Positions 1-64,000 of a stretch of DNA of 64,000 nucleotides are shown here, piece by piece; the first letter of the stretch is position 1; every line of letters starts with the position of its first letter. A program made the position numbers and the translations under genes. Source of the stretch: Pseudomonadota bacterium. GTDB taxonomy: Bacteria > Desulfobacterota > Syntrophorhabdia > Syntrophorhabdales > Syntrophorhabdaceae. The notes under the pieces were generated by a model that saw nothing but the letters and a program-made list of their open reading frames with translations, was not told where the DNA came from and did no database searches. The stretch covers positions 1 to 64,000 of the forward strand of contig JAPLKB010000015.1 in the NCBI GenBank assembly GCA_026388275.1. Direction: 5' to 3'.

Positions 1-1
1 A

Positions 2-58
2 CCTTTTCCAGGCATAAAACTGGTCGACATTATCATAAACGCACTTCATCTTATATAG
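2..58 (+). CDS. kdpB: K+-transporting P-type ATPase subunit KdpB, C-terminal end only
   Basis: Eighteen codons in frame before a TAG stop at 56-58 read as a hydrophobic tail (PFPGIKLVDIIINALHLI). KdpB proteins usually end with a short transmembrane tail of this kind. The stop lies 21 bases before the kdpC start, the normal kdpABC order. The rest of the gene is outside the window, so the call rests on position and tail character. Confidence 0.75.
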   Translation, partial: PFPGIKLVDIIINALHLI

Positions 59-79
59 GATGAGGAGGAGAAAAGGAAC

Positions 80-664
80 ATGAAAAACTTACTCATTGAG
101 CTTCGCATCTCTTTAATCGCTACAGCATCCCTTGCTGTTCTCCTGTGCGGAATTTACCCACTGCTGGTATGGCTTTTGGGCCAGGGCATTTTCCCGGCAA
201 AAGCCAACGGCTCCCTGGTCATGCGAGAAGGCAAGATTGCCGGGTCAAGCCTTATTTCACAGGGATTTGCAAGTCCCAAATATTTTCACCCCCGTCCGTC
301 CTCAGCAGGCCAGGGCCATGATCCCGCCAACTCAGGCGGGAGCAATCTTGGACCAACCTCACAAAAATTTATAGACGCAACAAAGCAACGGGTCGTCGAT
401 TATCGCTCTGAAAACAGCCTGGGTCCTGACAGCCTCATTCCTGCCGACGCCGTCACTGCATCGGCCAGCGGCCTTGATCCTCATGTCAGCGTAGAAAATG
501 CCCTGCTTCAGGCAACACGAATAGCAAAAACACGGGGCCTGAGTACTAATAGTGTCCTCAAAGAGATTGAGAAACACACCGAAGGTCGTGATCTTGGAAT
601 ACTCGGCGAATCGAGGGTAAATGTACTCATGCTGAATATGGGACTTGACGGCACATTAAAATAA
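80..664 (+). CDS. kdpC: K+-transporting ATPase subunit KdpC
   Basis: KdpC is the single-span subunit of the high-affinity KdpFABC potassium pump and stabilises the KdpA-KdpB complex. The 194-residue product has the family length, one N-terminal membrane helix (about 10-38), and the family signatures GSSLISQGF, FHPRPSSAG, NSGGSNLGP and DPHVS. The start follows a purine-rich ribosome site (gaggaggag). It follows the kdpB tail directly and precedes the KdpD-like gene, so it is part of a kdp operon induced in other bacteria by potassium limitation. The sequence looks intact. Confidence 0.95.
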   Translation: MKNLLIELRISLIATASLAVLLCGIYPLLVWLLGQGIFPAKANGSLVMREGKIAGSSLISQGFASPKYFHPRPSSAGQGHDPANSGGSNLGPTSQKFIDATKQRVVDYRSENSLGPDSLIPADAVTASASGLDPHVSVENALLQATRIAKTRGLSTNSVLKEIEKHTEGRDLGILGESRVNVLMLNMGLDGTLK

Positions 665-720
665 TGATGTTTTTTAGTGATGGAGAAGAACATTGCACAA
701 AAACGAAGGTAACATAATTA

Positions 721-2403
721 ATGACTGAAGACAGAGCTGCATCTTTCCTCAGGCTAATCCGACGCTCCCAACGTGGAAGGCTGAAGGTTTATCTCGGATA
801 TTGCGCGGGAGTCGGGAAAACCTGTCAAATGCTTCAGGAAGGCCAGCGGCTCAAAGCAGACGGCATCGATGTTGTTATCGGACTTCTTGAAACACACGGC
901 CGCGCAGAAACAGCCAAAATTGCCGAAGGGTTGGAATCCATACCAAGACGAAAGCAGGAATATCGGGGAATTATAGTTGAAGACATGGACCCCGACGCTA
1001 TCCTGGCCCGCAAACCACAAGTTGTCCTCATTGATGAGCTTGCCCATACAAATGTACCGGGAAGCAGAAACCCGAAAAGGTATCAGGATGTTCAGGACAT
1101 CCTTGCTGAAGGTATTCATGTTATTACAACAATGAATGTTCAGCACCTGGAAAGCCTTTACAATATTGTTGAAAAAGCTGTCGGGGTAAAGGTCAGGGAA
1201 CGTTTACCCGATTCAGTTCTTGCCGAGGCAGATCAGATCGTTGATGTTGACCTCACTGCCGAAGACCTGAGAAGGCGTCTTGAAGAAGGCAAGATATACC
1301 CCGTTGACCGCGTTCAGACAGCTCTCACAAATTTCTTCACCTTTTCCAATCTTGAAAAGCTCCGGGAACTCACCCTTCGCGAACTCGCATCCCAGATAGA
1401 TTTGAGGAGACGGGAGGTTTCTGAAGACGATATCCCCTCTACGCCAGATCAAATCATGGTCTGCCTCAGTTCACGCGGACCAAACACCGAAAAACTGCTG
1501 CGCTACACTTCACGTCTGGCAGGAAAATTCAATCGAAACTGGTATGCCGTTTACGTTCAGACGCCCTCTGAGGAAGCCACTGCCATTGATGTCCAGGTTC
1601 AGCTCTACATCTCCGAAACATTAACCCTGGCCAAACAGCTTGGCGCAATGGTCTTTACCTACAAAGGAGAAGATATAGCAGATACAATCCTTAGATTTGC
1701 CAGGGAATATCGTGTGGGTCATATTGTGATAGGCAGGTCAAAGGCAAAACCTTTTTGGGAGCGCTTCGGCAGGAATAAAAATATTTTAAATAATCTTATT
1801 AAAAACGCGGGGGGAATAACAATAATCGTACTTAATACAGGCGAAGAAGAATTTCCCCCTGCAAAATCCAGCCAAATAATATCCGAAGAATCATATGCAA
1901 TCGAGCCGGTTGCTGAAATTCCTTCTTCATCTACAACTCAGTTAACATTAAGCAACCTTCTTTCACCGGATAGAATTATCATATGGGACCAACCCGTTCA
2001 GAAAGAGACGGCTCTTAGGGCGCTTATTGAAGCTGTTACAAAAAACAACGGAGCAGGCGATCCCGATGTTTTACTGGGGAATGTTTTAAAAAGAGAAGAT
2101 CAGGGATCGACTTTTTTCAATGAAGGTGTTGCCTTCCCTCATGTACGAGTTCCCGGCCTGACCGTTCCACTGATTGCCTTGGGTCTTACAAAAAAGGGCG
2201 TCTCTGACGTATCCTCTAAAAATCCTATTGAACTTATATTCCTCATACTTTCTCCGGCAGAAACTCCCGATGTTCAGTTACATATCCTTGGCATCTGCAG
2301 CAGGGCAAGCCAGAACAGACACCTTCTTCAGTATTTAAAGTCTGCAAAAACAGCGGATGAGGTTGTAGGGGCAATAAAAAACATTGATATATACAGCAAT
2401 TAG
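721..2403 (+). CDS. KdpD sensor N-terminal half fused to a PTS EIIA domain, without histidine kinase
   Basis: This 560-residue protein starts like KdpD: the KdpD/Osmosensitive K+ channel domain (about 15-225) has a Walker A motif GYCAGVGKT at 26-34 and a Walker B-like VVLIDELAHTNVPGS. A Usp-like domain follows (about 245-375). Ordinary KdpD (about 900 residues) then has four membrane helices and a histidine kinase. Here there is instead a PTS EIIA domain of the fructose/nitrogen type (about 412-556) with its phosphorylatable histidine at 474 in GVAFPHVR. No membrane segment or kinase motif is present, and no kdpE follows. In E. coli EIIA-Ntr binds KdpD (established); the fusion suggests a one-piece cytosolic regulator of K+ uptake (inference). 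Confidence 0.85.
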   Translation: MTEDRAASFLRLIRRSQRGRLKVYLGYCAGVGKTCQMLQEGQRLKADGIDVVIGLLETHGRAETAKIAEGLESIPRRKQEYRGIIVEDMDPDAILARKPQVVLIDELAHTNVPGSRNPKRYQDVQDILAEGIHVITTMNVQHLESLYNIVEKAVGVKVRERLPDSVLAEADQIVDVDLTAEDLRRRLEEGKIYPVDRVQTALTNFFTFSNLEKLRELTLRELASQIDLRRREVSEDDIPSTPDQIMVCLSSRGPNTEKLLRYTSRLAGKFNRNWYAVYVQTPSEEATAIDVQVQLYISETLTLAKQLGAMVFTYKGEDIADTILRFAREYRVGHIVIGRSKAKPFWERFGRNKNILNNLIKNAGGITIIVLNTGEEEFPPAKSSQIISEESYAIEPVAEIPSSSTTQLTLSNLLSPDRIIIWDQPVQKETALRALIEAVTKNNGAGDPDVLLGNVLKREDQGSTFFNEGVAFPHVRVPGLTVPLIALGLTKKGVSDVSSKNPIELIFLILSPAETPDVQLHILGICSRASQNRHLLQYLKSAKTADEVVGAIKNIDIYSN

Positions 2404-2439
2404 AAACATCATTTTAAACAGAAACGCTATATTTTCAGT

Positions 2440-2634
2440 CTTAGTCCAATTCTAAATCAAGGATGCAATGACTTACCCCGCTTCAGCTTGCGGGGCAATC
2501 AAGGCGGCAAGGGAACACCCGCAAGCGGGTACCCGGACGTAGGCGTACTATAATAGTACGTCGGAGGAACACCCACAAGTGGGTACCCGGACGAAGCCAA
2601 CGATGATAGCGCCTTGATTTAGAATTGGAATTAG
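2440..2634. repeat. Palindrome-rich mobile-like repeat element, copy 1 (195 bp, terminal inverted repeats)
   Basis: The element is bounded by 23-base inverted repeats (2440-2462 and 2612-2634), identical over the inner 18 bases (2445-2462, 2612-2629). Inside are a taccccgc...gcgggg hairpin (2474-2495), two 27-base modules at 2513-2539 and 2567-2593, and a gtactataatagtac palindrome (2545-2559). The two modules differ by a paired change in their hairpin stem (acccgc/gcgggt versus acccac/gtgggt), so base pairing is kept. A second copy in inverted orientation lies at 42751-42893 and has only one module. No gene is encoded; it resembles a MITE or REP/BIME element. Confidence 0.85.
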
Positions 2635-2637
2635 TCT

Positions 2638-3234
2638 CTACGCGCCCTTCTCCTGGTCTGTTGGCAGGTCTTCTTTTTCCCAGTACAGTACTTTGCGTAT
2701 TCTGTCCACAATGGGTTTAATCATGTCAGGGTTTTTTATCGGCGCAGTTTCACTCCATTGCCTCCAATTGCCGAGGAGTTCGTGGTAGAGGTCTGCACAT
2801 GCCTTGTGATATATAACTTGCGGTTCGGGTTTTATCTGCGCTGCGCATGCCTTAAGAGCATCATATAAAAGGTTTTTTTCTGTTTCGTTTTCTGTATTAA
2901 AAACAATTACTTTTGTGTTTTTGTTTGCGTCACCGGACCCGAATCGCCCTTTTATGTACATATCCTCGGGCATATCTTTCTCAAATTCGGATAAAAATCT
3001 TGTGCATTCATCAAGGTCCTTCATCAGGACAACTATTTTCCAGCAATTATAGGCACTTCCAAGTTCAATCTCCGTTTTTCCCGCCATGAGCTGTTCATAA
3101 AGGTTCATTATGCAGGGAACACATTTTCCATATATATCTTTCTTTGTTCTTTTCAGCCTGGCGTCGGTTTCAAAACTCACCCATCTTGTTTTGCTGTCAG
3201 CAAAATATCGTTTATCTATGTAAAGTTTTCCCAT
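2638..3234 (-). CDS. Conserved hypothetical protein downstream of xseA
   Basis: The product of 198 residues is mostly soluble, begins MGKLYIDKRYFADSKTRW, and is not recognised. I chose the start at 3234, not the longer possibility at 3288, because it has a good ribosome site (aggagagg, 7 bases upstream) and avoids overlap with xseA, which ends at 3251. It is probably co-transcribed with xseA. The position is often taken by xseB, but this protein is far longer than XseB (about 70-80 residues) and shows no XseB signature. It contains CVPC and CCA-poor cysteines only (Cys around 39 and 42 of the product), possibly a metal or redox pair, but this is weak. Confidence 0.7.
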   Translation of the reverse strand: MGKLYIDKRYFADSKTRWVSFETDARLKRTKKDIYGKCVPCIMNLYEQLMAGKTEIELGSAYNCWKIVVLMKDLDECTRFLSEFEKDMPEDMYIKGRFGSGDANKNTKVIVFNTENETEKNLLYDALKACAAQIKPEPQVIYHKACADLYHELLGNWRQWSETAPIKNPDMIKPIVDRIRKVLYWEKEDLPTDQEKGA

Positions 3235-3250
3235 ATACCAGCCTCTCCTG

Positions 3251-4462
3251 CTACAGACGTTTATCCGTGACAGTGCAATCGGCCTCACCTTTGTAGAGCT
3301 TTACAAGCAGTTCCTCTCCCTTTACAATCTGCTCCGCGTTGACGATGACTTCTTTTGTGTCCTTCTTTATTGTAATACTGTAGCCCCTCCTTAAGATATT
3401 GTCGGGATTCAAATCCGATATCCTCTGGCTAAGCGTTTCGACCTGTACTCTTTTATCCCTGAAATATATAGAAAAACCGTGCATCATGTTGTTCAGCAAT
3501 TCGTCCAGATACATCCGGTAATCTGTAAATAGACTTTTTTTCTCCCTCAGTTCCGTAGCGCCCTGGTAAAGGAGAAACCTCGACTTTTCAAGCCTGCTGC
3601 TCATCCCCTTTTTCAATTTTTTCTCCATATCAAGGATTACATCAATAAACTCTGTCTTATTTCTTACAACAATATCTGCGGCGGCTGTCGGCGTAGGCGC
3701 TCTTAAATCTGCGGCAAAATCGGCGATTGTAAAGTCCACTTCATGTCCCACTGCTGACACAACAGGTATTTCCGAGGCGAATATGGATCTGGCAACAATT
3801 TCCTCATTGAAGGGAGCCAAATCTTCCAGAGACCCTCCACCTCTGCCAACAATGATGACATCCACCTCTTTTGTTCTGTTGAAATAATCAATCCCTTCAG
3901 CTATTTCATAACATGCATCGTCACCCTGTACCTTAACGGGGTATATTAATACAGACATGTTTTCATATTTTCCATATATAACTTTCAGTATATCCCGCAC
4001 AGCAGCACCAGCAGGCGAAGTCACAATGCCGATTGCCTGCGGCAGTAAGGGCAGCTGTTTTTTCCGCTCAGCATCAAAAAGTCCTTCTTTCAACAACTTT
4101 TCTTTAAGTTTCTGAAATTTCAATTGCAAAAGTCCAAGGCCCTGCACCTCAATAGCATCGATTAGGAGTCTGTACTCGCCTCTTTTTTCATATACATCCA
4201 CCCTGCCTTTGCAGATGACGGCTGTACCGTCTTCTATCATGCTTTCCGGATATTTATCCCAAAAGTTAAAGGCCACGGCTTTTATCATTGCATTATCATC
4301 CTTCAGCGTAAAATAAAGGTGCCCCGAAGGATATAACTTGAAATTGGAGATCTCTCCCTGAACCAGCACATCCTTGAATTGACTGTTAATTGATTGCCGT
4401 ATCTGTGAGGTAAGAGCAGATACGGTATAGACTTGGATTTGCCAGTTTCGTTGAATTTTCAT
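3251..4462 (-). CDS. xseA: Exodeoxyribonuclease VII large subunit
   Basis: The large subunit of exonuclease VII degrades single-stranded DNA to oligonucleotides in the cytoplasm. The 403 residues have an N-terminal OB-fold (about 8-105, with YTVSALTSQIRQSI and VQGEISNF) and the XseA catalytic domain with GIVTSPAGAAVRDI, VIIVGRGGGSLEDL and SAVGHEVDFTIADFAADLRAPTPTA-type motifs, all canonical. Length is normal for a shorter member (E. coli 456). The small subunit gene xseB is not adjacent. It is transcribed leftwards with the hypothetical gene downstream. Confidence 0.95.
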   Translation of the reverse strand: MKIQRNWQIQVYTVSALTSQIRQSINSQFKDVLVQGEISNFKLYPSGHLYFTLKDDNAMIKAVAFNFWDKYPESMIEDGTAVICKGRVDVYEKRGEYRLLIDAIEVQGLGLLQLKFQKLKEKLLKEGLFDAERKKQLPLLPQAIGIVTSPAGAAVRDILKVIYGKYENMSVLIYPVKVQGDDACYEIAEGIDYFNRTKEVDVIIVGRGGGSLEDLAPFNEEIVARSIFASEIPVVSAVGHEVDFTIADFAADLRAPTPTAAADIVVRNKTEFIDVILDMEKKLKKGMSSRLEKSRFLLYQGATELREKKSLFTDYRMYLDELLNNMMHGFSIYFRDKRVQVETLSQRISDLNPDNILRRGYSITIKKDTKEVIVNAEQIVKGEELLVKLYKGEADCTVTDKRL

Positions 4463-4573
4463 TTGTTTCGAATCATATTATTATTTGGTAAAATATTTTG
4501 GTAAAACATTCACAGTTATCAATTCATGGTTCACGGCAGACCCATTTTTTATTCTATTAAGAATCATGATTTA

Positions 4574-5857
4574 CTATTTCTTCAAATAGTCCTTCATGAT
4601 CTTCATCGAGCAGAATTCGCCGCACATGCTGCACACATCGTTGTGAAGGTTTCTCTCTTTTCTGAAATTCCTGATCTTATCGGGATCGATGGCACATTTG
4701 ATCTGTCCTTCCCAGTCAAGGGCCTTTCTGTATTCGGACATAGCCCTGTCACGCTCGATGGCCTTCTGATTGCCTCTCGCCAGGTCTGCTGCATGGGCTG
4801 CAATCTTTGTCACGATAACACCCTCTCTTACGTCCGCAGGCTCAGGCAGGCCCAGGTGTTCAGAAGGAGTTACATAGCAGAGAAAATCGGCTCCGTAGTA
4901 TCCTGCCAGGGCTCCGCCTATAGCTGAAGTGATGTGGTCATAGCCCGGCGCAATATCAGTCACCACAGGACCGAGCACATAAAAAGGCGCATCGTTGCAG
5001 ATCCTTTTCTGAAGAAGAATATTCATCTCTATCTGGTTTATCGGCACGTGACCGGGGCCTTCGATCATTACCTGTACCCCGTTTTTTAAAGCTTCCGCGC
5101 AAAGTTCGCCCAGGATGATAAGCTCCTCGATCTGGCCCCTGTCGGTTGCATCGGCTGTACAGCCCGGCCTTAAACCATCGCCCAGACTCAATGTCATGTC
5201 GTACTTTTTTGCAATTTCAATAAGACGGTCATATTGTTCGTATAAGGGGTTTTCCTTCCCGTTTACTATCATCCATTCTGTAAGAAAGGCCCCTCCCCTG
5301 CTTACAATATCCGTTATCCTGCCCTGTTTTCTCAGCCGCTCTATTGAGTTCTGAGTAACACCGCAGTGAACTGTAACAAAATCCACACCGTCCGCCCCAT
5401 GCCGTTCTATCACGTCAAAGAGATCGTCAGGTTCCATATTGGTAATAGCTTTCCTTTTTTTTACCGTCTCAACCGCTGCCTGGTATATGGGAACCGTACC
5501 CAGAGGGATGCCTGCCTCTTCTATTATGGTCTTTCTGATCTCGTCCAGGTTGCCGCCTGTACTCAGATCCATCACCACGTCCGCGCCGGCTTCTTTTGCC
5601 ATCTTCAGTTTTTCAAGCTCCAATTTTATGTCTATCTTTTCCGTTGATGTCCCAATATTGGCATTTACTTTCACGCTAAGGCCTTTTCCCACTCCCTTCG
5701 GAGTAAAATTTCTATGCCTGTTATTGGCAAGGATTGTCGCTTTGCCGGAAGCAATGTATTCACACAAAAGTTTTTTATCGATACCTTCATCTGCCGCAAC
5801 ACGCTCCATAATTTCCGTGATCGTTCCGTTGCGTGCAGCAATCAATTGATTATTCAT
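4574..5857 (-). CDS. thiC: Phosphomethylpyrimidine synthase ThiC
   Basis: ThiC is a radical-SAM enzyme that converts 5-aminoimidazole ribotide to HMP phosphate, the pyrimidine of thiamine. The 427 residues match the family throughout (KVNANIGTS, TVHCGVT, SLGDGLRPG, MIEGPGHVP, APFYVLGPVVTDIAPGYDH). The C-terminal iron-sulfur motif reads CSMCGEFC, a CX2CX3C spacing, one residue shorter than the CX2CX4C of E. coli. The start overlaps the thiDN stop (ATGA), so translation is probably coupled. I found no TPP riboswitch near it. Confidence 0.96.
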   Translation of the reverse strand: MNNQLIAARNGTITEIMERVAADEGIDKKLLCEYIASGKATILANNRHRNFTPKGVGKGLSVKVNANIGTSTEKIDIKLELEKLKMAKEAGADVVMDLSTGGNLDEIRKTIIEEAGIPLGTVPIYQAAVETVKKRKAITNMEPDDLFDVIERHGADGVDFVTVHCGVTQNSIERLRKQGRITDIVSRGGAFLTEWMIVNGKENPLYEQYDRLIEIAKKYDMTLSLGDGLRPGCTADATDRGQIEELIILGELCAEALKNGVQVMIEGPGHVPINQIEMNILLQKRICNDAPFYVLGPVVTDIAPGYDHITSAIGGALAGYYGADFLCYVTPSEHLGLPEPADVREGVIVTKIAAHAADLARGNQKAIERDRAMSEYRKALDWEGQIKCAIDPDKIRNFRKERNLHNDVCSMCGEFCSMKIMKDYLKK

Positions 5858-7182
5858 GGTCTTATCATCTCCATTTTTTTTATGAGCTCAAGGGGGTGTT
5901 TTGCAAACAATCTGATTATAGGTTCTTCTCCGACATCACCCAGGTCGTAGATTATGTCCGGCGGCTGATCTACCAGTTTCAAAACCTTTTCAGTCAGAAA
6001 ATCGGGGATCTTCCCCTCTGATTCTTTCAGCTTTTCCGGGTCGCTTTTTCTATCAAAACACAATACATTCATATCCGATTCATGGGCCTTTTCGATAATT
6101 GCCCTGTCATACCTAACGCTAACGCAAGCTCTTATATGGGGGTAATATTTCATACAGGTAAGGATCGACCTTGCAACATGGGATGATGTACCAAATGCTG
6201 CCTCTCCCTTCATAAGTATTTTACCCTCATTCGTGCCGATTCTTCCGGGGAAAGCAGCTATATCTTCAACGCCTTCCGCATCCTTTATTGCATAACCCAT
6301 GTTCATCTGGACTGCCGGTATCAGTTCCACCATATTCAATCTGCAAAGCATTTCCCCGGCTTCATTCATTGCTTGAAGCACCTTCCATCTGTCGGAAAAT
6401 TTGCTGTTAATAATACCGGAAGATGCATAATAAAATCCGTCAACATCAATCCTGTAGCTATCGCCAAGTATCTCTTCCATAGCCTTCTCGGATGCAAGAA
6501 AGGCTTCTTTCTTATCATAACCACAAACAAGGAAGGCGGTCATGAGAGAGGAAAATGTACAGCCTGTGCCGTGTACCTCCCGATTTATCCTGTGTTTTTT
6601 CCAGAAGGTAAATTCCTTACCGTCAAAGAACAGATCTACGGGCTCTCCCACCAGGTGCCCCCCTTTTACGATTACAGCTCCGGGACCCATATCGAATATG
6701 TCTTTTGCGCAGCCCTCCATGTCTTCCAGTGTTTTCACTTCTTTCCCGACGATTAAAGAAGCCTCGTGCAGATTCGGGGTAACAACATCTGTCAGAGGAA
6801 AAATCATCTCTATAAGCTTCACCAGTCCCTTATCTGTTAAAAGTCCTGTTTTGTTTTTTGATTCAATGACAGGATCAACTACAAGGGGAATATTGTCGAG
6901 ACCGCTCAAAAACAATGCGATCCTTTCAATATAGGCCTCATTCCATAGGGCACCCATCTTTATGCCGTCAATGGACAGTCCTTTTTTTACCAAATCAATC
7001 ATTTCAATAAATTGCACATATGGTATTGGGTATACATCCTGCACACCTTGAGGTCCCTGGAGCACCAGACAAGTAGGCACGGATATACCATGAATGCCCA
7101 AAGAAGAGAATACATCGAGGTCCTTTGTAATCCCTGCCCCGGATGAAGAATCATAACCTGCTATAGTAAGAATTTTTTTCAT
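5854..7182 (-). CDS. thiDN: Bifunctional HMP/HMP-P kinase and ThiN-type thiamine-phosphate synthase
   Basis: The N-terminal part (about 1-255) is ThiD: TIAGYDSSSGAGITKDLDVF, VVDPVIESK, TPNLHEASLI and GTGCTFSS are the ribokinase-fold substrate and anion-hole motifs. It phosphorylates HMP and HMP-P. The C-terminal part (about 265-435, with RIGTNEGKI and DIIYDLGDVGEEP) matches ThiN, the archaeal-type thiamine-phosphate synthase that replaces ThiE. ThiD-ThiN fusions are typical of archaea and scattered bacteria. The protein therefore supplies two steps after ThiC, to which it is translationally coupled. No thiE is seen in the window. Confidence 0.92.
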   Translation of the reverse strand: MKKILTIAGYDSSSGAGITKDLDVFSSLGIHGISVPTCLVLQGPQGVQDVYPIPYVQFIEMIDLVKKGLSIDGIKMGALWNEAYIERIALFLSGLDNIPLVVDPVIESKNKTGLLTDKGLVKLIEMIFPLTDVVTPNLHEASLIVGKEVKTLEDMEGCAKDIFDMGPGAVIVKGGHLVGEPVDLFFDGKEFTFWKKHRINREVHGTGCTFSSLMTAFLVCGYDKKEAFLASEKAMEEILGDSYRIDVDGFYYASSGIINSKFSDRWKVLQAMNEAGEMLCRLNMVELIPAVQMNMGYAIKDAEGVEDIAAFPGRIGTNEGKILMKGEAAFGTSSHVARSILTCMKYYPHIRACVSVRYDRAIIEKAHESDMNVLCFDRKSDPEKLKESEGKIPDFLTEKVLKLVDQPPDIIYDLGDVGEEPIIRLFAKHPLELIKKMEMIRP

Positions 7183-7460
7183 TTGATTTTATCTGCAATA
7201 ATTCTTTTGTATATTACAAATGGTCCCTCAATATAGTTTGGAAAATATATCATATTTCTCAGTAGGAGGGCTATTAAAATCAGATTAAGCCAGCAAGCCG
7301 GCATCCTGAGTATTATACAAAATTAGGAGCCCTTTGGATATTAAGCACCGTTGGGCAATCCAAACTTAGACACTATAAAAGTTGCGACGCTCTCCGTATT
7401 GCCCCTCAGAAAGACGGGGACAGGGGGAACAAAGTGGATATTTGTTATTTTGTCCATAAG

Positions 7461-8003
7461 TTATAAATATCCTTTTCTTGAAAAGTAATAATGAAAGGCA
7501 ACTATTACCAATGCATGGTTAATCATGCCCCTGTCGATCAGGGATGGAATCTCGGGCAACGGTACGAGGACTACCTCAATGTCTTCATCGGGATCAAGGT
7601 TTCTATGGGAAGTCTTCCTTGCTTTCTCAACAAGGTATGTGTGGCAGAGATTGTTAAATATTGCCGGGTTCGGATTGACAGCCCCAAGGTACTCTACATA
7701 TTCACCAGCATATCCGGTCTCTTCAAGAAGTTCCCTCAAGGCAGCCCTTTCCGGGTGTTTTTCATCAACAAGACCGCCAGGTATCTCAAGGGTTATTTCT
7801 TTTGATCCGTGCCTGTACTGCCTTATCATGACAACTTCCCTATTTTCCGTGACAGGGATAATATTTACCCAGTCCCTCGTTTCTATTGTGTAATATTTTC
7901 TAGTCACGTTGGTCCTTGGAGATGTTGCCTGAACAGCTTTTATCTTGAATATTTTGTAATCCCTGTCTGTCCTTGAATTTAAAAGTTCCCATTTTTTAAT
8001 CAT
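7461..8003 (-). CDS. Nudix hydrolase, ADP-ribose pyrophosphatase type
   Basis: The 180-residue product has the ADP-ribose pyrophosphatase architecture: VVMIRQYRHGS, then a Nudix box GGLVDEKHPERAALRELLEE. The box is one residue shorter than usual before the REL core, so the first conserved Glu is displaced. REUXEE, which binds the catalytic metal, is intact. The family splits ADP-ribose to AMP and ribose 5-phosphate. The start at 8003 (MIKKWELLNSR) fits the family start; the longer frame to 8072 would run towards the tRNA. It stands alone between thiDN and tRNA-Pro. Confidence 0.85.
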   Translation of the reverse strand: MIKKWELLNSRTDRDYKIFKIKAVQATSPRTNVTRKYYTIETRDWVNIIPVTENREVVMIRQYRHGSKEITLEIPGGLVDEKHPERAALRELLEETGYAGEYVEYLGAVNPNPAIFNNLCHTYLVEKARKTSHRNLDPDEDIEVVLVPLPEIPSLIDRGMINHALVIVAFHYYFSRKGYL

Positions 8004-8096
8004 TTTTTTTGCAGGCCTCACGGGAATATTTAAGCAAATAATGAAAGGAGCGAGAATGCGTTCAGATCCCACCCCGTTGTTTTGACCGTGTAAAAA

Positions 8097-8175
8097 TGGT
8101 CGGGATGACTGGATTTGAACCAGCGGCCTCTTGCTCCCGAAGCAAGCGCTCTACACCGAACTGAGCTACATCCCG
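8097..8175 (-). tRNA. tRNA-Pro (anticodon CGG), CCA encoded
   Basis: The minus strand folds as a complete cloverleaf: acceptor stem cgggatg/catcccg (8169-8175 with 8101-8107), D arm gctc...gagc, anticodon arm cttgc-ttcggga-gcaag with anticodon CGG, variable loop aggcc, and T arm gctgg-ttcaaat-ccagt. The discriminator is A and a CCA end is encoded at 8097-8099. The leading C1-G72 pair is typical of proline tRNAs. Confidence 0.95.
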
Positions 8176-8216
8176 TAAAATTAGAATAACATAACAGAGT
8201 TATGTAAAATTTTCCA

Positions 8217-8245
8217 TTGATTTTTCTTAACAGGCATGATACTAA
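8217..8245 (+). promoter_or_regulatory. Sigma-70-type promoter of the carboxyltransferase gene
   Basis: TTGATT at 8217-8222 and TACTAA at 8240-8245 are separated by 17 bases. They lie about 28 bases before the start at 8273, which has a strong aggaggt ribosome site. Prediction from consensus only. Confidence 0.5.
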
Positions 8246-8272
8246 TTCACACATTTTATTAGGAGGTTAACA

Positions 8273-9652
8273 ATGGTAGAAAAAAGACCTGTAATGATTA
8301 CCGATCTTACCTTGAGGGATGGCCATCAATCACTCTTTGCAACGAGAATGAAGACAGAGGATATGCTCCCCATTGCTGAGAAAATGGACAGCATCGGATT
8401 TTACTCCATGGAGGTTTGGGGAGGTGCAACCTTTGATGTAATGACACGTTTTTTAAATGAAGACCCTTGGGAAAGAGTGCGACTCCTCAAAGCAAAGATG
8501 CCCAATACTAAGTTTCAGATGCTCCTTCGCGGACAAAACCTCGTCGGATACAGAAATTATGCTGATGACGTGGTAGAGGCCTTTGTTGAAAAATCAGCAG
8601 AGGTGGGCATTGATATATTCAGGGTATTCGATGCATTAAATGACGAAAGGAATTTCATCGCAGCCTTCAAAGCAATAAAAAAATGCGGCAAGCATATACA
8701 AGGGACCCTTTCTTACTCATTAACCGAAAAAAGGCTCGGGGGCCCCATATTTAATATCGATTATTATGTCGGTAAGGCAAAAGCAATCGAGGAAATGGGG
8801 GCTGACTCTCTTTGCATAAAGGATATGGCAGGCATTATATCACCCTACGATGCATACGAACTTGTTTCAGCCCTGAAAAAGAACCTGAACATACCCATAC
8901 ATCTTCATACACATTATACAAGCGGTATGGCTTCCATGTCCTTATTGAAGGCAATTGAGGCAGGAGCTGACGGCATTGATACATGCCTCGCCCCCTTTGG
9001 ATTGCGCTCTTCTCACTCGGCAGTTGAACCCTTTGTTGTTACCCTTCTTGATACCCCCTATGACCCGAAATTGAACCTCGAATTATTGGCTGATGTCGAT
9101 GAGTACTTTGAGGGTATTATACCGAACTATATGTCCTTTGCTGATACAACAAGATTTTCAGTAATAGATATCGGCGTCCTTATGCACCAGATACCTGGCG
9201 GCATGATAAGCAACCTTGTCAGCCAGCTGAAACAGGCAAAGGCAATCCACCGTCTGAAAGAGGTCTACGAAGAAATCCCCAGAACAAGAAAGGATATGGG
9301 ATTCCCCCCTCTTGTTACACCTACAAGTCAGATTGTGGGCGTTCAGGCAGTATTCAATGTTGTAGCCGGAAGGTATAAAATGATTTCCAAAGAGGTGAGG
9401 GACTACTTTTACGGCCTCTACGGAAGACCGCCGGCACCTGTTGATGAAGAGATCAGGAAGAAGGCACTGAAAGGATACGAAAAGGGTGAAATACCCATAG
9501 ATATAAGGCCGGCCGATACCCTTGAGCCTGAACTTCCAAAGGCTAAAGAAGCCCTTAAAGGAATAAGCGATAAGATGGAAGATATCCTGATTTATGCATT
9601 GTATCCCATGACTGGTATGGAATTTTTGAAGAAAAAATATAAAATTCAGTAG
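8273..9652 (+). CDS. Biotin-dependent carboxyltransferase subunit (OadA/PycB/transcarboxylase 5S type), no biotin domain
   Basis: The 459 residues form the carboxyltransferase TIM barrel of pyruvate carboxylase subunit B, oxaloacetate decarboxylase alpha and transcarboxylase 5S. Signatures are TLRDGHQS, MEVWGGATFD, LLRGQNLVGY, FRVFDALND, the carbamylatable lysine in SLCIKDMAG, and HLHTHYTSG for metal binding. The family PYC_OADA helical part follows, but the chain ends at MEFLKKKYKIQ with no biotinyl (MKM) domain. It therefore needs a separate biotin carrier protein and partner, not present here. The reaction moves CO2 between biotin and pyruvate/oxaloacetate or related acids. A small ferredoxin gene follows. 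Confidence 0.9.
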   Translation: MVEKRPVMITDLTLRDGHQSLFATRMKTEDMLPIAEKMDSIGFYSMEVWGGATFDVMTRFLNEDPWERVRLLKAKMPNTKFQMLLRGQNLVGYRNYADDVVEAFVEKSAEVGIDIFRVFDALNDERNFIAAFKAIKKCGKHIQGTLSYSLTEKRLGGPIFNIDYYVGKAKAIEEMGADSLCIKDMAGIISPYDAYELVSALKKNLNIPIHLHTHYTSGMASMSLLKAIEAGADGIDTCLAPFGLRSSHSAVEPFVVTLLDTPYDPKLNLELLADVDEYFEGIIPNYMSFADTTRFSVIDIGVLMHQIPGGMISNLVSQLKQAKAIHRLKEVYEEIPRTRKDMGFPPLVTPTSQIVGVQAVFNVVAGRYKMISKEVRDYFYGLYGRPPAPVDEEIRKKALKGYEKGEIPIDIRPADTLEPELPKAKEALKGISDKMEDILIYALYPMTGMEFLKKKYKIQ

Positions 9653-9726
9653 ATGTCAATTTTTTTATTGACATTATTGTTTTATTTGTTTAGGAATTTC
9701 TAATAAATATTAAAAGGAGGTAAAAC

Positions 9727-9900
9727 ATGCCTACAAAAATTGACCAGGATGCCTGCACAGGATGTGGAGCGTGCGCGGAAGTATGTCCTGTCGATGCTAT
9801 AACCGTTGATGATACGGCTAAAGTCGACCCCGAGCTCTGTACAGAATGTGGGTCATGTGTCGAAGAATGCCCGGTTGAAGCAATTTCACAGGAAGAATAG
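9727..9900 (+). CDS. Small 2[4Fe-4S] ferredoxin
   Basis: A 57-residue protein starting at 9727 behind a strong ribosome site (aaaggagg). It has two complete clostridial-type motifs: CTGCGACAEVCPVDA and CTECGSCVEECPVEA, each CX2CX2CX3CP. The acidic chain (ending SQEE) is typical for a soluble low-potential electron carrier. It lies 74 bases after the carboxyltransferase gene and ends in a strong terminator. Likely partners in this organism are the 2-oxoacid oxidoreductase and hydrogenase-type enzymes (inference). Confidence 0.95.
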   Translation: MPTKIDQDACTGCGACAEVCPVDAITVDDTAKVDPELCTECGSCVEECPVEAISQEE

Positions 9901-9919
9901 CTCTCTATCTTCTTAGAAA

Positions 9920-9966
9920 AACAGAAAAGGGATGACTTATGCAAGATAAGTCATCCCTTTTCTGTT
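9920..9966 (+). terminator. Long perfect-stem terminator after the ferredoxin gene
   Basis: Perfect 20-base stem (9920-9939 pairs with 9947-9966) with a 7-base loop (tgcaaga). The stem is A/T-rich at its base, so it can act in both directions. It sits 19 bases after the ferredoxin stop. Confidence 0.85.
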
Positions 9967-10091
9967 TATTGGGGCTTGCGTCGCCCCCTCCACCGGCCAA
10001 GCCGTCGGAGCCACCCCTTCTCGCCCGCTGTGCGGGCTATTTAATATATTGACATATTGACGTTATATGCAGCACCTCCTCCTCTATAAGC
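9967..10091. other. GC-rich intergenic patch with short hairpins
   Basis: Between two terminators lies a gene-free patch. Its GC-rich part (about 9968-10040) contains hairpins ggggcttgcgtcgcccc and cccgctgtgcggg and differs sharply in composition from the AT-rich surroundings. It may be a degraded repeat. No gene or known RNA is recognised. Confidence 0.4.
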
Positions 10092-10128
10092 AAAAAAGCC
10101 GCCATCCCACTAATGGGCGGCGGCTTTT
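10092..10128 (-). terminator. Terminator of the membrane Fe-S oxidoreductase gene
   Basis: A gccgcc/ggcggc stem extended by ccca/tggg and flanked by aaaa on the left and tttt on the right forms a hairpin readable on both strands. It lies 25 bases beyond the stop of the minus-strand gene ending at 10153. Confidence 0.75.
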
Positions 10129-10152
10129 AATAACACAAGTTAAAAACTTTCT

Positions 10153-12150
10153 TTATATGCCTTTTACCACAACCTCAGACAAGTCTAATGCCTTCATGGT
10201 TTCGGACTTTTCCTTATCCTTAATGGCATCTTCCATCATAATAAGGCAATATGGGCATGCAGTTACAACAGTGTTTGCCGATATGTCAATCGCCTCTTCT
10301 ATTCTCTTGTGATTAATTCTTCCATGATGTTCTTCCATCCATATTCTGCCGCCGCCACCACCGCAACAGAAACTCCTGTCATGGTTTCTGCCCATTTCAA
10401 CAAAATTTCCCTGTTTCACTTTATCCACAACATGTCTTGCTTCATCAAATATACCATTTATACGTCCAAGGTAACATGGATCGTGATATGTGATAGTGCC
10501 CTCAATAGACGGATTGATTTTAAGTTTGCCTTCTTTCAGCAGCTTGGAGATAAAATCAACCTGATGGTATACTTCAAAATTCCCTCCGATTTGCGGATAT
10601 TCATTCTTCAGCGTATGATAACAGTGAGGGCAGGTGGTTATAATCTTTTTTATACCCATTTCATTGAGAAGCTCTACATTGCCCTGTGCAATACCCAAGT
10701 ATAATTCCTCATTTCCGCATCTTCGAGCAGGATCTCCGCAACAGGTTTCTTCCTGACCCAGAATACCAAATGATACGCCTGCCTGGGTTAATATTTTGGT
10801 AAATGCCTTTGCAACTTTTCTGTTTCTGTCGTCAAGAGAAGCAACACATCCTACCCAATACAGATATTCCACCTCTTCCTCACCGGCATTTTTTACTTCA
10901 AGACCTTCAGTCCATTCGGTTCTCTGTCTCTTTCCCATACCATAGGGGTCAACCTTCTGCTGGAGATTTTTGAAAAGTAGTCTTGTTTCAGATGTGGTTT
11001 TGCTCAACGTCAATGTAAGGTATCTCCTCATCTCGATATTCTTATCAAAGGTTGGTATTGATACAGGGCAATTAACCTGACAGGCAAGACAGGCCGTACA
11101 TGACCACAAGGTTTCTTCATTGATGACAGTATCTATTATTCCATCCTCATTCTTCGCTCCTCCTGATCCAATCCGTTCCCACTCAGCCTTTAAATCCTGG
11201 ATGAATTGTTTGGGTGAGAGCGGTTTTTCAGTTGCAAAAGCCGGACAAAGATCCTGGCACCTACCGCATCTTGTACAAGCATCAAGGTCAAATATCTGTT
11301 TCCATGTGAATCCTTCTATTGAATTAACGCCGAATTCTTCGGCATTTTCAAAATCCTCGATAGGAACAATTGCGCCTCTTGGATTGTCATCAACTCCTCT
11401 GAACATCATATTAAGAGAAGATGTTATAATATGGAGCAGTCTTGAGTATGCAATATAAACTATTAGGCCGAAGGAAAGTAGCATATGAAGGTACCACATA
11501 ACAGCATGAGGCATGTAAGTAACACCTTTTTCTGCGCTCGGGAAAATAGATTTAAGAAACCACCCGACAAAACTCCATACCTCGTAGGGCTTCGGATCAG
11601 CGGCTAACCTTGCGGCCTCTGTAAGAAAGCCTGTAACAAGCACAGCAAGTATCCACAGAAGAACAATCAGATCATCAGGCTTATTGTCAAGCCTTGCTGG
11701 TTTTGAAACGTATCTTCTCCATATAGCCATTAGAATACCGATTATTGCAAGAATACCTGCAAGATCAGTCAAAAAGGAGAATATCAAATAAAAATCACCT
11801 TTTATGAACTCTATGCCAAAAAGAAGTCTTAGCACATCATCCTGTAAGGCAATGAGCCCGGTTGCTATAGCAAGTATGAGAAATCCCCAGAAAATGAAAA
11901 AATGCATCCATCCCGGGTAAGCCTCTCTTAAAATTGACTTATGAAAAATGCCGTTGCTGATAAAGTAGCCAATCCTTTCTCCCAGCCTCTCTGTAAAATT
12001 GATTGGGGAAGGTTTTCCTATCTTCCACATGGCGTACCTTTTTTTCAACCCGTATATTAGGGCAATAAAAGTGATTACCATCAGTGCATAAGTAATCCAT
12101 CGCGCCCCTCCACCAACATTCCAGAAAATAATCCTTCCAACTTCTTCCAT
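10153..12150 (-). CDS. Membrane-bound Fe-S oxidoreductase (cytochrome b-type NarI-like domain, two [4Fe-4S], two CCG domains)
   Basis: The 665 residues begin with five or six membrane helices (about 15-265) with histidines like the NarI cytochrome b family. Two 4Fe-4S motifs follow (CTRCGRCQDLCP and CTACLACQVNCP), then two cysteine-rich CCG domains (CCGDPARRCG and CCGGGGGRIW) as in heterodisulfide reductase HdrD and GlpC. This arrangement is that of the DUF224-type proteins of syntrophs, proposed to pass electrons from ETF to menaquinone. No etfAB genes are adjacent, so the partner is inferred. Ribosome site agggggc precedes the start. Single-gene transcription unit. Confidence 0.85.
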   Translation of the reverse strand: MEEVGRIIFWNVGGGARWITYALMVITFIALIYGLKKRYAMWKIGKPSPINFTERLGERIGYFISNGIFHKSILREAYPGWMHFFIFWGFLILAIATGLIALQDDVLRLLFGIEFIKGDFYLIFSFLTDLAGILAIIGILMAIWRRYVSKPARLDNKPDDLIVLLWILAVLVTGFLTEAARLAADPKPYEVWSFVGWFLKSIFPSAEKGVTYMPHAVMWYLHMLLSFGLIVYIAYSRLLHIITSSLNMMFRGVDDNPRGAIVPIEDFENAEEFGVNSIEGFTWKQIFDLDACTRCGRCQDLCPAFATEKPLSPKQFIQDLKAEWERIGSGGAKNEDGIIDTVINEETLWSCTACLACQVNCPVSIPTFDKNIEMRRYLTLTLSKTTSETRLLFKNLQQKVDPYGMGKRQRTEWTEGLEVKNAGEEEVEYLYWVGCVASLDDRNRKVAKAFTKILTQAGVSFGILGQEETCCGDPARRCGNEELYLGIAQGNVELLNEMGIKKIITTCPHCYHTLKNEYPQIGGNFEVYHQVDFISKLLKEGKLKINPSIEGTITYHDPCYLGRINGIFDEARHVVDKVKQGNFVEMGRNHDRSFCCGGGGGRIWMEEHHGRINHKRIEEAIDISANTVVTACPYCLIMMEDAIKDKEKSETMKALDLSEVVVKGI

Positions 12151-12316
12151 TGCTGCCCCCTAAGATGCTATTTTTGTTCAATATGTAATATTTTTCACAA
12201 AAGAATATTAAACAAAAAAGAACTTAAAATCAATAAAAATATGGTTTCCTTGTCTTTAAAAAGATAAATTGCATAGCGAAATATAAAGACTTTATGCATA
12301 ATTGTAGAAAATTTTC

Positions 12317-12346
12317 TTGACATAATTTTGATTATTCTGGTAAAAG
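12317..12346 (+). promoter_or_regulatory. Probable sigma-70 promoter upstream of the NlpC/P60 gene
   Basis: TTGACA at 12317-12322 and TAAAAG at 12341-12346 with an 18-base spacer, about 60 bases before the start at 12409, in an AT-rich intergenic region (12151-12408) that shows no other feature. Confidence 0.45.
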
Positions 12347-12408
12347 ACTATATAAGCATCTAAAATTTAGGAATAGCTAAAAAAATAAAGCATTGATAAG
12401 GTAGGGTA

Positions 12409-13356
12409 ATGAGAAGGTGTATCGTTATTATAATCTCCGTATTGTTTCTTCTTATCACCGCATCAAATAACGCATTTTCAGCTCCTGCAGCAAACAATGT
12501 AAAACAAAAAGATACTCAAATTACAACAACAAAAAATCAAACATCAGTTGAAAAATCCAGGAATCTTTCAAGCGCAAAATCAAAAAAGGTAAAAATAAGC
12601 AAGCGGACCTCCAAAAAACACATTAAAATCGCCTATAAGACAAGAAAGGAAGTTAACGACAACAGACTAAATGAGTTTGAAATTACGGAAAATGACGGCG
12701 AATTTACAGAATACAAAACAAAAAAAGGTGATACCATTGAAAAGATAGCAATAATGTTCAATGTTGACAAAAATGATATTCTTGAAGCAAACAATCTGAA
12801 AGATAAAAAGTTATCCCCCAAAAAAGTAATACTTATCCCGAAGATAACAGAAGAAGAAAAAGATGATGAATTTATAACACTTACCAATAAGCCTTTAAAA
12901 CCGTGGAAAAGCAGCGAAGAGAAATACATGCTGGTAAAGGTTGCAAAAAGCTTTGTCGGAGCACCTTATAAATATGGCGGTGAGAGCGTTAAGGGCCTTG
13001 ATTGCTCTGCTTATGTAAAAAAGATTTATGATATTTTTGATGTACAACTTCCGAGAAGCGCGAGGGATCAGTTCAAAACAGGCTGGAAAATAAGTAAAGA
13101 TAATCTGGCAATCGGGGATCTGGTATTTTTTAAGACAAAGAGATACGCAAAATATCCGACTCATGTGGGTATTTTTATCGGGGATGGTAATTTTATACAT
13201 TCCTCTTCAGGACATAACAGGTTAGGTGTAAAGATAGATTCTCTCTCATCGGATTTTTACTCCAGGACTTATATTGGCGCCACAAGGGTAAAACAAACAT
13301 CGGACGAGAACGCTGAAACAACAAAAACCTTTGAGAATGCATCAAACAATTCATAA
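12409..13356 (+). CDS. Secreted LysM and NlpC/P60 cell-wall hydrolase
   Basis: A 315-residue protein with a signal peptide (about 1-25, ending NAFSA), a lysine-rich linker, a LysM peptidoglycan-binding domain (about 100-146, YKTKKGDTIEKIA...) and a C-terminal NlpC/P60 peptidase (about 175-300). The catalytic triad is visible: Cys199 in LDCSAYV, His252 in THVGIFIGDG and His264 in FIHSSS. It would cleave D-gamma-glutamyl-mDAP bonds in peptidoglycan in the periplasm. The next gene begins 3 bases after the stop, so the two are probably one operon. Confidence 0.93.
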   Translation: MRRCIVIIISVLFLLITASNNAFSAPAANNVKQKDTQITTTKNQTSVEKSRNLSSAKSKKVKISKRTSKKHIKIAYKTRKEVNDNRLNEFEITENDGEFTEYKTKKGDTIEKIAIMFNVDKNDILEANNLKDKKLSPKKVILIPKITEEEKDDEFITLTNKPLKPWKSSEEKYMLVKVAKSFVGAPYKYGGESVKGLDCSAYVKKIYDIFDVQLPRSARDQFKTGWKISKDNLAIGDLVFFKTKRYAKYPTHVGIFIGDGNFIHSSSGHNRLGVKIDSLSSDFYSRTYIGATRVKQTSDENAETTKTFENASNNS

Positions 13357-13359
13357 TAT

Positions 13360-14682
13360 GTGAAATACCGCTTAATAATATTAGTTTTTTCGCTTCTTAT
13401 ACATTTGTCCGGTTACTACATTCTTTTATACAGAATTGAGCCCTTCCAATATTTTTCTTACATAATATTATGGTGGTCTTACATAATATTCATGGATGTT
13501 TCTTATTCATTTAAAAAAAATAAGTATCTTGTTTTGAACAAAGGCCTTCCTTTTTTAATTATTATTTCCTGTGGTTTCTGGTGTATCTTCGAAGTTATCA
13601 ATGTCAGAATTCAAAATTGGTTCTATATAAATCTCCCATCGGAGATATATCAACGGTATACAGGTTATCTTCTTGCATATGGGACCGTCATTCCCTCGAT
13701 ATATGTAACGAAAGAACTAATTTTCAGCCTTATCGGTAAAATGAACTACCACGCGGCAAGCCTTGGGTTATCAAAGGCAAAGCAAGAGCATGAAATGAAT
13801 AACCCCGAAACAGGTTGCGGAGCAAATCATTTCGAAGCAAGCCCTGGGGTATTTGTCCGCAGGGCACTAAAGACAAAACCCATCTGCATAAGGAGCTACC
13901 CGGTTTATTCAATCCTGCTCGGTTTAATAACAATTTTGTTAACATGCCTGTACCCTATTTATTGTTTTCCTCTTGTATGGGTGTTTCTTGCGCTTACACT
14001 CGACGGTTATAACTATTTAAAAGGTTATGCTTCATTTATGAAGGATTTTAAAAGGGGACTTATAAGTAATACTATTGCCACAATACTCTCAGGACTTTTA
14101 TGCGGCATTTTGTGGGAAACATGGAATTTCTGGTCTGTCTCAAAATGGGTTTATACAGTACCTTTTTTTGAAGATCTGAAGCTCTTTGAAATGCCTGTTC
14201 CCGGTTATATCGGATTTTTAGTTTTTAGTTTTGAAGTTGTCGCATTCTTAAATTTTTTGGAGGGGATAAAATTGCGACAACGAAACAATATCCTGATTGC
14301 GCTATCCTGTCTTATATTTTCAGTTTTTTCATTTGTTATGATAGACAAACATACGGTCTTCTCTTACGCAACAAAAGTTGAAAAGCTCACCTTTATCGAA
14401 AAAGAAAAGCTCACCTATTTTATTGCAAAAGGAGTTAAAACAAGCTACGGGATTGACCAAAGCCTTCTCGATAAGAGCGAGAGGGACAGCATAAATCTTC
14501 TTCACCTGAAAGGCATGGGAATGGCAAATTTTTTAAGACTGCAGCAACATGGAATAAACAACATAAATGCCCTTTCAATGCTCGACGACAGGGCACTTTC
14601 CAATATACTCCATGAAGGAAACCTCAGGAGAATGCGGGTGTATATTAAGGCGGCAAAAAAAGCAGCAGGCGGCAGGAATTAG
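13360..14682 (+). CDS. Polytopic membrane protein of unknown function with inserted repeat segment and C-terminal helical domain
   Basis: I do not recognise this 440-residue protein. A GTG start 3 bases after the NlpC/P60 stop gives the first helix (MKYRLIILVFSLLIH). About four membrane helices precede residue 128 and about five follow (173-325). The loop from 128 to about 174 is polar, starts MNYHAASLG, and is encoded by a palindromic repeat segment (13741-13855) foreign in character to its surroundings. The C-terminal 80 residues (LLHLKGMGMANFLRLQQHGI...) look like a helix-hairpin-helix/DUF4332-like fold. No function is assigned. Confidence 0.75.
   Translation: MKYRLIILVFSLLIHLSGYYILLYRIEPFQYFSYIILWWSYIIFMDVSYSFKKNKYLVLNKGLPFLIIISCGFWCIFEVINVRIQNWFYINLPSEIYQRYTGYLLAYGTVIPSIYVTKELIFSLIGKMNYHAASLGLSKAKQEHEMNNPETGCGANHFEASPGVFVRRALKTKPICIRSYPVYSILLGLITILLTCLYPIYCFPLVWVFLALTLDGYNYLKGYASFMKDFKRGLISNTIATILSGLLCGILWETWNFWSVSKWVYTVPFFEDLKLFEMPVPGYIGFLVFSFEVVAFLNFLEGIKLRQRNNILIALSCLIFSVFSFVMIDKHTVFSYATKVEKLTFIEKEKLTYFIAKGVKTSYGIDQSLLDKSERDSINLLHLKGMGMANFLRLQQHGINNINALSMLDDRALSNILHEGNLRRMRVYIKAAKKAAGGRN
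13741..13855 (+). repeat. In-frame palindromic repeat inside the membrane protein gene
   Basis: Bases 13741-13773 (atgaactaccacgcggcaag, then ccttgggttatca) nearly match 17500-17532 in another gene. A second, related hairpin follows at about 13798-13855, with taaccccga and ctggggta arms and a gaagcaagcc core. Both keep the reading frame. The cores resemble the taccccgc/gcggggta hairpin of the intergenic elements at 2440 and 42751. I interpret the segment as a decayed repeat inserted into a cytoplasmic or periplasmic loop. Confidence 0.7.
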
Positions 14683-14705
14683 ACTTTCATTATCTTTGAC
14701 AATAT

Positions 14706-15683
14706 TTAATATACCGGGGAATATCCGAGGTCCCGTATCATCTCCATATCAAGGGCTGCATCCCTGCCCAGCGTTGTCAGGTAATTACCTGTCATGAGAG
14801 AATTGCAGCCGGCAACAATGCCAAGAGGTAAAAGCTGACGTAAATTTTTTTCTTTCCCTCCGCACAGTTTAATGTCCTTGTCCGGTAGTATAAATCTGTA
14901 AAGAGCGACTGTGATAAGAATTTCTATCGGTGGAAGAAGAGGGATATCCGCGAGAGGCGTGCCCGGGATAGGGTTTAAAATATTTATAGGTACGGAATCA
15001 ACATCCATCTCTTTTAATGTAAGGGCAAGCTCAATTCTCTGCTCCATCGTCTCTCCCAGACCGATTATCCCTCCGCAGCACGTAGAGAGTCCTGCTCTTT
15101 TTGCATTCATTATTGTTTCTATATCCTCTTCGTAATCATGGGTAGTACAAATGTTATTAAAATTGCTCCTTGCCGTCTCAAGGTTGTGGTGATACCGGCA
15201 GAGACCTGCCTCTCTGAGTCTTTGTGCCCTTTTCAGATCAAGCATACCAAGGGAACCGCAGGGTTTGATGCCTATTTTCTCAATTGCTTTTACAGCATAC
15301 TCAATTTTGTCCCATTCTTCCTGGGTTGCAATCTCCGTCCCACTTGTTACAATTCCGAAAAAATGGGCGCCGTATTCCTTTGCCTGTCTTGCTTTTTCGA
15401 TCATCTCTTCTTTTGATATTAGTGGATATACTTCGGCATTTGTATGATGGTGTGCGGACTGTGCACAGAATCTGCAGTTTTCCGGACACAATCCTGACTT
15501 TGCATTTACGATACAGCAAAAGGAAACCTCTTTCCCTTTAAAATGATCCTTTATGTCTGAGGCATATCCCATAAGCATGAAAGGTTTTTTTCTGCCAATA
15601 TCATAAAGTTTCAACGCACTGTTGAGGTCAATACCTCTCATTGCAATAGATTTTTCCTGTATTTGTTTAAACTTTGAATCCAT
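14706..15683 (-). CDS. bioB: Biotin synthase
   Basis: BioB is the radical-SAM enzyme that inserts sulfur into dethiobiotin. The 325-residue product has the radical-SAM motif CPENCRFC (Cys66, 70, 73) and family motifs FCCIVNAKSG, NLETA, CCGGIIGLGET and PINILNPIPGTPL. I chose the start at 15683 (MDSKFKQIQ) because ggagg lies at the right distance; the frame is open to 15710. It is a lone biotin gene with a BirA-type operator over its promoter. The biotin made serves carboxylases such as the system using the gene at 8273. Confidence 0.95.
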   Translation of the reverse strand: MDSKFKQIQEKSIAMRGIDLNSALKLYDIGRKKPFMLMGYASDIKDHFKGKEVSFCCIVNAKSGLCPENCRFCAQSAHHHTNAEVYPLISKEEMIEKARQAKEYGAHFFGIVTSGTEIATQEEWDKIEYAVKAIEKIGIKPCGSLGMLDLKRAQRLREAGLCRYHHNLETARSNFNNICTTHDYEEDIETIMNAKRAGLSTCCGGIIGLGETMEQRIELALTLKEMDVDSVPINILNPIPGTPLADIPLLPPIEILITVALYRFILPDKDIKLCGGKEKNLRQLLPLGIVAGCNSLMTGNYLTTLGRDAALDMEMIRDLGYSPVY

Positions 15684-15712
15684 TATAATCCTCCGTATAA
15701 AAATCTTCACTT

Positions 15713-15742
15713 ATTACAAACAGAACGGGCATGAGTTGTCAA
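15713..15742 (-). promoter_or_regulatory. bioB promoter
   Basis: On the minus strand, TTGACA (15737-15742) and TGTAAT (15713-15718) are spaced 18 bases apart, about 30 bases before the bioB start. The -35 box lies inside the left half of the BirA-type operator. Confidence 0.6.
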
Positions 15743-15767
15743 CTACATTATTAAATCCAGTTGACAC
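15736..15767. promoter_or_regulatory. BirA-type biotin operator
   Basis: Inverted repeat TTGTCAACT (15736-15744), 14-base spacer, AGTTGACAC (15759-15767); eight of the nine pairs match. BirA operators in many bacteria have the form TTGTxAACx-N14 to 16-xGTTxACAA (established knowledge). The site covers the -35 box of bioB, as expected for repression by biotinoyl-AMP-loaded BirA. It lies between the divergent genes bioB and 15983. Confidence 0.7.
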
Positions 15768-15982
15768 CGCTGTCAGTATTCTAATTTTAATTATTTTCTT
15801 TGCAGAACTCTACAGTCATCGGTAAAAACGGAATTTAAAAGATATTGAATTTAATATGTATATCCCGCTTGCCAATCCCCTTCTGAAAGTGATCGATGTC
15901 ATTGCAATATGGATGTGTTTGTATTATCATTATATTATGTGGGAAGAAAAAATAAAGAGCACAGACAGGAAGGGGAAGGAAT

Positions 15983-16429
15983 ATGGAAAAAATAAGCATT
16001 GTTAAAAGGCGAAAAGCCGATGACAGCAACACAGAAAAGAATGCTGCAAATTCTTTTCGGAAAGTTATTGAACAAAAACCGGTTGAGAATAATGCCGGTA
16101 CGGTAAATGCTTATGAGTTACACGATTATCCTTTGAAAAACAAAAGTGATTCACAGGACATCAACATTTCTGGAAACAATCCGTACGAAATTGAAATTAA
16201 GAAAATGGAGTCTGAAGACGGAAAGATTGTATTGAACCTGAACTTTGCATCTATGCAACCACAGAGAATGCTTACCTCTGCAGATGTTTGCATGATGCTA
16301 AAGATCAGCAAATATTTACTACAAAGACTAGTAAAAGAAAAAGAAATAGGATGCTATAAGGTTGGCAAATTAAAACGTTTTTTGCTTGACGATATACTAA
16401 CCTACATACAAAGGAGTAAAGTGCTATGA
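15983..16429 (+). CDS. Excisionase/HTH_17-like DNA-binding protein
   Basis: The 148-residue protein has a disordered, polar N-terminal half and a C-terminal HTH of the excisionase/MerR-like class (about 97-145): LTSADVCMMLKISKYLLQRLVKEKEIGCYKVGK, followed by FLLDDILTYI. Such domains bind DNA and often partner with ATPases or recombinases. The start has aaggggaagg upstream. The stop overlaps the next start (ATGA), so it is translationally coupled to the ExeA-like ATPase. The target is unknown. Confidence 0.8.
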   Translation: MEKISIVKRRKADDSNTEKNAANSFRKVIEQKPVENNAGTVNAYELHDYPLKNKSDSQDINISGNNPYEIEIKKMESEDGKIVLNLNFASMQPQRMLTSADVCMMLKISKYLLQRLVKEKEIGCYKVGKLKRFLLDDILTYIQRSKVL

Positions 16430-17895
16430 ATAACTCAGCCACCACCATAAATTCAGACAATACGTTGCCGGGGGCTGACTCGTCAGTCCAAAAAGTGCCC
16501 GAATATTGTCGGTACTGGGGTCTACATAAACCTGCCTTCGACAATGTTCCGGATCCTTCTATGTATGTTGATGCACATGAATCTGTGGAAAATGCCATTG
16601 CGGAAACAGTATTTGCTATAGATGAGGGAAATGAATGCATTGCTGTCATTGTTGGGGATATTGGTCTGGGGAAGACTCTGTCGCTTCGCATGATTCTTGA
16701 TTCTCTCAATCAGGAGAAATATCGTATTGCCTTTATTACCAACCCGGATATGTCCTTTGTCCAGTTGCTGAAAGAAATTATCGGTCAACTGACGGGTGCG
16801 CAATGTGAGATAAGGGGAAGAGTCGAATTGCTGGAAATATTCAACAGGATTCTCTTTAAAACACATGACGAGCATAAAAAAGTGCTTATTTTTATTGATG
16901 AAGCAAATGCTCTTACCCCGACAAACCTCGAAAGCCTGAGGCTCCTTACAAACATGCAGGACGATACAAAGAACCTATTTACCATTGTTCTTGCCGGACA
17001 AATGGAGCTAGCAAAGAGATTGGAACATCCCAGACGTGCAAACCTTTATCAAAGAATCGGGACTTACAATAGAATAGAAAAAATTCCTAATATAGAACTC
17101 CTCCGCCATTATGTAGAGGCACGTCTTAAACTGGCAGGTGCATCGCGTGCTATTTTTTCTGAAAATGCATTTGAAATGCTCTGGGAATATTCTGAGCATG
17201 GTGTTCCGCGTTTAATTAACAAAATCTGCAAGCTTTCATTGAAGGCCGGAGAAACTAATGGACTAACAGAAATTACCGATAAAATTGTTGAGCAGATAGG
17301 GCAACGTTTTCAAAAGCTAACCGGCCCAATTCTACAGAAGAGAAAACCGCGAAAAAGGTCTTCTCAAACAGAGGAAAAATACCAGGATGATATTACAGAT
17401 ACCCCAACGGAAATTGTCTCTTTTTCACCTGAAGAAACAAAGATCTTTGAAGACCTCCCAACTGAAAATGATTATGATATTGAAGAAGAAATAGAAGAAA
17501 TGAACTACCCCGCGGCAAGCCAAGGGGTAACAGAGGCAGCAGATAGATCGGAAGAAGCAGGTGCAATAAAAGAGACATCAGACGATATGCTTTCCGATAA
17601 CCAGAAAGCGGGGGGAATCTTACCAACAGAAGAAGATGCCGGTAAGTTCTCTGATCTGACTGAAGAAATATGTATAAAAGATATTCGCTTTAAGGCTTTT
17701 ATCCCACACAATTTATTTGAAGAAGCTCAGATTAAAACACAAGCAGAACGAGACAAAATGGCAGGCGTTCTGGCAGCCAAAACCATGGAAGACCACAAAG
17801 ACCACTTTTCAACAAGCACTGTTGATCCTGTTTTTCTATGGTGTGAACTCAAAGACTATTTTTTGCAGAGGCTTATCCATGCAAAGGAGGCGTAG
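16426..17895 (+). CDS. ExeA/TniB-like AAA ATPase with an in-frame repeat insertion
   Basis: The 489 residues begin with the ExeA-family opening (YWGLHKPAFDNVPDPSMYV) and carry Walker A GDIGLGKT (77-84), Walker B VLIFIDEAN (153-161), and sensor-like LAGQMELAKRLEHPR. The AAA domain ends near 295. The rest is acidic and low-complexity, and holds a palindromic repeat from residue 359 (MNYPAASQG), then a conserved-looking tail. Relatives act in secretion (ExeA), exosortase loci and Tn7-like transposition (TniB). With the HTH protein it makes a DNA-binding/ATPase pair of unknown role. Confidence 0.85.
   Translation: MNNSATTINSDNTLPGADSSVQKVPEYCRYWGLHKPAFDNVPDPSMYVDAHESVENAIAETVFAIDEGNECIAVIVGDIGLGKTLSLRMILDSLNQEKYRIAFITNPDMSFVQLLKEIIGQLTGAQCEIRGRVELLEIFNRILFKTHDEHKKVLIFIDEANALTPTNLESLRLLTNMQDDTKNLFTIVLAGQMELAKRLEHPRRANLYQRIGTYNRIEKIPNIELLRHYVEARLKLAGASRAIFSENAFEMLWEYSEHGVPRLINKICKLSLKAGETNGLTEITDKIVEQIGQRFQKLTGPILQKRKPRKRSSQTEEKYQDDITDTPTEIVSFSPEETKIFEDLPTENDYDIEEEIEEMNYPAASQGVTEAADRSEEAGAIKETSDDMLSDNQKAGGILPTEEDAGKFSDLTEEICIKDIRFKAFIPHNLFEEAQIKTQAERDKMAGVLAAKTMEDHKDHFSTSTVDPVFLWCELKDYFLQRLIHAKEA
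17500..17532 (+). repeat. In-frame palindromic repeat inside the ATPase gene
   Basis: The segment starts atgaactaccccgcggcaag and closes with ccaaggggtaaca. Its arms taccccgcgg and ggggta form an imperfect palindrome, and it is nearly identical to 13741-13773. It encodes MNYPAASQGVT in an acidic linker and leaves the frame open. Confidence 0.75.
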
Positions 17896-17917
17896 GAGGC
17901 TTTCCCTTCCTTACCCA

Positions 17918-18892
17918 CTATCCTTCTATGCCCTCGAGCTCCTGGAGGAGCCTCTGCGCTTTTTTGTTTTCAGGATTTATTGACAAAACAAAAAGGAGTC
18001 TGTCTCGCACGCTCTTCCAGTTAGCTTCATCGGGATTTTTTTTGTAATGGAGATATTCGATTTGAGCAAGATTAACATGTACTTTTTCCTGTAGCAAGTC
18101 AAAGGAAAGTGATTTTTTATATGCCTTGACAGCCTCTTCGTAATTACCCATCTCATCGTAAATTAATGCAAGATTACTCCATGCTTCCCACAGGTCGGGG
18201 TTTGTTTCAAGGAGTTTCCTGAAAGATTTAACAGCCAGTGCATGATTCCCATGCTGGAGATAGATAGTCCCTATATTGAAAAGGGCTTTTGCATGGTTGG
18301 GTTCAATTTCAATAACATTATCATATTCCTCAAGGGCCTCGTCAAACATATCATGCCGGTCGTATAAAACGGCAAGACAAAAGTGGGGCGAGGTTACGCC
18401 TGGGTCAATCTCTATGGCTTTTTGATATAGCTCTATGGCTTGGTTATAATCTCCCTGTAATTCCAAAATAAAAGCAATATTTGTATGGGCCTCAACATCG
18501 CGGGGATTTAGTTGGATAGCATTTTCATACATTCGTTTTGCGCTTCCAAAACGCTCCATCTTTTCATATACATATCCCAAATTGTTGTAGACGGCAGGAC
18601 TATTCGGCTCCAATTGAACAGCCTTACTGAAATACTTCAAGGCTGTTTTATAGTCTTCTTTCTTAATATAGAGAGAACCCAGATTAATATAGGCATCAAC
18701 ATATGTATCATCTAACTGGATAGTTTTTTTGTAAGCCTCAATCGCTTCTTCAGAAATCGAATCGATTTCATCAAGAAGGCACCCTTTCAAAAACCATTTC
18801 TGTGCATCCTTTTTTTTATCCAATATGTCACCGAAGGTTATTTTGGCTGCTAATAACAAGCACATGGTATCAAGCAGGCCGTTTCTTGTCAA
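17918..18892 (-). CDS. TPR-repeat protein
   Basis: The 324-residue protein is almost wholly tetratricopeptide repeats: at least seven 34-residue units with the A-Y-NLG-Y--KG-Y--A---Y-KA pattern, for example AYINLGSLYIKKEDY and AVYNNLGYVYEKMERF. No signal peptide or catalytic domain is visible, so it is probably a cytoplasmic scaffold. A later start at 18865 is possible. It converges with the ATPase gene, with only 22 bases between the stops. Confidence 0.85.
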   Translation of the reverse strand: MTRNGLLDTMCLLLAAKITFGDILDKKKDAQKWFLKGCLLDEIDSISEEAIEAYKKTIQLDDTYVDAYINLGSLYIKKEDYKTALKYFSKAVQLEPNSPAVYNNLGYVYEKMERFGSAKRMYENAIQLNPRDVEAHTNIAFILELQGDYNQAIELYQKAIEIDPGVTSPHFCLAVLYDRHDMFDEALEEYDNVIEIEPNHAKALFNIGTIYLQHGNHALAVKSFRKLLETNPDLWEAWSNLALIYDEMGNYEEAVKAYKKSLSFDLLQEKVHVNLAQIEYLHYKKNPDEANWKSVRDRLLFVLSINPENKKAQRLLQELEGIEG

Positions 18893-19290
18893 GTGGAAAT
18901 ATTGATGCTTTACCAGATAAATACAGGTAATTATTAATAATTACCTGTTGTTGTATTGTGCATGTTTTAATACGCATATTCCATTTATAGCGATATTCGG
19001 CTTGAAGTAATACAGTGGATGGCAGGATCATGGACTGGCGCATTGGCATCGTCATTGCAGTGGCGGCCAACAAAGCCAACAAAATTTTTTTACCTGAACC
19101 AAAAAAGTGATTGGCGTTCTCAACTTTCTCGTGAGGCTCATCTAAAAAAACTTTTATGATTACTGATTTTCTGGTAAAACTACAATATAAATAGCTATCA
19201 CAATATTGTCAAAAGTTGAATGGAAAACAGGTACAATAATTGAATAAAGGCAAACTTGAACAAAAAAATAAGGGGGCAAAAGGAGGGGAA
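18893..19290. other. Intergenic region with a 26-base perfect palindrome
   Basis: This 398-base gap separates the TPR gene and the UPF0261 gene. It contains a perfect 26-base palindrome at 18923-18948 with arms acaggtaattatt/aataattacctgt, located 31 bases upstream of the TPR start. No other gene is convincing. The short frame at 19029 (MDWRIGIVIAVAANK...) has no ribosome site. Confidence 0.6.
18923..18948. promoter_or_regulatory. 26-base perfect palindrome, possible operator of the TPR gene
   Basis: The two 13-base arms acaggtaattatt and aataattacctgt are exact reverse complements with no loop. A perfect uninterrupted palindrome this long is more like a protein-binding site or cruciform than a terminator, as no T-tract follows it. 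The cognate regulator is unknown. Confidence 0.5.
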
Positions 19291-20517
19291 ATGAAAACGA
19301 TATGTTTAATTGGAGCCTTTGACACCAAAGGTGCGGAATATGCCTTTGTTCGTGAGCAAATCCTTGCAAGAGGGCATAAAGTACTTACAGTTAACACTGG
19401 AATAATGGGATCAACCGACCTCTTCCCCGTGGACGTACAGGCCTACGATGTCGCACAGGCCAGCGGCGGCAGCCTTGAACAACTTCGAGAGAGGAAAGAC
19501 CGCGGTGAGGCAATGAAGGTTATGTGTGAGGGCATACCGGTAATCGTTAAGTCGCTATACGATGACAATATGATTGACGGCATCATCGGTATGGGTGGCA
19601 CCGGAGGAACAGCGGTCGTTACTTCTGCAATGCGCGTCCTTCCAGTTGGCATGCCAAAAGTCTGTGTCTCGACCACAGCATCAGGCGATGTTGGAACTTA
19701 TGTGGGGACCAAGGATATCACGATGATCCCTTCCATCGTAGACGTGGCCGGTATTAATCGCATTTCACGCATTATTTTCGCGCGCGCAGCCGGTGCGGTC
19801 TGCGGCATGGTTGAAACTGATATCTCCGAAAGCTCAGTAGACAAACCGGTCATAGCAGCATCAATGTTCGGCAACACAACTCCCTGTGTCAACGCCTGCA
19901 TGGAGAGTCTCTCGACTGAGGGTTATGAGATTCTTGTTTTCCACGCAACCGGAACCGGCGGGAAGACGATGGAAAGCCTCATAAGGGAAGGTTTAGTTGA
20001 CGCTGTTCTGGATATTACAACCACTGAATGGGCAGACACTGTTTGCGGCGGGGTATTCGATGCAGGTCCCGAACGACTTGATGCAGCCGGACAAACGGGA
20101 ATACCTCACCTCATCGTACCGGGATGCGTGGACATGGCCAATTTCGGTGGAATGGATACGGTACCTGAAAAATATAAGAAAGGGAACCGTACGTTCTACG
20201 AATGGACTCCATCGGTTACCCTGATGCGTACCAACAAAGAAGAAAATGAGAAAATGGGAAAAGTATTCGCGAAAAAAGCAAACGCCGCTAAGGGCCCGGT
20301 TGCATTTCTCATCCCTCTCAAAGGGGTATCCATGCTCGACAGCGACAATCAGCCGTTCTGCGACCGCGAAGCTGATAAGGCAATGTTCGATGCCATCAAG
20401 GCAAACATCATGGAAGGTATTGAGTTAGTCGAAATGGACAACAATATCAATGATCCGGAGTTCGCGGCCAAGGCAGTTGATATGATGCTGGCACTTATCA
20501 GACAAGCCAGGGGCTGA
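19291..20517 (+). CDS. UPF0261 / Tm-1-like ATP-binding domain protein
   Basis: The 408-residue product matches UPF0261 along its length: KTICLIGAFDTKGAEYAFV, a glycine-rich GMGGTGGTAVVTSAMR, VSTTASGDVGTYVGTKDI, EILVFHATGTGGKTME and PGCVDMANFGGMDTVP. The N-terminal part is the Tm-1-like ATP-binding domain known from the tomato resistance protein. The bacterial role is unsettled; the genes often sit in catabolic operons. I chose the ATG at 19291, 6 bases after aggagggg; a TTG at 19240 is less likely. Confidence 0.9.
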   Translation: MKTICLIGAFDTKGAEYAFVREQILARGHKVLTVNTGIMGSTDLFPVDVQAYDVAQASGGSLEQLRERKDRGEAMKVMCEGIPVIVKSLYDDNMIDGIIGMGGTGGTAVVTSAMRVLPVGMPKVCVSTTASGDVGTYVGTKDITMIPSIVDVAGINRISRIIFARAAGAVCGMVETDISESSVDKPVIAASMFGNTTPCVNACMESLSTEGYEILVFHATGTGGKTMESLIREGLVDAVLDITTTEWADTVCGGVFDAGPERLDAAGQTGIPHLIVPGCVDMANFGGMDTVPEKYKKGNRTFYEWTPSVTLMRTNKEENEKMGKVFAKKANAAKGPVAFLIPLKGVSMLDSDNQPFCDREADKAMFDAIKANIMEGIELVEMDNNINDPEFAAKAVDMMLALIRQARG

Positions 20518-20593
20518 ACCGGAAAACCCGCTGATCGGGACAGGATATCCCATACACATACTGTCAAGTAAATTTAAATCGTAGTTCATTATG

Positions 20594-20623
20594 AAAAAGG
20601 CAGGGGAATAAACCCTGCCTTTT
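20594..20623. terminator. Bidirectional terminator between the UPF0261 and PEP-CTERM-like genes
   Basis: aaaaaggcaggg and ccctgcctttt form an 11-base stem with a short loop between two convergent genes. A-tract and T-tract flank it, so it can end both transcripts. Confidence 0.85.
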
Positions 20624-20631
20624 AGAATAAA

Positions 20632-21339
20632 TTAACCGCGGCGCCCCATACGTTTCCTGAGTAAAGCAATGCCTGCAAGACCAGGTCCAAATAAGAGAAT
20701 TGCACCCGGGATCGGGACAGATGTGGTAGCGACTTGCCAAATGGTAAATGGATCATTATTCGGGTCAGTAATCGTAAAATAAAAATTTGCCGTGTCTCCT
20801 GGACTTACATGGGCTGGCCAGTCTGTTGAGGAGAAGAACATAAGTTCTCTGTTGTTGTTGTAAGGATAAGGATAGCCTAAATCCCTAAAACCACCGTCTA
20901 CGAACGGGTTGCTGTGGGTATTCCCAGTACTATCATTATAGGTTGCTCCTTCCGTCATAAGAAGGAAATGGTAATCGGACCAAGTGTACGGTGTTGTATT
21001 TGTTACCACAAATTGCAGATTTAAGCCTCCCCCCGTGACATTACTAATCTCTTTTTCAAAAAACCCGCCTTGAGGATTAACAATGGCATATCCATCATGG
21101 GATGGGTAAGGGATAATTCTGACCTCATTGTAATCTTCATGAACCGTCAAGATGTATTTTCCCGTGTTAATATCGTACCAGTACTGTTGAGACACTATAG
21201 AGTTCAGGTCTGAGGTGTTCAAATCCGTAATTGTAGGTGGAGGTTGAGTACGCACCGCTTCTGCTGGAGTCACGCCCCACACACACGTCAGTGAAAATAA
21301 ACAAACTAACGCGATAAAGAAATATTTTGATCTTTTCAT
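20632..21339 (-). CDS. Secreted protein with PEP-CTERM/VPLPA-type sorting signal
   Basis: The 235-residue protein has a signal peptide (about 1-29) and a beta-rich body without a recognised domain. It ends with a sorting signal: VPIPGAILLFGPGLAGIALL followed by RKRMGRR. That is the motif-hydrophobic helix-basic cluster layout of PEP-CTERM/VPLPA-CTERM proteins cleaved by exosortases. It is therefore likely exported and processed at the cell surface. The 5' region carries a GEMM/c-di-GMP-I-like riboswitch, which fits control of a surface or biofilm component. No exosortase is in the window. Confidence 0.85.
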   Translation of the reverse strand: MKRSKYFFIALVCLFSLTCVWGVTPAEAVRTQPPPTITDLNTSDLNSIVSQQYWYDINTGKYILTVHEDYNEVRIIPYPSHDGYAIVNPQGGFFEKEISNVTGGGLNLQFVVTNTTPYTWSDYHFLLMTEGATYNDSTGNTHSNPFVDGGFRDLGYPYPYNNNRELMFFSSTDWPAHVSPGDTANFYFTITDPNNDPFTIWQVATTSVPIPGAILLFGPGLAGIALLRKRMGRRG

Positions 21340-21374
21340 GTTGCTTATACCCCCTTAGCATTTAAATTATATTT

Positions 21375-21475
21375 AATCCGGCAACCGAGGCTGTCTGACT
21401 TACGCATATCAAAGCTGTAAATTGTCTAAGACCCTCAAGGTTTTCCGTCCCGCCATTTCTGACGGTTTGGTTTTA
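21375..21475 (-). promoter_or_regulatory. GEMM / cyclic-di-GMP-I-like riboswitch
   Basis: Read on the minus strand, the leader has AAACC, a 6-bp stem ccgtca/tggcgg capped by a GAAA tetraloop, then GGGACGGAAAACC, a second variable arm, and agcctcGGTTGCCG. Class I c-di-GMP riboswitches have AAACC-stem-GAAA-stem-GGGACGCAAAGCC ... GGGTTxCCG (established). The match covers order, spacing and tetraloop. The outer P1 stem is weak and a few conserved positions differ (ACGG for ACGC), so ligand specificity is open. It lies 36 bases upstream of the PEP-CTERM-like gene. Confidence 0.65.
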
Positions 21476-21546
21476 TCAGGTTGAATATTCAATCTATCTA
21501 TTTATTCTGTTTAACTTAATATAACAATCAAACAGTTTTTTCTATA

Positions 21547-21592
21547 GGACATTTACTACACTTCATGTAGGATATTTACTACACTTCATGTA
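21547..21592 (+). repeat. 23-base tandem repeat (two units)
   Basis: Units 21547-21569 and 21570-21592 share 22 of 23 bases (ggacatttactacacttcat / ggatatttactacacttcat, each ending gta). A third partial start, ggatata, follows. It lies upstream of the riboswitch promoter region. Function unknown. Confidence 0.8.
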
Positions 21593-21735
21593 GGATATAA
21601 TCGATTATTGTTCAGGTAAAATGTGATTATCATAGATCAATCACAGCAACAGATAGGAAGACAGTTCAACACTGTTGCTTATCTATTGAAAAATTGGGGT
21701 TTATTCATAAGTTGCAGGAAAAGCAGCAACGAAGA

Positions 21736-21783
21736 TAAAAAAAAGCGGCTGCACGCGTATTGCTTTGAATCGCCTGCAGCCGC
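21736..21783 (-). terminator. Terminator of the PpsA-like gene
   Basis: On the minus strand gcggctgc (21776-21783) pairs with gcagccgc (21745-21752) and is followed by a run of eight or nine T. It lies 39 bases after the stop of the gene ending at 21822. The loop is long (23 bases) but contains short pairing. Confidence 0.75.
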
Positions 21784-21821
21784 CTCTGCAAAAAAGAGGG
21801 TTATGACAATCTATCCGTGAG

Positions 21822-23666
21822 TTATTTAGCCCTTTCGAGTATTGTTACCAAACCTGTATCACCATCCAATTTTACCAGGTCGCCAGTTTTTATAACCTGC
21901 GTGCCTTTCCCGGTGCCGACAACTGTCGGTACGTTATATTCTCTGGCAATGATTGCAGCGTGACACATAGGGCCACCCACATCCGTTATTGTACCGGCAA
22001 TTGTTGAAAATGAGGGCGTCCAGCTCGGGGAAAGACTCTTTGCTACAAGGATTTCACCGACCTGTACATTTGCAAGATCTTCGGGATTAGTTACAACCCT
22101 TGCTTTTCCCTGAACAACACCGGAACAGCCAGGATTGCCCTTTAATGTGTTTGAGTCTCCGCCTTCTCCTCCTTCATCGGATGCCAGCCAACCTGTCAAC
22201 GTATCACTTGTAATACCCCAACTTACGATCGTGAAAGGTTCTGTAACAACATCCGGAGGCGTGCCAATCGCCGGCGGGGGCGACCATTCTGAAAGTTTCT
22301 TCCATACATCTTTTCTCCAGGCAATCTCTTTCGGCCAATAAGATGGTCCTCTTGATTTTACACCTGTTGTCCATCCTGTAACCATATCCCATATAGCAGC
22401 TTTGATTTCATCACGTTTTAAGAACCATACATCTTCAGTATCTTCAAAGAAACCTGCATTTTTAAGCACCTGGCCTACCTGGCGGACCTTCTTCCAGAAG
22501 ATTGTGTGGAACCACTGCTCAACATAAAAGTTGTGGTCTTCTGCATATGGGAGCACTAAACGGGCCAGAGCGAGGCCCTGATCAAAGGCCTCTCTATCAA
22601 CGTCAGTCTTGATAAGCGCTCTGTATTCCTCGGTAATTCTATCTCTTTCCGCAAGCGTTGCTTCTCTATTCCTGCCAAGTGTCTTGCCTTCCTTCAGAGC
22701 CATTATATTGGCTTTAATGGACGCAAATGGTATGTCGAGGCTATCGTTCCAGTTTTGATCCGTGTGAAACCAACCGGTGCCGGTAGACATATGGAACCAG
22801 GGATATCTTGCTACTTCAAGTTCCTTAAGCCATTCTTTTCCTGCAGCATTTTTGTCCAGTTCCTTCATAAGCACTTCAGCTTTTAAGGGTTTTGCAAACT
22901 CTTCTTCAAGACCGAGCTTAATTGCAAGCTTGGACAGCCTGGCAAGCTCTTCCTCAGGTCTGAACAGAACAGGGTCAAATCCGGCAGACATCTTGGTTAA
23001 TGTCGGTATTGGAACACCGGGGAAAATCTGATCTGCTGTCTGAAAGAAAGTTACCTGTGCAGCATAGGCAAGATTCAGCATCTCGAAATGGTACTGCCAG
23101 CATAGAAGACCAAGATCAATAAGTTCATCCCATGCTTTCAGGAACTTATAGCCGCTTCCCACTCCAAGACCTTCCTTGATAACGCTGATATCTTCCATCT
23201 CAGGCAAATCCGTAAAATTCATTGCCTCGAGTTTCTCGATAACGCCGACTACTTTCTTCTTCCACTTCTCATATAAACTATCCCAGTTCTGGAAATAGTA
23301 ACCGGCACGTTCCATGAAATGCGGCACTCTCTTTGGTATTTCTTCAGGATCAGAAACAGCTACAGGACTGATATATACGTAGCCGTTCACAACCCTGTGG
23401 TCAATGCCCATTGAGGGCGGAACAAGCCAGTGACGGGTATTGTACTGCGAAAGTGTCATGGACCATGCTTCATCCCATATAAGGTCAAAGGGATAGTGGG
23501 GGACTGTGTAGTGTAATCCGTCATAAAACCAGATCTGGCTGCTTTCAAAGGCAGCCCTTTCCGGATCATCTTTGGAAAACAGATATTGATAAGGATACAT
23601 CTTCTCCCAGCCTTCTGTACCTGGGATTGTCGGAACATCATGTGGATCCATAAATGTTTTTGCCAT
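21822..23666 (-). CDS. PEP-utilising protein, phenylphosphate synthase PpsA-like
   Basis: The 614-residue protein ends in the mobile phosphohistidine domain of PEP synthases (about 525-605): GKARVVTNPEDLANVQVGEI, then GGPMCHAAIIAREYNVP with the phosphorylatable His at 569. The long N-terminal part is family-specific, and there is no PPDK ATP-binding domain. Phenylphosphate synthase subunit PpsA of Thauera aromatica is a similar size (about 70 kDa) and, to my recollection, also uses His569. The partner PpsB (ATP-binding) and PpsC are not here. It is divergent from the GntR gene. It may phosphorylate phenol or a related hydroxy compound (inference). Confidence 0.75.
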   Translation of the reverse strand: MAKTFMDPHDVPTIPGTEGWEKMYPYQYLFSKDDPERAAFESSQIWFYDGLHYTVPHYPFDLIWDEAWSMTLSQYNTRHWLVPPSMGIDHRVVNGYVYISPVAVSDPEEIPKRVPHFMERAGYYFQNWDSLYEKWKKKVVGVIEKLEAMNFTDLPEMEDISVIKEGLGVGSGYKFLKAWDELIDLGLLCWQYHFEMLNLAYAAQVTFFQTADQIFPGVPIPTLTKMSAGFDPVLFRPEEELARLSKLAIKLGLEEEFAKPLKAEVLMKELDKNAAGKEWLKELEVARYPWFHMSTGTGWFHTDQNWNDSLDIPFASIKANIMALKEGKTLGRNREATLAERDRITEEYRALIKTDVDREAFDQGLALARLVLPYAEDHNFYVEQWFHTIFWKKVRQVGQVLKNAGFFEDTEDVWFLKRDEIKAAIWDMVTGWTTGVKSRGPSYWPKEIAWRKDVWKKLSEWSPPPAIGTPPDVVTEPFTIVSWGITSDTLTGWLASDEGGEGGDSNTLKGNPGCSGVVQGKARVVTNPEDLANVQVGEILVAKSLSPSWTPSFSTIAGTITDVGGPMCHAAIIAREYNVPTVVGTGKGTQVIKTGDLVKLDGDTGLVTILERAK

Positions 23667-24027
23667 GAGCTTCTCCTCTCTATTTGTTTTAACTATTTAT
23701 GTCAATCCTAGCTGTTGTTCTATTATGCCCATCCTGCACTCCATTATGCATTCCATCTCGTGGTATAGAGTTTCATTATTTGGAACATAGCTTTATTTAT
23801 AGAAGCAAATATCGAGCCAAATATAAATTGGCTGTATAATCAATATGTTATAAAGCTCAAAAGCTCAGTATCTGTCATATACGACAGATTGTAATTGAGG
23901 TATATCTCAGTTCACAAAATAACTGTCACATGTGACATAATGAAGTAAATTTCTCTGCTACTATTGCGAAGAAATTGAATGAAAAAACATTGACAAATAA
24001 TTTTATACCGGGGTACAGTATCCCAAT
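23667..24027. other. Divergent regulatory region with three inverted repeats
   Basis: Between the PpsA-like gene and gntR lie three consecutive dyads: ctgtc-N6-gacag (23872-23887), tgag-N6-ctca (23896-23909) and the perfect palindrome tgtcacatgtgaca (23924-23937). The last resembles CRP/FNR-family sites (TGTCA-N4-TGACA). They are placed to regulate both directions. Confidence 0.6.
23990..24021 (+). promoter_or_regulatory. gntR promoter with overlapping dyad; leaderless start likely
   Basis: TTGACA (23990-23995), 18-base spacer, TACAGT (24014-24019). A dyad ATAC-N9-GTAT (24005-24021) overlaps the -10 box and could be an autoregulatory GntR site. The ATG at 24028 is only 9 bases beyond the -10 box and no ribosome site precedes it, so the mRNA may be leaderless. 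Confidence 0.5.
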
Positions 24028-24723
24028 ATGGAGAAATTAGTAATAAATAAAGACATAACAATACGGAGGAAAGTCTATAATCATATCCGTGAGATGATTT
24101 TAAGCGGCGCGATAGCCCCCAATGAACGGCTTATAGAGGCTAAGATTGCAGATAAGATCGGAACATCGAGGACCCCTGTAAGGGAGGCACTTCACAGTCT
24201 TGAACTTGAGAAACTCATTACATCAATGCCGAGCGTGGGTTACGCGGTTAAGCCCTTAAGCGAGGAGGATGTATCACAGATATGCGATATTCGTGCATTA
24301 TTGGAAGGCCTGGCTGCACACTGGGCAATCCAAAAAGCACATGAAAAATTGATAAAGGAGTTGGCAAAAAATATTGCAGCCGCTGAAATTGAGGTTGAAA
24401 AAGGAAACATAAAGACCTTCATTGAATTGGACGGTCAGTTTCACGAGATTATTTCGAAACATAGCGGCAGTGAGCGTTTGCTCGAGTTGACACAGACTCT
24501 GAGGCGGCATATGTTGAGATACAGGGTACAGAGCATATTTTTGAAAGACGTTGTTTTGCGCGCCATAGACGGCCACAAGGGGATCCTTGAGGCGATTGAA
24601 ACAGGAGACATAAAAAAGGTAAATGAGGCGATAGCTTACCACCTTGAACAATCAAAAAAAGATACACTGCGCTATGCCTTTGATAAAGACAATACAGACA
24701 AAACCCATACTATAACATCGTAA
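24028..24723 (+). CDS. GntR-family regulator, FadR/FCD subfamily
   Basis: The 231 residues have an N-terminal winged HTH (about 12-75: VYNHIREMILSGAIAPNERL, then IGTSRTPVREALHSLE) and an all-helical FCD ligand domain (about 85-215) with metal-binding candidates Asp/His in DGQFHEII and DGHKGILEAIETGD. FCD regulators sense organic acids. It precedes the 2-oxoacid oxidoreductase genes by 16 bases and is divergent from the PpsA-like gene, so it probably controls this catabolic block and itself. Confidence 0.92.
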   Translation: MEKLVINKDITIRRKVYNHIREMILSGAIAPNERLIEAKIADKIGTSRTPVREALHSLELEKLITSMPSVGYAVKPLSEEDVSQICDIRALLEGLAAHWAIQKAHEKLIKELAKNIAAAEIEVEKGNIKTFIELDGQFHEIISKHSGSERLLELTQTLRRHMLRYRVQSIFLKDVVLRAIDGHKGILEAIETGDIKKVNEAIAYHLEQSKKDTLRYAFDKDNTDKTHTITS

Positions 24724-24739
24724 GAGAGGCAGGCAGACA

Positions 24740-25291
24740 ATGGTTGAAATCAAATTCTACGGCAGGGGAGGACAGGGAGCAGTCATCGCGTCCCAGATAC
24801 TGGCAAAGGTATTTTTCAGCATGGGGATGTACCCGCAGTGTTTTTCCCTTTTTGGCGGTGAGAGACGTGGTGCGCCTGTTGCGAGCTTCTTGAGGGTTGA
24901 CGATAAAAAAATACTCTTAAAGTGCGAAATTACCAGACCGGACGAGGTAATTTTTATGGCCCCTGACCTTGTTGATGAAAAAGAGATTGATGCCATATTA
25001 AAGCCCAGGGGACTCATCCTCATCAACAATGCACTTACTACAAATGATTTTAAGGCGTTACGGAAGTTCCGCCTTGCCCTTGTGGATGCCCTCTCGATTT
25101 CCGAAGATCTGGGGTTAGGCGCTATGATCAACACGGCAATGCTCGGCGCATATGCTAAGGCAAGCGGCGCCGTACCCATGGAATATCTCGAAAAGGCTAT
25201 TAAAGATACTGTTCCTGCCAGGATTGAAGAGAATATTGCTGCCGCCCGGAGGGCATATGAGCTGACCCGGCTTTTTACGGAGGTGCAATAG
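24740..25291 (+). CDS. 2-oxoacid:acceptor oxidoreductase, gamma subunit
   Basis: The 183 residues are the gamma domain of pyruvate/2-ketoisovalerate:ferredoxin oxidoreductases: GRGGQGAVIASQILAKV, FGGERRGAPVASFLR and a C-terminal TAMLGAYAKASG-like stretch (NTAMLGAYAKASGAVP). It binds CoA together with the other subunits. It starts a four-gene set gamma, FAD/ferredoxin fusion, alpha, beta with gaps of 0 bases or small overlaps; the next gene starts directly after the stop. Confidence 0.93.
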   Translation: MVEIKFYGRGGQGAVIASQILAKVFFSMGMYPQCFSLFGGERRGAPVASFLRVDDKKILLKCEITRPDEVIFMAPDLVDEKEIDAILKPRGLILINNALTTNDFKALRKFRLALVDALSISEDLGLGAMINTAMLGAYAKASGAVPMEYLEKAIKDTVPARIEENIAAARRAYELTRLFTEVQ

Positions 25292-27079
25292 ATGGATAAA
25301 CGTGTAATAACAATTAAGGATATAGAAGCTGTCTCCCTTTTTTCAAGAGGCTCAACGGAAATATTTAAGACCGGACAGTGGAGTTCTAAAAAACCTTTTT
25401 ATGTTGAGAAAATATCTCCATGCAGGGAGGCCTGTCCTGCAGGCAACGATATTGCCGGTTTTATGTCCCTTGCTGCAGAGAAGGATTTTGATCATGCGCT
25501 GGAAGTGCTTCTTCAGGAGAATCCCCTTCCCGGTGTGTGCGGCAGAGTCTGTTACCACCCCTGTCAGCTTAAATGCAACAGGGGCCAATACGATGAAGCC
25601 CTTGAAATAAGAAGTCTGGAACGCATCATCGCAGAGTCCGGCAATGCTGAGCCGAAGATGTCTAACGCTGTTGCCCATGATCCCAAAAACATTGCCGTTA
25701 TCGGTTCCGGTCCGGCCGGTCTGTCGGCAGCATATTTTCTGGCGCGTTTCGGTCACAGGGTAAAAATATTCGAGAAGTATGATGAGCCCGGCGGAGTCCT
25801 GAGATATGGGATTCCCGACTACCGCCTGCCCAAGGATATGCTGAAAAAAGAGGTAAACCGGATTGTTTCTCTGGGGATAGACATAGAGACGACTGTAAAT
25901 ATTGACAGGAAAATGCTCGACAACATCAAATCCGCCTATGATTTTCTCTTCCTTTCCATCGGAGCATGGATTCCGAGGATCGCGGGCACTCCAGGCGAGA
26001 ATGCACAGGATGTATTGCATGGACTCGATTTTCTCTCAGATAACACTAAGGGCAGCAGGTATAAACAAAAAAAGCATGTCGTAGTTATAGGCGGCGGCGA
26101 TGTTGCCGTAGATGTTGCAAGAGTTGCTCTCCGTATATGCGCGCCTGGAGTTAAAATTACCATGGTTGCTCCTGAAGCTCCCGATGATTTCCCGGCTATC
26201 CCGGAAGGGATTAAGGAAGGTCATGAGGAAGGAATTAAAATGATCGGTGGGTATAAACCGGCAGAGTTTATCGTAACCGACAGGGGACTCACGCATATCC
26301 GCTTAAGCAAAACAAAAGTCCGGAAAGACCCACAGACCGATATTTACATAATGATGCCTGCAAAGGGCAAAGACCTGATGCTTGAGACTGATCTTGCAAT
26401 CGTGGCAATCGGACAGATACCCGATATTAATCTTTTTTCGGCAGATATCCTCGACGGGGATTCCGGCAAGGTTTTTGTGAACGAATTCGGTATGACGCGA
26501 ATCGGGAGCATTTATGCGGGAGGCGATCTGATCAAACAGAGACCTGCCGTTGTTGATGCCATTGCCTCCGGGAAAAAGGCAGCCCTTGCAATGCATTTGC
26601 AGGCATCAGGCGGCAATAAAGAAGATATAATCCAGATGCTGCGGCTTGGTGCCGGTACTTCATTATCTTTTCAGGGATATATGGATTCTGTTGAGCAAAA
26701 GATAGGGGATGAAGGGCTCAAACCGCTTGAGCCGCTTGAACAACTCAAAAGTGTTGTGCAGTTCTCGGAACTCAATACGCTGCTCTACAAAAAAACCCCA
26801 CCCCACTACGGAGAGAAGATCCTTCCGAAATTGAGAATACAGGGTTTTGAGGAAGTCAATAAGGGATTGGACATATCAAGTGCGGTTGAAGAAGCAAAAA
26901 GGTGCTTTTATTGCGGGAAATGTACCCGATGTGATCTTTGTTTTCTCCTGTGTCCGGACATTTCCATAATAAAAACAGGAAATAACGGGTATAGTATTAA
27001 AACTGATTATTGTAAGGGCTGCGGCATCTGTGCCTCTACCTGCCCGAGACATGTAATTGAGATGGGGGTCGGCCAATGA
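25292..27079 (+). CDS. GltD-like FAD/NAD(P)-binding subunit fused to a 2[4Fe-4S] ferredoxin domain
   Basis: The 595-residue protein has an N-terminal cysteine region like glutamate synthase small subunit (CREACPAGNDI, CGRVCYHPCQLKCNRG), an FAD Rossmann fold (VIGSGPAGLSAAYFLARFG), an NAD(P) Rossmann fold (VVVIGGGDVAVDVARVALR) and a C-terminal delta-type ferredoxin domain (CFYCGKCTRCDLCFLLCP, CKGCGICASTCP). It merges the usual delta subunit with an NAD(P)H oxidoreductase. Phenylglyoxylate:NAD+ oxidoreductase of denitrifiers (PadEFGHI) has such a FAD subunit. So electrons may go to NAD(P)+ rather than only ferredoxin (inference). It overlaps the alpha gene by ATGA. Confidence 0.88.
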   Translation: MDKRVITIKDIEAVSLFSRGSTEIFKTGQWSSKKPFYVEKISPCREACPAGNDIAGFMSLAAEKDFDHALEVLLQENPLPGVCGRVCYHPCQLKCNRGQYDEALEIRSLERIIAESGNAEPKMSNAVAHDPKNIAVIGSGPAGLSAAYFLARFGHRVKIFEKYDEPGGVLRYGIPDYRLPKDMLKKEVNRIVSLGIDIETTVNIDRKMLDNIKSAYDFLFLSIGAWIPRIAGTPGENAQDVLHGLDFLSDNTKGSRYKQKKHVVVIGGGDVAVDVARVALRICAPGVKITMVAPEAPDDFPAIPEGIKEGHEEGIKMIGGYKPAEFIVTDRGLTHIRLSKTKVRKDPQTDIYIMMPAKGKDLMLETDLAIVAIGQIPDINLFSADILDGDSGKVFVNEFGMTRIGSIYAGGDLIKQRPAVVDAIASGKKAALAMHLQASGGNKEDIIQMLRLGAGTSLSFQGYMDSVEQKIGDEGLKPLEPLEQLKSVVQFSELNTLLYKKTPPHYGEKILPKLRIQGFEEVNKGLDISSAVEEAKRCFYCGKCTRCDLCFLLCPDISIIKTGNNGYSIKTDYCKGCGICASTCPRHVIEMGVGQ

Positions 27080-28227
27080 AAGAGCTGTTAACAGGCAATT
27101 ATGCAGTAGCAGAAGCGGTTCGTCTCGCACGGGTACAATTGGTAGCAGCCTACCCTATTACCCCCCAGACCCCTATTTATGAGAAACTCTCTGAAATGGA
27201 AATGGAAGGAAAACTCAAGGGGATTATGATGAGGATGGAGTCGGAGCACTCGGCAATGGCGGCTGTAGTGGCAGCTTCCCTTACCGGTGTGCGCACTTTC
27301 ACAGCCACGGCCTCGCAGGGCATTGCCCTCATGCATGAAATGCTCCACTTTGCCTCAGGGAACAGGGTTCCTGTGGTAATGTGCAATGTAAACCGTGTAA
27401 TTGCCATTCCATGGGCATTCGGAAGCGATCAATCCGACAGTCTCTCCCAGAGAGACACGGGGTGGCTGCAGTTTTACTGTGAAGACGCTCAGGAAGCCTG
27501 TGATACTGTTATACAGGCTTACAGAATTGCCGAGCAGATACTCCTTCCGATCATGGTTTGTATAGACGGTTTTTTTACTTCCCATTTTCTGGAACCTATC
27601 GAAATACCGGACCAGGCTTCAGTTGATGCATTCCTGCCGTCCTTTTCCCTGCCGACGCGGTTCGACATACATAATCCCGCATATATTGCTAACGTGATAA
27701 ACGCCGACCAGTATATGCAATACCGGCAGCGGACTTTCGAAGACATGGAAAAGGCAAGACCGGTAATTAAAGAGGTGGACAGGGAATACCGGGAAATCAT
27801 CGGCAGAGGTTATGATATGATAGAGACCGTTAATACGGATGACGCCGAGATCGTTCTTGTTACAAGCGGAGCCATGACGAGCACAGCCCGTATGGCCATA
27901 CAGTCTCTCCGGGACAAGGGTTATAAAGCAGGGCTGCTTAAAATGAAAGCCTTCAGGCCCTTCCCGACTCAGGAGGTACAGGAGGCATTGAAAGATGTTC
28001 CCAGGGTAGCAGTGCTGGACCGCAATATCTCCATAGGGAAAGAAGGCATATGGTGTCAGGAGTTGAAGGCCGCCCTCTATCCCCTTGAGCGCCGCCCTCT
28101 TGTAACCGGTTATATTGCCGGTATCTGCGGCTCGGATGTGTCGCCGGAGATGATCGAAAACATGGTTACGGATGCCCTCAACAGAAAAGAATCCGTTGAA
28201 TTGCCTGTATGGGTGCGAAGGAGTTAG
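27076..28227 (+). CDS. 2-oxoacid:acceptor oxidoreductase, alpha subunit
   Basis: The 383 residues match the PorA/VorA alpha subunit: GNYAVAEAVRLARVQLVAAYPITPQTPI, MRMESEHSAMAAVVAAS, TATASQGIALMHEMLHFAS and a C-terminal transketolase-like domain with VTSGAMTSTARMAI. It forms the thiamine diphosphate-binding core with the beta subunit and determines the 2-oxoacid used. The substrate cannot be read from the sequence. Pyruvate, branched-chain 2-oxoacids or aryl glyoxylates are the options. Confidence 0.93.
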   Translation: MKELLTGNYAVAEAVRLARVQLVAAYPITPQTPIYEKLSEMEMEGKLKGIMMRMESEHSAMAAVVAASLTGVRTFTATASQGIALMHEMLHFASGNRVPVVMCNVNRVIAIPWAFGSDQSDSLSQRDTGWLQFYCEDAQEACDTVIQAYRIAEQILLPIMVCIDGFFTSHFLEPIEIPDQASVDAFLPSFSLPTRFDIHNPAYIANVINADQYMQYRQRTFEDMEKARPVIKEVDREYREIIGRGYDMIETVNTDDAEIVLVTSGAMTSTARMAIQSLRDKGYKAGLLKMKAFRPFPTQEVQEALKDVPRVAVLDRNISIGKEGIWCQELKAALYPLERRPLVTGYIAGICGSDVSPEMIENMVTDALNRKESVELPVWVRRS

Positions 28228-28229
28228 GC

Positions 28230-29105
28230 ATGGTCATTGAACAGACAGAAAAAGAATATATGCGGTCTGGCCATATGGGATGTCCGGGCTGCGGTGTGGC
28301 AAGCACCATGAGGCTTGTTTTAAAGGTGCTTGGAGAAAAAACTATTGTTGTCATTATACCCTCCTGTGCTGCCGTCATCAGCGCAGCTTACCCGAACAGT
28401 GTCATGGATGTGCCCAGTTTCCATTCGGCCTTAGAGATAGCTGCCCCGACTGCGGCAGGCATAGCTAATGCCCTGAAAATCAGGGGCGAAGAAGACACAA
28501 CAGTGCTTGCATTCGCCGGCGACGGCGGGACCTTCGATATCGGGCTCCAGTCTTTATCAGCCGCTGCAGCCCGGAATGACAATTTCATTTATGTCTGTCT
28601 CGACAACGAGGCATACATGAACACAGGCATCCAGTCAAGCTCTGCAACCCCTGAGAATGCCTGGACCATGACTACCCCGGCAGGACGGCAGGGGAGAAAG
28701 AAACAGTTTATGCAGATCATCGCAGCTCACAGAATACCCTATGCTGCAACTGCTGCCATGGGTTATCCCCTGGACCTTATGGAAAAAGTGAAAAAGGCAA
28801 AAAGCATCAAGGGCACAAAGTTTATCCATACGCTTGCCCCTTGCCCTACAGGCTGGAAAATGCCTGAGGACCTCACCGCCAGATCAACGATGCTTGCTGT
28901 GGAGACAAAGCTCTTTCCCTTGTACGAGATTATAGACGGGACACAGTACCGGATCACACATGAATCTCAAGGTCTGCCGGTGGAGGAATATCTAAAAATC
29001 CAGGGACGATATCGTCAACTGAATGAGGAACAGATACGGAAGATGCAGAGAGAGGTTGATGAAAACTGGGAACAGCTTGAAGGAAAAATAAAGGTGTGTA
29101 TGTAA
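28230..29105 (+). CDS. 2-oxoacid:acceptor oxidoreductase, beta (TPP-binding) subunit
   Basis: The 291-residue product has the thiamine diphosphate motif GDGGTFDIGLQSL...DNEAYMNTG and cysteines CPGCG near the N-terminus and CPTGW later for a [4Fe-4S] cluster, as in PorB. I chose the ATG at 28230, 6 bases after gaaggag, so the gene starts 3 bases after the alpha stop; 28209 would be inside the alpha gene. It completes the gamma-delta/FAD-alpha-beta set. Confidence 0.93.
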   Translation: MVIEQTEKEYMRSGHMGCPGCGVASTMRLVLKVLGEKTIVVIIPSCAAVISAAYPNSVMDVPSFHSALEIAAPTAAGIANALKIRGEEDTTVLAFAGDGGTFDIGLQSLSAAAARNDNFIYVCLDNEAYMNTGIQSSSATPENAWTMTTPAGRQGRKKQFMQIIAAHRIPYAATAAMGYPLDLMEKVKKAKSIKGTKFIHTLAPCPTGWKMPEDLTARSTMLAVETKLFPLYEIIDGTQYRITHESQGLPVEEYLKIQGRYRQLNEEQIRKMQREVDENWEQLEGKIKVCM

Positions 29106-29149
29106 AACACCTGTGAGTGAATGTATAAAATATTAGGGGGTTTATTTTT

Positions 29150-29644
29150 GTGAGGCGATTCTGGACTGCTTTTGATAAGGCGCTGGATATCATGGCAGCC
29201 CTGGCAGGGGTTATGCTTGTATTTATATGCGCTGCTGTCTGCTATACCATAGGCATGCGCTTCATCTTCAGGCAGACGACTATATGGATCACGCAGACAA
29301 CCGAATATGCCCTTTTGTGGATAGTGTTCCTGGCAACGACCTGGCTGTTAAGAGAGGGCGGGCATGTCATCACCGAAATAGTATATGTTCATCTTAATAA
29401 GAAAACTCAGCAGTGTCTCGATTGCATCATGTTTATAATCGGCGGACTCGCCTGTATTATTATGGTCTATTTCAGCATTCTATACATGTATGAATGTATA
29501 GCAAACAGTGTAACGGACGTACGTGCGGTAACCGTTCCGAAATGGTCTGTTTTCTGCATTATCCCTATAGGAAGCATACTCCTTACCATACAATTTTTCA
29601 GGATGGCCTGGCAAAAATTCAGCAGCATCAGGGAAGGCGGCTAA
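29150..29644 (+). CDS. dctQ: TRAP transporter small permease (DctQ family)
   Basis: The 164-residue protein has four membrane helices (about 14-34, 46-66, 86-108, 130-150) with the DctQ pattern, including WITQTTEYALLWIVFLATTWLLREGGHV. The start is GTG, preceded by taggggg. It is 44 bases after the beta subunit and 4 bases before the large permease. TRAP systems take up organic acids with Na+ or H+ gradients. Confidence 0.9.
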   Translation: MRRFWTAFDKALDIMAALAGVMLVFICAAVCYTIGMRFIFRQTTIWITQTTEYALLWIVFLATTWLLREGGHVITEIVYVHLNKKTQQCLDCIMFIIGGLACIIMVYFSILYMYECIANSVTDVRAVTVPKWSVFCIIPIGSILLTIQFFRMAWQKFSSIREGG

Positions 29645-29647
29645 CCT

Positions 29648-30970
29648 ATGGAATGGTGGCAAATCATATCACTTCTCTTTGGCGGCATGGTTTTGCTGCT
29701 GCTCACAGGGATACCTATCGCCTTTGCCTTTCTCATTGTCAATATGGTTGCAGCTTATTTTTTTCTTGGCGGGATACCGGGTCTTGTAGGGGTTGTCACA
29801 GGGGTTTTCACATCCATTACAACTTTTACTTTGCTTCCTGTACCCTTTTTCATTCTTATGGGTGAACTGATATTCCATACTAACCTCGGACTTGATGCGG
29901 TGAATGTGCTTGACAAATGGCTCGGCAAACTCAGGGGCAGACTCTCTATTCTCGCTATTATTATGGGAGTCATTATCGGCGCTCTTTCCGGCTCTACTAT
30001 TGCTACATGTGCGCTCCTCGGGACCATCCTGCTGCCGGACATGCTGAAGCGGGGCTACAGTAAAAATATGAGCCTCGGACCGCTTATGGGGGTAGGCACC
30101 GTTGATGCCCTCATCCCTCCCAATGCGCTTACCGTAGTACTCGCAAGCCTTGCAAACATCGATGTGGGCCAGCTCCTTATTGCCGGCATCGTGCCGGGCA
30201 TTATCATGTCCGGCCTTTACTTTGTTTTTGTCGTCATATGGTGTCATATCTTCCCGAACGAGGCACCCCTTTACGATGTACCCCATGTGCCTTTGAAAGA
30301 AAAGGTGCTGGCTACCGCGAAGTACCTCCTGCCATTGGGCCTTATCATCTTCATGGTTATAGGTTTCATATTTCTCGGTGTGGCAACCCCTACAGAAGCA
30401 GCCGCAACAGGGACGTTGGGGTCATTTATATTAGCCTTGGTCTACCGCCGTTTAACATGGGAAACCATGAAAAAGTCGGTCATGGGAACAGTAAAAATCA
30501 CTGTTATGATATTCATGATTATTATCGTTTCCAGCACATATGGTGAGATACTGGCCTTTACCGGTGCCGCAGCAGGCATGACAAATTTCATTACAAACAT
30601 TGCCGTTTCGCCGATAGTGATAATTATCGGTATGATGGTTGTGATCCTTATTATGGGCTGTTTCATGGAAACCGTTGCCATTATGATGATCACCATACCG
30701 ATATATATGCCTGTCGTTAATGCCTTCGGATACAATACAATCTGGTTCGGTGTGCTCATGCTTATTGCACTGGAGACAGGCTTGATTACCCCTCCCTTCG
30801 GTGTTACCCTCTTTGTGATGAAAGGCGTGGCCCCTCCTGAAGTGACAATGGCGGATATCTGGAGGGCAGTAATTCCTTATGTAATCATAGATATATTGTG
30901 TATTGCCATCGTGCTTGCCATGCCTTCTATTGCAACCATTGTCCCGGCTCTTATGGGGATGGCAAAGTAG
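29648..30970 (+). CDS. dctM: TRAP transporter large permease (DctM family)
   Basis: A 440-residue protein with about twelve membrane helices and DctM signatures: LLLTGIPIAFAFL, PFFILMGELIF, GSTIATCALLGTILLPDM, LIPPNALTVVLASLANIDVG and GVATPTEAAATGTLG. It is the transporting subunit of the TRAP system. Its C-terminal part has ETVAIMMITIPIYMPV and LITPPFGVTLFVMKGVAP, all canonical. The length is normal. Confidence 0.95.
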   Translation: MEWWQIISLLFGGMVLLLLTGIPIAFAFLIVNMVAAYFFLGGIPGLVGVVTGVFTSITTFTLLPVPFFILMGELIFHTNLGLDAVNVLDKWLGKLRGRLSILAIIMGVIIGALSGSTIATCALLGTILLPDMLKRGYSKNMSLGPLMGVGTVDALIPPNALTVVLASLANIDVGQLLIAGIVPGIIMSGLYFVFVVIWCHIFPNEAPLYDVPHVPLKEKVLATAKYLLPLGLIIFMVIGFIFLGVATPTEAAATGTLGSFILALVYRRLTWETMKKSVMGTVKITVMIFMIIIVSSTYGEILAFTGAAAGMTNFITNIAVSPIVIIIGMMVVILIMGCFMETVAIMMITIPIYMPVVNAFGYNTIWFGVLMLIALETGLITPPFGVTLFVMKGVAPPEVTMADIWRAVIPYVIIDILCIAIVLAMPSIATIVPALMGMAK

Positions 30971-31193
30971 ATGTACACGGGCAAGCCCGTAACGCACACT
31001 TCGCGGGCACGGGATACACAGATAAACTGTTTAAGCTGTTTAGAGACGATGGGTCGACGTGAGTCCCATAGAATGCAGATAAGGAGATGGCTAAAATATC
31101 GAAACAAAGATAATAGTTATAACAATTTGGATTCAAAAATAGAACGAGGTAGCAAAGGCAAATTGGTATCAATTAAAAACAAGGAGGTTTGTT

Positions 31194-32192
31194 ATGGGAA
31201 AGAATAAATCATTTTTTCTGTTGTTTGCAGTGATGTTTATATTTCTGGCTATGGGTATTGTGAACGGAATAGTTAAAGCTGAAACGATTACACTGAAGGC
31301 GATAGCCGGATGGCCAAAAACAGCCAGTGAATATAAGGCCTTTACCATGTTTTCGGATATACTTGATCAGATGGTGGCAAAAAAGGCTCCCGGGGAGCTG
31401 AAGATACAGTTCATCGGAGGGCCGGAGGCGGTGAAATCGCCGGATCAGGTTCAGGCATTACAGCGCGGCATGGTTGATATGGTATTTACCACCACTGCCT
31501 ATTATGTATCGGTCTTACCTGAAGTGGACGCATACAAACTATCTAATTTTACGCCTGCCGAAGAAAGAACAAGCGGTGCTCTGGCTTATATTAACGATCT
31601 CCATGAAAAAAAGATCGGAGTCCATATGCTTGCAAGGCTTGGTCTTGGCACAAAATTCCACCTTTATCTGAAAAAACCCATAAAGGCTGCCGATCTCAAG
31701 GGGCTTAATATTCGTGTTTCTCCTATGTATCTTCAGGCAATAAAGGGGCTTGGCGGAAACCCTGTAGTAATACCGCCTACAGAGGTATATATAGCGCTTG
31801 AAAGAAATGTTGTTGATGGTTATTGCTGGCCAGCTGTCGGGATTCGCGACTGGGGCTGGCAAAAACAGACAAAATACGTTGTAGATCCGGGATTTTACAA
31901 TGTGCCGAACCCTCTTCTAATAAATCTGAAGACATGGAATAAGATCCCTAAGAAACTTCAGGATGTTTTGACAGAAGCAGCCGCAGAGGCCGAGAAAAAA
32001 GTAGTCGCTGTATTTGAAGACCTTGAAAAGAAGGAACGCCCCTTATTGTCAAAAGAAGGTATTGAAACTATTGATCTGCCCGCTGTAGAGAAGGAGAAGT
32101 TCCTGAAAACAGCCTATGATGAAGGATGGAAAGATGTTGTTGCAAAAAACCCCAAAACCGGCCCTGAGTTGAAGAAACTCTTGACTAAATAA
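31194..32192 (+). CDS. dctP: TRAP transporter substrate-binding protein (DctP family)
   Basis: The 332-residue protein has a signal peptide (about 1-30, ending VKA) and the periplasmic DctP fold, including KGLNIRVSPMYLQAIKGLGG and EVYIALERNVVDGYCWP. In the family a conserved Arg (here in LNIRVSP) binds the ligand carboxylate. It follows dctM after 223 bases of non-coding DNA, an unusual gap for dctQM-dctP order, and has its own strong ribosome site (aaggaggt). Confidence 0.93.
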   Translation: MGKNKSFFLLFAVMFIFLAMGIVNGIVKAETITLKAIAGWPKTASEYKAFTMFSDILDQMVAKKAPGELKIQFIGGPEAVKSPDQVQALQRGMVDMVFTTTAYYVSVLPEVDAYKLSNFTPAEERTSGALAYINDLHEKKIGVHMLARLGLGTKFHLYLKKPIKAADLKGLNIRVSPMYLQAIKGLGGNPVVIPPTEVYIALERNVVDGYCWPAVGIRDWGWQKQTKYVVDPGFYNVPNPLLINLKTWNKIPKKLQDVLTEAAAEAEKKVVAVFEDLEKKERPLLSKEGIETIDLPAVEKEKFLKTAYDEGWKDVVAKNPKTGPELKKLLTK

Positions 32193-32245
32193 GGGAATTT
32201 GATTCTTATATGCTCGTGCCCGTTACATTTTAATGAGGTGAAACT

Positions 32246-33529
32246 ATGAGTTATTTTGTTTTATGTGAAGGGAAAGAGATCTGCTTTGCCCTGCCTGCCG
32301 GATGGAGTGTTATTTCTGCCGATGATATGCCTCCTGTACCAGGGGTTGCCGATGCCCTGGGAGAAATAAAGAGAGCCCTTGACAACCCCATAGGTTCGCC
32401 GGGAATCGAAGAAATTGCAAAACCAGGCATGGAGGTTGCGGTTCTCTTTGATGATCTTCAGCGACCTACTCCGGCACACATAGCCTTACCCGAAATGCTG
32501 AACAGGTTAAACATGGCCGGTATCCCGGATGAACGGGTCAGCGCTGTCTGCGCCCTTGGGACACATCCAGCCCTCAATATAGTACAATTGGAAAACAAGA
32601 TAGGAACGGAGGCATTCAATCGTTTGAAGTGCAGGGTTTTTTCTCATGACCCCCATTCTTCAGAGAATGTTGTCATCGGCAAAACCCATCGCGGTACTCT
32701 GGTGGAGGTTAATCCAATTGTTGCCTTTGCTGATATGATTATCGGGGTCGGGGAGTGCATGCCCCATCCTATTGCCGGATACAGCGGGGGATGTAAAATT
32801 ATCATGCCCGGTGTCTCTTCATACCGTTCTGTTGCCGATCATCATTTTACCTGGATGCGTCATAGGGGTTGCCGCGTTAATATCCTTGATGGGAATCCTT
32901 TTTACGAAGAGATCATCGATGCAGGGCGACTCTCAAGGCTTTCATTCAAACTGGATCTTATAATGAATCACAAGAAAGAGGTTATAAAGGCCTTTGCCGG
33001 CGACCCTGTGGCCGAACACCGGGAAGCGTCTCTTTATGCACAATCGCTTTACCAGGTACCGCTTCCAAAGGTTGCCGATGTAACAATAATCTCTGCTTTC
33101 CCTCTGGAGATTGGCGTTCAGGCCACAAAAGCGCTCACAATGGCAAGTTTCTGTACCCGGTCAGGGGGAACGATTATCTGGGTTGCCCCTCAGAAGGAAG
33201 CAGGACCTATTATGCCGCTTATTAAAGAGATGGCAAGCAATGAAACAGCAAGCTATTTTCATCAACGCCTGATCAGGGACGACATTCCCGATCATCTCCG
33301 GTCATTCGGCATTTCATACATTATGCAGGTGGTATATTTCAAAGAACTTGCTGAAAAATATAATGTAATTCATGTTACAGAAGGCCTCAGCACCGAACAG
33401 GTGAAGATGATGAAATTCACCCATGCACTAACTCTTCCAGAGGCTGTCGATATAGCATCACGGACAATACCTGAGGCTGATGTTGCAATTTTCCCTTCAG
33501 GAGGCAATATCATTCCTGGAATAGGTTGA
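32246..33529 (+). CDS. LarA-like nickel-pincer racemase family protein (DUF2088)
   Basis: The 427 residues match lactate racemase LarA: DDLQRPTP, ALGTHPALN with the catalytic-type His, GYSGGCKIIMPGVSS with the lysine that in LarA carries the nickel-pincer cofactor, and a later HHFTWM. LarA relatives racemise or epimerise 2-hydroxyacids. Placed after a TRAP transporter and a 2-oxoacid oxidoreductase, it may interconvert isomers of an imported 2-hydroxyacid (inference). larB, larC and larE for cofactor synthesis are not in the window. Confidence 0.85.
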   Translation: MSYFVLCEGKEICFALPAGWSVISADDMPPVPGVADALGEIKRALDNPIGSPGIEEIAKPGMEVAVLFDDLQRPTPAHIALPEMLNRLNMAGIPDERVSAVCALGTHPALNIVQLENKIGTEAFNRLKCRVFSHDPHSSENVVIGKTHRGTLVEVNPIVAFADMIIGVGECMPHPIAGYSGGCKIIMPGVSSYRSVADHHFTWMRHRGCRVNILDGNPFYEEIIDAGRLSRLSFKLDLIMNHKKEVIKAFAGDPVAEHREASLYAQSLYQVPLPKVADVTIISAFPLEIGVQATKALTMASFCTRSGGTIIWVAPQKEAGPIMPLIKEMASNETASYFHQRLIRDDIPDHLRSFGISYIMQVVYFKELAEKYNVIHVTEGLSTEQVKMMKFTHALTLPEAVDIASRTIPEADVAIFPSGGNIIPGIG

Positions 33530-34039
33530 ACGAACTCGTTGCCACGGGGTTTTTCCTTCAGCAACGGTTCAGAAAATAGCTGCTACAAAGAAATGCAAAG
33601 GGCTATGGCTTTTTCTCTGTACTTCTGTTAAAATTCTTTTGAACAAACTGCCTCACAGCAGAGCAGCTTTGCGTCAGAGTTACAAAACTCGTTTTTACAG
33701 AACTGTTAATTTTTCGCCCGGTGCAGTTTCCGGAAAATTATTTCTATCTGACAAAGGACTTTAAATGTTTTTCTGGCTTTCGGAGAGTGACAAATATGAT
33801 ATTACGAGTTATGCATTCAGATACTTCATGTTCAGCAATCTAGGGATAAAAGCGTCTGTAGTTAAAGCCGTGAAAAAAGTCAGACCGGACAGAATAAGGA
33901 AAGACGGCACTCTGAAGTTATCCAAATCCACCTTCATTGAATTGGAAATGAGGATTAAGAATATGCTGTAATACCTCTGTGGTAAAAAGTCATTCCCCTT
34001 TCAAAAAACAGGATATGAGACATTTTCGGGTCAAAGCAT
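33530..34039. other. Intergenic region between larA-like gene and cutA
   Basis: About 510 bases with one doubtful small gene (33765-33971). An imperfect dyad cgttgc/gcaacg at 33537-33566 follows the LarA-like stop but lacks a T-tract. Nothing else is recognised. Confidence 0.4.
33765..33971 (+). CDS. Possible small basic protein
   Basis: An open frame of 68 codons beginning MFFWLSESDKYD, with a weak ribosome site (aaagga) at fair distance. The product is basic (KAVKKVRPDRIRK) and shows no known domain. It stands alone in its strand and gap. It may be real or chance. Confidence 0.35.
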   Translation: MFFWLSESDKYDITSYAFRYFMFSNLGIKASVVKAVKKVRPDRIRKDGTLKLSKSTFIELEMRIKNML

Positions 34040-34363
34040 TTATCCAGGATCAGTTTCTTCCTCCACCCATTCTGCATAACCTTTCAAGGCGGTATTTATA
34101 TCAATCGCTATAATCTCCGGTAGCTCATAGTGATGTAAAAGCCTTATTTCTTTCTCAATCTTTTTGTAGTGGCTTTTTCTGCTTTTTATAATGCATTGCC
34201 ATTCTTCTGCCTCTTCTATCTGTCCTTTCCACCTGTAGATACTCTTTATAGGCCCCATTACCTGCACGCTTGCAGCAAGTTTTTTCCGGACAAGCTCTTT
34301 CGCTATGTGTTCAGCCTTCCCTTTGTCGTCAATTGTTGTAACAATCTGAATAACGCCATTCAT
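34040..34363 (-). CDS. cutA: CutA-like divalent-ion tolerance protein
   Basis: The 107-residue product matches the CutA1 trimer fold (VTTIDDKGKAEHIAKELVRKKLAASVQ, SIYRWKGQIEEAEEWQCIIKS, HHYELPEIIAIDI). It lacks the usual cysteine of CxNI. The family is linked to copper and other divalent-ion tolerance, though its direct role is unclear. A gagact ribosome site precedes the start. Single gene on the minus strand. Confidence 0.93.
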   Translation of the reverse strand: MNGVIQIVTTIDDKGKAEHIAKELVRKKLAASVQVMGPIKSIYRWKGQIEEAEEWQCIIKSRKSHYKKIEKEIRLLHHYELPEIIAIDINTALKGYAEWVEEETDPG

Positions 34364-34536
34364 GAAGTCTCCTTTCTTGCTATCGTTTAATTCTTATTTT
34401 TACATAAATGATTCAATGATTTTTAATTTTTTTGTGAACCTATGCTGTGCACCATAAACAATCCCTCGTAAATAACATTTATCTTGAAATTATAGTGAAA
34501 TTCATATACTTTTCTATTCTACAACAGGAGATAAAA

Positions 34537-35127
34537 ATGTTTCAAGTAAATGACGGCGCATCCATAATACTCGCAAGTGAATCCACACGAAGAGTGGACA
34601 TTCTACGAACTCTTGGCATATCCTTTTCCATTATACCCCCAAAAATTGACGAACAAAGAGGGAAGGACGAGTCACCCAGGGATTTTGTACTTAGGATATC
34701 TTATGAAAAAGCCAGTAAAGTCGGCAACCATTTTCCGGATAATTGGGTTATAGGAGCAGATACTATTGTTGTCCTTAAGGGTAAGATACTGGGAAAACCA
34801 AAGGGGGAAAAAGATGCCTACAACATGCTCAAAACATTAAGGGGGAAATGGCATAAGGTGTTTACAGGGTACTGTGTTCTTAACATATCAAAAAATATTG
34901 TATACCGGGATGTTGTTGAGACAAAAGTTTTTGTCAGGGATTTAACCGACGAAGAGATCCTGCGGTACATAAAGACATCCGAGCCCCTCGATAAGGCCGG
35001 TTCATATGCATTGCAAGGCAAAGGCGGTTATATGGTTAAAGAAATAAAGGGTTCCTATGCCAATGTTGTAGGCCTGCCTATCTGTGAAGTCACAGAAGCC
35101 CTGCTGTCTCTCGGTGTTCTTTCGTGA
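34537..35127 (+). CDS. maf: Maf-family nucleotide pyrophosphatase
   Basis: Maf enzymes hydrolyse non-canonical or selected NTPs to NMP and affect septum formation when overproduced. The 196-residue product has SIILASESTRRVDILRTLGI, ADTIVVLKGKILGKP, and YALQGKGGYMVKEIKGSYANVVGLP, all family motifs. The ATG at 34537 has caggag 7 bases upstream; an upstream GTG (34447) would add 30 residues absent from the family. It heads a cluster with yggS and argH. Confidence 0.93.
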   Translation: MFQVNDGASIILASESTRRVDILRTLGISFSIIPPKIDEQRGKDESPRDFVLRISYEKASKVGNHFPDNWVIGADTIVVLKGKILGKPKGEKDAYNMLKTLRGKWHKVFTGYCVLNISKNIVYRDVVETKVFVRDLTDEEILRYIKTSEPLDKAGSYALQGKGGYMVKEIKGSYANVVGLPICEVTEALLSLGVLS

Positions 35128-35187
35128 ATAATAGACCCGAAACACCTGATACACGCCGGGTAATTTTTTCCGGCAAGGCATAATTTT

Positions 35188-35871
35188 ATGGATTTACAGG
35201 CAAAAAATACGGATGATGCAATAAAAAGGGTAAGAGAAAAAATAGCCATCGCTTGTAACAGGGCCGGCAGATCCGAATCCGAAGTAAAATTGATAGGTGC
35301 TACAAAAGGCGTTGATATAGAGAGAATCCGGCAAGCTGTCCGTTCCGGACTTACAGATTTAGGAGAGAACTATATACAGGAAGCAAAGGAAAAGATTGAA
35401 GGATTTAATGAAGGAGCCTGTTGGCATATGATAGGTCACGTTCAGACAAATAAGGCAAAACATATACCAAAGCTTTTCGATTACGTCCACTCTATAGACA
35501 GATGGGAACTCCTTGAGGTGCTGGATAGATACGGGAAAAACTTGAAAGTCTTGTTTGAGCTTAACCTTGCCGGAGAAACATCCAAACATGGAGCAGAAGA
35601 AGACGGCCTGAGAAGAATACTGGAAAAGGCCGGCGAATTGAAACACATTGAGCCGGTCGGACTTATGACTATGCCACCTTTTGCCGAAAACCCCGAAGAT
35701 ATCAGGGGCGTATTCAGAAGACTCAATGCCCTTCTGCAAACGGTCAACAGGGAGTTTTCCCTGAATATGTCAGAACTCTCAATGGGGATGTCTTCGGATT
35801 TTGAGGTTGCTGTTGAGGAGGGCGCTACTATGGTAAGGATTGGAACTGCAATATTTGGAGAAAGAGCATGA
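35188..35871 (+). CDS. yggS: YggS-family PLP homeostasis protein
   Basis: The 227 residues are the single-domain alanine racemase-like fold: VKLIGATKGVDIERI with the PLP lysine, LGENYIQEAKEK, WHMIGHVQTNKAK and LSMGMSSDFEVAVEEGATMVRIGTAIFG. YggS/PROSC binds pyridoxal phosphate without known catalytic activity and keeps PLP and amino-acid pools balanced. It overlaps argH by four bases (ATGA). Confidence 0.95.
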   Translation: MDLQAKNTDDAIKRVREKIAIACNRAGRSESEVKLIGATKGVDIERIRQAVRSGLTDLGENYIQEAKEKIEGFNEGACWHMIGHVQTNKAKHIPKLFDYVHSIDRWELLEVLDRYGKNLKVLFELNLAGETSKHGAEEDGLRRILEKAGELKHIEPVGLMTMPPFAENPEDIRGVFRRLNALLQTVNREFSLNMSELSMGMSSDFEVAVEEGATMVRIGTAIFGERA

Positions 35872-37241
35872 AAGCTTGGGGCGGCAGGTTCAAAGGCAAA
35901 ACAGATCCATTAATGGAAAGATTCAGTGCATCCATTGCTTTTGACAGAACTTTGTACGAATATGATATTGAGGGCAGCAGGGCTCAGGCAGAAATGCTTA
36001 AAAAAATAGGCATCCTTACTGAAAAAGAGGCCGAGGAAATCGTAACAGCGCTTGATGAGATAAAAATAGAAATTAAAAAAGGAATATTTAAATTTTCCGA
36101 TGCAATGGAAGACATCCATATGCACATAGAGGCACGCCTTATCGAAAAGATTGGTGATGCCGGTAAAAAGCTTCATACCGGGAGAAGCCGGAACGATCAG
36201 GTTTCGCTTGATATGAGGATGTTTCTGAAAAAAGAGCTCGGAGATATAGACAAGCTTATTCTGCTTTTGCTCAAAACCCTTGTAAAAAAAGCAGAAAAAG
36301 AAAAAAAGACCATAATGCCCGGTTATACACATATGCAAAAAGCGCAGGTTACTACCTTTGCACACTATCTCATGGCATACTATTACATGCTGAAACGGGA
36401 CAGGGAACGCATTAGGGAAGCCATGGAGCGTGTAGACGTTCTACCACTCGGGAGCGGTGCTATTGCAGGATCAACTATACCGCTCGATAGAAAGTTCCTT
36501 GGAAATAGGTTAATGTTTTCAAGGGTCTCTGAAAATAGTATGGATACGGTCTCCGACAGGGACTTTGTTATCGACTCAGTCTTCTCCTTTGCAATGATTA
36601 TGATGCATCTGTCAAGACTTGCCGAAGATATGATCATATTTTCTACTGAAGAATTTTCTTTCATATCGCTGCCTGACGAACTTTGCACAGGCAGCAGTCT
36701 GATGCCGCAGAAAAAGAATCCTGATGCGCTTGAACTGCTGAGAGGAAAGGCATCCCGGGTAATTGGCGATCTTTTCAGCCTCTTTACATTACTGAAGGGG
36801 CTCCCCATGACATACAACAGAGATCTTCAGGAAGATAAAGAACCCATGTTTCATGCAGTCAATACCGTAAAGGATTCCCTTTCCATAGCAGAGTTGTGTA
36901 TAAAAAAGATGAAAACAAACAAAAAAGGGATGGAAAAGGCTGTATATGAGAGCTTCATGACTGCTGTAGAGATAGCAGAATACCTTACTGTAAAGGGGAC
37001 ACCCTTCAGGGAGGCACACACTATAGCAGGCAGAATGGTAAGGAACTGCGAGGAAAAAGGTAAATTTCTTAGCGATATGGCACTCATTGAAATGGAGAAA
37101 TATTCAAAGGTCTTCAAGAATGATATTTTCAACTATATTGACCCATACACCATTCTGAATACCAGGAAAACTGCGGGAGGAGCCTCTTTTACTGAGGTGG
37201 ATAAAGAAATTGAAAAAGAAAAAATATATTGTAATTCTTAG
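35868..37241 (+). CDS. argH: Argininosuccinate lyase
   Basis: ArgH cleaves argininosuccinate to arginine and fumarate, the last step of arginine synthesis. The 457-residue product starts MKAWGGRFKGKTDPLMERFSAS and has the HTGRSRNDQV motif, GYTHMQKAQ and the signature GSSLMPQKKNPDALEL. Length is normal. Its 3' end overlaps the next gene by 32 bases, and its start overlaps yggS. Confidence 0.97.
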   Translation: MKAWGGRFKGKTDPLMERFSASIAFDRTLYEYDIEGSRAQAEMLKKIGILTEKEAEEIVTALDEIKIEIKKGIFKFSDAMEDIHMHIEARLIEKIGDAGKKLHTGRSRNDQVSLDMRMFLKKELGDIDKLILLLLKTLVKKAEKEKKTIMPGYTHMQKAQVTTFAHYLMAYYYMLKRDRERIREAMERVDVLPLGSGAIAGSTIPLDRKFLGNRLMFSRVSENSMDTVSDRDFVIDSVFSFAMIMMHLSRLAEDMIIFSTEEFSFISLPDELCTGSSLMPQKKNPDALELLRGKASRVIGDLFSLFTLLKGLPMTYNRDLQEDKEPMFHAVNTVKDSLSIAELCIKKMKTNKKGMEKAVYESFMTAVEIAEYLTVKGTPFREAHTIAGRMVRNCEEKGKFLSDMALIEMEKYSKVFKNDIFNYIDPYTILNTRKTAGGASFTEVDKEIEKEKIYCNS

Positions 37242-38217
37242 CATCAGCATAATGGTAATGCTCCTTTTCGCATCCTGCGGGAAAAAAGGAGACCCTATGC
37301 CTAAGGGGTTGCCTATCCCTGGCGGGATCAATGATCTGACAGGAGAGGTGAAGGACGGAATGTTGTTTCTTTCCTTCTCGATACCTTCCAAAAACATAGA
37401 TGGATCCGAACAGAAAGACCTTGCCGGCTTCAAGATATTCAAGGCCTGTGGGAGTTGTATGGGCACATTTGAACCTTTTAAAGATCTTAGTCTGGATAAT
37501 CGGAAGGGATTTCTAATTCAGGATGGAAAGGTATCGTTTTATGATAATGAACTTATGGCCGGATTCCAATACGGATATAAGGTGTATCCGTATACGAAAA
37601 AAGGTACACGAGGAGATCCTTCCAATACATTTACAGTCAAGTGGGAAAAAACACCTGACCCCGTGAAAGATGTCTCTTTAAAAGAAAGTGACGGAAAAGT
37701 CGAGCTCTCATGGCAAAAAGAGGAGGGCTTTATGTATAATGTATACAGATATGACGATAATATTTACCCGTTGTTTCCTCTGAATAAAACACCCATTTCC
37801 ATATCGTACTTTTTAGATACAGGGCTTGAAAACGAGAAAACATACGCATATGAAGTAAGAAAAGTACAGGTAAAGGAAGGTATAAAACGTGAAGGTGAAG
37901 GGATAAAAATATCAGCCACACCGAAAGACATGTCTCCTCCTGCAGTACCGTCTTTAGTAAAAGCCGAGAAAAAAGATGGTGGTGTGCTTATAACATGGAA
38001 AGAAAATACGGAAGAAGATTTCGCAGGGTATAACATATTCAGGATAAGCTCAGGAAAGGCAGAAAAGCTGAATGATGAGCCCCTTGAAGAGAATATGTAC
38101 TTCGATAAAAATATTCCCGATAATAGATACATCTCGTATTATGTAACAAGCCTCGATGAAACAGGCAATGAAAGTGAACCGTCGAGGGAAGTCATCATAA
38201 TCGTGAAAGAACAATAA
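37210..38217 (+). CDS. Lipoprotein with LptM-like N-terminus and three fibronectin type III-like domains
   Basis: A TTG start inside argH gives a typical lipoprotein signal (KKKK, hydrophobic core, LLFASC at the lipid cysteine, about residue 23). The mature N-terminus CGKKGDPMPKGLP resembles LptM/YifL, a short lipoprotein that assists the LptDE LPS translocon; its gene commonly neighbours lysA-dapF, as here. Three beta-sandwich FN3-like modules follow (about 45-140, 148-235, 238-330). ATG codons at 37249 and 37255 would lose the basic signal part, so TTG is preferred. Role unknown. Confidence 0.8.
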   Translation: MKKKKYIVILSISIMVMLLFASCGKKGDPMPKGLPIPGGINDLTGEVKDGMLFLSFSIPSKNIDGSEQKDLAGFKIFKACGSCMGTFEPFKDLSLDNRKGFLIQDGKVSFYDNELMAGFQYGYKVYPYTKKGTRGDPSNTFTVKWEKTPDPVKDVSLKESDGKVELSWQKEEGFMYNVYRYDDNIYPLFPLNKTPISISYFLDTGLENEKTYAYEVRKVQVKEGIKREGEGIKISATPKDMSPPAVPSLVKAEKKDGGVLITWKENTEEDFAGYNIFRISSGKAEKLNDEPLEENMYFDKNIPDNRYISYYVTSLDETGNESEPSREVIIIVKEQ

Positions 38218-38232
38218 AAGGAACGGTGTACA

Positions 38233-39507
38233 ATGCATGATTTTGAGTATATGAAAGAAGAGTTGTATTGTGAAGAAGTACCGATATCAAAGATTGCAAA
38301 GGCTGTCGGAACGCCTGCTTATATTTACAGCCACAAAACACTGGAACGCCATTTTCTTGTTTTTGACAATGCATTCAAAGGCATACCGCATATAGTATGC
38401 TACTCCTGTAAAGCAAATTCCAATATGGCGATTCTGAAAGTTATGGGCAGACTCGGTGGCGGAACAGATATTGTATCAGAGGGCGAACTTTATCGTACTC
38501 TTTCTGCAGGAATACCGTCCGGGAAGATTGTATTTTCAGGAGCAGGAAAAACTGAGGAAGAGATAGGGGCTGCAATAAAAGCTCAAATCCTTATGATAAA
38601 TATCGAGTCAAGGGATGAGCTCCATACCGTTGCAAGGGTTGCAAAAAGAATGAAAAGGCAAGTGCCCGTATCGATAAGGGTAAATCCCCAGATAGACCCT
38701 AAAACACATCCCTATATCACAACAGGTCTGAAAAAAAACAAATTCGGCATTTTATGGGACGATGCTTTCGGACTTTATAATGATATGAAGAAAGAACCAT
38801 ATCTTTCTCCCGTCGGCATTTCTTCACATATCGGGTCACAAATCCTTGAGCTTTCACCCTTTATAGAGGCTGTGAAATCCCTTAGAATGATGGCTGACCA
38901 GTTAAATAAAAATGGGATACCTGTCAAGTATCTTGATATCGGCGGTGGTCTTGGTATAAAATACAAGGATGAGCTTCCCCCTCATCCTGATGAGTATGCC
39001 GGTGTAATAAAAAAAGAACTGAAAGGGACCGGCATAACGCTCGTGCTTGAGCCGGGCAGACTTCTTGTTGGAAATAGCGGTATTTTTGTAACTAAACTTC
39101 TTTACATAAAGAATGCGCCGGGGAAAACATTTTACATTGTGGATGGGGCAATGAACGATCTTATAAGACCTGCACTCTATGATGCCTACCACGAAATTAT
39201 ACCAGTCATCAGGAAAAAAACGGGCGAGGGCAACAAGAAGATAAGGGTTGATATTGTTGGTCCTATTTGCGAGTCAGGTGATTTCTTTGCAAAAGACAGG
39301 GATATGCCTGGTCTTGAAACGGGCAACTTCCTTGCTGTAATGGGGGCAGGCGCCTATGGCTTCTCCATGTCCTCGAACTATAATTCGAGGAGAAGGGCAG
39401 CTGAGGTTCTTGTTAAGGGTGATGAATTTTTTATTATAAGGAAACGCGAGACGTTTAAAGATTTAACTAAGGGAGAATCTATTCCATCATTTCTGGAGGA
39501 CATGTAG
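38233..39507 (+). CDS. lysA: Diaminopimelate decarboxylase
   Basis: LysA decarboxylates meso-DAP to lysine using PLP. The 424 residues have CYSCKANSNMAIL with the PLP lysine, HIGSQI, the glycine-rich YLDIGGGLGI, EPGRLLVGNSG, and CESGDFFAKDR with the catalytic cysteine. It starts the lysA-dapF-dapA-dapB block and lies 15 bases after the lipoprotein gene. Confidence 0.97.
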   Translation: MHDFEYMKEELYCEEVPISKIAKAVGTPAYIYSHKTLERHFLVFDNAFKGIPHIVCYSCKANSNMAILKVMGRLGGGTDIVSEGELYRTLSAGIPSGKIVFSGAGKTEEEIGAAIKAQILMINIESRDELHTVARVAKRMKRQVPVSIRVNPQIDPKTHPYITTGLKKNKFGILWDDAFGLYNDMKKEPYLSPVGISSHIGSQILELSPFIEAVKSLRMMADQLNKNGIPVKYLDIGGGLGIKYKDELPPHPDEYAGVIKKELKGTGITLVLEPGRLLVGNSGIFVTKLLYIKNAPGKTFYIVDGAMNDLIRPALYDAYHEIIPVIRKKTGEGNKKIRVDIVGPICESGDFFAKDRDMPGLETGNFLAVMGAGAYGFSMSSNYNSRRRAAEVLVKGDEFFIIRKRETFKDLTKGESIPSFLEDM

Positions 39508-40320
39508 ATGTCAGAATTTGAATTTTTCAAAATGAGCGCAAGCGGCAACGATTTTATACTAATCGACAATATGGACGGAAGGATAAGCAAAAAGTATAAA
39601 AAAATTGCAGATTTTGTTGCTAAAATATGCAGAAGGCGTCACTCCGTCGGCGCAGACGGTGTAATACTGATTGAGCGCTCAACAAAAGCAAACTTTCGCT
39701 GGAAATTTTTTAATGCAGACGGCTCAGAGGCGGAGATGTGTGGAAATGGCGGCAGGTGCGCTGCACGGTTTGCCTTCATAAAAGGAATTGCAGGAAAAGA
39801 GATGGCCTTTGAAACAATTGCCGGGATTATCAGAGCAGTAGTAGATGAAACAAGTGTTAAGCTTCAGCTTACAACTCCTTCTGATATAAAACTCGACTAC
39901 CCGATAAACCTTGAAGAAAAAGAAATATTTTTAAGCAGTGTAAACACCGGAGTTCCCCATGCAATTCTCCTTTCCGATGACATTGACCATGTTCCAGTGG
40001 AAGAACTGGGAAGAGTTATCAGATATCACAAAGCCTTTGGCGAAAAAGGAACAAATGTTGATTTCGTACAAATTGTTGACAGAGAAAATATCCTGATCAG
40101 AACATATGAAAGGGGTGTGGAAGGCGAAACCTACGCATGCGGCACAGGGTCAGTTGCAGCAGGTGTAATCCTGGCAAAAAAGGGACTTATTGAAAGCCCC
40201 GTTAATATTATTACAAGAGGCGGGGAAACACTCAAAGTTTATATTGACGATGAGGTATATCTCGAAGGCAATGCAAGGATTATTTATACTGGCATATTGA
40301 ATGACGAGGCAATCCTGTAA
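39508..40320 (+). CDS. dapF: Diaminopimelate epimerase
   Basis: DapF converts LL-DAP to meso-DAP with two cysteines and no cofactor. The 270-residue protein has both: Cys in AEMCGNGGRCAARF and Cys in YACGTGSVAAGV. FFKMSASGNDFILID and NTGVPHAI are canonical. It starts directly after the lysA stop. Confidence 0.97.
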   Translation: MSEFEFFKMSASGNDFILIDNMDGRISKKYKKIADFVAKICRRRHSVGADGVILIERSTKANFRWKFFNADGSEAEMCGNGGRCAARFAFIKGIAGKEMAFETIAGIIRAVVDETSVKLQLTTPSDIKLDYPINLEEKEIFLSSVNTGVPHAILLSDDIDHVPVEELGRVIRYHKAFGEKGTNVDFVQIVDRENILIRTYERGVEGETYACGTGSVAAGVILAKKGLIESPVNIITRGGETLKVYIDDEVYLEGNARIIYTGILNDEAIL

Positions 40321-40335
40321 AAAAAAGGAGAGGTC

Positions 40336-41223
40336 ATGGAATTAAAGGGCGTATATACGGCTCTGGTGACACCATTTAAAAATGACAAGTTAGACGAAGG
40401 TGCTCTAAAAAAACTCATTGCACTTCAGATCAAAGGCGGTGTAGACGGCTTCGTGCCTTGCGGATCTACAGGTGAAGCATCGACGCTGGACTATGAAGAG
40501 CATAAGAGGGTAATAGAATTAACGGTCGAGTGTGCAAAAAGGACTGTACCTGTTATTGCCGGAACAGGTTCCAACAGCACAAAGGAGGCAATAGAGCTTA
40601 CTTCAATGGCAAAACAGGTAGGTGCTGATAAGTGTCTTCTTACAACACCATATTATAACAAGCCTACTCAGGAGGGTTTGTACAGGCATTTCAGGAAAAT
40701 TGCTGAAGAAGTGGATATTCCCTTGATTTTATACAATATACCAGGGAGAACAGGCATCAACATGACACCGGAAACAGTAAAACGACTGGCTGAAATCCCA
40801 AATATTGAGGGCATAAAAGAGGCATCAGGTTCACTCGTTCAGGTTGCAGAAATTTATCGTCTGACAAAGGGGAAATTCACAATACTTTCCGGCGACGACA
40901 ACCTTTTTCTTCCTATGATGAGTGTCGGCGCTGTTGGAGTGATATCAGTCCTGTCAAATATGATGCCTGCGCAAATGAAAACGCTTTATCAAACATTCCT
41001 TGAAGAGAAGGATATAGAGAAAGCAAGAGATATTAACGCTTATCTTATGCCGCTTTTCCAGGGTATTTTTATCGAGACAAATCCGATTCCTGTAAAAGAA
41101 GCTCTTTACTATATGGGCATTATCGAAGAAGAATTCAGGCTCCCCTTATGCACCATGTCCGATGCAAACAAAATCGTTATGAAGAGCTTGCTAAAAGAAT
41201 ACGGGCTACTGAAAAAAGAGTAA
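40336..41223 (+). CDS. dapA: 4-hydroxy-tetrahydrodipicolinate synthase
   Basis: DapA condenses pyruvate with aspartate semialdehyde. The 295 residues have GSTGEASTL, TPYYNKPTQEGLYRHF, the YNIPGRTGINM stretch with catalytic Tyr, the Schiff-base lysine in GIKEASG, and LSGDDNLFLP. Ribosome site aaggagagg is clear. It is 15 bases after dapF. Confidence 0.97.
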   Translation: MELKGVYTALVTPFKNDKLDEGALKKLIALQIKGGVDGFVPCGSTGEASTLDYEEHKRVIELTVECAKRTVPVIAGTGSNSTKEAIELTSMAKQVGADKCLLTTPYYNKPTQEGLYRHFRKIAEEVDIPLILYNIPGRTGINMTPETVKRLAEIPNIEGIKEASGSLVQVAEIYRLTKGKFTILSGDDNLFLPMMSVGAVGVISVLSNMMPAQMKTLYQTFLEEKDIEKARDINAYLMPLFQGIFIETNPIPVKEALYYMGIIEEEFRLPLCTMSDANKIVMKSLLKEYGLLKKE

Positions 41224-41245
41224 AAACAATAGGGAGCAAAATAAT

Positions 41246-42040
41246 ATGGTTAAGATAATCATCACCGGCGTATGCGGAAAGGTGGGGAGCTCCATATTCA
41301 ACCTTGCCTTAAACGATAAGGACCTTGTTGTGGCAGGAGTAGTGGAGGATAAAACTCATCCTCTTATCGGCAAAGCAATAGGGCCGATAGAAGAAAAAAC
41401 AGGAAATCCTCTTTATATTGAGGGAGATCTCACCAATATTATAAAAAATTGTGATGTCGTCATTGATTTTACTGAACCGAATGCCTCCCTTGAGTATTTC
41501 AGGCTTGCAAGGGAAAATAAAAAGGCAATTGTCATCGGCACAACAGGTTTTTCTGAAAGTGCACTGACAGAAATAAAAGGGGCAAGCAACGCAAGGGTAG
41601 TCATATCACCAAACATGAGTGTGGGCATGAATCTAATGTTCCAGACGGTGGAAATGCTGTCTAAAATCATGAAAGACGACTACGATATAGAAATCATAGA
41701 AATGCACCATAATATGAAAAAGGATGCACCAAGCGGAACAGCGGTAAGACTCAAAGATATTGTAAAAGCTTCCGAGCCTGCAAGAAACTGGATCGAAACA
41801 TTCGGCAGAAATGGTATTGTCGGGGAAAGAAAAAAGGAAGAACTGGGCATACTTGCTTTACGGGGTGGCGATGTCGTAGGCGAGCATACAGTCATGTTCG
41901 CAGGCACCGGTGAAAGGCTTGAAATAACTCACAGGGCATATTCCCGTGAGAACTTTGCGCGTGGCGCCTTGCTTGCTGCAAAGTGGCTTACAAGTCAGAC
42001 AAACGGTATTTATTCTATGAAAGATGTGCTTGGGATCTGA
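41246..42040 (+). CDS. dapB: 4-hydroxy-tetrahydrodipicolinate reductase
   Basis: DapB reduces the DapA product with NAD(P)H. The 264-residue protein has a Rossmann start (ITGVCGKVGSSI), DFTEPNAS, GTTGFSES, SPNMSVGMN, the EMHHNMKKDAPSGTA catalytic motif and RGGDVVGEHTV. Together with dapF, lysA and dapA it gives most of the LL-DAP route; the aminotransferase step (dapL or dapCDE) is not in the window. Confidence 0.97.
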   Translation: MVKIIITGVCGKVGSSIFNLALNDKDLVVAGVVEDKTHPLIGKAIGPIEEKTGNPLYIEGDLTNIIKNCDVVIDFTEPNASLEYFRLARENKKAIVIGTTGFSESALTEIKGASNARVVISPNMSVGMNLMFQTVEMLSKIMKDDYDIEIIEMHHNMKKDAPSGTAVRLKDIVKASEPARNWIETFGRNGIVGERKKEELGILALRGGDVVGEHTVMFAGTGERLEITHRAYSRENFARGALLAAKWLTSQTNGIYSMKDVLGI

Positions 42041-42137
42041 TTAAATATTAGTGGTCTTTCTATAAAATTAATTTACTTATTATTTTATTTGTATATTAAT
42101 TATTTTTCAAATTTGTTAAACTTTTCTCCTCTATTTT

Positions 42138-42641
42138 ATGAAAAAAGACAACAAGATCAGAATGCTTATCGTTGATGATGATAAAGAAATACGTAATATT
42201 CTTTCTATTTATTTATCAAAAGACGTTGATTCCTTTATTGAAACCGCCGGAACAGGGGAAGAGGCATTTTCGATGCATGTTAATGCTCCATATGATATCG
42301 TTATTACAGATATCAATATGCCGGGTATGACAGGCATTGAGCTAATAAGAAAAATAAAAATGATGGAAGACACCGCTGAGTTTATTATAATAACGGGTTA
42401 TGCCTCTGTTGATACAGCAATAGAAGCGGTCAGAGTAGGAGCATTTGATTATGTTGTAAAACCCTTTAAGTTCGATGAGCTCACAATAGTCATTAATAAT
42501 GCGAAAGATAAGGTTGCTCTCAGAAAAGCAAATAAGGAGCTTGTGCAAAGGCTAAAAGACGTTTATAAAGAAATAGACAGGTATAGTAAAATAAAACTGG
42601 ATAATAACTCTGCTGATTTTTCTATTCTTCTTGATAAATAA
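42138..42641 (+). CDS. Single-domain response regulator
   Basis: The 167-residue protein is a CheY-like receiver (about 8-125) with the acidic pair DDD, the phospho-acceptor Asp in VITDINMPGMTG, Thr in IIITGYAS and Lys in VVKPFKFDEL. A coiled-coil tail (about 126-167) follows instead of a DNA-binding domain. No kinase gene is adjacent. No clear ribosome site precedes the ATG. Confidence 0.88.
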   Translation: MKKDNKIRMLIVDDDKEIRNILSIYLSKDVDSFIETAGTGEEAFSMHVNAPYDIVITDINMPGMTGIELIRKIKMMEDTAEFIIITGYASVDTAIEAVRVGAFDYVVKPFKFDELTIVINNAKDKVALRKANKELVQRLKDVYKEIDRYSKIKLDNNSADFSILLDK

Positions 42642-42750
42642 GCAACATTATCATTTCTGATATTAAATAATATATAACAAACTGCTTTTCATTTTTTCAT
42701 CTGCGGCAAATATTTAGGGCGTTTGCTTTTCTCTTTGCGCGGATAACAAG

Positions 42751-42893
42751 GTTTATTCCATTTATAAATCACGGCGTTATCATCGTTGGCTTCGTCCGGG
42801 TACCCGCTTGCGGGTGTTCCCTTGCCGCCTTGATTGCCCCGCAAGTTGCAGCGGGGTAAGTCATTTCATCCTTTGGTTAAGAAATGGAATTAG
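42751..42893. repeat. Palindrome-rich mobile-like repeat element, copy 2 (143 bp, inverted relative to copy 1)
   Basis: Read on the minus strand it matches the element at 2440-2634: taccccgc-tgcaac-ttgcgggg hairpin, aatcaaggcggcaaggga, acacccgcaagcgggtaccc, and aagccaacgatgataacgcc. It has one 27-base module where copy 1 has two, which explains the length difference. The ends (gtttattccatttataaatc on the left and aaatggaattag on the right) are degenerate versions of the same inverted repeats. It sits between the convergent response-regulator and nuoN genes. Confidence 0.85.
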
Positions 42894-42947
42894 ACCTTTG
42901 CAAAATGGCATTGGTAAGATTTTGATTTTACGGATAAATTCTTTAAA

Positions 42948-44339
42948 TTATATCGAGGCTTTGAAAATCTCAAACAAACCGAATGGGAGAATGCCCATAT
43001 AAAGAATCAGAAATATAAAGAGATAGCAAAGAACTTTCTCGTGGAAAGATAGCTTGAGTGGTTCAGCTAAGGGAACATCTTTTGAATAGCTCATCCTTAC
43101 AAGGTTCAAATAGAAGAAAATAGATATTACCGTATTTACGGCACCGATAAGCACAATAGGCAAATGACCTGCCTTGAATGCGCTCATGAAAAGAAAGAGT
43201 TTTCCTGTAAAACCACCGGTTGGAGGTATGCCGGCCAGCGAGAAGGCAGAAACAGCAAGAAGCAGTGCAAGAAGCGGCGATCTTTTTGATAATCCGGCAA
43301 GATCATCTATTGTCACATTTTCACCTGTTTTTGAAAGCAATATTACTACATAAAAACAGGCAAGATTCATAAACATATAAATCGCAATATAGTAAAAAAC
43401 AGCGGCATTTCCTTCTTTGCTCAATGCAAGAACGCCCATCATCAGATATCCTGCATGTGCAATACCGGAATAAGCAAGCAGTCTCTTTATATCCTTCTGG
43501 ACAAGCCCCACAAGGTTGCCTAATGTCATAGAAAATGCTGCAAGTACAATTAGTATATTTATAAATTGCGGAGAACCTGGAAAAGCGAGCATCGTGATCC
43601 TGATTAGCAGGGCAGCTCCTGCAAGCTTCGGAATAGTTCCGATAAACGTTGTTGTTGTATTTGAGGCACCTTCATAAATATCGGGCGACCAGAAATGCAT
43701 CGGAAACAGAGAAAGCTTGAAGAAAAAACCTGTCAGTGTAAAAATAAGCGCCATGACGCCTATGGGCTGGTTTAAAAAACCTGGGAGCACAGGAATAATA
43801 TCTTTCAGAAATGTTGAATGGGCAATACCATAAAGATAGCTCATACCGAAGATCATAATGCCCGTTGATACTGCCCCGAAAAAGAGGTATTTCATTGATG
43901 CTTCAATCTGTATTTTCGTCTGTGATTTTCTGAGCGGAAGGATAACATACAGACTGTAAGACGAAACTTCAAGGGATATCACTATAGAAATAAGCTCTAC
44001 TGAGCTTGTCATCATCATAAGGCCCAGAGCTGAAAATCCAAGAAACATAAAATATTCAGGTAAATATTCATCCTCAATTTCATTTTTATTTTCAAACATG
44101 AATGTTACGAGGCAGAATCCAAGCAAAATAAGCATCTTGAATATCTGTGAAAATAAATCAATTCTGTATGCACCGGAGAACAATTCTCCACTTTCTGTCA
44201 CGCTTAGCAGAGATGCGAAAAAAACAAGTGCTGATATTGCTTTTGCATAAGTAAGTATATTTTCTTTTTTGTTGCTGATCGAGATGAACAGAAACAGTAT
44301 CGAGAAAAGGAATATATTTAATTCAGGCAGTATGAGCAT
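42948..44339 (-). CDS. nuoN: NADH-quinone oxidoreductase subunit N
   Basis: NuoN is the antiporter-like membrane subunit nearest the complex I quinone module. The 463 residues have about 14 membrane helices, the conserved Glu in VISLEVSSYSLYV, and Lys-containing GFFFKLSLFPMHFWSPDIYEGA, the typical proton-path elements. It is the last gene of the leftward nuo operon, 10 bases after nuoM. Confidence 0.95.
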   Translation of the reverse strand: MLILPELNIFLFSILFLFISISNKKENILTYAKAISALVFFASLLSVTESGELFSGAYRIDLFSQIFKMLILLGFCLVTFMFENKNEIEDEYLPEYFMFLGFSALGLMMMTSSVELISIVISLEVSSYSLYVILPLRKSQTKIQIEASMKYLFFGAVSTGIMIFGMSYLYGIAHSTFLKDIIPVLPGFLNQPIGVMALIFTLTGFFFKLSLFPMHFWSPDIYEGASNTTTTFIGTIPKLAGAALLIRITMLAFPGSPQFINILIVLAAFSMTLGNLVGLVQKDIKRLLAYSGIAHAGYLMMGVLALSKEGNAAVFYYIAIYMFMNLACFYVVILLSKTGENVTIDDLAGLSKRSPLLALLLAVSAFSLAGIPPTGGFTGKLFLFMSAFKAGHLPIVLIGAVNTVISIFFYLNLVRMSYSKDVPLAEPLKLSFHEKVLCYLFIFLILYMGILPFGLFEIFKASI

Positions 44340-44349
44340 AATTCATCCC

Positions 44350-45831
44350 TCAATTATAAGTTCGCATTTGAGTCATAAGGAATGACAGGCTTTTTTCTAT
44401 TACAGCCACAAATGGCCTCGGAAAAATACCCATCCATAGTACAAAAAGCGCAAGAGGCAACAGATATATTATTTCTCTGACATTCATATCAGCAATCACT
44501 CTTTTATCAACCCTTCCCCAGATTATCTGCTTCAGAAGTCTCAGCATATATGCAGCAGCAAGAACTGCGCCCACTACCGCAAGGAAGCCGGCCAGCTTAT
44601 GCTGTAAAAATGTTCCTATGAGAACATAAATTTCACCAACAAAATTGTTCGTGCCGGGAAATGCAAATGCAGATAAGGAAAAGAATCCAAAAAATCCGAT
44701 ATATATTGGCATGATTTTTCCAAGACCGGCATTATCGTATATCTCACGGCTGTGCGTTCTTTCATATATTATGCCTACACAGAGAAATAATGCCCCTGTG
44801 GTAATCCCGTGATTGAGCATCTGGAGCATTGCTCCTTCAAGTCCAAAGAGAGTAAAGGAGAATATCCCCAGAGTTACAAAACCCATATGGGCAACGCTTG
44901 AATAAGCGATAAGCTTTTTCATATCTGTTTGACTAAGGCATACAAAACCGCCATAAATAATGCCGATAACGGAAAGGGTGATCATCAGCGGAGCAAAATA
45001 AATGCTTGCCTTCGGGGCTATGGGAAGGCAGAACCGTAAAAATCCATATGTTCCCATTTTCAAAAGTACACTTGCAAGAAAGACGCTCCCTGCTGTAGGC
45101 GCTTCTGTGTGTGCTGCAGGAAGCCATGTATGAAAAGGAAACATAGGCACTTTAATGGCAAAAGCAATGGCAAAAGCAAGGAAAACCCATGTTTGAAAGG
45201 TCATGCTGTAGTCTTTATATGATGCGCTGAGAACGCTGAATGTCCCGTTATTCAAATATAACGCAATAATTGCGACAAGGAGAAAAACGCTTCCGAACAA
45301 TGTATATATGAAGAACTTTATCGATGCGTAGTCTTTGCGAGGACCACCCCATACAGCAATCAGCAGATACATTGGGATCAGCATTGCCTCCCAGAAGATA
45401 TAGAAGAGAATAAGGTCGAGCGAACAGAAAACTCCTATCATGGCTGTTTCCATGACGAGTATACAGAATAGAAACTCTTTAAACCTCTCCTTGATTGAAG
45501 TCCATGAACAGAGTATACATATCGGTGCAAGAAGAGTGGTAAGCAGGATCAGGAAAATAGTTATTCCATCTATACCAAGGGTATAATTTATGTTAAAAGT
45601 CGGTATCCATTGCATATGCTCGCCGAACTGAAAATTATATGTATCCGTTCTGAAGTTAAAGTATAAAAACAGAGATACGGCAAAAGTAATAAGGCCGGTG
45701 ATAAAACCGGTAACTTTCATCGCTTTTTCGTTTTTCATGAGAAGGATCAATAAGGCTCCAAGAAGCGGGAGAAATATTGTCGTTGAGAGAATTGGAAAAT
45801 CAAGAGGATTCATCATGATCAACTGTTCCAT
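44350..45831 (-). CDS. nuoM: NADH-quinone oxidoreductase subunit M
   Basis: NuoM is a proton-pumping antiporter-like subunit. The 493-residue product has about 14 helices with Glu in FYIFWEAMLIPMYLLI, KVPMFPFHTWLPAAHTEAP and KKLIAYSSVAHMGF. The ATG at 45831 with aaagg upstream is chosen over the frame start at 45855, which would overlap the preceding gene. It follows the NuoL-like gene by 13 bases. Confidence 0.95.
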   Translation of the reverse strand: MEQLIMMNPLDFPILSTTIFLPLLGALLILLMKNEKAMKVTGFITGLITFAVSLFLYFNFRTDTYNFQFGEHMQWIPTFNINYTLGIDGITIFLILLTTLLAPICILCSWTSIKERFKEFLFCILVMETAMIGVFCSLDLILFYIFWEAMLIPMYLLIAVWGGPRKDYASIKFFIYTLFGSVFLLVAIIALYLNNGTFSVLSASYKDYSMTFQTWVFLAFAIAFAIKVPMFPFHTWLPAAHTEAPTAGSVFLASVLLKMGTYGFLRFCLPIAPKASIYFAPLMITLSVIGIIYGGFVCLSQTDMKKLIAYSSVAHMGFVTLGIFSFTLFGLEGAMLQMLNHGITTGALFLCVGIIYERTHSREIYDNAGLGKIMPIYIGFFGFFSLSAFAFPGTNNFVGEIYVLIGTFLQHKLAGFLAVVGAVLAAAYMLRLLKQIIWGRVDKRVIADMNVREIIYLLPLALFVLWMGIFPRPFVAVIEKSLSFLMTQMRTYN

Positions 45832-45844
45832 TGCTTTAAGCCTT

Positions 45845-47611
45845 TCACATCCCATAAATCACGAACCCCATAATCAAAAAGAGTATAAATATGGAGAATC
45901 CTATATATGCCTGAATTCTCCCTGTTTGCAGTTTTCTTACCAGTCCTCCAAAACCCCTGACGCTATATGCACTCCCGTCAACAACACCATCTATCGCATG
46001 TCTGTCAAAACTATATGACAAATCCGCATTTTTAAAGAGCAGTTTCAGTCCGAACGTTCTGTACAACTCACCCCAGAAAGCATCTATAACACTTATAATC
46101 TTTTCATCAATCCACATGAAAATACGTGCACCGTATCGATAGAAAATGTCAACATCGAGGTTCATCTTATCTTCCGGCGCAAGCTTCTTCACAAGCAGGA
46201 AGAACACGAGGCCTGTAAAAGAAAGTATTTGCAGCATCTCTGACACATGAGGCAGAGTAAAAGGATTATAATGATTAGGATAAGGTAGCAGCTGATATAA
46301 AGCCTGCGGATAAATACCTATGAAAAAGCATAATGCCGATGTAAGACCCATTGCCCAGAGCATATTTTTCGGCGGCTCTTTTGCCTTAATCGGTGCCTCG
46401 TCCTTACTGAAGAAAGCAAAATATGTAACCTTTAAACCTACAGATAAGAATGTACCGATTCCTGCAAGGTTCATGAGCATCATCAATGTGATCCTTCCCT
46501 CATGGTGTGCTGCAGCAGTAATCATTGATTTACTCACAAAACCAGAGAAAAGAGGGAACCCCGAGATTGAAACCGCCCCGACAATATAGAATATCATAGT
46601 AAGAGGCATATATTTGTATAACCCGCCCAGTTTTGAAAGCTTTGCTGTTCCTGTCATATATAATACAGCGCCTGTTCCCATAAAAAGAAGTGCTTTGTAA
46701 AGTATATGGGCAAAAGCATGTGAACATGCACCGTTTAAAGCAAGATCCGTACCGATGCCTATGCCTGCAACCATGTACCCTACCTGGCTTACTATATGGT
46801 ATGCAAGGACCCTTCTCATATCATTCTCAATAACAGCATAAAAAACGCCGTATACGGTCATGGCAGTACCGAAAATAGCAAGAATTTCAAAGCCTGGAAA
46901 ACCCCTTAAAAGAACATAGACGGCTGTTTTTGTGGTAAAAGCGCACATTAGCACGGCCCCTTCCACAGTCGCCTCGGGGTATGCATCGGGAAGCCAAGCA
47001 TGAAGCGGTATAACCGCTGCATTGAGACAAAATCCCGCAAGTATCAGGTATTCCGGGAGGCCTGCATTTGCCTGTGCTACTCTGTCAAAAAGAAGATTTC
47101 CTGTTTTATAATAATAGAGCATCATTCCAGTAAAGAACAGGAGACCTCCGAAAACGTGTACGAGCAGATATCTGTATCCTGCATCTATCGATTTTTGCTC
47201 TTTTCTGTACCATACAAGAAATACCGATGAGAAGGCCATGATCTCCCAGAAGATAAACAACGTTAAATAATCCCCGGCGAAAACTGCTCCAAGAGAGCTG
47301 CCGATATAGAAACTGCCTGCAACGTGATGTCCGTCCTCCTTAACATGGAGTCCATAAAGTGCTCCAAGAAAAGCCATAATTACAAAAACCCATGCAAAAA
47401 TAAGGCTTAACTTATCCACTCTACCGAAAATGAGCGTTGTGTTTACAAAACTGTATTTTCCGAAAATGCCTTCCTGCATGAGGGCAACATCGATGATGGA
47501 AAGGATGGGAACAAGAAGTATAAAAAACTTCTTCGCCTTTTCATTCTTGATAAAAGGCAGCAGCAGACTCCCGATAAAATAAAAGGTCGCGGGGTGTATC
47601 CACTTATCCAT
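45845..47611 (-). CDS. NuoL-equivalent, MrpD-like antiporter subunit of complex I
   Basis: The 588-residue protein has the proton-antiporter fold (Glu in FIFWEIMAFSSVF; VIPLHAWLPDAYPEATVEG; RRVLAYHIVSQVGYM) and a C-terminal extension typical of NuoL: DRHAIDGVVDGSAYSVRGFG and RKLQTGRIQAYIGFSIF. That tail anchors the lateral helix in NuoL. The core resembles MrpD-type subunits more than standard NuoL. It occupies the nuoL place before nuoM. The start at 47611 overlaps the small gene upstream by 8 bases and has gagga as ribosome site. Confidence 0.85.
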   Translation of the reverse strand: MDKWIHPATFYFIGSLLLPFIKNEKAKKFFILLVPILSIIDVALMQEGIFGKYSFVNTTLIFGRVDKLSLIFAWVFVIMAFLGALYGLHVKEDGHHVAGSFYIGSSLGAVFAGDYLTLFIFWEIMAFSSVFLVWYRKEQKSIDAGYRYLLVHVFGGLLFFTGMMLYYYKTGNLLFDRVAQANAGLPEYLILAGFCLNAAVIPLHAWLPDAYPEATVEGAVLMCAFTTKTAVYVLLRGFPGFEILAIFGTAMTVYGVFYAVIENDMRRVLAYHIVSQVGYMVAGIGIGTDLALNGACSHAFAHILYKALLFMGTGAVLYMTGTAKLSKLGGLYKYMPLTMIFYIVGAVSISGFPLFSGFVSKSMITAAAHHEGRITLMMLMNLAGIGTFLSVGLKVTYFAFFSKDEAPIKAKEPPKNMLWAMGLTSALCFFIGIYPQALYQLLPYPNHYNPFTLPHVSEMLQILSFTGLVFFLLVKKLAPEDKMNLDVDIFYRYGARIFMWIDEKIISVIDAFWGELYRTFGLKLLFKNADLSYSFDRHAIDGVVDGSAYSVRGFGGLVRKLQTGRIQAYIGFSIFILFLIMGFVIYGM

Positions 47612-47855
47612 AATAATCCTCATTCTTTCCAAGAAATGTATGCGCTGCGCCTTTTGCAACCTTAATAAGTACGAAACATCCTATAATACCGAAGAGTGTC
47701 CAGAAGCCTGGTATATTGTCGAACAAGAAATGTCCATGGCTTCCGATATGTATAATGACATCGTAAATTATAAGAACAATTAGATAAGCAATGAGAGCCT
47801 TTTTCAGTAATTTCATATCTTTGCGCAGCATTTCTATGTATTTTAATACGTTCAT
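47604..47855 (-). CDS. Small two-helix membrane protein in the nuo operon
   Basis: An 83-residue protein with two membrane helices (about 19-36 and 48-67) and no known catalytic motif. It sits between the two MrpD-like antiporter genes, overlapping both (ATGA with the upstream gene, 8 bases with the downstream one). This tight placement suggests an accessory subunit of the same membrane complex (inference). Confidence 0.8.
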   Translation of the reverse strand: MNVLKYIEMLRKDMKLLKKALIAYLIVLIIYDVIIHIGSHGHFLFDNIPGFWTLFGIIGCFVLIKVAKGAAHTFLGKNEDYYG

Positions 47856-49324
47856 GGAATAAGTCTCCCGATGAGTTGTGTAAAAAATTGAGGAAATATT
47901 CCTAATCCTACCGAAATACAGGCTGCAAGCACTAAGGGCACAACCATAGTAAGCGGCGCCTCTTTAATATTGCTCCTGCTCCAGCCGACCCCATTACCCT
48001 TAAAAAATGCCTTGATCGTTATAGGTGCAAAATATCCGGCATTCAGTATCGTACTCGTCATAAGAATAATAACAATGGGAAGGTTGTGTATCTCCATTGC
48101 ACCGTTTAACAGATACCACTTACTTACAAAACCTGCGACCGGCGGTACTCCTATCATACTCAAAGATGCAATAGCAAAAGCGCCCATCGTAAAGGGCATT
48201 GCATAACCTATACCCTCCATGTCGCTTATCTTTCTCTTTTTGGTTGCCACATAAATCGCCCCTGCGCAAAAGAACAGCGTAATCTTGCTGAAACCATGAT
48301 TTGCAATATGTATAATGCCGCCCATAATGCCCGACGGATCGAGGAGTGCTACTCCGATTATCACATATGACAACTGGCTCACTGTTGAATAGGCAAGTCT
48401 GGCTTTCAGATCATCCTTTGTCAGGGCTATGATCGATGCAACAAGGATTGTAAATGACACCAGATAAGCAGTATATATGCCAAGATTCAGGCTCTGCAAA
48501 AGCTCCGTACCAAAGACAGAGAGCATAACACGACATATGCAGAACACACCGGCCTTTACAACGGCAACTGCATGGAGCAGGGCGCTTACCGGCGTAGGTG
48601 CGACCATTGCAGAAGGCAGCCAGTTGTGAAGCGGCATAATTGCGGCTTTTGCAAACCCGAAAAGAAACAATACATATGTTACAGTAATCCAGACGCTGTC
48701 CGTCCCTTTTGCAAAAATCCCTTTAGTTATGTTATCCGAAAAATCCAGAGTGCCTGTTAATACATATGTCAATATTGTCGCAGGCAGCAGCAGGCCCTTT
48801 GATGTTCCCATCAGATAAACTATATATTTCTTTGCACCGGCGTAGCCTTCGGAGTCCTGGTGGTGGGCAACAAGCGGATAGGTAAAGATGGTGATGACTT
48901 CGTAGAACAAATAGAGAGAAAAGAGACTTCCCGAAAAAGAAACGCCTTGTGCGCCGAGTATTGCAATAGCAAAGCAGGTGTAATATCTTGTCTGAGCATG
49001 CTCATCAAGAGCCCTCATATAGCCTATATTGTAAAAGGTAGCGAATATCCACAGAAAAGATGATATAATCCCGAAAACAAGGGAAAGGGCATCCACTCTG
49101 AAATTCAATGATATACCCGGTGCTATCGTGGAAACCGTATAAAGAATCTTGTTGCCGTTCATTATGTCGGGCACCATACTCGCAACAGCGAGGAAGGTAA
49201 GGATAGAACCTGCAACAGACCAGAATTCCCTCACATTCTTCCGTTTTCCTGAGAGCATGATAAGGATCGCGACAAAAAAGACAATCAGTATCGGGATAAG
49301 AGGTTTTGCACTATCGATGATCAT
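47852..49324 (-). CDS. Additional MrpD-like proton/cation antiporter subunit in the nuo operon
   Basis: The 490 residues form a 14-helix antiporter subunit with Glu in LYLFYEVITIFTYPLV, the MrpD-type AAIMPLHNWLPSAMVAPTPV, and DDLKARLAYSTVSQLSYV. It ends without a NuoL-type lateral helix. Standard complex I has three such subunits (L, M, N). Here this one is a fourth, next to nuoK. It may add an ion-pumping channel (inference). Confidence 0.88.
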   Translation of the reverse strand: MIIDSAKPLIPILIVFFVAILIMLSGKRKNVREFWSVAGSILTFLAVASMVPDIMNGNKILYTVSTIAPGISLNFRVDALSLVFGIISSFLWIFATFYNIGYMRALDEHAQTRYYTCFAIAILGAQGVSFSGSLFSLYLFYEVITIFTYPLVAHHQDSEGYAGAKKYIVYLMGTSKGLLLPATILTYVLTGTLDFSDNITKGIFAKGTDSVWITVTYVLFLFGFAKAAIMPLHNWLPSAMVAPTPVSALLHAVAVVKAGVFCICRVMLSVFGTELLQSLNLGIYTAYLVSFTILVASIIALTKDDLKARLAYSTVSQLSYVIIGVALLDPSGIMGGIIHIANHGFSKITLFFCAGAIYVATKKRKISDMEGIGYAMPFTMGAFAIASLSMIGVPPVAGFVSKWYLLNGAMEIHNLPIVIILMTSTILNAGYFAPITIKAFFKGNGVGWSRSNIKEAPLTMVVPLVLAACISVGLGIFPQFFTQLIGRLIP

Positions 49325-49327
49325 AAG

Positions 49328-49654
49328 TTAATCCTTCATCTCCTTTAACTTTCCGCCTTCAATATGTCCGAACTTCCTGAAGATCAAAATTATAATACCC
49401 AGGGCAACTGCTGTTTCAGCTGCAGCAATCCCCATAATAAAAAGTGTAAATATTTGCCCGTATGTATTATCAGGCGAAGCAAATCTGTTAAATGCGACAA
49501 GGTTCAACCCTGCTCCGTTCATTATAAGCTCTATGGATATAAGCATCCCGATAAGCGTTTTTCTGTACAGAATGCCGAGTATGCCGGAGCATAAAAGAAA
49601 AAGGGCTATGAACAGGTATATATAAAGATTATTAAAGATAAATGTGCCTGTCAT
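49328..49654 (-). CDS. nuoK: NADH-quinone oxidoreductase subunit K
   Basis: A 108-residue, three-helix protein with the two conserved membrane glutamates in SIELIMNGAGLNLVAF and GIAAAETAVALGI, needed for coupling in E. coli. It overlaps nuoJ by four bases and precedes the extra antiporter gene. Confidence 0.95.
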   Translation of the reverse strand: MTGTFIFNNLYIYLFIALFLLCSGILGILYRKTLIGMLISIELIMNGAGLNLVAFNRFASPDNTYGQIFTLFIMGIAAAETAVALGIIILIFRKFGHIEGGKLKEMKD

Positions 49655-50157
49655 TTTTCCCTCCTCGAAAAGAGTGCGAGCATGATGGCACCGATAATGC
49701 TTACGACAATCAACAGGGAAATAAGTTCAAAAGGGAGCATAAGCTTATCAAGAAGCGCCCGGCCGATATCTTTTGTTGACAGAGTGAATTCCTGAACCTT
49801 CCCGCTTACCCATAGTCCCCTGATAATACCCTTATATAGTACTACAAAAGAAAGGATTGATATGATAATCGATGCAATGAGTTTTCCGGTAGTTGTCCAC
49901 TCTTTAGGCCTTTTGGACATGGGGCCGGCAAGCATAATTGCAAAAGCGATAAGGATTGTAATTGCGCCTACATAAATAAGTATCTGCATCATTGCCAGAA
50001 AAGGTGCATTCAGGTAGATATAGAGGCCTGCTATACCAAAAAGGGTAACGACAAGCCCGATCATTGCGTAAATGAGCGAACCCGATAAAACCGTTACCAG
50101 GGCTCCTACCATGGTAACCAGCATTATGACGATAAATATGTATTCAGCGAAGTTCAT
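49651..50157 (-). CDS. nuoJ: NADH-quinone oxidoreductase subunit J
   Basis: The 168-residue protein has five membrane helices with the NuoJ pattern, including the LNAPFLAMMQILIYVGAITIL helix with the pi-bulge region. It starts directly after the nuoI stop. Confidence 0.95.
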   Translation of the reverse strand: MNFAEYIFIVIMLVTMVGALVTVLSGSLIYAMIGLVVTLFGIAGLYIYLNAPFLAMMQILIYVGAITILIAFAIMLAGPMSKRPKEWTTTGKLIASIIISILSFVVLYKGIIRGLWVSGKVQEFTLSTKDIGRALLDKLMLPFELISLLIVVSIIGAIMLALFSRREK

Positions 50158-50607
50158 TTATGCTTTTATCCTTTTCTGGAACTCTTTTACAAGGTCGTAA
50201 TGAAAGTCTTCTTTGCTGAAACTTGCAGGGTTGTAATCTGCTGAAAAAGCAAGTGCATCAGCAGGGCATGTCTCAACGCATAAACCACACTGGCTGCATG
50301 TTGTATAATTGAGAATATAAACAGTAGCCGTTTTTTTCTTTTCGCCCTCAAGTTTTTCACCTTCCACCTGCTTAATGGATTTAGATGGACAATTCCGCTC
50401 GCACATTCCGCAGACAATGCATTTTGTCCTCTCAGGGCGTTCCTCGTCTGCCACAAGCTTGGTATGACCTCTGAATCTTGGAGATATCTCTACTGTTTGT
50501 CTCGGGTATTGAACTGTAACTACAGGGCTGAAAAATGCCTTTGTCGTTACACACATTCCGCTGATGAGGGAGATGGCACCCTGAATTATATCAATAATAT
50601 ACTTCAT
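50158..50607 (-). CDS. nuoI: NADH-quinone oxidoreductase subunit I (2[4Fe-4S])
   Basis: The 149 residues have two motifs, [16 protein letters not shown] and [16 protein letters not shown], for clusters N6a and N6b that carry electrons to NuoB. There is no NuoEFG upstream in this operon, so electrons must enter at this point from another donor such as ferredoxin (inference). It overlaps nuoH by four bases. Confidence 0.95.
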
Positions 50608-51578
50608 AATTTAAGAAGCCCCCCTGTTACAAGAAGGTTCAAAAATGACACAGGAATCAGTATCTTCCAGGAAAAATTCAGAAGCTGATCAAAACGGACT
50701 CGTGGGAATGTCCAGCGGAACCACATGATAACTGCGACAAGAAAGTACGTTTTGATAAAAAACCAGACAATACCCGGAAGAAAAGGTCCGAGATAACCGC
50801 CAAGAAAGAAAACCGTGGCAATTGCGCTAATAATCATGATGTTCGTATATTCGGCAAGGAAAAAGAGAGCAAAACGCATACCGGAATATTCTGTGTGAAA
50901 ACCGGCAACAAGTTCGCTTTCTGCCTCAGGCAAATCAAAGGGTGTCCTGTTCGTTTCAGCCAAACCGGCAATAAAGTAAATAAGAAAAGCAAAAAATTGC
51001 CATTTCCAGATGAACCAGCCTTCCCTCTGTGCTTCCACTATATCTTTCAGAGACAGAGAATTTGTCATAAAAATTACAGGCAGAATAGAAAGTAAAAGCG
51101 GTATCTCATAGGCAATGTTCTGTGCCACGCTTCTTAATGCACCGATAAGTGAGTATTTATTGTTTGAGCCCCATCCTGCAAGGAGAATCGAGAGTACCGA
51201 CAAAGAAGAAAATGCAAGGATAACAAGTATTCCGACATTGATGTCCTTTACCTGCAAACATGCATCAAAGGGTATGACAACAAAGGATACAAGCACAGGG
51301 ATAAAAATCAGTACCGGTGCAAGGAAATAAAGCGGCCTATCAACATTTGCGGGCGTGAGAAGCTCTTTTGCGAGAAGCTTGATGCCGTCAACGATAGGCT
51401 GAATCAAACCATATGGGCCTACTTCTTTTGGGCCTATCCTTCTTTGTATATGGCCCGAAATCTTCCGCTCCAGCCATGTAAGCATAAGGGCATTAACCAC
51501 TACAAGGATAAGGACGCCGATAAGACCGATAATCAACCTCACCGTCTCTTTCCCAACTATCTGTATTATCTCGTTCAT
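50604..51578 (-). CDS. nuoH: NADH-quinone oxidoreductase subunit H
   Basis: The 324-residue protein has eight helices and the quinone-chamber loops: [27 protein letters not shown], the [26 protein letters not shown] loop, and [13 protein letters not shown]. All are canonical. An 80-base gap (51579-51658) separates it from nuoCD. Confidence 0.96.
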
Positions 51579-51658
51579 TGCCTACTCATCCTTATTTAAG
51601 CTAAGGGTGCAGGTTAAGGCCTGCGATTTTATTTGCGCTGCTGTAAACAAACAATATA

Positions 51659-53233
51659 TCATCTGTCTATCTCCGGGATAACAAGATCATAGCTTCCCAG
51701 TGTCGCAATGGCATCCGCTATGAGTGTCCCCTGTGCAAGGTACGGGAATGTCATGAGGTTGGAGTAGGAAGGCACCCTCCATCTCATCCTGTAAGGCGTA
51801 TCGCTCTCATCGCTCACGACATAGACACCAACTTCGCCGCGCGGAGATTCTACAGTATGATAAACATCGCCTTTTGGGGGTTTAAGCTTTTTTGGCACCT
51901 TCTCTGCTTTAAATGGTCCTGAGGGAAGTTTCCCAATGGCTTCTTCGATAATTTTGAGGCTTATTTCCATCTCCCTTATCCGAATCATGTACCGATCCAT
52001 ATTATCACCGGTTGCACCGACTGGTATTTCGAAATCAACCTTGTCATATGCTGCATAAGGCTCTGCCTTCCTTATATCAAAGGGGATGCCTGTACTCCTG
52101 ATGACCGGTCCGGAACATCCGTATTGTGTCGTCATAGCCGGTTCGAAGATGCCTATGCCTTTAACCCTGTTTATGAAGATCACGTTCTTCGTAACAAGCC
52201 GCTCATACATCCCGAATCTTCCACGTAAATGTTTAATGAACTGCTTCGTGGCATCAATAAAGGCATCATCAACATCATTATAGAGTCCGCCAAAACGGAA
52301 ATAACAATAAGTAAGTCTTGATCCTGCGATGCCTTCAAGGATATCAAGAATATGTTCCCTGTCTTGGAAGGTATACAGAAAAGGTGTTAGCCCGCCAAGA
52401 TCAGCAACAAAGGCGCCAACCCAGAGGAGATGGCTTGAGATCCTGTTCAATTCTGCGGTAATGGTTCTTATATACTGTGCGCGTTCCGGGACCTCTATGT
52501 TGCAGAGCTTTTCAATGGTTGTTACGTGTCCGAGGTTGAAATTCAGAGCCCCGAGGTAATCCATTCTGGGCGGGTTAGGAAGGAACTGGGCATAGCTTCT
52601 GTTTTCTGCCATCTTTTCGTGCATCCTGTGGAGATAGCCCAGTACAGGCTCTGCGCTTATGATATACTCACCGTCCATATTGACAACAACCCGTAAAACC
52701 CCGTGAGTACTCGGGTGCTGCGGGCCCAGATTCATAAAGAAACCGTCTTCATATTCTTTAGGTTTGAAAGAACTCAGTAATATTTTATCATCTTCAGTTA
52801 CAGGAACCAGATTCTTGCGAAGAGGATAACAGTCTATGCCATCGTGAAGAAAAAGATATACGAGGTGAGGGTGGCCCTCAAAAAAGACGCCGAAGAATTC
52901 GTGGATTTCCCTTTCATACCAGTGCGCCATTGTATAGATATGAGAAATTGTCGGCGCTGAAGGTTTATCGGGCTCAACTTTTAAGGTAACCTTTACACGG
53001 CAAAGTTCTTTATGGTTGTTAAAGAAATAGACAAGCTCAAGGTATTCCACATAATCAACACAGCAAAGGTCTTCAATATAGAACCCTTTTTTGTTAAAAA
53101 ATTCTGCAATGGCTGTAAGATTCCCTTTCTGCGCTTCTATTGCGAGATGATAACCCCTCTCAACGTAGGAGATTTCAGATATGTCAACGTCTTTCAGCGT
53201 GTTTTTGATATCTTCGAGTGTTTTGTTTACCAT
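51659..53233 (-). CDS. nuoCD: NADH-quinone oxidoreductase fused subunits C and D
   Basis: The 524-residue protein fuses NuoC (about 1-150, with [14 protein letters not shown]) to NuoD (about 165-524, with [13 protein letters not shown], the quinone-site histidine and tyrosine region, and the C-terminal [11 protein letters not shown]). The NuoD part lacks the NiFe-binding cysteines of its hydrogenase ancestors, as expected. It overlaps the end of nuoB by 7 bases. Confidence 0.95.
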
Positions 53234-53739
53234 TTCTTTTCCGGTACAGGGAAACGCCGTGTTCCCGTTATCTTTTCTTCAAGTTTCATAAGCGCTTCGA
53301 GCAGCGCTTCGGGTCTTGGGGGACATCCCGGGACATATACGTCAACAGGTATCAGCTTATCAATGCCTTCAATGATGTTATATTGTCCCTCAAATGCAAA
53401 AGGACCGCCTGATATTGCGCAATTGCCCATTGCTATCACCCATTTAGGCGAAGGCATCTGTTCAAAAAGCGTAACTACGGTGGGCGCCATCTTTTTTGTC
53501 ACAGTACCATTTACAATCATTAAATCTGCCTGTCTCGGACTTGGCCTGAAAACCTCTGCACCGAAGCGGGCTATATCAAAACGAGCCATAGCCGCAGCCA
53601 TCATTTCTATAGCACAACAGGCAAGGCCGAAAGTCATAGGCCATATGGAATTTGCTCTTGCGAGATTTATAAACTTGTCAGCAATGGCAAATTGAATTAT
53701 AGGATCCTTCGTTTCCAGGTAAAAACCCCCTTTCCCCAT
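53227..53739 (-). CDS. nuoB: NADH-quinone oxidoreductase subunit B
   Basis: NuoB carries cluster N2, the last before quinone. The 170 residues have the tandem cysteines in [10 protein letters not shown], plus Cys in GNCAISGG and in [12 protein letters not shown]. The start at 53739 lies 43 bases inside the end of nuoA; no later start precedes the conserved region, so the overlap is accepted. Confidence 0.95.
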
Positions 53740-54074
53740 GCATAAATTACTGCTAAAACAAGAATGCCGACAAATATAAGCAAAGAATAAAATTCATAAA
53801 CATTCCCGCCCTTTGTATAGCTTAACGCCAGAGGGAACAGGTAGAGAATGTCTACATCAAAGGCAATAAATATAAGAGCATATACGTAATAAACGACGCT
53901 GTATCGTATCCATGCGCCGCCGAATGGTTCTATGCCGCATTCATACGTGTCAAGCGTCTTTTTTCCGATTGTACGCGGGGAGATCAGATAGGAAATGACA
54001 ACAGGTGCTATGGTAAATAAAACTGCAACGATTAAAAAGATGAGCACGTAATAAAATTCTGTTAATGTGTTCAT
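53697..54074 (-). CDS. nuoA: NADH-quinone oxidoreductase subunit A
   Basis: The 125-residue, three-helix protein has the conserved loop [18 protein letters not shown] and the [12 protein letters not shown] helix. It is the first gene of the operon and has a good promoter about 30 bases upstream. Confidence 0.95.
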
Positions 54075-54085
54075 GACTGATAATA

Positions 54086-54114
54086 ATATTCTACAATTGG
54101 CAAACAGATGTCAA
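54086..54114 (-). promoter_or_regulatory. Promoter of the nuo operon
   Basis: On the minus strand, TTGACA (54109-54114), 17-base spacer, GAATAT (54086-54091), just upstream of the nuoA start at 54074. Confidence 0.6.
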
Positions 54115-54130
54115 CATAAAAACACATAGT

Positions 54131-54261
54131 TTGTATTATTTTTCACATAAAACTTTGATGTAGTGGTAATTATTTGCTTATTTTTGATTATTTATCACAA
54201 GCAATGGGGGGTATATAAATCTTTATTTGCTTTATTTAATTTGTTTTGTATTATTTTTCAC
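54131..54261. repeat. Pair of 16-base direct repeats flanking the nuoA/transglycosylase gap
   Basis: ttgtattatttttcac occurs at 54131-54146 and at 54246-54261. The second copy covers the stop codon region of the lytic transglycosylase gene; the first lies 115 bases towards nuoA. The copies may reflect a short duplication or an excised insertion. Confidence 0.7.
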
Positions 54262-55270
54262 GAACAACTTTTATATATGGATATTCTTTGAGTCTTTTAA
54301 GGAATGTCTCCTGTTTCTCGTAAGGCACATTTATACTGTATGTTCCCTTGGGCAATCTATATTTATTTAAATGCAGGTTATTATCCCTGTAGGTCTTAAA
54401 GGATACATCCATACACTTTGAAAGAATAGACACATGTATGTCTTTATCCGTCTCGATAAGCACTTCATAAATCATAACGGGTTTATACATATCTTTCTCG
54501 TCTATTTTCAGGCCATATCTTTCCCTGTTCAGGACAATTTCTTTAAAGGCCATAATTCTGAATATATACCTTTCCGTTTCCTGCGGGAGGAACATTTCAA
54601 AAAAATCTTTTGTATTCTGATTCTCAATGGCTTCCCTCAACCTGCCGGCGCCTGCATTGTATGCAGCCATAGCAATAAGCCAGTCCCCGAATTCCGCATT
54701 GAGCTTTTTCAGGTGTGTCAGCGCTGATCTGGTTGCTTTTTTTACATTGTATCTTTCATCAACGTTATCATCAATGTAAAGTCCCTCTTTCTTTCCTGTT
54801 TCCTTCATAAATTGCCACAGGCCTACGGCATTTGCACTGGATTTTGCTCTGGGGTTTAAGTAGCTTTCTGCTATTACAAGATAGATAAGATCTGAAGGAA
54901 GTGACATTTTTTGTGTTTCCTGGTTAATCATATTCAGGTACTTGAAATATTTTTTTACAATTATTGTAAGAAGTCCTTTATCTTCAAGAATCTGGAAGAA
55001 TTCTCTCTCAAATCTTTCTCTTATATCGTCACTGAAAATAGGTATCTTTTTGTCACAGAGGATGAGCGTTTCCGGCAGTCCATCCAGGCTGTAAATGTTA
55101 ACCTCTTTTTTTAACCGAGCCACCTCAGCCTCAAGTTCGGAAACCCTTTTATCAAGCGGGAGATTTTTCTTCTGGGCAGTCTGTGCCCATCCGAAAGGGC
55201 AGGCGATTAAAACTGTTAACACTACAATTAAAAAAATCCTTGATGTATTGGAGGCTAAAATCCTTTTCAT
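54251..55270 (-). CDS. Lytic transglycosylase (SLT family)
   Basis: The 339-residue protein has a signal peptide (about 1-29), a short coiled coil (VSELEAEVARLKKEV) and an SLT domain (about 120-260) with the catalytic Glu in IAESYLNPRAKSSANAVGLW and AYNAGAGRLREAI. It cuts peptidoglycan glycan strands to 1,6-anhydro ends. The C-terminal part has a LysM-like tail (YRLPKGTYSINVP). It overlaps the coiled-coil gene upstream (ATGA). Confidence 0.92.
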   Translation of the reverse strand: MKRILASNTSRIFLIVVLTVLIACPFGWAQTAQKKNLPLDKRVSELEAEVARLKKEVNIYSLDGLPETLILCDKKIPIFSDDIRERFEREFFQILEDKGLLTIIVKKYFKYLNMINQETQKMSLPSDLIYLVIAESYLNPRAKSSANAVGLWQFMKETGKKEGLYIDDNVDERYNVKKATRSALTHLKKLNAEFGDWLIAMAAYNAGAGRLREAIENQNTKDFFEMFLPQETERYIFRIMAFKEIVLNRERYGLKIDEKDMYKPVMIYEVLIETDKDIHVSILSKCMDVSFKTYRDNNLHLNKYRLPKGTYSINVPYEKQETFLKRLKEYPYIKVVREK

Positions 55271-55491
55271 TTCTCTTCTTTTGCCATCTTGTTCGCTATT
55301 GTTATTCTGTTGTTCATACGTTCCATGAGCGCCCTGATATCAGTCTGGAGCGAGCTTAAACCATCATATTTTTTTCTGTATATTATATCGAGCTCTTTTT
55401 TCCAGTATTCCACAATTTCAGCTTCTTTTTTCAACATTTCATTTTCAAATTTTTTTTTGAGCTCTCTGATGAGTTTTTCATTCATTTCCAT
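55267..55491 (-). CDS. Small coiled-coil protein
   Basis: A 74-residue, highly charged helical protein (MNEKLIRELKKKFENEMLK...). It lacks a signal peptide and membrane segment. Its stop overlaps the transglycosylase start, so the two are translationally coupled. Function unknown. Confidence 0.7.
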   Translation of the reverse strand: MEMNEKLIRELKKKFENEMLKKEAEIVEYWKKELDIIYRKKYDGLSSLQTDIRALMERMNNRITIANKMAKEEK

Positions 55492-55606
55492 AAAGCACTC
55501 TCTCCCTTGTCGATACGATTTGCCTGCAGAACACCAGCTTGTGATGAGAACAACACAGGAATTACAGGCATGATATCAATTGTATATAGATAGGTCAACA
55601 AACATT

Positions 55607-56314
55607 TTACCCCATTGGTCTGTCTTTTCTCTCATTCATCTTCATAAGCAGTATCCCTATTTCATAGAGAATATATGCGGGCACGGCCAGGAGCATCATG
55701 TTGTACACATCCGGCGTGGGCGTAATGACTGCCGCGGCTATAGTGATAACAAGGATTGCACATCTCCTTGTTCTTGTGAGTGTCTTTGATTTCACAATGC
55801 CTTTTTTATTCAGCCCCAGAAGGATCACGGGCACTTCAAAGGCAATACCGAAGGCAAATATCATGGCCGAAGCAAAGCTGACAAACCTCTCCACGGATAT
55901 CATCGCCTTTAGTGCATTTCCTTCATAGCTGAGGAGGAATTTTATGCCTGACTGCAGGACTATGCTGTAGCAGAATATCCCACCGACATAGAAAAGTATT
56001 ATTGAAAAGATAATTAACAGGTAGCTTTCAAAGGGCTTTAAGCCGACAGCGCCTCTGAATTCATGCCATAAAAGGAAGATAATAAAAGGAAATGAAAAAA
56101 ATACACCGCCATAAATTGCCAGTTCAACTGACGAGAAAAAGACTTCGGGGATGGTAAAATAGTAAACCTTAATATCAACAGTCTTAAGGAGAAGATGTAA
56201 AATATTCTTGAAGAAGATAAAACATAGCGTGCTTGATACCGCAACAACAATCAGGGCTTTTAGGACAAACCTTTTCAGGCCTGTCAGCAGGTAGACGACT
56301 TTTTCTCTTTCCAT
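55607..56314 (-). CDS. tatC: Twin-arginine translocase subunit TatC
   Basis: TatC recognises twin-arginine signals and forms the Tat receptor. The 235-residue protein has six helices, the FFSSVELAIYGGVFFSFPFI stretch with the conserved Glu, FAFGIAFEVPVIL and ITPTPDVYNMMLLAVPAYILYE. The sequence is somewhat shorter at the N-terminus than E. coli TatC (258). It overlaps the DUF502 gene by 31 bases. tatA/B are not in the window. Confidence 0.92.
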   Translation of the reverse strand: MEREKVVYLLTGLKRFVLKALIVVAVSSTLCFIFFKNILHLLLKTVDIKVYYFTIPEVFFSSVELAIYGGVFFSFPFIIFLLWHEFRGAVGLKPFESYLLIIFSIILFYVGGIFCYSIVLQSGIKFLLSYEGNALKAMISVERFVSFASAMIFAFGIAFEVPVILLGLNKKGIVKSKTLTRTRRCAILVITIAAAVITPTPDVYNMMLLAVPAYILYEIGILLMKMNERKDRPMG

Positions 56315-56907
56315 TTCATCTCAATCCGTGATGTGCCAAGGGAAACTATATATTTAACGGCATCTTCAACAGACATATCAATGGGGGTCAGTTCTTCCTC
56401 GGGCAGGAAAATCAGATATCCCGATGTGGGATTGGGTGTTGTAGGGACAAAGACGGCGCAGAGTTCTCCCTTGTCTCCGGACTGTATGCGTTTTGTGATA
56501 AAGCCTATGGCATAGCGGCCCTTGAAAGGAAAATCAACAAGAACAACCTCCTTAAATGATTGCATTTTTTCCGATGAAAAGGCGTCTATCATGTCTTTGA
56601 TGGAGCCATAGATACCTTTTACAAAAGGGATTTTTCTGATCGTGGCTTCGCCGTAAGCAAGCATTTTTTTGCCTATATAATTGGACGCCAGCACACCTGT
56701 CAAATATGTAAGAATGATGAAAATAAAAAAACCGGTTCCCTGTATGTACACACCTGTACCGGTTATGTTTGACATTATATTCCTTATAACAGGAGAAATG
56801 AATGTATCAACGGATATGACTACCGTATATATAATATATATGGTAACAACAAGGGGAATAAGGATGAAAAGCCCGGTAAGAAATGTTTTTTTCAGATGTT
56901 TTTTCAT
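56284..56907 (-). CDS. DUF502 family membrane protein
   Basis: The 207-residue protein has two N-terminal helices (about 9-31 and 53-76) and the DUF502 core (PFVKGIYGSIKDMIDAF, VFVPTTPNPTSGYLIFLPEEEL). The role of the family is unknown. In bacteria it is often near envelope genes, as here. It overlaps tatC and starts one base after the GalT-like stop. Confidence 0.92.
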   Translation of the reverse strand: MKKHLKKTFLTGLFILIPLVVTIYIIYTVVISVDTFISPVIRNIMSNITGTGVYIQGTGFFIFIILTYLTGVLASNYIGKKMLAYGEATIRKIPFVKGIYGSIKDMIDAFSSEKMQSFKEVVLVDFPFKGRYAIGFITKRIQSGDKGELCAVFVPTTPNPTSGYLIFLPEEELTPIDMSVEDAVKYIVSLGTSRIEMKWKEKKSSTC

Positions 56908-56908
56908 T

Positions 56909-57943
56909 TCAGAAATATTTTTTCAGCTCTTTGCAAAGCTCCTCCGGAAGAGTTACGCATACAGGTTCGTCAAGGAGCGCCTGAAAAAAGTTCAGATCAG
57001 GCGCATAATCCCTCGTATTAAGAAATGTTCTTGCTATCAGGCGGAAATGACAGGGGAAATACGTCTGGCCTTCAGGCCCGAAGACCAATGATGCGTTAAA
57101 GCTGTATATGTCAGTATCTGTGTAATAATGAAAGACCTTCAAGAGACCCGATACAAGCTCATTTATGTGCTTCTCCGTAAAAGCACTGACAGAAAATACT
57201 TCGGGGAAGATACACATTATTTCGCCGAATATGCCCAAAGACACAAAAGAGGACAGCCAGGCAGAATCTCCGATTGAGCCGATATACCTCTCGTCCAGCT
57301 TTTTTTCTTCTTTTATGAGTTCCGGCCAATAGCTTGTTCCGTGGGATTTATAAAACTTTTCCGAGGCTGCCAGTTCATCATTAAACTGATTCCCGGGACA
57401 ATCAGTGGCAAAATACTGCTGGTGAGGGTGAACCAGTCCCCCGCCGGAAGGAGGCATATAATTCCATGTCATTATATTATATGGTAATGATGCATCTACA
57501 ATCTTGAGTTTATTAAAGAATTCAATGCCGAGGGAAAGGGCATCGCTCAATATTGCTTCTGTGAAGCCCTGCAAAGGCACAACGTGCTCGTCGGTCATTA
57601 TTGTTACACCGCTGTATATGTCGTAGGGGAAAAGGTTCGGGACAAGAACAGCCTGATTTCTTTTAAGGCTGCCCTCAGGCAAAACCTCGGGGACAAATTT
57701 TGGCGTAACCTTTTCCCTGAATTCAAGACAGAAAGGGCAAAAGCCCTTAACCTCCGGAGTCGAGTACAGATCAAGGGGGAGACGCTGCGGTTTTATGGCT
57801 CCGAAATGGCAGAAGTGCCCAGATCTGTTGGTAAGGGGATCAAAACGCACCTGAAAACATTCTGTATGCGGCGCAAACTTTTTTCGCGGATCAAGAAAGG
57901 TGCTTTCAGATTCAACAATCCGGAATGGAATTTCAGAAGACAT
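56909..57943 (-). CDS. Galactose-1-phosphate uridylyltransferase-like (HIT superfamily) protein
   Basis: The 344 residues have the GalT-type nucleotidylation motif HPHQQ (in LVHPHQQYFA) and a CPFC metal-type motif. The body aligns loosely with GalT: LVPNLFPYDIYSGVTIMTDEHV. Divergent GalT-like proteins in anaerobes act on varied sugar phosphates or nucleotides. No other galactose genes are near, so the substrate is not known. It precedes DUF502 and tatC on the same strand. Confidence 0.8.
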   Translation of the reverse strand: MSSEIPFRIVESESTFLDPRKKFAPHTECFQVRFDPLTNRSGHFCHFGAIKPQRLPLDLYSTPEVKGFCPFCLEFREKVTPKFVPEVLPEGSLKRNQAVLVPNLFPYDIYSGVTIMTDEHVVPLQGFTEAILSDALSLGIEFFNKLKIVDASLPYNIMTWNYMPPSGGGLVHPHQQYFATDCPGNQFNDELAASEKFYKSHGTSYWPELIKEEKKLDERYIGSIGDSAWLSSFVSLGIFGEIMCIFPEVFSVSAFTEKHINELVSGLLKVFHYYTDTDIYSFNASLVFGPEGQTYFPCHFRLIARTFLNTRDYAPDLNFFQALLDEPVCVTLPEELCKELKKYF

Positions 57944-58590
57944 GCTTTAATACCTCTTTTATTGATGTATTTATGCTGGGATAACTATAACAAAAATTCA
58001 TGAATCATTCATTATATAATGTTCTATCAAAGTCTCCTGAGTTTTTTCATGCAATATGTGTTATTGGCCGGAACACTTTTCTGTTCGCTGCTCAGTTGCG
58101 CTTCCCTACCCTTGCAACGGCTCACATCCATTCGGCCTTCGAACTTGCCTCTGGGCTTCGGACAGCTCAGGCCGGTCTGAACGCGGCACTGGCCGCAGTG
58201 CCACCCGCTGTCGCAGGTACCCGGCTCGAAGCAGGGGACCCAAGGAATGCTCAAATTCGCGTCTCACAGAAAGTTTTTCCGGCCTGTAAATGTTGTCATG
58301 GATAACAATAATATTCTGTTGCAAAAATATCCTGTTTTGCTATATAGTTATGAAAAACCATGGGGGGTTCAATAATTCAATCGGCACTTCCCGGAATACA
58401 AATACTTCTCGTTCATCATATTAAAACTGACCCATTGAAACCTAATAGAAGGCGGAGCGGCATAGTTAACCCATTACTATCTGAAAAGCCGGACTATAGC
58501 ATCAGAAAAAAGCTTATATGTTGGATAGGTAAAAATGACTGATAATTTTACAGATCGTAAGAATTTTGTAAAACTCGATTCATACGGGAG
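57944..58590. other. Gene-free region with a GC-rich patch (58080-58285)
   Basis: About 650 bases without a convincing gene. The part from about 58080 to 58285 is markedly GC-richer than the flanks, with clusters such as gcggcactggccgcagtgcc, a hairpin-forming stretch. Frames through it encode unlike, cysteine- or arginine-rich products with no ribosome site. It may be a structured repeat or decayed insertion at the border of the accessory island. Confidence 0.5.
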
Positions 58591-58612
58591 TATACAAAAA
58601 AATTTCTGTATA
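58591..58612. promoter_or_regulatory. Operator-like dyad TATACA-N10-TGTATA, copy 1
   Basis: The 22-base site (tatacaaaaa, then aatttctgtata) overlaps a likely -10 box (tataac, 58609-58614). It is followed by cttaattg and lies 43 bases before the 58655 gene. The same dyad with the same cttaattg tail is at 61737-61758. Confidence 0.65.
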
Positions 58613-58654
58613 ACTTAATTGAGGTAGACGTCATAACACGTAAAGGAGCATTTG

Positions 58655-59761
58655 ATGGTAGATGACATTGTTAGCAGCGAAGAACAGTTAATAACAGAGA
58701 TTCGGAAGAATGCCCAGTATATTGAGTTTTATAATTCGCGCTTCAAGAATAAAATCGAGAGAGAACAGCAAACATGGGCTCTCATAGAAACGAATAAAGG
58801 CAAATACTCTACAGAACTGCTAAAGACTATTTTTCGTCTTGTTGATTATGAAAAAGGCAAAGGCTTTTGGTTCGGTACCATGCTTAACTCGAACATACCA
58901 AAAATACTCAAGAATACACCCATTGAACAACTCATAAAATTTATTGACTACGTATGCTTTTCTGGAGATGCCCCATCCATTATTATGGATCGTTGTGTTA
59001 ATGGGGATATGCATATCAAGCATGCCCGTCAAGGTTTGGTGAGTATCTTGTTGTATCTGTCGGATCCTTCTATGCATGCAATCTGGGTCAATGCAACGAA
59101 TAAAGGCTTGGTTGTCCTTGCAGGGAATAGAGTCTTTTCTTTCGAAGGATTTGGGGCACAATATCATGATTTTTCGAATAGAGCGCTGGAGTTCTGCCGT
59201 CATTATTCTTTTGATCCCCGCGAACTTGATTTCGTTTTATGGCTTATCGGCAAGAAAGTTACTTATGAAAAAGATCACTTCGCGATTGGCAAAGGGTTTA
59301 AGAACTTTCCTCTAAAGAAAATGGTAAACACAAATACTATAAAAGATAACAATATTATTGAATCGGCAAACGAAACAACTATGAGTATAGGTAAAGACAA
59401 TGTTCATTTTAGCAATATATATGGCGATTTTATTAATTTCCGTGGTCTTCAACACGCACCCGTTAATGAACAGGGCGTCGTATTTTTATTTGGAATGATA
59501 TGTCGTGAACTAGGATATGTCGTGGAAAGTGTAAAGTCAGGTTTTCCAGATTGTGAAGCAAAGCGTAACGTCAAAACAAACATGTGGCAACGGGTGCGGA
59601 TTGAATTTGAGTATCAGGCTAAGTCGTTCAAGAATCATGGCCATGATTCTAAAGGTTGTGATTTGGTTGTGTGCTGGGAGAATGACTGGCCAGAGTGTCC
59701 GATCGAGGTGTTGGAACTTCGAACGGTATTAAAGAGGCTTCCAAGCGAGGTTGGCAAATAG
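58655..59761 (+). CDS. Conserved nuclease-like hypothetical protein
   Basis: The 368-residue protein has a helical N-terminal part and a conserved C-terminal domain (about 265-355). The C-terminal pattern is IYGDFINFRGLQHAPVNEQGV, then a GFPDCEAKR block, IEFEYQAKSF-H-H and CDLVVCWENDW-ECPIEVLEL. Acidic residues and the E-x-S/K and D-CW arrangement resemble a PD-(D/E)XK-type nuclease fold (inference). Families like this occur in defence or mobile contexts. The ATG at 58655 has ggag upstream; a TTG at 58652 is less likely. Function not assigned. Confidence 0.75.
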   Translation: MVDDIVSSEEQLITEIRKNAQYIEFYNSRFKNKIEREQQTWALIETNKGKYSTELLKTIFRLVDYEKGKGFWFGTMLNSNIPKILKNTPIEQLIKFIDYVCFSGDAPSIIMDRCVNGDMHIKHARQGLVSILLYLSDPSMHAIWVNATNKGLVVLAGNRVFSFEGFGAQYHDFSNRALEFCRHYSFDPRELDFVLWLIGKKVTYEKDHFAIGKGFKNFPLKKMVNTNTIKDNNIIESANETTMSIGKDNVHFSNIYGDFINFRGLQHAPVNEQGVVFLFGMICRELGYVVESVKSGFPDCEAKRNVKTNMWQRVRIEFEYQAKSFKNHGHDSKGCDLVVCWENDWPECPIEVLELRTVLKRLPSEVGK

Positions 59762-59842
59762 GATATCCTTCCAACCATTGCATCCACCGGATCACCGATA
59801 CATCCGGTTCCTGTTGATACTGTTGCTCGGTGAAGGAAACCA

Positions 59843-59980
59843 ATGCAACTATTTAATATAAAAGGCGCTCTATTGGACCAGCAGGTTGATGCAATTGTTA
59901 ACCCGTGGAACCGTAACATCATTCCCTGGTGGCTTCTATTGCCAAAGGGGTATAAGAAACCTAGACGGGATATTTTTTAA
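59843..59980 (+). pseudogene. Truncated macro-domain (ADP-ribose-binding) gene
   Basis: The 45-codon frame starts MQLFNIKGALLDQQVDAIVN, continues PWNRNIIPWWLLLPKG, then diverges and stops. The VDAIVNPWNRN..PWWLLLP signature is the start of a macro-domain subfamily of about 170-180 residues. All later motifs are missing, so this is a remnant. It lies 81 bases after the nuclease-like gene, a pair that may have been functional together. Confidence 0.6.
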
Positions 59981-60494
59981 AAAATAAGAAACCTTTTGAT
60001 GGCCCTCTTGAAAGCGTAAAGAAGGGAATATTTTCTTAAAACATTAAATAATATTGGGAAGAAATAGTCCTCCCATTCGCTTGGTAATTCTTACTTCCTG
60101 GAAACCACGAAGCCGCTTACTTTGGTGAATCTAATAATTTTCATAAAACACATTCTCAACTAACTTACCAGAAACTGGGAGGATGTGTAACGCCTGTCAG
60201 CCCATCAGAACGATCGGAAATGTCTTGACACATTGTTCTTAAATATCTACAATAAGTAACATCATCACGGGGAACTTCATAAGACAATTAAAAGAACACC
60301 AGGAGAGTGTCCCAAGAGCTAATATTTTACCCGCAGGGTGTGCGAGTTTGCCGGGATGAATCATTCTCTCAATTCCGGCAAAAGTTATATAAAACTCTGC
60401 GATCTCTGCGTACTCGAACGACCCTATGGGAGTAGGCGTGAGGATAGCAATAAGTTTTTTTGCAAAACCAATTAAAAGTTGAGGGGGAGATATT
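59981..60494. other. Gap and 5' leader upstream of the ParB-like gene
   Basis: About 500 bases hold no convincing gene. A consensus promoter lies at 60225-60253, giving the downstream gene an untranslated leader of about 235 bases. The leader contains a 7-bp perfect hairpin (ttgccgg 60358-60364, ccggcaa 60385-60391). Confidence 0.5.
60225..60253 (+). promoter_or_regulatory. Near-consensus sigma-70 promoter upstream of the ParB-like gene
   Basis: TTGACA (60225-60230), 17-base spacer, TACAAT (60248-60253): perfect -35, one mismatch in -10. The nearest downstream gene on this strand starts at 60495. Confidence 0.6.
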
Positions 60495-61388
60495 ATGGCA
60501 ACTAAGAAAACAAGTGCAAATTCTGAGTTTCTGTACATTCCCGTAGACAAGATTGTAGTGTTGGAACAGGTTCGATCAAATATTGATATTGAAACAGACT
60601 CATTCAAGTCGCTCATGCAATCAATCAAAGATAAGGGCATCTTAGAACCACTTATTGTAACCGCACAGGATGACGGGACATATGTCCTCATCTGCGGAGA
60701 GAGACGTCTTGTGGCTGCCCGGCAATTAGAGCTTGAATCCGTACCGGTGAGAGTTATTGAAGCAGGTAAAAAATTGGGTGACACTATAGCCATTCAACTT
60801 ACTGAGAACCTCCAACGGGAAGACCTCAACCCTATTGATCAGGCCAAAGGAATTCTTACATATTTTCAGGCAAAACATCCCGATAAAGGGTATGATGTGG
60901 AGGGGGTGATGAGTGAATTAGTAAGGTATAATCTTAAGCCTGAAACCCTCCCGGAAGAAATCGTTCTCACAGTGAGAACGATTTTTGAAATCTCTGCAAA
61001 GTCAATACAGACGCTGCATCGCACAATTTCACTTTTAAAACTTTCTCCTGAAATTCAGGCGGCAATTTCGTCGGGAAATCTCCCTGTTTCCCAGGGATAT
61101 CTCTTTGCCGCGAACCTTGATTGTCCTGATCTAAAAAACATATTCGATGCTGTTATAAGGACACAGGTAACCAATGCTACATTGGAGCGGATACTTACCG
61201 CATACAAAAAAGTCAAACCTGCCCCGAATAATACAAAGCCCAAATCCGTTAAGAAGCAAGTTAAAGGCCTTATATCCATAAAAACAGATTTTGATAAAGG
61301 CATTGGAACTTATATAAGGGAAGATGTTGAAAAATATCTCTATGAACTTCAGGTTTTCTGTATTTTGTACAGCAACAGATGTTTATAA
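60495..61388 (+). CDS. Orphan ParB/Spo0J-like protein
   Basis: The 297 residues have a ParB N-terminal nuclease-like domain (about 12-110) with ICGERRLVAARQLE and TENLQREDLNPIDQA. A central helical domain follows with a helix-turn-helix-like ISAKSIQTLHRTISLLKLSPEI. The C-terminal part is not recognised and ends in an odd sequence (ELQVFCILYSNRCL). No parA partner is near. Such orphan ParB-like proteins are common on plasmids and integrative elements, where they act as CTP-dependent or transcriptional factors (family knowledge). Confidence 0.88.
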   Translation: MATKKTSANSEFLYIPVDKIVVLEQVRSNIDIETDSFKSLMQSIKDKGILEPLIVTAQDDGTYVLICGERRLVAARQLELESVPVRVIEAGKKLGDTIAIQLTENLQREDLNPIDQAKGILTYFQAKHPDKGYDVEGVMSELVRYNLKPETLPEEIVLTVRTIFEISAKSIQTLHRTISLLKLSPEIQAAISSGNLPVSQGYLFAANLDCPDLKNIFDAVIRTQVTNATLERILTAYKKVKPAPNNTKPKSVKKQVKGLISIKTDFDKGIGTYIREDVEKYLYELQVFCILYSNRCL

Positions 61389-61736
61389 CCCCATACGGCA
61401 AGAAAAGACCACCACAGGTGTGAAAGACAGTGAATAGTTAACAGTGAATGGTGTACGGTTTAATCCCGCTTAATGCGGGACATGGCGAACAGTAGATGGA
61501 TTTAGCAAGAGGGGATGTGTTTCAATAATTCAATAAATGTGCAAACGAAACATATAAAATTACACATGGCATTAAGTAATCGCATCATAACTTTTTACTT
61601 GCAAAATATTTTAGATAGCAGGACAATGTAAATAATATCGAACAGTTTGTGCAGTCAATCAGCGAAGTAGCCGACTCCGGTTGAGAGCCATGGTACGAAT
61701 ATCAGGATATACATTATTTTTGAGCGCATATTGGGA
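61389..61736. other. Gene-free spacer in the accessory island
   Basis: About 350 bases with a small hairpin (tcccgcttaatgcggga, 61464-61480). A 10-base repeat of the following operator half (ggatatacat, 61705-61714) precedes the full dyad at 61737. No gene is seen. Confidence 0.5.
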
Positions 61737-61758
61737 TATACATAATTATTTCTGTATA
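61737..61758. promoter_or_regulatory. Operator-like dyad TATACA-N10-TGTATA, copy 2, within a promoter
   Basis: The 22-base site lies between a -35-like TTGGGA (61731-61736) and -10 TATACT (61755-61760), spacer 18. An upstream partial copy (ggatatacat, 61705-61714) is 29 bases from the matching bases at 61734-61743. Copy 1 at 58591-58612 has the same dyad and the same following taattg. Confidence 0.65.
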
Positions 61759-61787
61759 CTTAATTGTTATACAAAAGGAGGATAAAT

Positions 61788-61997
61788 ATGCCGACACATG
61801 AAATCTATATGACTATGCCCACTAAAATTGTGCTGAACAAGGATACAGATTTTGAGGTATATTCAGACGACGAGAAATTGGGTACATTAAGAATTAGCAA
61901 AGGAACAATTGAATGGGTACCGTCAACATATTCGTATGGGTACCATTTGTCATGGGAAGAGTTCAATGAGATCATGCAAAATCATGGGTATCGATAG
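61788..61997 (+). CDS. Small conserved hypothetical protein
   Basis: A 69-residue soluble protein beginning MPTHEIYMTMPTKIVL, with patterns NKDTDFEVYSDDEKLGTLR and SKGTIEW. I recognise it as belonging to a widespread family of unnamed small proteins of accessory regions. The ATG at 61788 has a strong aaaggagg site 8 bases upstream; the longer frame (61764) is less likely. Its promoter overlaps the TATACA-N10-TGTATA dyad. Function unknown. Confidence 0.8.
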   Translation: MPTHEIYMTMPTKIVLNKDTDFEVYSDDEKLGTLRISKGTIEWVPSTYSYGYHLSWEEFNEIMQNHGYR

Positions 61998-62014
61998 GCA
62001 AAAAAAGGGCGCCC

Positions 62015-62290
62015 ATGAAGAATGTTACACATTGTAGACACTGTGAAAAAGAGGTCGCAATTTCAGCTGAAAAATGCCCCCATTGTGGAGGCGACAGTCC
62101 TGGTCTTACAAAGGAGCAAGCCGATGCAGCAATAGCTATTCAACAGCGCGGCGGATGCCTGGTGTTAGTAGTTGGGATCGTTATGTTGGTGGTAATTATT
62201 ATGTTTGCAAGGAGTTGTTGGAAGACTGGTGATGAATTAGAGAGGATAGGGAAAGATTTGATGAAATCCACTGAAGAAATGAAAAAATGA
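62015..62290 (+). CDS. Zinc-ribbon membrane protein
   Basis: The 91-residue protein has an N-terminal zinc ribbon (CRHCEKEVAISAEKCPHCG), then a membrane helix (about 49-67), then a charged tail. It resembles zinc-ribbon-domain membrane proteins with no known reaction. It lies 17 bases after the small conserved gene, probably in the same transcript. Confidence 0.8.
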   Translation: MKNVTHCRHCEKEVAISAEKCPHCGGDSPGLTKEQADAAIAIQQRGGCLVLVVGIVMLVVIIMFARSCWKTGDELERIGKDLMKSTEEMKK

Positions 62291-62466
62291 TTTTAGTCAG
62301 TGTATAACGACTGCATGCAGCCGACACGGTTTCCCGTGTGGCTGATGCACATGTTCGACTTCGACAAACAAGATGAAATTCATCAGAGGAAATGGTATTT
62401 TTTAACCCTGTGAACGTAATGTGCAGCAAATAGCGCTTATAATTCAGAATACAGCCGAGGAGGATT

Positions 62467-63354
62467 ATGAAAAAAAGCATTGAAAAATCATTTGCCGATT
62501 ACCGTGAGGAGGGTCATTTGTGGATAACCCTTTCTACCGGTGAATATTATCCTGACGTACTCCCGCTCGCCTGTGAGCTATACAAACCAGTTCTCATAAC
62601 ATTTGGACAGCTTTTGAAAAGCGCCCATTCATCAACTGATCTTTTCCTATCAATAGCGGTCATCAACCAGCAGTGGATGAGAATCCAACTTTGCAGAGTA
62701 TTCCGCAAATATGTCAGCCCTGAAACACCCGTAGAAATGTTAAAGAAGAAATCTGCTGCTAAGAATATATGTGACCGTTTTGGCAAAGGTTTTCGCACTG
62801 TGACTGAAGTGCAGGCGCATTTTAATTCCAGACCAATGCCGGATGAAGCGCTATGCGCTGTACTGTGGGAGTATAAGGACCGGGGACAGAAAGGCTATGA
62901 CCTTACAGAGCGTTTATTTACAATCATCCGGGAAAAATTTCCTAGCTTACGGATAATCGGGCCTGAACGAGCAGGCAAAGACGTCATTATGGGTGAACTG
63001 TTTGACGACTATACGAAACCTGATCGTCCCGTTGACTTTGTTCTTTTTCACAAAGAGGCACCTGTTGCTGTAGGTCTTGCGAGGTATGATTCTGATAGGG
63101 GAGGAGCCCAAGAAGACGACAGGACTGGTCAATATCGAGATTGCGCCAACGAGGTTATTCAGTATTCAAAGGCAACGGGAAAGAATCTCAAGGTCATATT
63201 CCTTAACGACGGTCCTGGCCTACTATTGGGTTCCATGTGGCGCGATTATGCCTACATTGAGAATCTGTGGCAAGGCATAGTGAAGGTAGTGACCCTCAGG
63301 ATGTTCCCGGAGCGAATAACAATCCCTTGGCTCTTATCAAAAGGGGCTAAGTAA
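62467..63354 (+). CDS. Restriction endonuclease-like protein of the R-M system
   Basis: The 295 residues contain GPERAGKDVIMGELF and PVDFVLFHKEAPVAVGLARYDSDRGGAQEDD, a pattern of acidic residues and lysines typical of a PD-(D/E)XK endonuclease domain and known in some Type II restriction enzymes. The start follows a strong gaggagg site. The stop overlaps the methyltransferase start by one base (TAATG). The recognition sequence cannot be inferred. Confidence 0.75.
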   Translation: MKKSIEKSFADYREEGHLWITLSTGEYYPDVLPLACELYKPVLITFGQLLKSAHSSTDLFLSIAVINQQWMRIQLCRVFRKYVSPETPVEMLKKKSAAKNICDRFGKGFRTVTEVQAHFNSRPMPDEALCAVLWEYKDRGQKGYDLTERLFTIIREKFPSLRIIGPERAGKDVIMGELFDDYTKPDRPVDFVLFHKEAPVAVGLARYDSDRGGAQEDDRTGQYRDCANEVIQYSKATGKNLKVIFLNDGPGLLLGSMWRDYAYIENLWQGIVKVVTLRMFPERITIPWLLSKGAK

Positions 63355-64000
63355 TGGCAACGGGAGTACCGGGCAAGGCCCCAAACAATAGCTATCATAC
63401 AGTGCTACTTGAGTATGAAGGCAAGCGGTCCGCCGCCGAAATTATAACTACTCCGGCAAAGGGCTTCCAAAAAACCCACCACGGAGCGTCTCGCAATCGA
63501 CTATATTATGGGGACAACTTCGATGCTCTCCTTTCTCTCGCCGCTGACCCCTTAGTATGCGGCAAAATAACGCTTGTATATATAGATCCCCCTTTCTCCA
63601 CTCAAGGTGCATTCTTGTCACGAAGCCAACAGAAAGCATATGAAGATGTTATGGTTGGGGGACAGTATGTTGAGTTCCTACGAGAACGTCTATTTTTGCT
63701 TCATAAGCTTTTGGCAGACAGTGGTTCCATCTATCTGCATCTGGACGAAAAGATGGTGTTTGAGATGAAGCTGGTTTTGGACGAGATATTTGGCCCCGCT
63801 AATTACCGCAATCTAATTGTCAGGAAGAAGTGCAATCCAAAAAATTACACTCGGAAGGCCTACGGCAATATTGCTGACTTCATCCTTTTCTATACCAAGA
63901 CCGCCAACTATGTCTGGAACCGTCCCGTTGAACAGCTGTCCAACGAAAGTGCCAAAGAATATCAGTACATCGAACCTGGTACCGGTCGCCTGTTCATGAA
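63354..64000 (+). CDS. DNA (adenine or cytosine-N4) methyltransferase, N-terminal part
   Basis: The frame runs to the window end (about 215 codons). It has the Mod-type methyltransferase signature: NRLYYGDNFDALLSL, then VYIDPPFSTQG, the DPPF variant of the DPPY amino-methyltransferase motif IV, and QQKAYEDVMVGGQYVEFL. The motif order fits beta-class enzymes. It pairs with the endonuclease gene upstream, so together they are a restriction-modification system. Which base is methylated is unknown. Confidence 0.88.
   Translation, partial: MATGVPGKAPNNSYHTVLLEYEGKRSAAEIITTPAKGFQKTHHGASRNRLYYGDNFDALLSLAADPLVCGKITLVYIDPPFSTQGAFLSRSQQKAYEDVMVGGQYVEFLRERLFLLHKLLADSGSIYLHLDEKMVFEMKLVLDEIFGPANYRNLIVRKKCNPKNYTRKAYGNIADFILFYTKTANYVWNRPVEQLSNESAKEYQYIEPGTGRLFM

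Follow-up and report, generated by a model that had tools for sequence, protein, structure and literature searches.

The window, that is, the whole stretch of 64,000 nucleotides analysed here, comprises positions 1-64000 of contig C15 in a genome of 3.53 Mb and 71 contigs. It carries a gene for a membrane protein, whose product had no match in Pfam or NCBIfam, and a gene for an AAA ATPase, and each of them contains a copy of the same short repeat (Table 1). The original prediction placed near-identical palindromes at 13741 and 17500, and this held. A 20-mer matched at these sites with 1 and 0 mismatches (0 expected in 100 shuffles), and 13739-13779 is 85% identical to 17498-17538. The core common to both is ATGAACTACC(C/A)CGCGGCAAG, and both copies are read in the same frame, ATG AAC TAC CCC GCG GCA AGC (MNYPAAS), in real plus-strand ORFs. 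The palindrome itself is present, but its proposed size of 33 bases is not that of the real units, which are 126 and 66 nt long. Likewise, a second related hairpin does exist in the membrane-protein gene, but it is not a separate insertion, being hairpins 2 and 3 of copy 1. A covariance model of the element (CM R1) matched copy 1 at E 6e-30 and copy 2 weakly (17497-17570, E 0.04).

Table 1. Features of the window, forms of the target, and copies read in frame in genes of this and related genomes
Feature	Position	Strand	Description
Host gene 1, membrane protein of 440 aa	13360-14682	+	orthologues across the whole family
Element copy 1	13741-13866	+	126 nt, 42 codons, MNYHAASLGLSKAKQEHEMNNPETGCGANHFEASPGVFVRRA; in frame, with AAA before it and CTA after it
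Hairpin 1 of copy 1	13747-13770	+	TACCACGCGG-CAAG-CCTTGGGTTA; from sequence and consensus fold
Hairpin 2 of copy 1	13802-13822	+	degenerate; module missing from the 96-nt form; from alignment A1
Hairpin 3 / distal end of copy 1	13831-13866	+	TTCGAAGCAAGC..GGGGTATTTGTCCGCAGGGCA; from alignment A1 and end consensus
Target remnant CTAAA, host sequence	13867-13871	+	consensus ATMAA, complement TTKAT; from boundary statistics and empty sites
Host gene 2, AAA ATPase	16426-17895	+	AAA_22; like pepcterm_ATPase TIGR03015, score under its cut-off
Element copy 2	17500-17565	+	66 nt, 22 codons, MNYPAASQGVTEAADRSEEAGA; internally shortened; GAA and ATAAA on its sides
Intergenic repeat, family A	2437-2637	+	26-nt terminal inverted repeats; carries a 30-nt copy
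30-nt minimal copy	2468-2497	+	ATGACTTACCCCGC..GCGGGGCA, then ATCAA
Second family A element, shared part	42755-42873	-	intergenic
30-nt minimal copy	42835-42864	-	GATGAA and ATCAA on its sides
Target of the element, sequence forms			TTGATTTC/TTTATTTC
In-frame copies, own genome			membrane protein, 126 nt; ATPase, 66; AsmA-like, 30; PilN-domain protein, 30
In-frame copies, G007			methyltransferase, 126 nt; GT2, 96; NodT efflux lipoprotein, 30
In-frame copies, G010			DEAD helicase, 125 nt; ResB, 96; V-ATPase C, 96; zf-HC2 anti-sigma-like, 95; small protein at C17, 30
tRNA gene (Rfam)	8100-8175	-	
Inverted repeat	9919-9967		perfect, 22 nt, 5-nt loop
c-di-GMP-I riboswitch	21377-21481	-	closely upstream of ORF 20632-21339
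ORF	20632-21339		C-terminus VPIPGAILLFGPGLAGIALLRKRMGRRG, resembles a PEP-CTERM sorting signal

Fourteen copies of the element align at 89% mean column identity. Among 71 two-ended copies the flanks carry near 0 bits and the ends, GAAATGAAC and GGGGCAATMAA, mostly 1-1.9 bits. The boundaries are sharp, GAA|ATGAAC on the left and GGGGCA|ATMAA on the right, and there is no target duplication. Pairs of empty and filled sites, together with the end statistics, show that the insert runs from ATGAAC to GGGGCA and is placed between GAA and ATMAA. The target is GAA^ATMAA, or TTKAT^TTC on the other strand, and the flanks of copy 2 correspond exactly to its consensus. From a first alignment the insertion in the membrane-protein gene seemed to have a TAAA target duplication, which was ruled out by the end statistics and by further empty sites. 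The long forms come with three hairpins at about 126 nt or with two at about 96 nt, and the 30-nt form has a single one. With lengths of 30-129 nt the element is too short for a transposase gene. It also lacks the terminal inverted repeats of a MITE, the left end being ATGAACTACC and the right end, on the other strand, TGCCCCGCGG. A structured RNA family was rejected as a candidate, as Rfam finds in the window just the tRNA and the c-di-GMP-I riboswitch.

The hairpins of the intergenic repeats at 2440 and 42751 had been thought akin to the palindromes in the two genes. Each of these repeats does carry a 30-nt copy with the same boundaries, but the repeats themselves belong to a different, larger family with terminal inverted repeats (ATTCTAAATCAAGG...) and about 10 genomic copies, here called family A. 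On the simplest reading, the element inserted into an ancestor of family A and was then amplified along with that repeat. The suggestion that one repeat family occupies both coding and non-coding sites was borne out by the copies found in both.

Relatives retain the sites without the element. A search with the membrane protein gave a match in 39 of 60 relatives, in a few of them solely via the inserted peptide. In G001, a member of the same genus with 82% identity, query positions 3-129 and 170-440 are adjacent in the DNA, and the other relatives that match both sides of the site have no room for the 42 residues. The segment is thus missing in relatives, as expected of the insertion that had been proposed, and this empty site was read at the DNA level with G001 and G009. 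Three further sites gave clean or near-clean pairs: the methyltransferase gene filled in G007 (GCTGAA^ATCACAG versus GCTAAAATCACAG in G016), the V-ATPase C gene filled in G010 (CTCGAA^ATCTAT versus CTTGAGATCTAT in G001), and the GT2 gene filled in G007 (GATGAA^ATCAGG versus GAAGAAATACGA in G022). The AsmA-like gene of the own genome likewise has a clean or near-clean empty site at the DNA level in G001. The DEAD helicase site (G010 versus G016) is less clean than the others, and ResB is contiguous at the protein level in several genomes. In the ATPase, copy 2 sits in a hypervariable linker, and therefore the empty state there is deduced from the boundaries of the element rather than from a clean orthologue alignment. 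A conserved host peptide was rejected as an explanation of the segments, because the orthologues do not have them.

Further copies were also expected elsewhere in the genome, and many were found, coding and non-coding. Genome-wide, there are six occurrences of the 17-mer core (≤1 mismatch allowed) and 26 of the hairpin pattern (≤3 mismatches allowed), while the reversed-pattern control had 0 matches. Besides the two in the window there are about 20 full-length copies, mostly intergenic, and in addition 30-nt single-hairpin copies. CM R1 matched 68 places in the own genome at E≤0.1, related subfamilies being counted in, and had matches in 18 of the 60 relatives. Of 297 genomes sampled evenly across the phylum, 15 gave a match at E≤1e-8, and the family of the window had the strongest matches as well as the largest number of them. 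The search with the membrane protein also hit the inserted peptide at about 10 unrelated sites in G009 and at further ones in G007, G010, and G016, and thus the element was recognised as a dispersed repeat. The full-length copies of G009 are 96% identical to one another and thus recent, while those of the own genome average 73% and are old. A further repeat of about 140 nt in the own genome (L013, L018, L022, L024, L028; AATGAACCTCCCCGCAGCAAGCTGCGGGGTATCACTGG...CCCTGCAGCAAGCTGCAGGGAATCATTTGGATT) has similar end hairpins and is apparently another IS200-like short element. G010 and G019, which are listed as different genera, share contigs that have the same length and show no difference over the stretches that were compared (L466/L467, L468/L469). 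These are probably cross-binned metagenome contigs, and therefore the copy counts of G019 are unsafe.

All 12 in-frame cases have the same sense phase, and their host genes are unrelated. In the DEAD helicase (125 nt) and the anti-sigma-like protein (95 nt) the copies lie in tail or linker regions, and a neighbouring 1-nt indel is needed for the frame. A copy in another frame lies at the C-terminus of an HTH protein of G010. Of the six frames of the 126-nt consensus, only sense phase 0 is open, and therefore any other phase would truncate the protein. This frame is open in 41 of the 71 copies, above every other frame. In G009 a 95-nt copy in this phase has truncated the gene for a cysteine synthase (L227, G009:C29:1499-1601). 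Given the single open frame and this truncated gene, survival after random insertion is sufficient for the frame rule. A joined-flank analysis of the 71 long copies placed few of them in genes, which suggests that coding DNA is strongly depleted in long copies if coding density is that of ordinary bacteria. The GT2 insertion, which adjoins the DDGSTD motif, is common to two species (G007 and G016), between which the gene shows dN 0.039 and dS 0.163 over 287 codons. Thus, the insert-carrying protein is kept under purifying selection. Copy 1 differs from the consensus at 25 of 126 bases, and these differences are spread evenly over the codon positions (9, 8, and 8), so the element peptide in it looks unconstrained. 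The gene that flanks copy 1 has no stop; in a neutral simulation at 10-20% divergence the probability of 0 stops was 0.006 to 0.0005, a rough estimate since the consensus may differ from the true progenitor.

An exact scan for AATGAACTACCCCGCNGCAAG in 84,980 genomes gave at least 117 stretches in many phyla, and several of these sit directly after an opposite-strand ORF that encodes an IS200/IS605 TnpA. The proteins match Y1_Tnp at E 7e-39 and NF033573 at 125-135 bits (cut-off 55), whereas with the RAYT model (REP_Tyr_transpos) they score 25-31 bits, under the cut-off of 80. In tnpA copies of many phyla the gene is preceded by ..ATTCCCCGC hairpins and followed by GATACCCCGC..GCGGGGTAGTTCATT. 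Read on the tnpA strand, these hairpins lie at the near end, and the far end is GATACCCCG..CGGGGTAGTTCATT. The end hairpins of the element are common to IS200/IS605 tnpA copies, as in a PATE. The first impression from the wide scan, that one element occurs across phyla, was dropped; what is shared is the end hairpin, which belongs in some cases to copies with a tnpA and in others to different short elements. At the tnpA-start side, the spacer that separates terminus and hairpin is unlike the one in typical IS copies. ISDra2 inserts 3' of TTGAT (PMC2806898), and the TTKAT target of the element is this sequence or one base off.

At the level of the order and the phylum, G019, G041, G009, and G053 carry tnpA copies whose ends are related. 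G001 has an internally deleted tnpA that keeps both end hairpins (L387, G001:C32, around 16399), and this is a step between the full transposon and the short element. No Y1 or RAYT transposase was detected in the own genome, and thus the family looks fossil there; no tnpA with ends identical to those of the element was found in the family. For these two reasons the mobiliser is one that we infer. G009 was considered as a source of an active mobiliser and rejected, as its best tnpA carries a different hairpin.

The element is very probably a non-autonomous derivative of the IS200/IS605 type (PATE), and its in-frame copies in genes are very probably tolerated survivors. TnpA, a Y1 HUH transposase, would act in trans, cutting a single strand at the hairpins and joining it 3' of TTKAT, so that an insertion would add exactly the length of the element. 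Where this length is a multiple of three (30, 66, 96, or 126 nt) and GAA lies on a codon boundary, the insert would be read as (E)MNYPAAS... and the host protein would gain 10-42 residues. Copies of other frames or lengths would break the gene and be lost, and the in-frame coding copies would be the survivors. The extra peptide appears to be tolerated by the hosts and has no evident use.

Rickettsia palindromic elements (RPEs), reportedly described by Ogata et al. in 2000 and 2002, were the comparison drawn in the original prediction. The likeness in behaviour stands, as the element lies in the same frame in unrelated genes and does so in sister genomes as well, and RPEs too are palindromic, 100-150 nt long, and in frame in unrelated genes with one preferred frame (PMC10969869; PMC3733652). 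Because its ends and target site are of the IS200/IS605 type, we regard the element as a non-autonomous transposon family that works like RPEs rather than as a demonstrated RPE. It is very improbable that it is a true RPE or a member of the CGTC-REPs, whether by descent or by transfer, since its host is not Rickettsia and RPE/CGTC repeats have a CGTC end and no associated transposase, whereas the element has GAAATGAAC/GGGGCAATMAA ends in common with IS200/IS605 tnpA copies. The CGTC end is missing from its end consensus; the comparison with RPEs was by description.

The insertions might instead be adaptive, with the element under past selection for a peptide that is benign or useful and with coding insertion as a life-history strategy in place of passive survival. 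The excess of open phase-0 frames and the natural reading of GAA^ATMAA as Glu-Ile in that phase fit this idea. However, the majority of copies are intergenic, the open frame may stem from composition, the differences in copy 1 are even over codon positions, and survival alone explains the frame rule, so we consider it distinctly improbable. If the segments were removed before or after translation, in the manner of an intron, IStron, or intein, the host protein would be unchanged. There is a precedent in the IStrons, which reportedly join IS605-type elements with self-splicing introns (PMC4227781). But 30-126 nt is far below the size of a group I intron or an intein, and Rfam finds no ribozyme in the window. 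Moreover, splicing would make stops and lengths modulo 3 irrelevant, yet the copies that lie in frame are open, and the cysteine synthase gene is frameshifted by its 95-nt copy. Removal is thus hardly credible. Finally, there is next to no chance that the similarity is coincidental or that the host proteins conserve the peptide as a part of their own, and nothing was found in favour of this: the orthologues are without the segments, the DNA repeat also occurs in non-coding DNA, the controls gave zero, and the empty sites refute it.

Rickettsia is the best-known home of protein-coding palindromes, whose mode of movement there is unexplained, and the same behaviour is now seen in an unrelated bacterial lineage. 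Here the transposon relationship, the target, the empty sites, and a failed insertion are all visible, and therefore the mechanism is open to in vitro testing. The element provides natural cases in which peptides of 10-42 residues were dropped into conserved enzymes. It also cautions annotators and structure predictors against taking such segments as part of the fold, since they are transposon insertions. A wider proposal would be that IS200/IS605-type transposition, with its fixed target and lack of duplication, is a general bacterial route to in-frame insertions, that the family was shaped to be translatable (open phase 0, 3n lengths, Glu-Ile boundary), and that this route also explains the Rickettsia elements, which have no known mobiliser; we consider this unlikely. 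A literature search that covered few subscription papers found no earlier report of a multi-hairpin element of the IS200/IS605 type in frame in many genes, and none in Syntrophus.

Among known systems, RPEs resemble the element in being found in frame in unrelated protein genes, in one frame, and also outside genes (PMC10969869). They differ in host phylum and in their ends (RPE-4/6 belong to the CGTC group), and they have no known transposase, while the IS200/IS605 relationship and the target are visible here. Intragenic GTAG and CGTC REPs have been described in several bacteria (PMC3733652). Like the element, GTAG-tagged REPs are hairpin repeats tied to Y1 tyrosine transposases (RAYT), and some are intragenic and add 20-30 residues (PMC3733652). 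GTAG-REPs have GTAG at the 5' foot of the hairpin and outside its stem. In the element the tag polarity is opposite, as CTAC stands 5' of the hairpin and its TAC is paired within the stem; a unit of 96-126 nt contains two or three hairpins, and the associated proteins are IS200/IS605 TnpA rather than RAYT. ISDra2 of Deinococcus radiodurans shares the subterminal hairpins and the insertion 3' of TTGAT, but it is autonomous, with tnpA and tnpB, and small in-frame copies are not described in the available part of that paper (PMC2806898). There is also a parallel with the PATEs of Haloquadratum walsbyi, for which the available part of PMC3119063 describes strain-specific insertions and the disruption of all IS200-type transposase genes. 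The element differs from them in sequence and domain of life, and residence in frame in many genes is not described in that part. Like PATEs, it has no TIRs, no target duplication, a size without room for a transposase, and IS605-like near-terminal palindromes. Both also have terminal-only forms that arise through core deletion (52 bp in Haloquadratum and 30-51 nt here), and both reside in genomes from which an intact transposase is absent (PMC3119063).
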